Shown: positions 1 through 10,766 of the stretch, piece by piece | Position numbering within the stretch: the stretch's first letter is position 1 | Layout: the number at the start of each line of letters is the position of its first letter | Origin: Candidatus Adiutrix sp. | Lineage (GTDB): Bacteria; Desulfobacterota; Desulfarculia; Adiutricales; Adiutricaceae | NCBI GenBank assembly: GCA_031273445.1 | Contig: JAISRV010000163.1 | Span: forward strand, 1-10,766 | Reading direction: 5' to 3' | DNA: 10,766 bases | Notes under the pieces: model-generated | Seen by the model: the letters and a program-made list of their open reading frames with translations, nothing else | Database searches by the model: none | Told to the model about the DNA's origin: nothing | Program-made: the position numbers and the translations under genes

Positions 1-442
1 AAACATACTTGTCTATAGTCTCCACATACTGTTTGCCCATGGTCACCGGCTTCTTCTGCTTCAGAACGCGCACCAGGGCCGAATTGGGCTCGGTTTCAAA
101 GACGTTGCGGCCCAGCACCTTGCCCACGGGCGCCTCGAATATCTGGGCGTATACTTCGTTGGCGTAAAAAATTATGCCGTCGCCGGCGGCGGCGATGACC
201 CCTTCGCTGTACTGATCCATGATCGCGGACATCAACTCGTGGCCTCTTAAACGGACCACATTCAGCAGACGATCTTTCTTGATATCGCCCACTACCCGCC
301 GCCGCCCGTCCAGGATGGGCACAAGCGATCCAAAAGGTTCCAGGTCGTCCGGGTTGAGGTCATAGATGTCCTGGTCGATGGACAGGCCGGCGGCCGACAG
401 GGCCGGGACCAGGCGGCTTTTCATTATTTTTCCCAGTTTCAT
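1..442 (-). CDS. PAS-domain transcriptional regulator, probably sigma-54-dependent (N-terminal part)
   Basis: An uninterrupted minus-strand reading frame of 147 codons starts at the ATG at 442-440 and leaves the window at base 1. The protein begins MKLGKIMKSRLV. Residues about 1-65 form a basic, then acidic N-terminal segment, and residues about 68-130 look like a PAS sensor domain: EGVIAAAGDGIIFYANEVYA, then GKVLGRNVFE and NSALVRVLKQKKPV. This GRxVxE...NSxLxxVL pattern is common just upstream of the AAA+ domain in sigma-54 enhancer-binding regulators, but that domain and the DNA-binding end lie outside the window, so the class is inferred. A histidine kinase or other PAS protein is possible. 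A purine-rich AGAGAG lies about 8 bases before the ATG; Met7 is an alternative start with less support. It is transcribed divergently from the TRAP operon, whose upstream region carries a -24/-12 promoter candidate, so it is the likely activator of that operon, sensing its substrate or a breakdown product. Confidence 0.8.
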   Translation of the reverse strand, partial: MKLGKIMKSRLVPALSAAGLSIDQDIYDLNPDDLEPFGSLVPILDGRRRVVGDIKKDRLLNVVRLRGHELMSAIMDQYSEGVIAAAGDGIIFYANEVYAQIFEAPVGKVLGRNVFETEPNSALVRVLKQKKPVTMGKQYVETIDKYV

Positions 443-563
443 ATAACGTCTCTCTTATCCTGGTTCAGGCTCCGGGCCGTTAAAGTCGGGCGACGGTCGT
501 CGGGGGCGGGTCTGGATGTATTTTATAGTTTCGAATATAACACAATCGGGGTCGAGTGGCAAT

Positions 564-575
564 TTTGGCACCAAA
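564..575. promoter_or_regulatory. 12-bp palindrome, possible operator
   Basis: TTTGG-CA-CCAAA is an inverted repeat with five-base arms and a two-base centre. The bases from 566 on also read TGGCACC-N4-CGGC, which has the GG/GC spacing of a sigma-54 promoter on the plus strand but a poor -12 half, and it lies about 350 bases from dctP. It is more plausibly a protein-binding site than a promoter. It could be chance. Confidence 0.25.
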
Positions 576-684
576 TCGGCCTGGCTTGGAACTCTGGCTA
601 AAACAGTCTTTTGAAAAAGGCTCGACACATTAAGCAATTGAGAGAAATAACCATTATGTTTGACGTTTATGGTAGCAAAAATGC

Positions 685-705
685 CACTCAGGTCAGCCTT
701 GAGTG
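685..705. promoter_or_regulatory. Inverted repeat, candidate upstream activator site
   Basis: CACTCA at 685-690 and TGAGTG at 700-705 form a perfect six-base inverted repeat with a nine-base spacer. Its centre lies about 115 bases before the start expected from the sigma-54 promoter candidate at 784-799, a usual distance for an enhancer-binding regulator. The partner would be the divergent PAS regulator. The link is positional inference only. Confidence 0.35.
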
Positions 706-735
706 CCGAAAAAGCCACCTTTGGTTTAAACTCGC

Positions 736-763
736 TTAACAGCTATCTATTGTTTTTTATAAA
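736..763 (+). promoter_or_regulatory. Candidate sigma-70 promoter of the TRAP operon
   Basis: TTAACA at 736-741 and TATAAA at 758-763 are separated by 16 bases, each one mismatch from the sigma-70 consensus. Transcription would start near 770, leaving a leader of about 147 bases before dctP. The surrounding DNA is AT-rich, so chance matches are likely. It competes with, or may act beside, the sigma-54 candidate just downstream. Confidence 0.3.
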
Positions 764-783
764 TTTATACTAAAAATAGACCT

Positions 784-799
784 TGGCGCAATTTATGCT
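784..799 (+). promoter_or_regulatory. Candidate sigma-54 (-24/-12) promoter of the TRAP operon
   Basis: TGGCGCA-N4-ATGCT matches the sigma-54 consensus TGGCACG-N4-TTGCW with the invariant GG (785-786) and GC (797-798) in exact spacing and three mismatches elsewhere. Transcription would start near 810, about 107 bases before dctP. The adjacent divergent PAS regulator, of a type often found in sigma-54 activators, and the inverted repeat at 685-705 support this call. Confidence 0.5.
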
Positions 800-901
800 T
801 ATTGATCTCTGACAAAACGATGTCTTCTATTTTAAAACGCGAAATGGCCATTCCGCGGCGGCTCAGTTCTATCTTCAGCAGTCAGGCCGACCGTACAACA
901 C

Positions 902-910
902 TAAGGAGGT
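902..910 (+). promoter_or_regulatory. Near-perfect ribosome binding site of dctP
   Basis: TAAGGAGGT is fully complementary to the usual 16S rRNA 3' end and sits six bases before the dctP ATG at 917. It fixes the start codon and implies strong translation of the binding protein, the TRAP component needed in excess. Confidence 0.85.
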
Positions 911-916
911 TTTCCT

Positions 917-2038
917 ATGCGTACTCGTTTTCTGGCAACTCTTTCCGCCCTGGCCCTGGTTTTGACGCTGGCCGCCTGCGACGGCGGAGTGATGAACAAG
1001 CCTCAGAGCAGCGGCGCCGTCGCCGAAAAGCAAAGCTTTAACTGGCGGCTGGCCAGCGTCTGGGGCGACGGCACCTTTCAGTTTGAAGGCGACCGCCGTT
1101 TCGCCGAAACGGTCACTAAGCTGTCCGATGGCCGCCTGACCATCACCGCCTACGGCGCGGGCTCAATCGTTCCCACCACCGGGGTTTTCGACGCGGTCCG
1201 CAACGGCACGGTGGAATCCGGCGGCGACTGGCCTTCCTACTGGACGGGCTTTAACACCGCCTTTGACCTGCTGGGCTCCCAGGTGCTGGGTTTCAACAAC
1301 TATGATTATATGAACTGGATTTACGGGGCCGGCGGTCTGGCTTTCTACAAAGAGCTTTATGGCAAATACGGCATGGAATATTTTCCGGTGGCCATGAGCG
1401 GCATGGAATCGGGCATCCGTTCCACCAAAAGGATCGCCAAACTCGAGGATCTGGCCGGCATGAAAATCCGTTTCGCCGGGTTGATTCAGGGCGAACTGAT
1501 TCAGAAATTCGGAGTGACCCCGGTGTCCATGAGCCTGCCCGAAGCTTACGAAGGACTCCAGCGCGGGGTCATCGACGCCATGGAATTTTCCGCGCCGATC
1601 AATGACGAAGCGGCCAAGCTCCAGGAAGTGGCCAAATACTGGCTGGCTCCCGGCTGGCATCAGACCTGCTCCGTTTATGGAGTTATGATCAACCAGGACG
1701 CCTACAACAAGCTGGACGACGAATTGAAGCTGATCATTGAAAAGGCGGCCAAGGCTGTGGGTCTGGAAACCATGGCCGAATACGGCTGGGGCGATTCGGT
1801 TGGCACCAACAAAATGATCGACTACGGCGTGGAGGTCAACTGGCTCGGCGAGGAAGATCTGGACCGCCTTGAAGCGGCCAAAAACGAGGTTATGGTTAAG
1901 CTGTCCCGCGAGAATCCGGATTACGCCAAATTGGCCAAGGCCCAGATGCAGTATTTCAAAGATTACGACCGTTACCGCGCCTTCCTGGGCGACTGGAGTT
2001 TCGGCCGCACCCCCAAGGCCTACCCTGACCTGCCCTGA
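917..2038 (+). CDS. dctP: TRAP transporter substrate-binding lipoprotein DctP
   Basis: This is the extracytoplasmic solute receptor of a TRAP transporter, which captures an organic acid and delivers it to the DctQ/DctM membrane complex. At 373 residues it is slightly longer than usual because of its signal and linker. The N-terminus is a lipoprotein signal with a hydrophobic stretch (residues 5-20) and lipobox LAAC, so Cys21 would be acylated; Asp at +2 would favour retention in the inner membrane where that rule applies. The family signature is present: GMKIRFAG at 181-188 with Arg185, the residue that usually pairs with the substrate carboxylate, then the YEGLQRGVIDAMEF segment (211-224). 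PGWHQ and the acidic residue at 223 resemble the TakP-like subgroup that binds 2-oxo acids and related monocarboxylates, but substrate cannot be assigned. It heads the operon, and hairpins after its stop may raise its level relative to the permease. Confidence 0.93.
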   Translation: MRTRFLATLSALALVLTLAACDGGVMNKPQSSGAVAEKQSFNWRLASVWGDGTFQFEGDRRFAETVTKLSDGRLTITAYGAGSIVPTTGVFDAVRNGTVESGGDWPSYWTGFNTAFDLLGSQVLGFNNYDYMNWIYGAGGLAFYKELYGKYGMEYFPVAMSGMESGIRSTKRIAKLEDLAGMKIRFAGLIQGELIQKFGVTPVSMSLPEAYEGLQRGVIDAMEFSAPINDEAAKLQEVAKYWLAPGWHQTCSVYGVMINQDAYNKLDDELKLIIEKAAKAVGLETMAEYGWGDSVGTNKMIDYGVEVNWLGEEDLDRLEAAKNEVMVKLSRENPDYAKLAKAQMQYFKDYDRYRAFLGDWSFGRTPKAYPDLP

Positions 2039-2041
2039 TTA

Positions 2042-2068
2042 TCCGCCGCGCGGCGTCGGCGGAATTTT
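2042..2068 (+). terminator. Intercistronic hairpin with short T-run after dctP
   Basis: TCCGCCG (2042-2048) pairs perfectly with CGGCGGA (2057-2063) across an eight-base loop, followed by ATTTT. The GC-rich stem with only four T residues suggests a leaky terminator or a 3' stabilising structure, placed just after the dctP stop. Either would keep dctP message above dctQM message. Confidence 0.5.
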
Positions 2069-2090
2069 CCCCGGCGCCACGTCTCCCTCT

Positions 2091-2110
2091 CAACAACGCG
2101 GGGATTGTTG
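2091..2110 (+). repeat. Second intercistronic hairpin before dctQ
   Basis: CAACAA (2091-2096) and TTGTTG (2105-2110) form a perfect six-base stem with an eight-base loop, about 80 bases before the dctQ start. It is AT-rich and weaker than the 2042 hairpin and has no T-run. It may be a processing or stabilising element, or chance. Confidence 0.3.
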
Positions 2111-2188
2111 AAATTCTACCCGAAGGCCCGGACGCCGGCCTTACAATGGCGACGGCGAAGAATCCTCCGGGGCGCAGAGGCTCCTTTC

Positions 2189-2740
2189 ATGTCAACAATT
2201 TATAAAATAACCGCCGCCATTGACCAGATCAGCGACTTTCTCGGCAAAATCGCCATGTCTCTGGCCATGATCCTGTTGGGCGTGGTGGTCTTCGAAGTCA
2301 TCAGCCGCCGGTTCTTCAACGCCCCCACCGTCTGGACCTATGAACTGAGCTCAATGCTTTTTGGGGCCTTCATCATGTTCATCATGCCTTACGGCATGTT
2401 GCGCAAGGTCAACGTGTCGGTGGACCTGATCACCCGGAAATTTTCCCTCAAAACTCAACAAATAATCGACCTGGTCACTTACTTCATATTCTTCTTTCCT
2501 TTCATGCTGGTGCTGCTGTACGGCGGCTATAAGTTCGCCCTGTCCTCGTGGCAGGTGCAGGAGACCAGTTGGTCCAACTGGAAGCCGCCGCTGTATTACT
2601 TCAAAACGTGTATCCCGGCGGCGGCCTTTTTCACCCTGTTGCAGGGCGTTTCCGAATTTCTCAAGCGCCTGATGGTTCTGATGGGGCGCCCGGCCGTGCC
2701 CGGCGAAGAGGTTCCGACAGAGGAGGTCAACCATGGCTGA
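2189..2740 (+). CDS. dctQ: TRAP transporter small permease subunit DctQ
   Basis: This is the small four-helix membrane subunit that partners DctM in TRAP uptake. The chosen start, MSTIYKITAA, has AGAGG eight bases upstream and gives a 183-residue protein of normal length. The frame stays open upstream to a TTG at 2105, but that stretch is basic and unlike DctQ, so it is left out. Hydrophobic segments lie at about 21-38, 52-70, 96-115 and 138-155. Family features are RRFFNAPTVWTYELSSMLFG (40-59), NVSVDLI (75-81), where an HVxVDLI-like motif is usual, and the WKPPLYYFKTCIP stretch (131-143) before the last helix. The C-terminal tail is acidic. Its last eight bases overlap the start of dctM, which suggests translational coupling and a fixed DctQ:DctM ratio. 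Confidence 0.92.
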   Translation: MSTIYKITAAIDQISDFLGKIAMSLAMILLGVVVFEVISRRFFNAPTVWTYELSSMLFGAFIMFIMPYGMLRKVNVSVDLITRKFSLKTQQIIDLVTYFIFFFPFMLVLLYGGYKFALSSWQVQETSWSNWKPPLYYFKTCIPAAAFFTLLQGVSEFLKRLMVLMGRPAVPGEEVPTEEVNHG

Positions 2741-4052
2741 GTTCATTCTGCTGGCCATGTTCATCGCTCTGATTATCGGCATCGCCTCCAACCATCCCCT
2801 AGGCTTCGTACTGGGCGGAGTGGGCCTCATCGCCGGTCTGATCGGTTGGGGCGCCGCCTCCTTCAACATCATCGTCAATCAGACCTACGCGGTGATGAAC
2901 AACTATCTGCTGATCGCCATACCCATGTTCGTGCTGATGGCCAATTTTCTGATGTACAGCGGCGTGGCCGACGGCTTGTTCGAATCGGTCCGCCTGATTT
3001 TGGGCACCCTGCGAGGCGGCTTGGCTGTGGCCGTGGTTTTGGTGGCCACGGTTTTCGCGGCCACCACCGGCGTGGTCGGAGCTTCGGTGCTGACCATGGG
3101 CCTGTTAGCCATCCCTATCCTGGACCGCTATAAGTACGATCGGGGCCTGACCGCCGGGGTGGTCTGCGCCGGGGGGTCTTTGGGCATCCTGATTCCGCCG
3201 AGCATCATGCTGGTCTCCATGGCCTCTTTAGCCCAGATCTCGGTGGGCAAGCTCCTGCTGGCGGCCATCGTGCCCGGCCTGCTCCTGTCGCTGTGCTACA
3301 TAATCTACGTCATAGCGGCCTGTCGCCTCAAGCCGGAAAAAGGACCGGCCATGACCCGCGAGGAATTGGCCAAATATCCCATGAGTTTCCGGATCAAAGG
3401 CTGCCTGATCAACCTGGCGCCGCCGGTCATTTTGATCCTGGGCGTCCTGGGGACCATCTTCACCGGCACGGCCACCCCGACCGAAGCCTCGGCCTGCGGG
3501 GCCTTCCTGGCCCTGATTCTGACCTTTTTCTACCGCAAGTTCAGCCTCGGAATGGTTCGTGATTCTCTTTTGGATACGGCCAAGACTTCCTGCATGTGCT
3601 TTGTCATCATGATCGGGGCCAACAGCTTCTGCGCCATTTTCATGGGCCTCAACGGCTCCCAGACTGTGGCCGCCTTTGTCCATAATCTGGGGCTCAGCGG
3701 CGGCGCGGTTCTAATCGTCATGCTGATCTTGATTTTCGCCATGGGCTGCTTCATAGACTGGATCGGCATTGTGGCCATCTGCCTGCCCATCTTTCTGCCC
3801 ATCATGGACACTTACGGCTACGACCGCCTCTACGTCTGCGCCGTAGCCGCGGTGGTCATGCAGACCTGCTTCATGACCCCGCCCTTCGGCTACGCCTTGT
3901 TCTACATCAAGGGCATCATGCCCGGCGACTGGTCGATGCTGGACATTTATAAAGGCGTCATCCCCTTCCTGATCATCATCCTCTTTGTGACGGCCATGAC
4001 CCTGATTTTCCCTCAAGTCGTGCTGTATCTGCCGGGCCTGTCCAGTCTCTGA
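2733..4052 (+). CDS. dctM: TRAP transporter large permease subunit DctM
   Basis: This is the transport subunit, about twelve helices, that moves the substrate inward with sodium or protons. It has 439 residues, a full-length DctM of the IT superfamily. Recognisable motifs are TTGVVGAS (111-118), GGSLGILIPPSIMLV (147-161) in the first half, GTATPTEAS (245-253), and MTPPFGYALF (391-400) in the second half. These are the repeated loops that form the substrate and ion sites in this fold. GAGGAGGT lies within the end of dctQ, a few bases before the ATG, and fixes the start. It overlaps dctQ by eight bases and is followed after 32 bases by the alcohol dehydrogenase, so transport and catabolism share one message. 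Confidence 0.95.
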   Translation: MAEFILLAMFIALIIGIASNHPLGFVLGGVGLIAGLIGWGAASFNIIVNQTYAVMNNYLLIAIPMFVLMANFLMYSGVADGLFESVRLILGTLRGGLAVAVVLVATVFAATTGVVGASVLTMGLLAIPILDRYKYDRGLTAGVVCAGGSLGILIPPSIMLVSMASLAQISVGKLLLAAIVPGLLLSLCYIIYVIAACRLKPEKGPAMTREELAKYPMSFRIKGCLINLAPPVILILGVLGTIFTGTATPTEASACGAFLALILTFFYRKFSLGMVRDSLLDTAKTSCMCFVIMIGANSFCAIFMGLNGSQTVAAFVHNLGLSGGAVLIVMLILIFAMGCFIDWIGIVAICLPIFLPIMDTYGYDRLYVCAVAAVVMQTCFMTPPFGYALFYIKGIMPGDWSMLDIYKGVIPFLIIILFVTAMTLIFPQVVLYLPGLSSL

Positions 4053-4084
4053 GGCCGCCGCGTCGCTAAATAAAGGAGAAGACT

Positions 4085-5251
4085 ATGACCATAATCAAAC
4101 CCGTGCCCTTTAAAATCCCCTCGGCGGTCATCACCGGACTGGGTAGCGTTAAAGAAAATTTGCTTGATCAAGTCAAAGGTTTCGACGCCCGCCGGGTGCT
4201 GATCGTCAGCGATCAGGCGCTGATCAAGACCGGTTATGTGGACGAACTGAAAGGATTCCTCAAAGACGTCGAGACTGAAGTTTACGCCAACATCGAGCCC
4301 GAGCCATCCATTGAAAACATGGAAGAAACTCTGGCTTGGTGTTCCGGCAAAAAATTCGACGTCTTCATCGGTCTCGGCGGAGGCAGCGTCATCGACAGCG
4401 CCAAGATGCTGGCCGCTCTCCTGGCCCACGATGGGAAGGCGCGCGACTACGTAGGCGGCCCGAAAACTTTTGAGAAACTCGGCGCGCCCACCATCATGAT
4501 TCCCACCACCAGCGGCACCGGGGCCGAGGTCACGGTGAACGTGGTTTTCAAGGACAAGGCGGCCAAACTCAAAAGAGTGGCCGTGAGCCCTTATCTCATG
4601 CCCAACGTGGCCATCGTCGATCCCTTGTACACCATGACCGTGCCGCCGGCGGTCACCGCGGCCACGGGCATGGACGCCCTGACCCACGCCATTGAGGCCT
4701 ACACGGCCATGAAGGCCACCCCCTTGACCGACCTCTTCGCCGAGGACGCCATTGTCCGCATCGGCCGCTCCATCCGCACAGCGGTGACCGCCGGCGGCAA
4801 CGTCGAGGCTCGCCTGGACATGTCCCTCGGCTCCCTGTTCGGGGGCATCGCCAACGCCGGCGCCTCGGTGGGCGCGGTCCATGCTCTGTCTTACCCTCTC
4901 TGCGGCGAGTTCAACCTCTCCCACGGGGCGGGCAACGCCTTGATGCTGCCTTACGTGGCCGAACTCAACATGATGGGCAACATTAAAAAGTTCGCCCGCA
5001 TCGCCGCTCTGCTGGGCGAGGCGACCGAAGGCTATTCGGACCGAGACGCGGCCGAACTGGCCGTAAAGTCCATCAAGCGCCTGTCGCAGGATATCGGCAT
5101 TCCGCCGCGCATGAGCGAGTTCGGCATCACCGCCGAGGTTCTGCCGCGCTGGGCCAGGACGGTCATCGAAACCCAGACCCGGCTTTTGAGCAACAACCCC
5201 CGGCGCCTGACTGAAAAAGACGTGCTGGCCATTTACGAAGCCGCCTTGTAA
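4085..5251 (+). CDS. Iron-containing alcohol dehydrogenase (group III)
   Basis: This 388-residue protein belongs to the iron-dependent alcohol dehydrogenase family, cytoplasmic enzymes that interconvert an alcohol and an aldehyde or ketone with NAD(P)H. The N-terminal half has the nucleotide-binding GLGGGSVIDSAK (96-107) and PTTSGTGAE (140-148) motifs. All four expected metal ligands are visible: Asp197 and His201 in GMDALTHAIEAYT, His266 in GAVHALSYP and His280 in LSHGAGNA. The enzyme should therefore be active. AAGGAGA at 4073-4079 sits just before the ATG. It lies between the transporter and the CoA-transferase gene, and an acylating aldehyde dehydrogenase is three genes on, so the pair probably interconverts alcohol, aldehyde and acyl-CoA. 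Subfamilies include lactaldehyde reductase (FucO), sulfoacetaldehyde reductase (SarD), ethanol and 4-hydroxybutyrate dehydrogenases; the substrate cannot be fixed from sequence alone. Confidence 0.93.
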   Translation: MTIIKPVPFKIPSAVITGLGSVKENLLDQVKGFDARRVLIVSDQALIKTGYVDELKGFLKDVETEVYANIEPEPSIENMEETLAWCSGKKFDVFIGLGGGSVIDSAKMLAALLAHDGKARDYVGGPKTFEKLGAPTIMIPTTSGTGAEVTVNVVFKDKAAKLKRVAVSPYLMPNVAIVDPLYTMTVPPAVTAATGMDALTHAIEAYTAMKATPLTDLFAEDAIVRIGRSIRTAVTAGGNVEARLDMSLGSLFGGIANAGASVGAVHALSYPLCGEFNLSHGAGNALMLPYVAELNMMGNIKKFARIAALLGEATEGYSDRDAAELAVKSIKRLSQDIGIPPRMSEFGITAEVLPRWARTVIETQTRLLSNNPRRLTEKDVLAIYEAAL

Positions 5252-5274
5252 CTTGGAGCTTAGCGGAGCGTCTC

Positions 5275-6774
5275 ATGCAAGCCATACCCAATAATCTGCG
5301 CCAGCACGAGACATCGGCAGCCGAAGCGGCCGCTCTAATCCAGAGCGGCCGAACTCTGGCCGTCGGCGGCTACACCTCCGCCGGCTACCCCAAGGCCGTT
5401 CCCCGGGAATTGGCCGCCAGAAAACGGGCCGGGGAGCCGCTGGCCGTCAATCTCCTCAGCGGTTCGCTGGTAGGGCAGATTGATGAACTGCTGGCTGACC
5501 TGACCATCCGCCGGACGCCCATGTTCGAAAGCCCGGCCATGCGGCGGGCGGTCAACGAGCGCCGCATGGTCTATGTCGAGCAGCAAATCGCCAAGTTGCC
5601 GCGCCTATTGCGGTCCGGAGCTTTGGGCGGCATTGACGTGGCCGTGGTCGAGGCCTTGGGTTTTACTGAAGAAGGGCGCCTGATCCCAACCTCGTCGGTG
5701 GGGCTGATGCCGCTGCTGCTGGAAATGGCCGACCGGATCATCGTCGAAATAAATTCGGCTCAGCCAGCCGGACTGGAAGGTCTGCATGACGTCTATCTGC
5801 CGGGCCGACCGCCGGAGCGGCGGCCCATTCCTCTGCTGCATCCAGCTCACCGTTTCGGCGAGCCCTTTGTCCGAGTTGATCATGACAAAATCCGGGCCAT
5901 CGTCCGCACCGACGAGCCGGATCAGGCTCCGGCGCCCGAGGCCCCTTCCGGGATAATGGTCCAGGTGACCGCCAACCTGCTCAACTTTCTGGAACTGGAA
6001 GCGGCCCGTCGCTGGCCGGGGGGACTGCCGCCCATCCAGAGCGGCGTGGGCAACTTGGCCTACGGCCTGGTTACCGCCCTGGGGCGATCGTCTTTCCGCG
6101 ACCTGAAATTTTTTTGCGGCACTCTCAATGAGGCCGGCATGGAACTGCTGCTTTCCGGCCAAGCCGTGGCCGCCTCCACCAGCGCGGTTCAGATGACGCC
6201 GAGGGTTACTGAAATACTTCGTAACCATGGTCACAGCCTGAGGAAATCCCTGGTCATCAGGAACCAGGAAATCACCAACGACGTCGAACCGGCCGCCCGC
6301 CTGGAGATTCTGGCCCTGAACACCGGCCTGGAAGCGGATATTTACGGCAACGTCAACACCAGTCACATCGCCGGCGCCCAGGTGGTCAACGGCATCGGCG
6401 GCGGAGCCAATTTCGCCCAGAACTCGGGCCTGTCAATTATGCTGCTGCCGTCCTGCGGCAAAGGCGGGGCCATCAGCACCATCGTCCCCATGACTCCCCA
6501 TGTGGACATCTGCGAGCACGATGTGGACGTGCTAATCACCGAGCAGGGCGTGGCCGACCTGCGGGGCAAGGACGACGTCGAACGCGCCGAAGCCATCATC
6601 GCCAACTGCGCCCATCCGGCCTACCGGGAACATTTGCGCCGCTATCTTGACCGGGCGGTGGCCTTGGTCGGCGGGCATCATCCCCAACTTCTCAACGAAG
6701 CCTTTGATTGGCATAGGCGGCTGAAGGAAACCGGCAGCATGGCCGAGTCAGGGATTTTCAGCTCCGGGGGGTGA
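5275..6774 (+). CDS. Acetyl-CoA hydrolase/CoA-transferase family protein with altered active site
   Basis: This 499-residue protein is a clear homologue of the Ach1/Cat1/YgfH (ScpC) CoA-transferases, which move CoA between acyl-CoA and a free acid. It has the N-terminal domain (GGYTSAGYPKAVP at 31-43; GGIDVAVVEA at 118-127), the mid-protein QSGVGN (255-260), and a C-terminal domain with DIYGNVNTSHIAG (355-367), STIVPMTPHVD (401-411), ITEQGVADLRG (421-431) and NCAHPAYR (444-451). The odd point is residues 277-294. YgfH-type enzymes recalled from family knowledge read W/Y-T/S-E-V-L-Q there, the Glu forming a CoA thioester. This protein aligns without gaps as FFCGTLNEAG, placing Gly282 at the Glu position. 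The later GGSGDF motif is also changed, to GGGANF (375-380). Citrate lyase alpha (CitF), which needs no such Glu, appears to have Gly at this place. It may transfer CoA without an enzyme thioester, have another chemistry, or be inactive. GGAG at 5265-5268 supports the start; the neighbouring gene is a CitE-type lyase. Confidence 0.88.
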   Translation: MQAIPNNLRQHETSAAEAAALIQSGRTLAVGGYTSAGYPKAVPRELAARKRAGEPLAVNLLSGSLVGQIDELLADLTIRRTPMFESPAMRRAVNERRMVYVEQQIAKLPRLLRSGALGGIDVAVVEALGFTEEGRLIPTSSVGLMPLLLEMADRIIVEINSAQPAGLEGLHDVYLPGRPPERRPIPLLHPAHRFGEPFVRVDHDKIRAIVRTDEPDQAPAPEAPSGIMVQVTANLLNFLELEAARRWPGGLPPIQSGVGNLAYGLVTALGRSSFRDLKFFCGTLNEAGMELLLSGQAVAASTSAVQMTPRVTEILRNHGHSLRKSLVIRNQEITNDVEPAARLEILALNTGLEADIYGNVNTSHIAGAQVVNGIGGGANFAQNSGLSIMLLPSCGKGGAISTIVPMTPHVDICEHDVDVLITEQGVADLRGKDDVERAEAIIANCAHPAYREHLRRYLDRAVALVGGHHPQLLNEAFDWHRRLKETGSMAESGIFSSGG

Positions 6775-6798
6775 CCGCCGGCCAGAGTCAGGAGAAAA

Positions 6799-7635
6799 AT
6801 GTTAGGAAGCGTTGCCATATTCGTGCCGGGCATTTCCGTGAAAAAAATGGGAAAAGCCATAACCCTGCCGGTCGACTCCATTTATTTCGACCTGGAGGAT
6901 TCCGTGGCCCCCGACCAGAAGGACGAGGCCCGCGACTGTTTGCGCAATTTTCTGGCGGCCCGCGATTTCGGCCAAAAATGTCTTCTGGCCCGGGTCAACT
7001 CGGTCGGCAGCCCCTGGTGGAACCAAGACGTCGCGGCCCTGGCCGGCTGCCGTAAGCTCTCCGCCCTATTGCTGCCCAACGCGGACCTGGCCTCGGTCAG
7101 CATCCTGACCGACCAATTGGAGCGTTTCGACTCCCACCTGAAAATCGTGCCTCTGATAGAAACCGCCCGAGGCCTGGAGGAAGCCCGGGAAGCTGTGCTG
7201 GTCTCCAGCCGGGTGTCCGGCCTCCAGTTCGGCGGCGAAGATTACACGGCCAGCCTGGGCATTCGCCGCACCCTGACCGGCGAGGAGATCGCCTACGCCC
7301 GCGTCCGACTGACCAACCTGGCCCGGGCCTACAACCTGGACATGATGGACACCCCCTTCACCGCCATCCAGGAGTTGGAACTGCTGGCCGCCGACTGCCG
7401 GCGGGCCGTGGACATGGGCTTTACCGGCAAGGCGGTCATCCATCCCGGCCATATTGAGATCGTCCGCCAGGCTTTTCGGCCGGACGAGGCGGATATAGAA
7501 AAAGCCCGCCGGCTCATCGCCGCTTATGAACAGCAGACTGGCGAGCGAGCTGGAGTTTTCGCCCTCGACGGCGCTATGATCGACGCCCCCATCATTCAAC
7601 GAGCCCGGAACACCCTGAAAAAGGCCGGACTATAA
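6799..7635 (+). CDS. CitE/HpcH-type acyl-CoA lyase (citramalyl-CoA or malyl-CoA lyase-like)
   Basis: This 278-residue protein belongs to the HpcH/HpaI aldolase family, CitE branch: magnesium-dependent TIM-barrel enzymes that cleave 3-hydroxyacyl thioesters such as citryl-, malyl- or citramalyl-CoA into acetyl-CoA and an oxoacid. Visible motifs are FVPG (8-11), DLEDSVAPDQKDEAR (31-45), ARVNS (64-68, with conserved Arg65), ETARGL (121-126, Glu121 a metal ligand), FGGEDYTASLG (144-154, Asp148 a metal ligand), GKAVIHPGH (210-218) and DGAMIDAPI (257-265), the C-terminal segment that donates an acidic residue across the dimer. All key residues seem intact. AGGAG lies a few bases before the ATG. The gene follows the CoA-transferase homologue by 24 bases, which suggests that enzyme makes its CoA-ester substrate. 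No citrate lyase ACP (CitD) or CitF gene is seen here, so free CoA esters are the likely substrate. Confidence 0.9.
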   Translation: MLGSVAIFVPGISVKKMGKAITLPVDSIYFDLEDSVAPDQKDEARDCLRNFLAARDFGQKCLLARVNSVGSPWWNQDVAALAGCRKLSALLLPNADLASVSILTDQLERFDSHLKIVPLIETARGLEEAREAVLVSSRVSGLQFGGEDYTASLGIRRTLTGEEIAYARVRLTNLARAYNLDMMDTPFTAIQELELLAADCRRAVDMGFTGKAVIHPGHIEIVRQAFRPDEADIEKARRLIAAYEQQTGERAGVFALDGAMIDAPIIQRARNTLKKAGL

Positions 7636-7679
7636 AATTGACGCCGCCGTAACGGCATTCAGTGAAAGGAATTTTTAAA

Positions 7680-9068
7680 ATGAGCGATTACAAAGATTAC
7701 GTCAGCGGCTTGATCAAGCGGGCCCGGGCGGCCCAGATTCAAATTGAGAATTATAACCAGGAGCAGGTCGACAAGCTCTGCCGGGCTGTGGCCCGCTCGG
7801 TGACCACTCCGGACCAGATCAAGGTCATCGGCGATATGGTCTATGCCGAGGCCGGCTACGGCGATCTGGAATCCAAGTTCTTCAAGCTGGAAACCAGAGT
7901 CAAGGGCGCCTTGTGGGACGTGCTGAAGATGAAGTCTGTGGGCGTTTTAGAGGAAATTCCGGAACGAGGCTTAGTGAAAATCGCCAAGCCCGTGGGCGTG
8001 GTGGCCGGTCTAGTGCCCAGCACCCAACCGGAAGTCACCCCGGTGATCAAGGCTCTCTTCGCCCTTAAAGCCAGGGACGCGATGGTCTTCGCCCCACACC
8101 CCAAGACCGAAAAATCCACGGCCTACGTCATCGACCGCATGCGCGGAGCCCTGAAGAAATACGGCGCGCCTGAAGATTTGCTGATCTGCGCTGAAAAGCC
8201 CACTGTGGACATGACCAATGAAATCATGCGCCAGGCCGACCTGGTGGTGGCCACCGGCGGAGCCCCCATGGTCCGGGCGGCTTATTCCTCCGGCACTCCG
8301 GCCTACGGCGCGGGCGCGGGCAACGCCAACGTGGTGGTGGACGAGACGGCCGATATCGAGGCCACGGCCAAGCTGTTGATCAACAGCAAATACTTTGACC
8401 AGTCCAGCGGCTGTTCCTGCGAAAACGCGGCCGTGATTCACTCCAGCGTCTATGACTCTTTGATCAGCCATATGAAAGCCAATGGCGCCTATGTTCTCAA
8501 CGCCGACGAAAAAGAGAAACTGCAAAAAGCCCTGTGGCCCAATTGGCCCAAAGACCACGCCCTCGGCCGGGACATCATCCTCCAGCGGGCTTCGGTCATC
8601 GCCGAGCGGTCTGGCTTCAGCGTGCCGCCTGAAACCAAACTCCTGTTGGCGGAAGAAACCGGCAGCGGCCCGGACTACCCCTTCTCTGGCGAGAAACTGA
8701 GCGTGGTGCTGACCATGTACCGTTACGACGACTTTGACCAGGCCATAAAAATCATCAAAGCCAATCAGGAGTATCAGGGTCTGGGACATTCCTGCGGCAT
8801 CCATTCCTTCGACGACGAAAAAATCATGCGCTATGCCATGACCATGAAGAGCACCCGCGTGGCCGTCCGCCAAGCCATGACCGCCTCCAACAGCGGCAGT
8901 TGGACCAGCGGCAACCACTGGACCTCCACTCTGGGCTGCGGCACCTGGGGCAAGACCATCGTGGCCGAGAACATTACGGTAAAACATTTCATGAACTTCA
9001 CCTGGGTGGCCCGGCCCATCAAACCTTATATCCCCACCGAAGAAGAACTTTTCGCCGGGCTTGATTGA
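7680..9068 (+). CDS. CoA-acylating aldehyde dehydrogenase
   Basis: This is an ALDH-superfamily enzyme of the CoA-acylating type (EutE, AdhE N-half, SauS), interconverting aldehyde plus CoA with acyl-CoA through NAD(P). It has 462 residues from the ATG at 7680, preceded by AAAGGA nine bases upstream. A GTG at 7662 extends the frame by six residues but lacks support. PVGVVAGLVPSTQP (104-117) and the VVATGGAPMV region (189-198) form the cofactor site. The catalytic Cys is Cys245 in FDQSSGCSCEN, aligning with the FDNGTSCSSEN type of sulfoacetaldehyde and acetaldehyde enzymes; an extra Cys247 is unusual. The C-terminal LGCGTWGK keeps the acylating-enzyme GCGTWG core but lacks the usual GN after it. 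The usual SauS-like, acetaldehyde or succinate-semialdehyde substrates cannot be told apart by eye. It is the last gene before the terminator and pairs logically with the iron alcohol dehydrogenase. Confidence 0.92.
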   Translation: MSDYKDYVSGLIKRARAAQIQIENYNQEQVDKLCRAVARSVTTPDQIKVIGDMVYAEAGYGDLESKFFKLETRVKGALWDVLKMKSVGVLEEIPERGLVKIAKPVGVVAGLVPSTQPEVTPVIKALFALKARDAMVFAPHPKTEKSTAYVIDRMRGALKKYGAPEDLLICAEKPTVDMTNEIMRQADLVVATGGAPMVRAAYSSGTPAYGAGAGNANVVVDETADIEATAKLLINSKYFDQSSGCSCENAAVIHSSVYDSLISHMKANGAYVLNADEKEKLQKALWPNWPKDHALGRDIILQRASVIAERSGFSVPPETKLLLAEETGSGPDYPFSGEKLSVVLTMYRYDDFDQAIKIIKANQEYQGLGHSCGIHSFDDEKIMRYAMTMKSTRVAVRQAMTASNSGSWTSGNHWTSTLGCGTWGKTIVAENITVKHFMNFTWVARPIKPYIPTEEELFAGLD

Positions 9069-9132
9069 GAGACGCGGAGCTCAGGGTAAACAATTAAAAA
9101 TTGATGCTCCGCTTTATTTAAAAGTCTGAAAA

Positions 9133-9186
9133 CAAACAGGGAGACCTTGGTCGATCTCCCTGTTTGCCTTTGGTGAACCATTTTTT
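9133..9186 (+). terminator. Rho-independent terminator of the catabolic operon
   Basis: CAAACAGGGAGA (9133-9144) pairs perfectly over twelve bases with TCTCCCTGTTTG (9155-9166) around a ten-base loop that itself contains GACC-TT-GGTC. The first T-run after the stem is short (CCTTT). A small second hairpin, TGGT-GA-ACCA (9171-9180), is followed directly by six T residues (9181-9186). Together they make a convincing end signal 65 bases after the aldehyde dehydrogenase stop. Confidence 0.85.
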
Positions 9187-9189
9187 AGA

Positions 9190-9206
9190 CCGCCGCTTCC
9201 CGGCGG
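9190..9206 (+). repeat. GC-rich hairpin upstream of yqeC
   Basis: CCGCCG (9190-9195) and CGGCGG (9201-9206) form a perfect six-base stem with a five-base loop, followed by CCTTTAAAT. It lies just upstream of the putative yqeC -10 box, within the span where a -35 would be expected. It may be a backup terminator or an operator. Confidence 0.35.
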
Positions 9207-9219
9207 CCTTTAAATAGGC

Positions 9220-9225
9220 TATAAT
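9220..9225 (+). promoter_or_regulatory. Perfect -10 box directly before yqeC
   Basis: TATAAT occupies 9220-9225, seven bases before the yqeC ATG at 9233. A start of transcription at the normal distance would fall on or next to that ATG, giving a leaderless message. The bases at the -35 distance (TTCCCG near 9197) do not match consensus, so the promoter would need an activator or another sigma factor. Confidence 0.45.
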
Positions 9226-9232
9226 AACGGCC

Positions 9233-9982
9233 ATGATGTTTCTGGAACTTTTTGGCGCGGCTGAAAATATCGTGGTCATCGGCGGAGGGGGCAAAACTTC
9301 TCTCGTTGGCCGCCTGGAAGAGGAATGCCGTCATTGCGGTCGGCCGGCGCTTGTCGCCGTCACTACCCATTTGGGCCGCAGTCAGTTGGCGCGGCTGGCC
9401 AGACTGCAGGCAGGCAGTCAGGAAGAAGCCCTGACGGCGGCTAGCCGGGCGGCTGGAGGCGAAAGGCTGCTCCTGGCCGGCCCAAGGGACGAATCCGCGC
9501 CTGGCAAGCTCGGCGGCGTGCCTGTGGCCTGGTTTCCGGCGCTGCGTCGGGCGGCCCCGGCCGATATGCTGTTCATTATTGAGGCGGACGGCTCAAGGGG
9601 CCTCCCGCTCAAAGCGCATCGCCCGGATGAGCCGCCTTTGCCGCTTTTGGACAATATGTTCCTGGCTGCCGTCATCGGCCTTGAACTGTTGCGCCGGCCC
9701 CTGTTGGAGGCCGTGCATCGCCCGGAAATTTTAAAAACCGTTCTGGGCGAAGATATTGACGACCAGACCACGCTTTCCCCGGCTCAGGCGGCGGCCTTCG
9801 TTCGTTCCGCCTGGGCGCGGCTCCCGATTGACCTCATTTTTCTCAATCAGGCCGATATCCTGGCCGAGTCTGACAGTCTCAGGCGCCGAGGCCGCGAACT
9901 GGCGGTTTTTTTGGCCGCCCACGCCCGCCGGACGGCCTGGGGCAGCTTAAACGAAGGGTGGTTCAGGGAAATAAGCCTATGA
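9233..9982 (+). CDS. yqeC: YqeC-family NTP-binding protein, selenium-dependent molybdenum hydroxylase accessory
   Basis: This 249-residue protein matches the YqeC family, predicted cytoplasmic nucleotide-binding accessory proteins that co-occur with selenium-dependent molybdenum hydroxylases; their exact reaction is not established. Motifs are a P-loop GGGGKTS (17-23) close to the N-terminus, TTHLG (44-48), the family-typical EADGSRGLPLKAHRPDEP (117-134), VHRPEI (161-166) and NQAD (205-208), a variant of an NKxD base-recognition motif. The P-loop needs a start near 9233, where two ATGs stand in tandem (9233 and 9236), yet there is no ribosome binding site; TATAAT is only seven bases away, so the message may be leaderless. 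No hydroxylase, yqeB or molybdopterin cytidylyltransferase gene is in the window, so it stands apart from its usual partners. Its stop overlaps the next gene as ATGA. Confidence 0.88.
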   Translation: MMFLELFGAAENIVVIGGGGKTSLVGRLEEECRHCGRPALVAVTTHLGRSQLARLARLQAGSQEEALTAASRAAGGERLLLAGPRDESAPGKLGGVPVAWFPALRRAAPADMLFIIEADGSRGLPLKAHRPDEPPLPLLDNMFLAAVIGLELLRRPLLEAVHRPEILKTVLGEDIDDQTTLSPAQAAAFVRSAWARLPIDLIFLNQADILAESDSLRRRGRELAVFLAAHARRTAWGSLNEGWFREISL

Positions 9983-10545
9983 AACGTTTCCTCGCGGCGG
10001 CCTTTATTTTGCCGCTTCTGTTTTCGTTGGGGCCGGCCTCGCCCGCTGCGGCCGATACGGTCACTTATGCCGTCAGCCGACAGAGCATAACAGACCCGGA
10101 CACGCGGATAACCCAGGTCAAAATCGCCGAAGATCACGCGGTCATAACCTTGAACTACACCAACCGCGGCCGCGGCCCGACCAGGGCCAAGCTTTACCCG
10201 CCCGGGCACAAGATGGCCTATTACCTAATTGAGACAAAAACCTCAAAAAAATACCCGCTCACCGGCAGCTCCGGCCTACCGACGCATCCCGACAGCGCAA
10301 CGGTAAAACCGGGCCAGAGCCTGACTTTTGAACTTTTTTTCGGCAAAATTCCTCTGGCGAATTTTAATTTGATGGAGGGCAGCCTCCGCTCCGCCAACGA
10401 AACGCCGTGGCACTTTCACGACGTGGAGATCGGCGAGCCCATCAAGATCGAAAAAGGGCCGCAAGCGCCGCCGCAGGAAAAGAAAACCCTGGCCTCGCCC
10501 AAGGAGGAACAAAAAAAAATAGGCAAAAATCCCGACTCAAAATAG
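9979..10545 (+). CDS. Secreted protein of unknown function, translationally coupled to yqeC
   Basis: This 188-residue protein starts at the ATG at 9979, whose ATGA overlaps the yqeC stop; AGGGAA at 9965-9970 serves as ribosome binding site. The frame extends upstream inside yqeC, but that part is not signal-like. Residues 1-26 form a signal peptide (MKRFLAAAFILPLLFSLG...), with likely cleavage after PAAA. The mature part (27 to about 155) is rich in beta-prone segments: ITLNYTNRGRGP, YYLIETKTSKKYPLT, SLTFELFFGKIP, and HFHDVEIGEPIKIE. This alternation resembles immunoglobulin-like domains of the DUF4352 kind found in secreted bacterial proteins, but I cannot confirm membership. The last 30 residues are low-complexity, rich in Pro, Lys, Glu and Gln, with no cysteine anywhere. 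It is probably periplasmic. Its link with YqeC is unexplained. Confidence 0.8.
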   Translation: MKRFLAAAFILPLLFSLGPASPAAADTVTYAVSRQSITDPDTRITQVKIAEDHAVITLNYTNRGRGPTRAKLYPPGHKMAYYLIETKTSKKYPLTGSSGLPTHPDSATVKPGQSLTFELFFGKIPLANFNLMEGSLRSANETPWHFHDVEIGEPIKIEKGPQAPPQEKKTLASPKEEQKKIGKNPDSK

Positions 10546-10546
10546 G

Positions 10547-10660
10547 TCAATCTTCCTCGAACCCAAACGTATCAAATCTCAGAGTGCGGCAGTTCTCCGT
10601 AACGTCCCGGATGGTTTTCTCGGACGCGCCGTCCTGTAAACGCGCCTGGAGAGTATTCAC
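10547..10660 (-). pseudogene. 37-codon ORF, possible remnant of a longer gene
   Basis: On the minus strand a frame runs from a GTG at 10660 to a TGA at 10547, two bases past the stop of the secreted protein gene and convergent with it. The translation ends TLRFDTFGFEED and has a balanced, protein-like composition with regular helix and strand propensity (ARLQDGASEKTIRDVTENC). A TAA stands directly before the GTG and there is no ribosome binding site, so it is either the C-terminal remnant of a lost gene, a small gene with a weak start, or chance. I do not recognise the family. Confidence 0.3.
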
Positions 10661-10679
10661 TTAAAGATAGATAAGAATA

Positions 10680-10719
10680 GCTCTTGATAGTGAGTGAACA
10701 CTTTTGGTTCATTAAGAGC
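10680..10719. repeat. Nested inverted repeat upstream of the last gene
   Basis: GCTCTT (10680-10685) and AAGAGC (10714-10719) are outer arms, and TGAAC (10695-10699) and GTTCA (10707-10711) inner arms around a seven-base loop. The left side has nine unpaired bases and the right side two, so the hairpin would be asymmetric. It lies 28 bases before the start at 10748 and could be an operator or a leader RNA structure. Confidence 0.35.
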
Positions 10720-10747
10720 GCACCAGAGCTTAAGGGAGGCGTGGACC

Positions 10748-10766
10748 ATGCCTTCTTTTTTGGAGA
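10748..10766 (+). CDS. Start of an unidentified gene (partial)
   Basis: ATG at 10748 opens a frame reading MPSFLE before the window ends. A strong ribosome binding site, AAGGGAGG at 10732-10739, lies eight bases upstream, which is the reason to call it. Six residues do not allow any assignment. It is separated from the secreted protein gene by about 200 bases and has no clear promoter. Confidence 0.55.

Follow-up and report, generated by a model that had tools for sequence, protein, structure and literature searches.

Formation of an enzyme-bound glutamyl-CoA thioester is the textbook hallmark of class I CoA-transferases, and a locus in Candidatus Adiutrix sp. raises the question of what such an enzyme might do once the glutamate is gone. 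The stretch of DNA analyzed here (the window; 10,766 nucleotides) is contig C24 of a 2.8-Mb draft genome that is about 72% complete. It encodes a CoA-transferase homologue in which glycine stands where the nucleophilic glutamate would be expected (Table 1). An earlier note on this sequence had pointed out the replacement, compared the protein with the alpha subunit of citrate lyase (CitF), and suggested that it might represent a subgroup with an altered mechanism. A changed mechanism appears plausible from the sequence comparisons described below.

Table 1. Features of the window; residue numbers refer to the CoA-transferase homologue and its AarC counterparts
Feature	Position	Strand	Basis
PAS-containing regulator, start of gene, divergent, cut by window end	2..442	-	PAS over cut-off; PrdR 25.9 bits, far under cut-off
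TRAP transporter solute-binding protein (DctP)	917..2038	+	Domain/profile match
TRAP small permease (DctQ)	2105..2740	+	Pfam
TRAP large permease (DctM)	2733..4052	+	Pfam
Iron-containing alcohol dehydrogenase	4085..5251	+	Profile matches
AarC/YgfH-type class I CoA-transferase homologue without catalytic Glu, 499 aa	5275..6774	+	Pfam, TIGR03458, PDB matches, model
Q255-S-G-V258 = AarC Gln267 and Val270 (270s loop), kept	6037..6048	+	Alignment
Gly282, codon GGC, at the column of AarC Glu294 (nucleophile)	6118..6120	+	Alignments
Asn335 = AarC Asn347 (internal oxyanion hole), kept	6277..6279	+	Alignment
GGGANF, residues 375-380; Gly376 = AarC Gly388 (external oxyanion hole), kept	6397..6414	+	Alignment
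Glu423 = AarC Glu435, kept	6541..6543	+	Alignment
CitE-like C-C lyase, HpcH/HpaI family, 278 aa	6799..7635	+	Profile matches
CoA-acylating aldehyde dehydrogenase	7662..9068	+	Nearest SauS and 8cei

By sequence and model the protein is a class I CoA-transferase of the AarC/YgfH type, not a CitF. Both Pfam domains, AcetylCoA_hydro and AcetylCoA_hyd_C, scored over their cut-offs (56 and 120.3 bits), and the YgfH subfamily model TIGR03458 gave 501.5 bits, which is below its cut-off of 658.7. The CitF profiles were not reached (Pfam, 20 versus 27 bits; TIGR01584, 18 versus 501.45). A phmmer search of the PDB returned PA5445 (2g39; 4.2e-111) and AarC (4eu9; 6.2e-102), with alignments that were ungapped around the site; identity was 36 to 40% to AarC and PA5445 and 39 to 44% to 12 aligned Glu-type members of the class. 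A fold search with an AlphaFold model placed the AarC E294A chain first (scores only: E 2.2e-43, TM 0.84), followed by RipA and other 4-hydroxybutyrate-type enzymes and then by CitF. The model, of moderate quality (mean pLDDT 69.2, pTM 0.71, residues 362 to 379 below 50, 14 aligned sequences), supports the fold, not the geometry of the site. By the YgfH and CitF scores and by a model nearest to AarC, the protein is no closer to CitF.

The assignment of Gly282 to the catalytic column was borne out by the ungapped alignment with the PDB sequences and by the rows of the family alignment, and the replacement of the GGSGDF motif by GGGANF was seen as well. The roles of Glu294, Asn347, Gly388, and the 270s loop given in Table 1 are those published for AarC (PMC4876117). 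Both the window protein and its orthologue in another genus (together, the Gly proteins) keep all five other AarC residues that were mapped: Gln267, Val270, Asn347, Gly388, and Glu435. The 230s loop is changed, with Ala218 for AarC Asn229 and Pro221 for Phe232 (position 228 is outside the comparison because the chain is an R228E mutant), and so are AarC Ser389, now Gly377, and Arg394, now Gln382. In addition, both Gly proteins deviate at 28 positions where 90% or more of 64 Glu-type rows agree, with S31G, F33Y, D102E, H104Q, F221P, N263Y, and R382Q as examples. Because of these 28 positions, the view that the rest of the protein retains its conserved blocks is correct only in part. The loss of Asn229 and Phe232, together with the 28 differences, indicates that the site has been remodeled and that more than the glutamate is missing.

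The orthologue, which is 80% identical, is encoded in genome G012, which belongs to the same family but to a different genus. Both proteins contain the motifs FFCGTLNEAG and GGGANF, and the seven-gene operon has an identical gene order in both genera. A sequencing or assembly artifact, or a pseudogene, might be suspected because the assembly is a draft and a run of seven T's (6109-6115) lies shortly 5' of the glycine codon. However, G012 reads ACA TTT TTC TGC GGC, in the same frame and without a seven-T run, which makes the compensating indels near 6109-6120 that had been considered earlier very unlikely; an artifact would need frame errors in both assemblies. The frame is open, and dN/dS against G012 (Nei-Gojobori; rough values, with dS of 0.95 to 2.15) was 0.130 for the Gly protein and 0.126 for the CitE-like gene, and was lower, 0.040 to 0.077, for the other five operon genes. 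An intact frame, a dN/dS of 0.13, and an orthologue with the same codon, motifs, and operon agree with the earlier judgment that this is not simple decay, and the probability of an artifact or pseudogene is negligible. Gene order, the residues lost and retained, selection, and the conservation of the operon are all observed. Selenocysteine was considered and rejected: the TGA within the G012 match is the C-terminal stop.

The CitE-like protein has Arg65, Glu121, Asp148, and Asp262 in common with E. coli CitE, residues that we take to be catalytic, and it matched the RipC and CitE models about equally (158 and 155 bits, both under the cut-offs of 375 and 443). The best profile for the acylating aldehyde dehydrogenase was SauS (sulfoacetaldehyde; 473.7 bits, under the cut-off of 600), and its PDB relative 8cei is an acylating succinate-semialdehyde dehydrogenase; its two nearest named relatives thus act on aldehydes carrying a sulfonate or a carboxylate. 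Acetaldehyde-type models were closely behind SauS (383.7 and 336.5 bits), with 5j78 in the PDB, and the aldehyde therefore need not be anionic. No sulfonate lyase was seen in the 10.8-kb window, despite SauS being the nearest dehydrogenase model, and the window has no hydratase gene. Judged by the size and names of the frames, the operon has no gene for an acyl carrier protein (ACP; CitD). CitD (PF06857) was not found in the Adiutrix genome, at its completeness of about 72%, and G012 has it only in an ordinary citDEFCXG operon that is separate and located elsewhere. Without an ACP gene in the operon, a literal citrate-lyase mechanism does not apply. The divergent regulator has a longer frame in G012 that, judged by eye, resembles a sigma-54 activator. 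Sigma-54 promoters were not in excess in the window (5 against 5.6 expected by chance) or in locus L006 (10 against 7.4), where the sole exact match, at 8460-8475, lies inside the CitE-like gene.

To place the glycine among its relatives, two genome samples were surveyed. An AarC-type match at 1e-50 was present in 16 of 63 genomes of the class, with Gly in 2 and Glu in 14, and a match at 1e-60 was present in 52 of 395 genomes of the phylum sample, where at most three AarC-type candidates were scored per genome and paralogues may be missed. Alignment of the class and phylum matches with E. coli ScpC and an Azospirillum protein gave 82 rows, Glu-type in 64, which after removal of 4 duplicates represent 78 distinct sequences. 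Column 282 in these 78 was Glu in 63, Ala in 7, Leu in 4, Gly in 2, Val in 1, and Pro in 1. The nucleophile is therefore absent from 15 of the 78 distinct sequences sampled, in at least two lineages, which weakens any claim that the Gly proteins are unique and points instead to a recurring theme. As known at present, the Gly group has two members from one bacterial family. A scan of named genomes with two narrow N-terminal peptide patterns returned nothing beyond the G012 contig, a weak negative; 106 plasmid records were all below 60% identity, and the one active site examined among them (Azospirillum, L024) has Glu.

The Glu-less relatives are not all alike. In a quick tree the Gly pair has a long stem (1.45 changes per column). 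An AU test on a quick tree that left out the motif columns rejected a single origin of all Glu-less rows (p about 1e-56), and one clade of the Gly pair and the Ala/Pro set was compatible with the data (p 0.38), with placement unsure given the long branches. Most of the eight Ala/Pro proteins also have several of the five mapped residues altered, with Glu or Ala for Gln255 in seven and Asp, His, or Ala for Asn335 in four. The five Leu/Val proteins (L108-L112) keep the oxyanion-hole residues; two have Ile or Thr at Val258, and Glu423 is Asp in some, as it is in their Glu-type partners. Each of the five adjoins a second copy, which is a Glu-type partner in four; the partner in L112 is cut by the contig end, leaving its site residue outside the sequence.

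The earlier note had suggested checking whether proteins with glycine form a clade always next to a CitE-like gene. Such a link holds insofar as both Gly genes (2 of 2) lie directly 5' of a CitE-like gene, but loss of the glutamate is not confined to that setting. When 15 stretches (13 with Glu-less genes, 2 with Glu-type genes only) were searched at 1e-5 with the window CitE-like protein and E. coli CitE, none of them gave a match, so that the 13 non-Gly Glu-less genes have no CitE-like gene within the fetched sequence, an absence that is local only because several stretches are short or at a contig end. For these other Glu-less relatives, a CitE-linked clade was therefore not borne out. A genome with two Glu-less genes (G276) has a CitE-like gene on a different contig. 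No match to a CitE-like protein or to the aldehyde or alcohol dehydrogenase was found within 1.5 kb on either side of the 14 Glu-type loci of the class. In one further genome (G421) a CitE-like gene adjoins a related dehydrogenase, and no AarC-type CoA-transferase was matched there.

The E294A mutant of AarC is described as inactive (PMC4876117), so a transferase lacking the glutamate needs another nucleophile. The closest functional precedent is ThnP, which the earlier note did not mention, rather than CitF. This class I enzyme of the Cat1 subgroup, from anaerobic naphthalene degradation by culture N47, has Gly238 for Glu and moves CoA within one molecule, and neither acetyl-CoA nor succinyl-CoA served it as a donor. 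The authors of the study put forward an internal anhydride and also consider a role for Glu269 (PMC11659651). ThnP was the only other Glu-less class I enzyme noticed among the open-licence papers searched. By residue number (Gly238 versus Glu238 of 3GK7), ThnP seems to belong with the shorter, 4-hydroxybutyrate-type enzymes and not with the AarC type, and the loss of Glu there would thus apparently be independent.

We assign a probability of about 0.7 to the general reading in which a carboxylate of the substrate would serve as the nucleophile in a noncovalent mechanism, a core that ThnP-like and CitF-like schemes have in common. The protein would be a working CoA-transferase that dispenses with enzyme-bound glutamyl-CoA. 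The free carboxylate would replace the glutamate and attack the thioester carbonyl, the CoA thiolate would depart, and the former oxyanion holes (Gly376 and Asn335) would accommodate the resulting anhydride, probably a cyclic one. CoA would then re-attack the second carbonyl, giving an intramolecular shift across a short hydroxy-dicarboxylic acid; on chemical grounds, a succinate-type acid should readily give a five-membered cyclic anhydride. By analogy with ThnP, we favor this intramolecular form of the substrate-carboxylate mechanism, tentatively and at somewhat less than even odds. Retention of the five mapped residues in both Gly proteins, purifying selection, and an operon shared by two genera speak for it, and the remodeled site speaks against it.

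The operon gives a reason for an internal CoA shift, because a CitE-like lyase needs a hydroxyl beta to the thioester. We infer the activity, its direction, the intramolecular transfer, and the substrate as follows. The TRAP transporter would take up a hydroxy acid, the alcohol of which the iron-containing dehydrogenase would oxidize. The acylating aldehyde dehydrogenase, an enzyme that can form a thioester without ATP, would place the thioester on the new carboxyl, and the Gly enzyme would move CoA to the other carboxyl, so that the hydroxyl comes to lie in the beta position. The CitE-like lyase would then split the product into a 2-oxo acid and acetyl-CoA (alternatively propionyl-CoA). The scheme calls for an aldehyde with an anionic group, in keeping with the two nearest named relatives of the dehydrogenase. 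As an example of our own, 3,4-dihydroxybutanoate could be the substrate, with 1-malyl-CoA converted to 4-malyl-CoA and then to acetyl-CoA plus glyoxylate; its methyl homologue is another candidate. The broader proposal, that AarC-type enzymes have repeatedly lost the glutamate and that, in a hydroxy-acid pathway not yet described, the Gly pair provides a new CoA-isomerizing step between an acylating aldehyde dehydrogenase and a CitE-like lyase, is a little more speculative than the shift itself.

The main rival of the intramolecular shift is a CitF-like intermolecular transfer on free CoA, in which the enzyme would bind acetyl-CoA together with a hydroxy-dicarboxylate, for example citramalate, and form the mixed acetyl-carboxylate anhydride and then a hydroxyacyl-CoA, which the CitE-like lyase would split to regenerate acetyl-CoA, completing a citrate- or citramalate-lyase cycle without ACP. 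Such a cycle would explain the adjoining lyase of both Gly proteins equally well, and the lyase scores alike with RipC and CitE under both cut-offs. Local HHalign set Gly282 on the first Gly of the CitF motif ALGGIT, ungapped through MELLLSG, at probabilities of 82% (E. coli CitF alone) and 90% (E. coli and G012 CitF) with a moderate match overall and with low local confidence, so the glycine proposed for this CitF position stands as a fair, not a strong, correspondence from local HHalign only. The separate citDEFCXG operon of G012 would make the Gly operon a second, different module, and family II enzymes also accept CoA esters in vitro (PMC9813914). However, a CitF-like cycle would leave the aldehyde and alcohol dehydrogenases without an evident role beyond acetyl-CoA reduction, the operon lacks an ACP gene, and CitF is a distant relative only. 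We regard intermolecular transfer as somewhat less likely than the intramolecular shift.

A role outside CoA transfer is clearly less probable, whether as a hydrolase, as a subunit that binds CoA esters or has a regulatory task, or as a noncatalytic partner. The inactivity of AarC E294A (PMC4876117) would fit such a loss of function, and the tandem arrangement of Leu/Val relatives with Glu-type copies raises the possibility that the family contains noncatalytic partner subunits. However, the operon has no Glu-type partner, the oxyanion-hole residues are kept, and purifying selection is strong. The other class I match in the same genome, as assembled to about 72%, lies on another contig and is of the 4-hydroxybutyrate type; its GIHTEMFSDG segment we read as a site with Glu. 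Recruitment of a new nucleophile, such as Cys281, Glu286, or Glu423, is more doubtful still. Cys281 is present in both Gly proteins, and the ThnP authors likewise consider a second Glu (PMC11659651). However, Cys281 is one residue off the site, at a position occupied by Ser or Thr in Glu-type rows (motifs YSE, YTE, and WTE), and Glu423 corresponds to AarC Glu435, which is already beside Glu294 in AarC. Glu286, which had been named earlier as a possible displaced nucleophile, is the family's usual Asp/Glu, its column being Asp in 63 of the 64 Glu-type rows; on this ground a shifted nucleophile at Glu286 was rejected by sequence.

The Gly protein lacks the glutamate yet has both oxyanion-hole residues, and it could thus show cleanly if a substrate carboxylate suffices for the AarC scaffold to work. 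If the substrate-carboxylate mechanism is correct, a single step would join the mechanisms of class I and class II (CitF, MdcA) enzymes, and the Gly pair would be a second case following ThnP, apparently independent of it. With 15 of 78 AarC-type sequences lacking the nucleophile, annotation by family as "succinate CoA transferase" or "acetyl-CoA hydrolase" is unsafe.

Among known systems, AarC, YgfH (ScpC), and PA5445 share with the Gly proteins the fold, the two Pfam domains, and the oxyanion-hole residues, but they have Glu in place of Gly, GGSGDF in place of GGGANF, and the conserved residues at the 28 changed positions. Class II CoA-transferases generally lack a catalytic acid. CitF and MdcA resemble the Gly proteins in this respect, in the Gly at the aligned CitF position, and in the CitE-like neighbor; they differ in that this operon has no ACP gene, the score is under the CitF cut-off, and the fold is closer to that of AarC. 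For MdcA, a family II enzyme without an acidic site residue, the malonate carboxylate has been proposed to attack acetyl-MdcC directly (PMC5534430).

ThnP is like the Gly proteins in its class, its Gly at the Glu position, and its reported loss of the nucleophile, and differs in working with an acyl-CoA dehydrogenase (PMC11659651). In the 3-hydroxypropionate bicycle, Mct performs an intramolecular C1-C4 shift that is followed by hydration and then by citramalyl-CoA lyase (PMC9813914). Mct thus also shifts CoA within a C5 dicarboxylate ahead of cleavage by a lyase, but it is a family III enzyme that retains its nucleophile, Asp165; intramolecular transfer therefore does not require that the nucleophile be lost. 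RipA differs as a shorter-type enzyme in which the Glu is presumably retained (Glu249 mutants appear in PDB titles). The RipA-RipB-RipC module, which we take to be one for itaconate, nevertheless has the same pairing of a CoA-transferase with a CitE-like lyase, and its RipC model matches the lyase of the window.

Adjacent AarC/YgfH-type CoA-transferase gene duplicates are present in five genomes of the window's phylum; two of these tandem pairs (stretches L108 and L109) lie downstream of a gene that combines LUD and cysteine-rich (CCG) domains. In four of the five pairs one copy has Glu in the catalytic column and the adjoining copy has Leu or Val, and these Leu/Val copies have intact oxyanion-hole residues. 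The tandem pairs possibly form a heteromer with a non-catalytic subunit.

Other AarC relatives, which have Ala or Pro in place of the catalytic Glu, sit in unrelated gene neighbourhoods. L100 and L101 both have branched-chain-type ABC transporter genes, accompanied by a flavin oxidoreductase in L100 and by MmgE/PrpD in L101; L102 has a family III CoA-transferase, and L103 a hydantoinase-like pair and a TRAP gene.

Coordinates of features in the window and in stretches of other genomes
Feature	Stretch	Position	Remark
YqeC, selenium-cofactor biosynthesis protein	window	9233-9982	after Gly-type operon
Tandem pair	L108	7952-11072	
Tandem pair	L109	7673-10871	
Tandem pair	L110	7828-10836	
Tandem pair	L111	2123-5097	
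Tandem pair	L112	3-2056	neighbour copy interrupted by contig end
Ala or Pro type	L100	8800-10293	
Ala or Pro type	L101	8799-10277	
Ala or Pro type	L102	8597-10102	
Ala or Pro type	L103	4093-5601	
Ala or Pro type	L104, L105, L106, L107		
Three-gene group	L124	7278-10630	genome G421
Aldehyde dehydrogenase region	L126	9286-18407	

The aldehyde dehydrogenase in L126 (related to that of the window, 42%) is in the vicinity of a (2S)-3-sulfopropanediol dehydratase and a sigma-54 regulator. The one in L124 (38%) stands side by side with a CitE-like gene and a citrate-synthase-domain gene that is citryl-CoA-lyase-like, with a score under the cut-off; an aminotransferase and a phosphonatase-like gene are nearby. 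G012, from another genus of the same family, carries both the Gly-type operon and an ordinary citrate lyase operon (L117, contig C119), with matches to CitD, CitE, CitF, CitC, CitX, and CitG.
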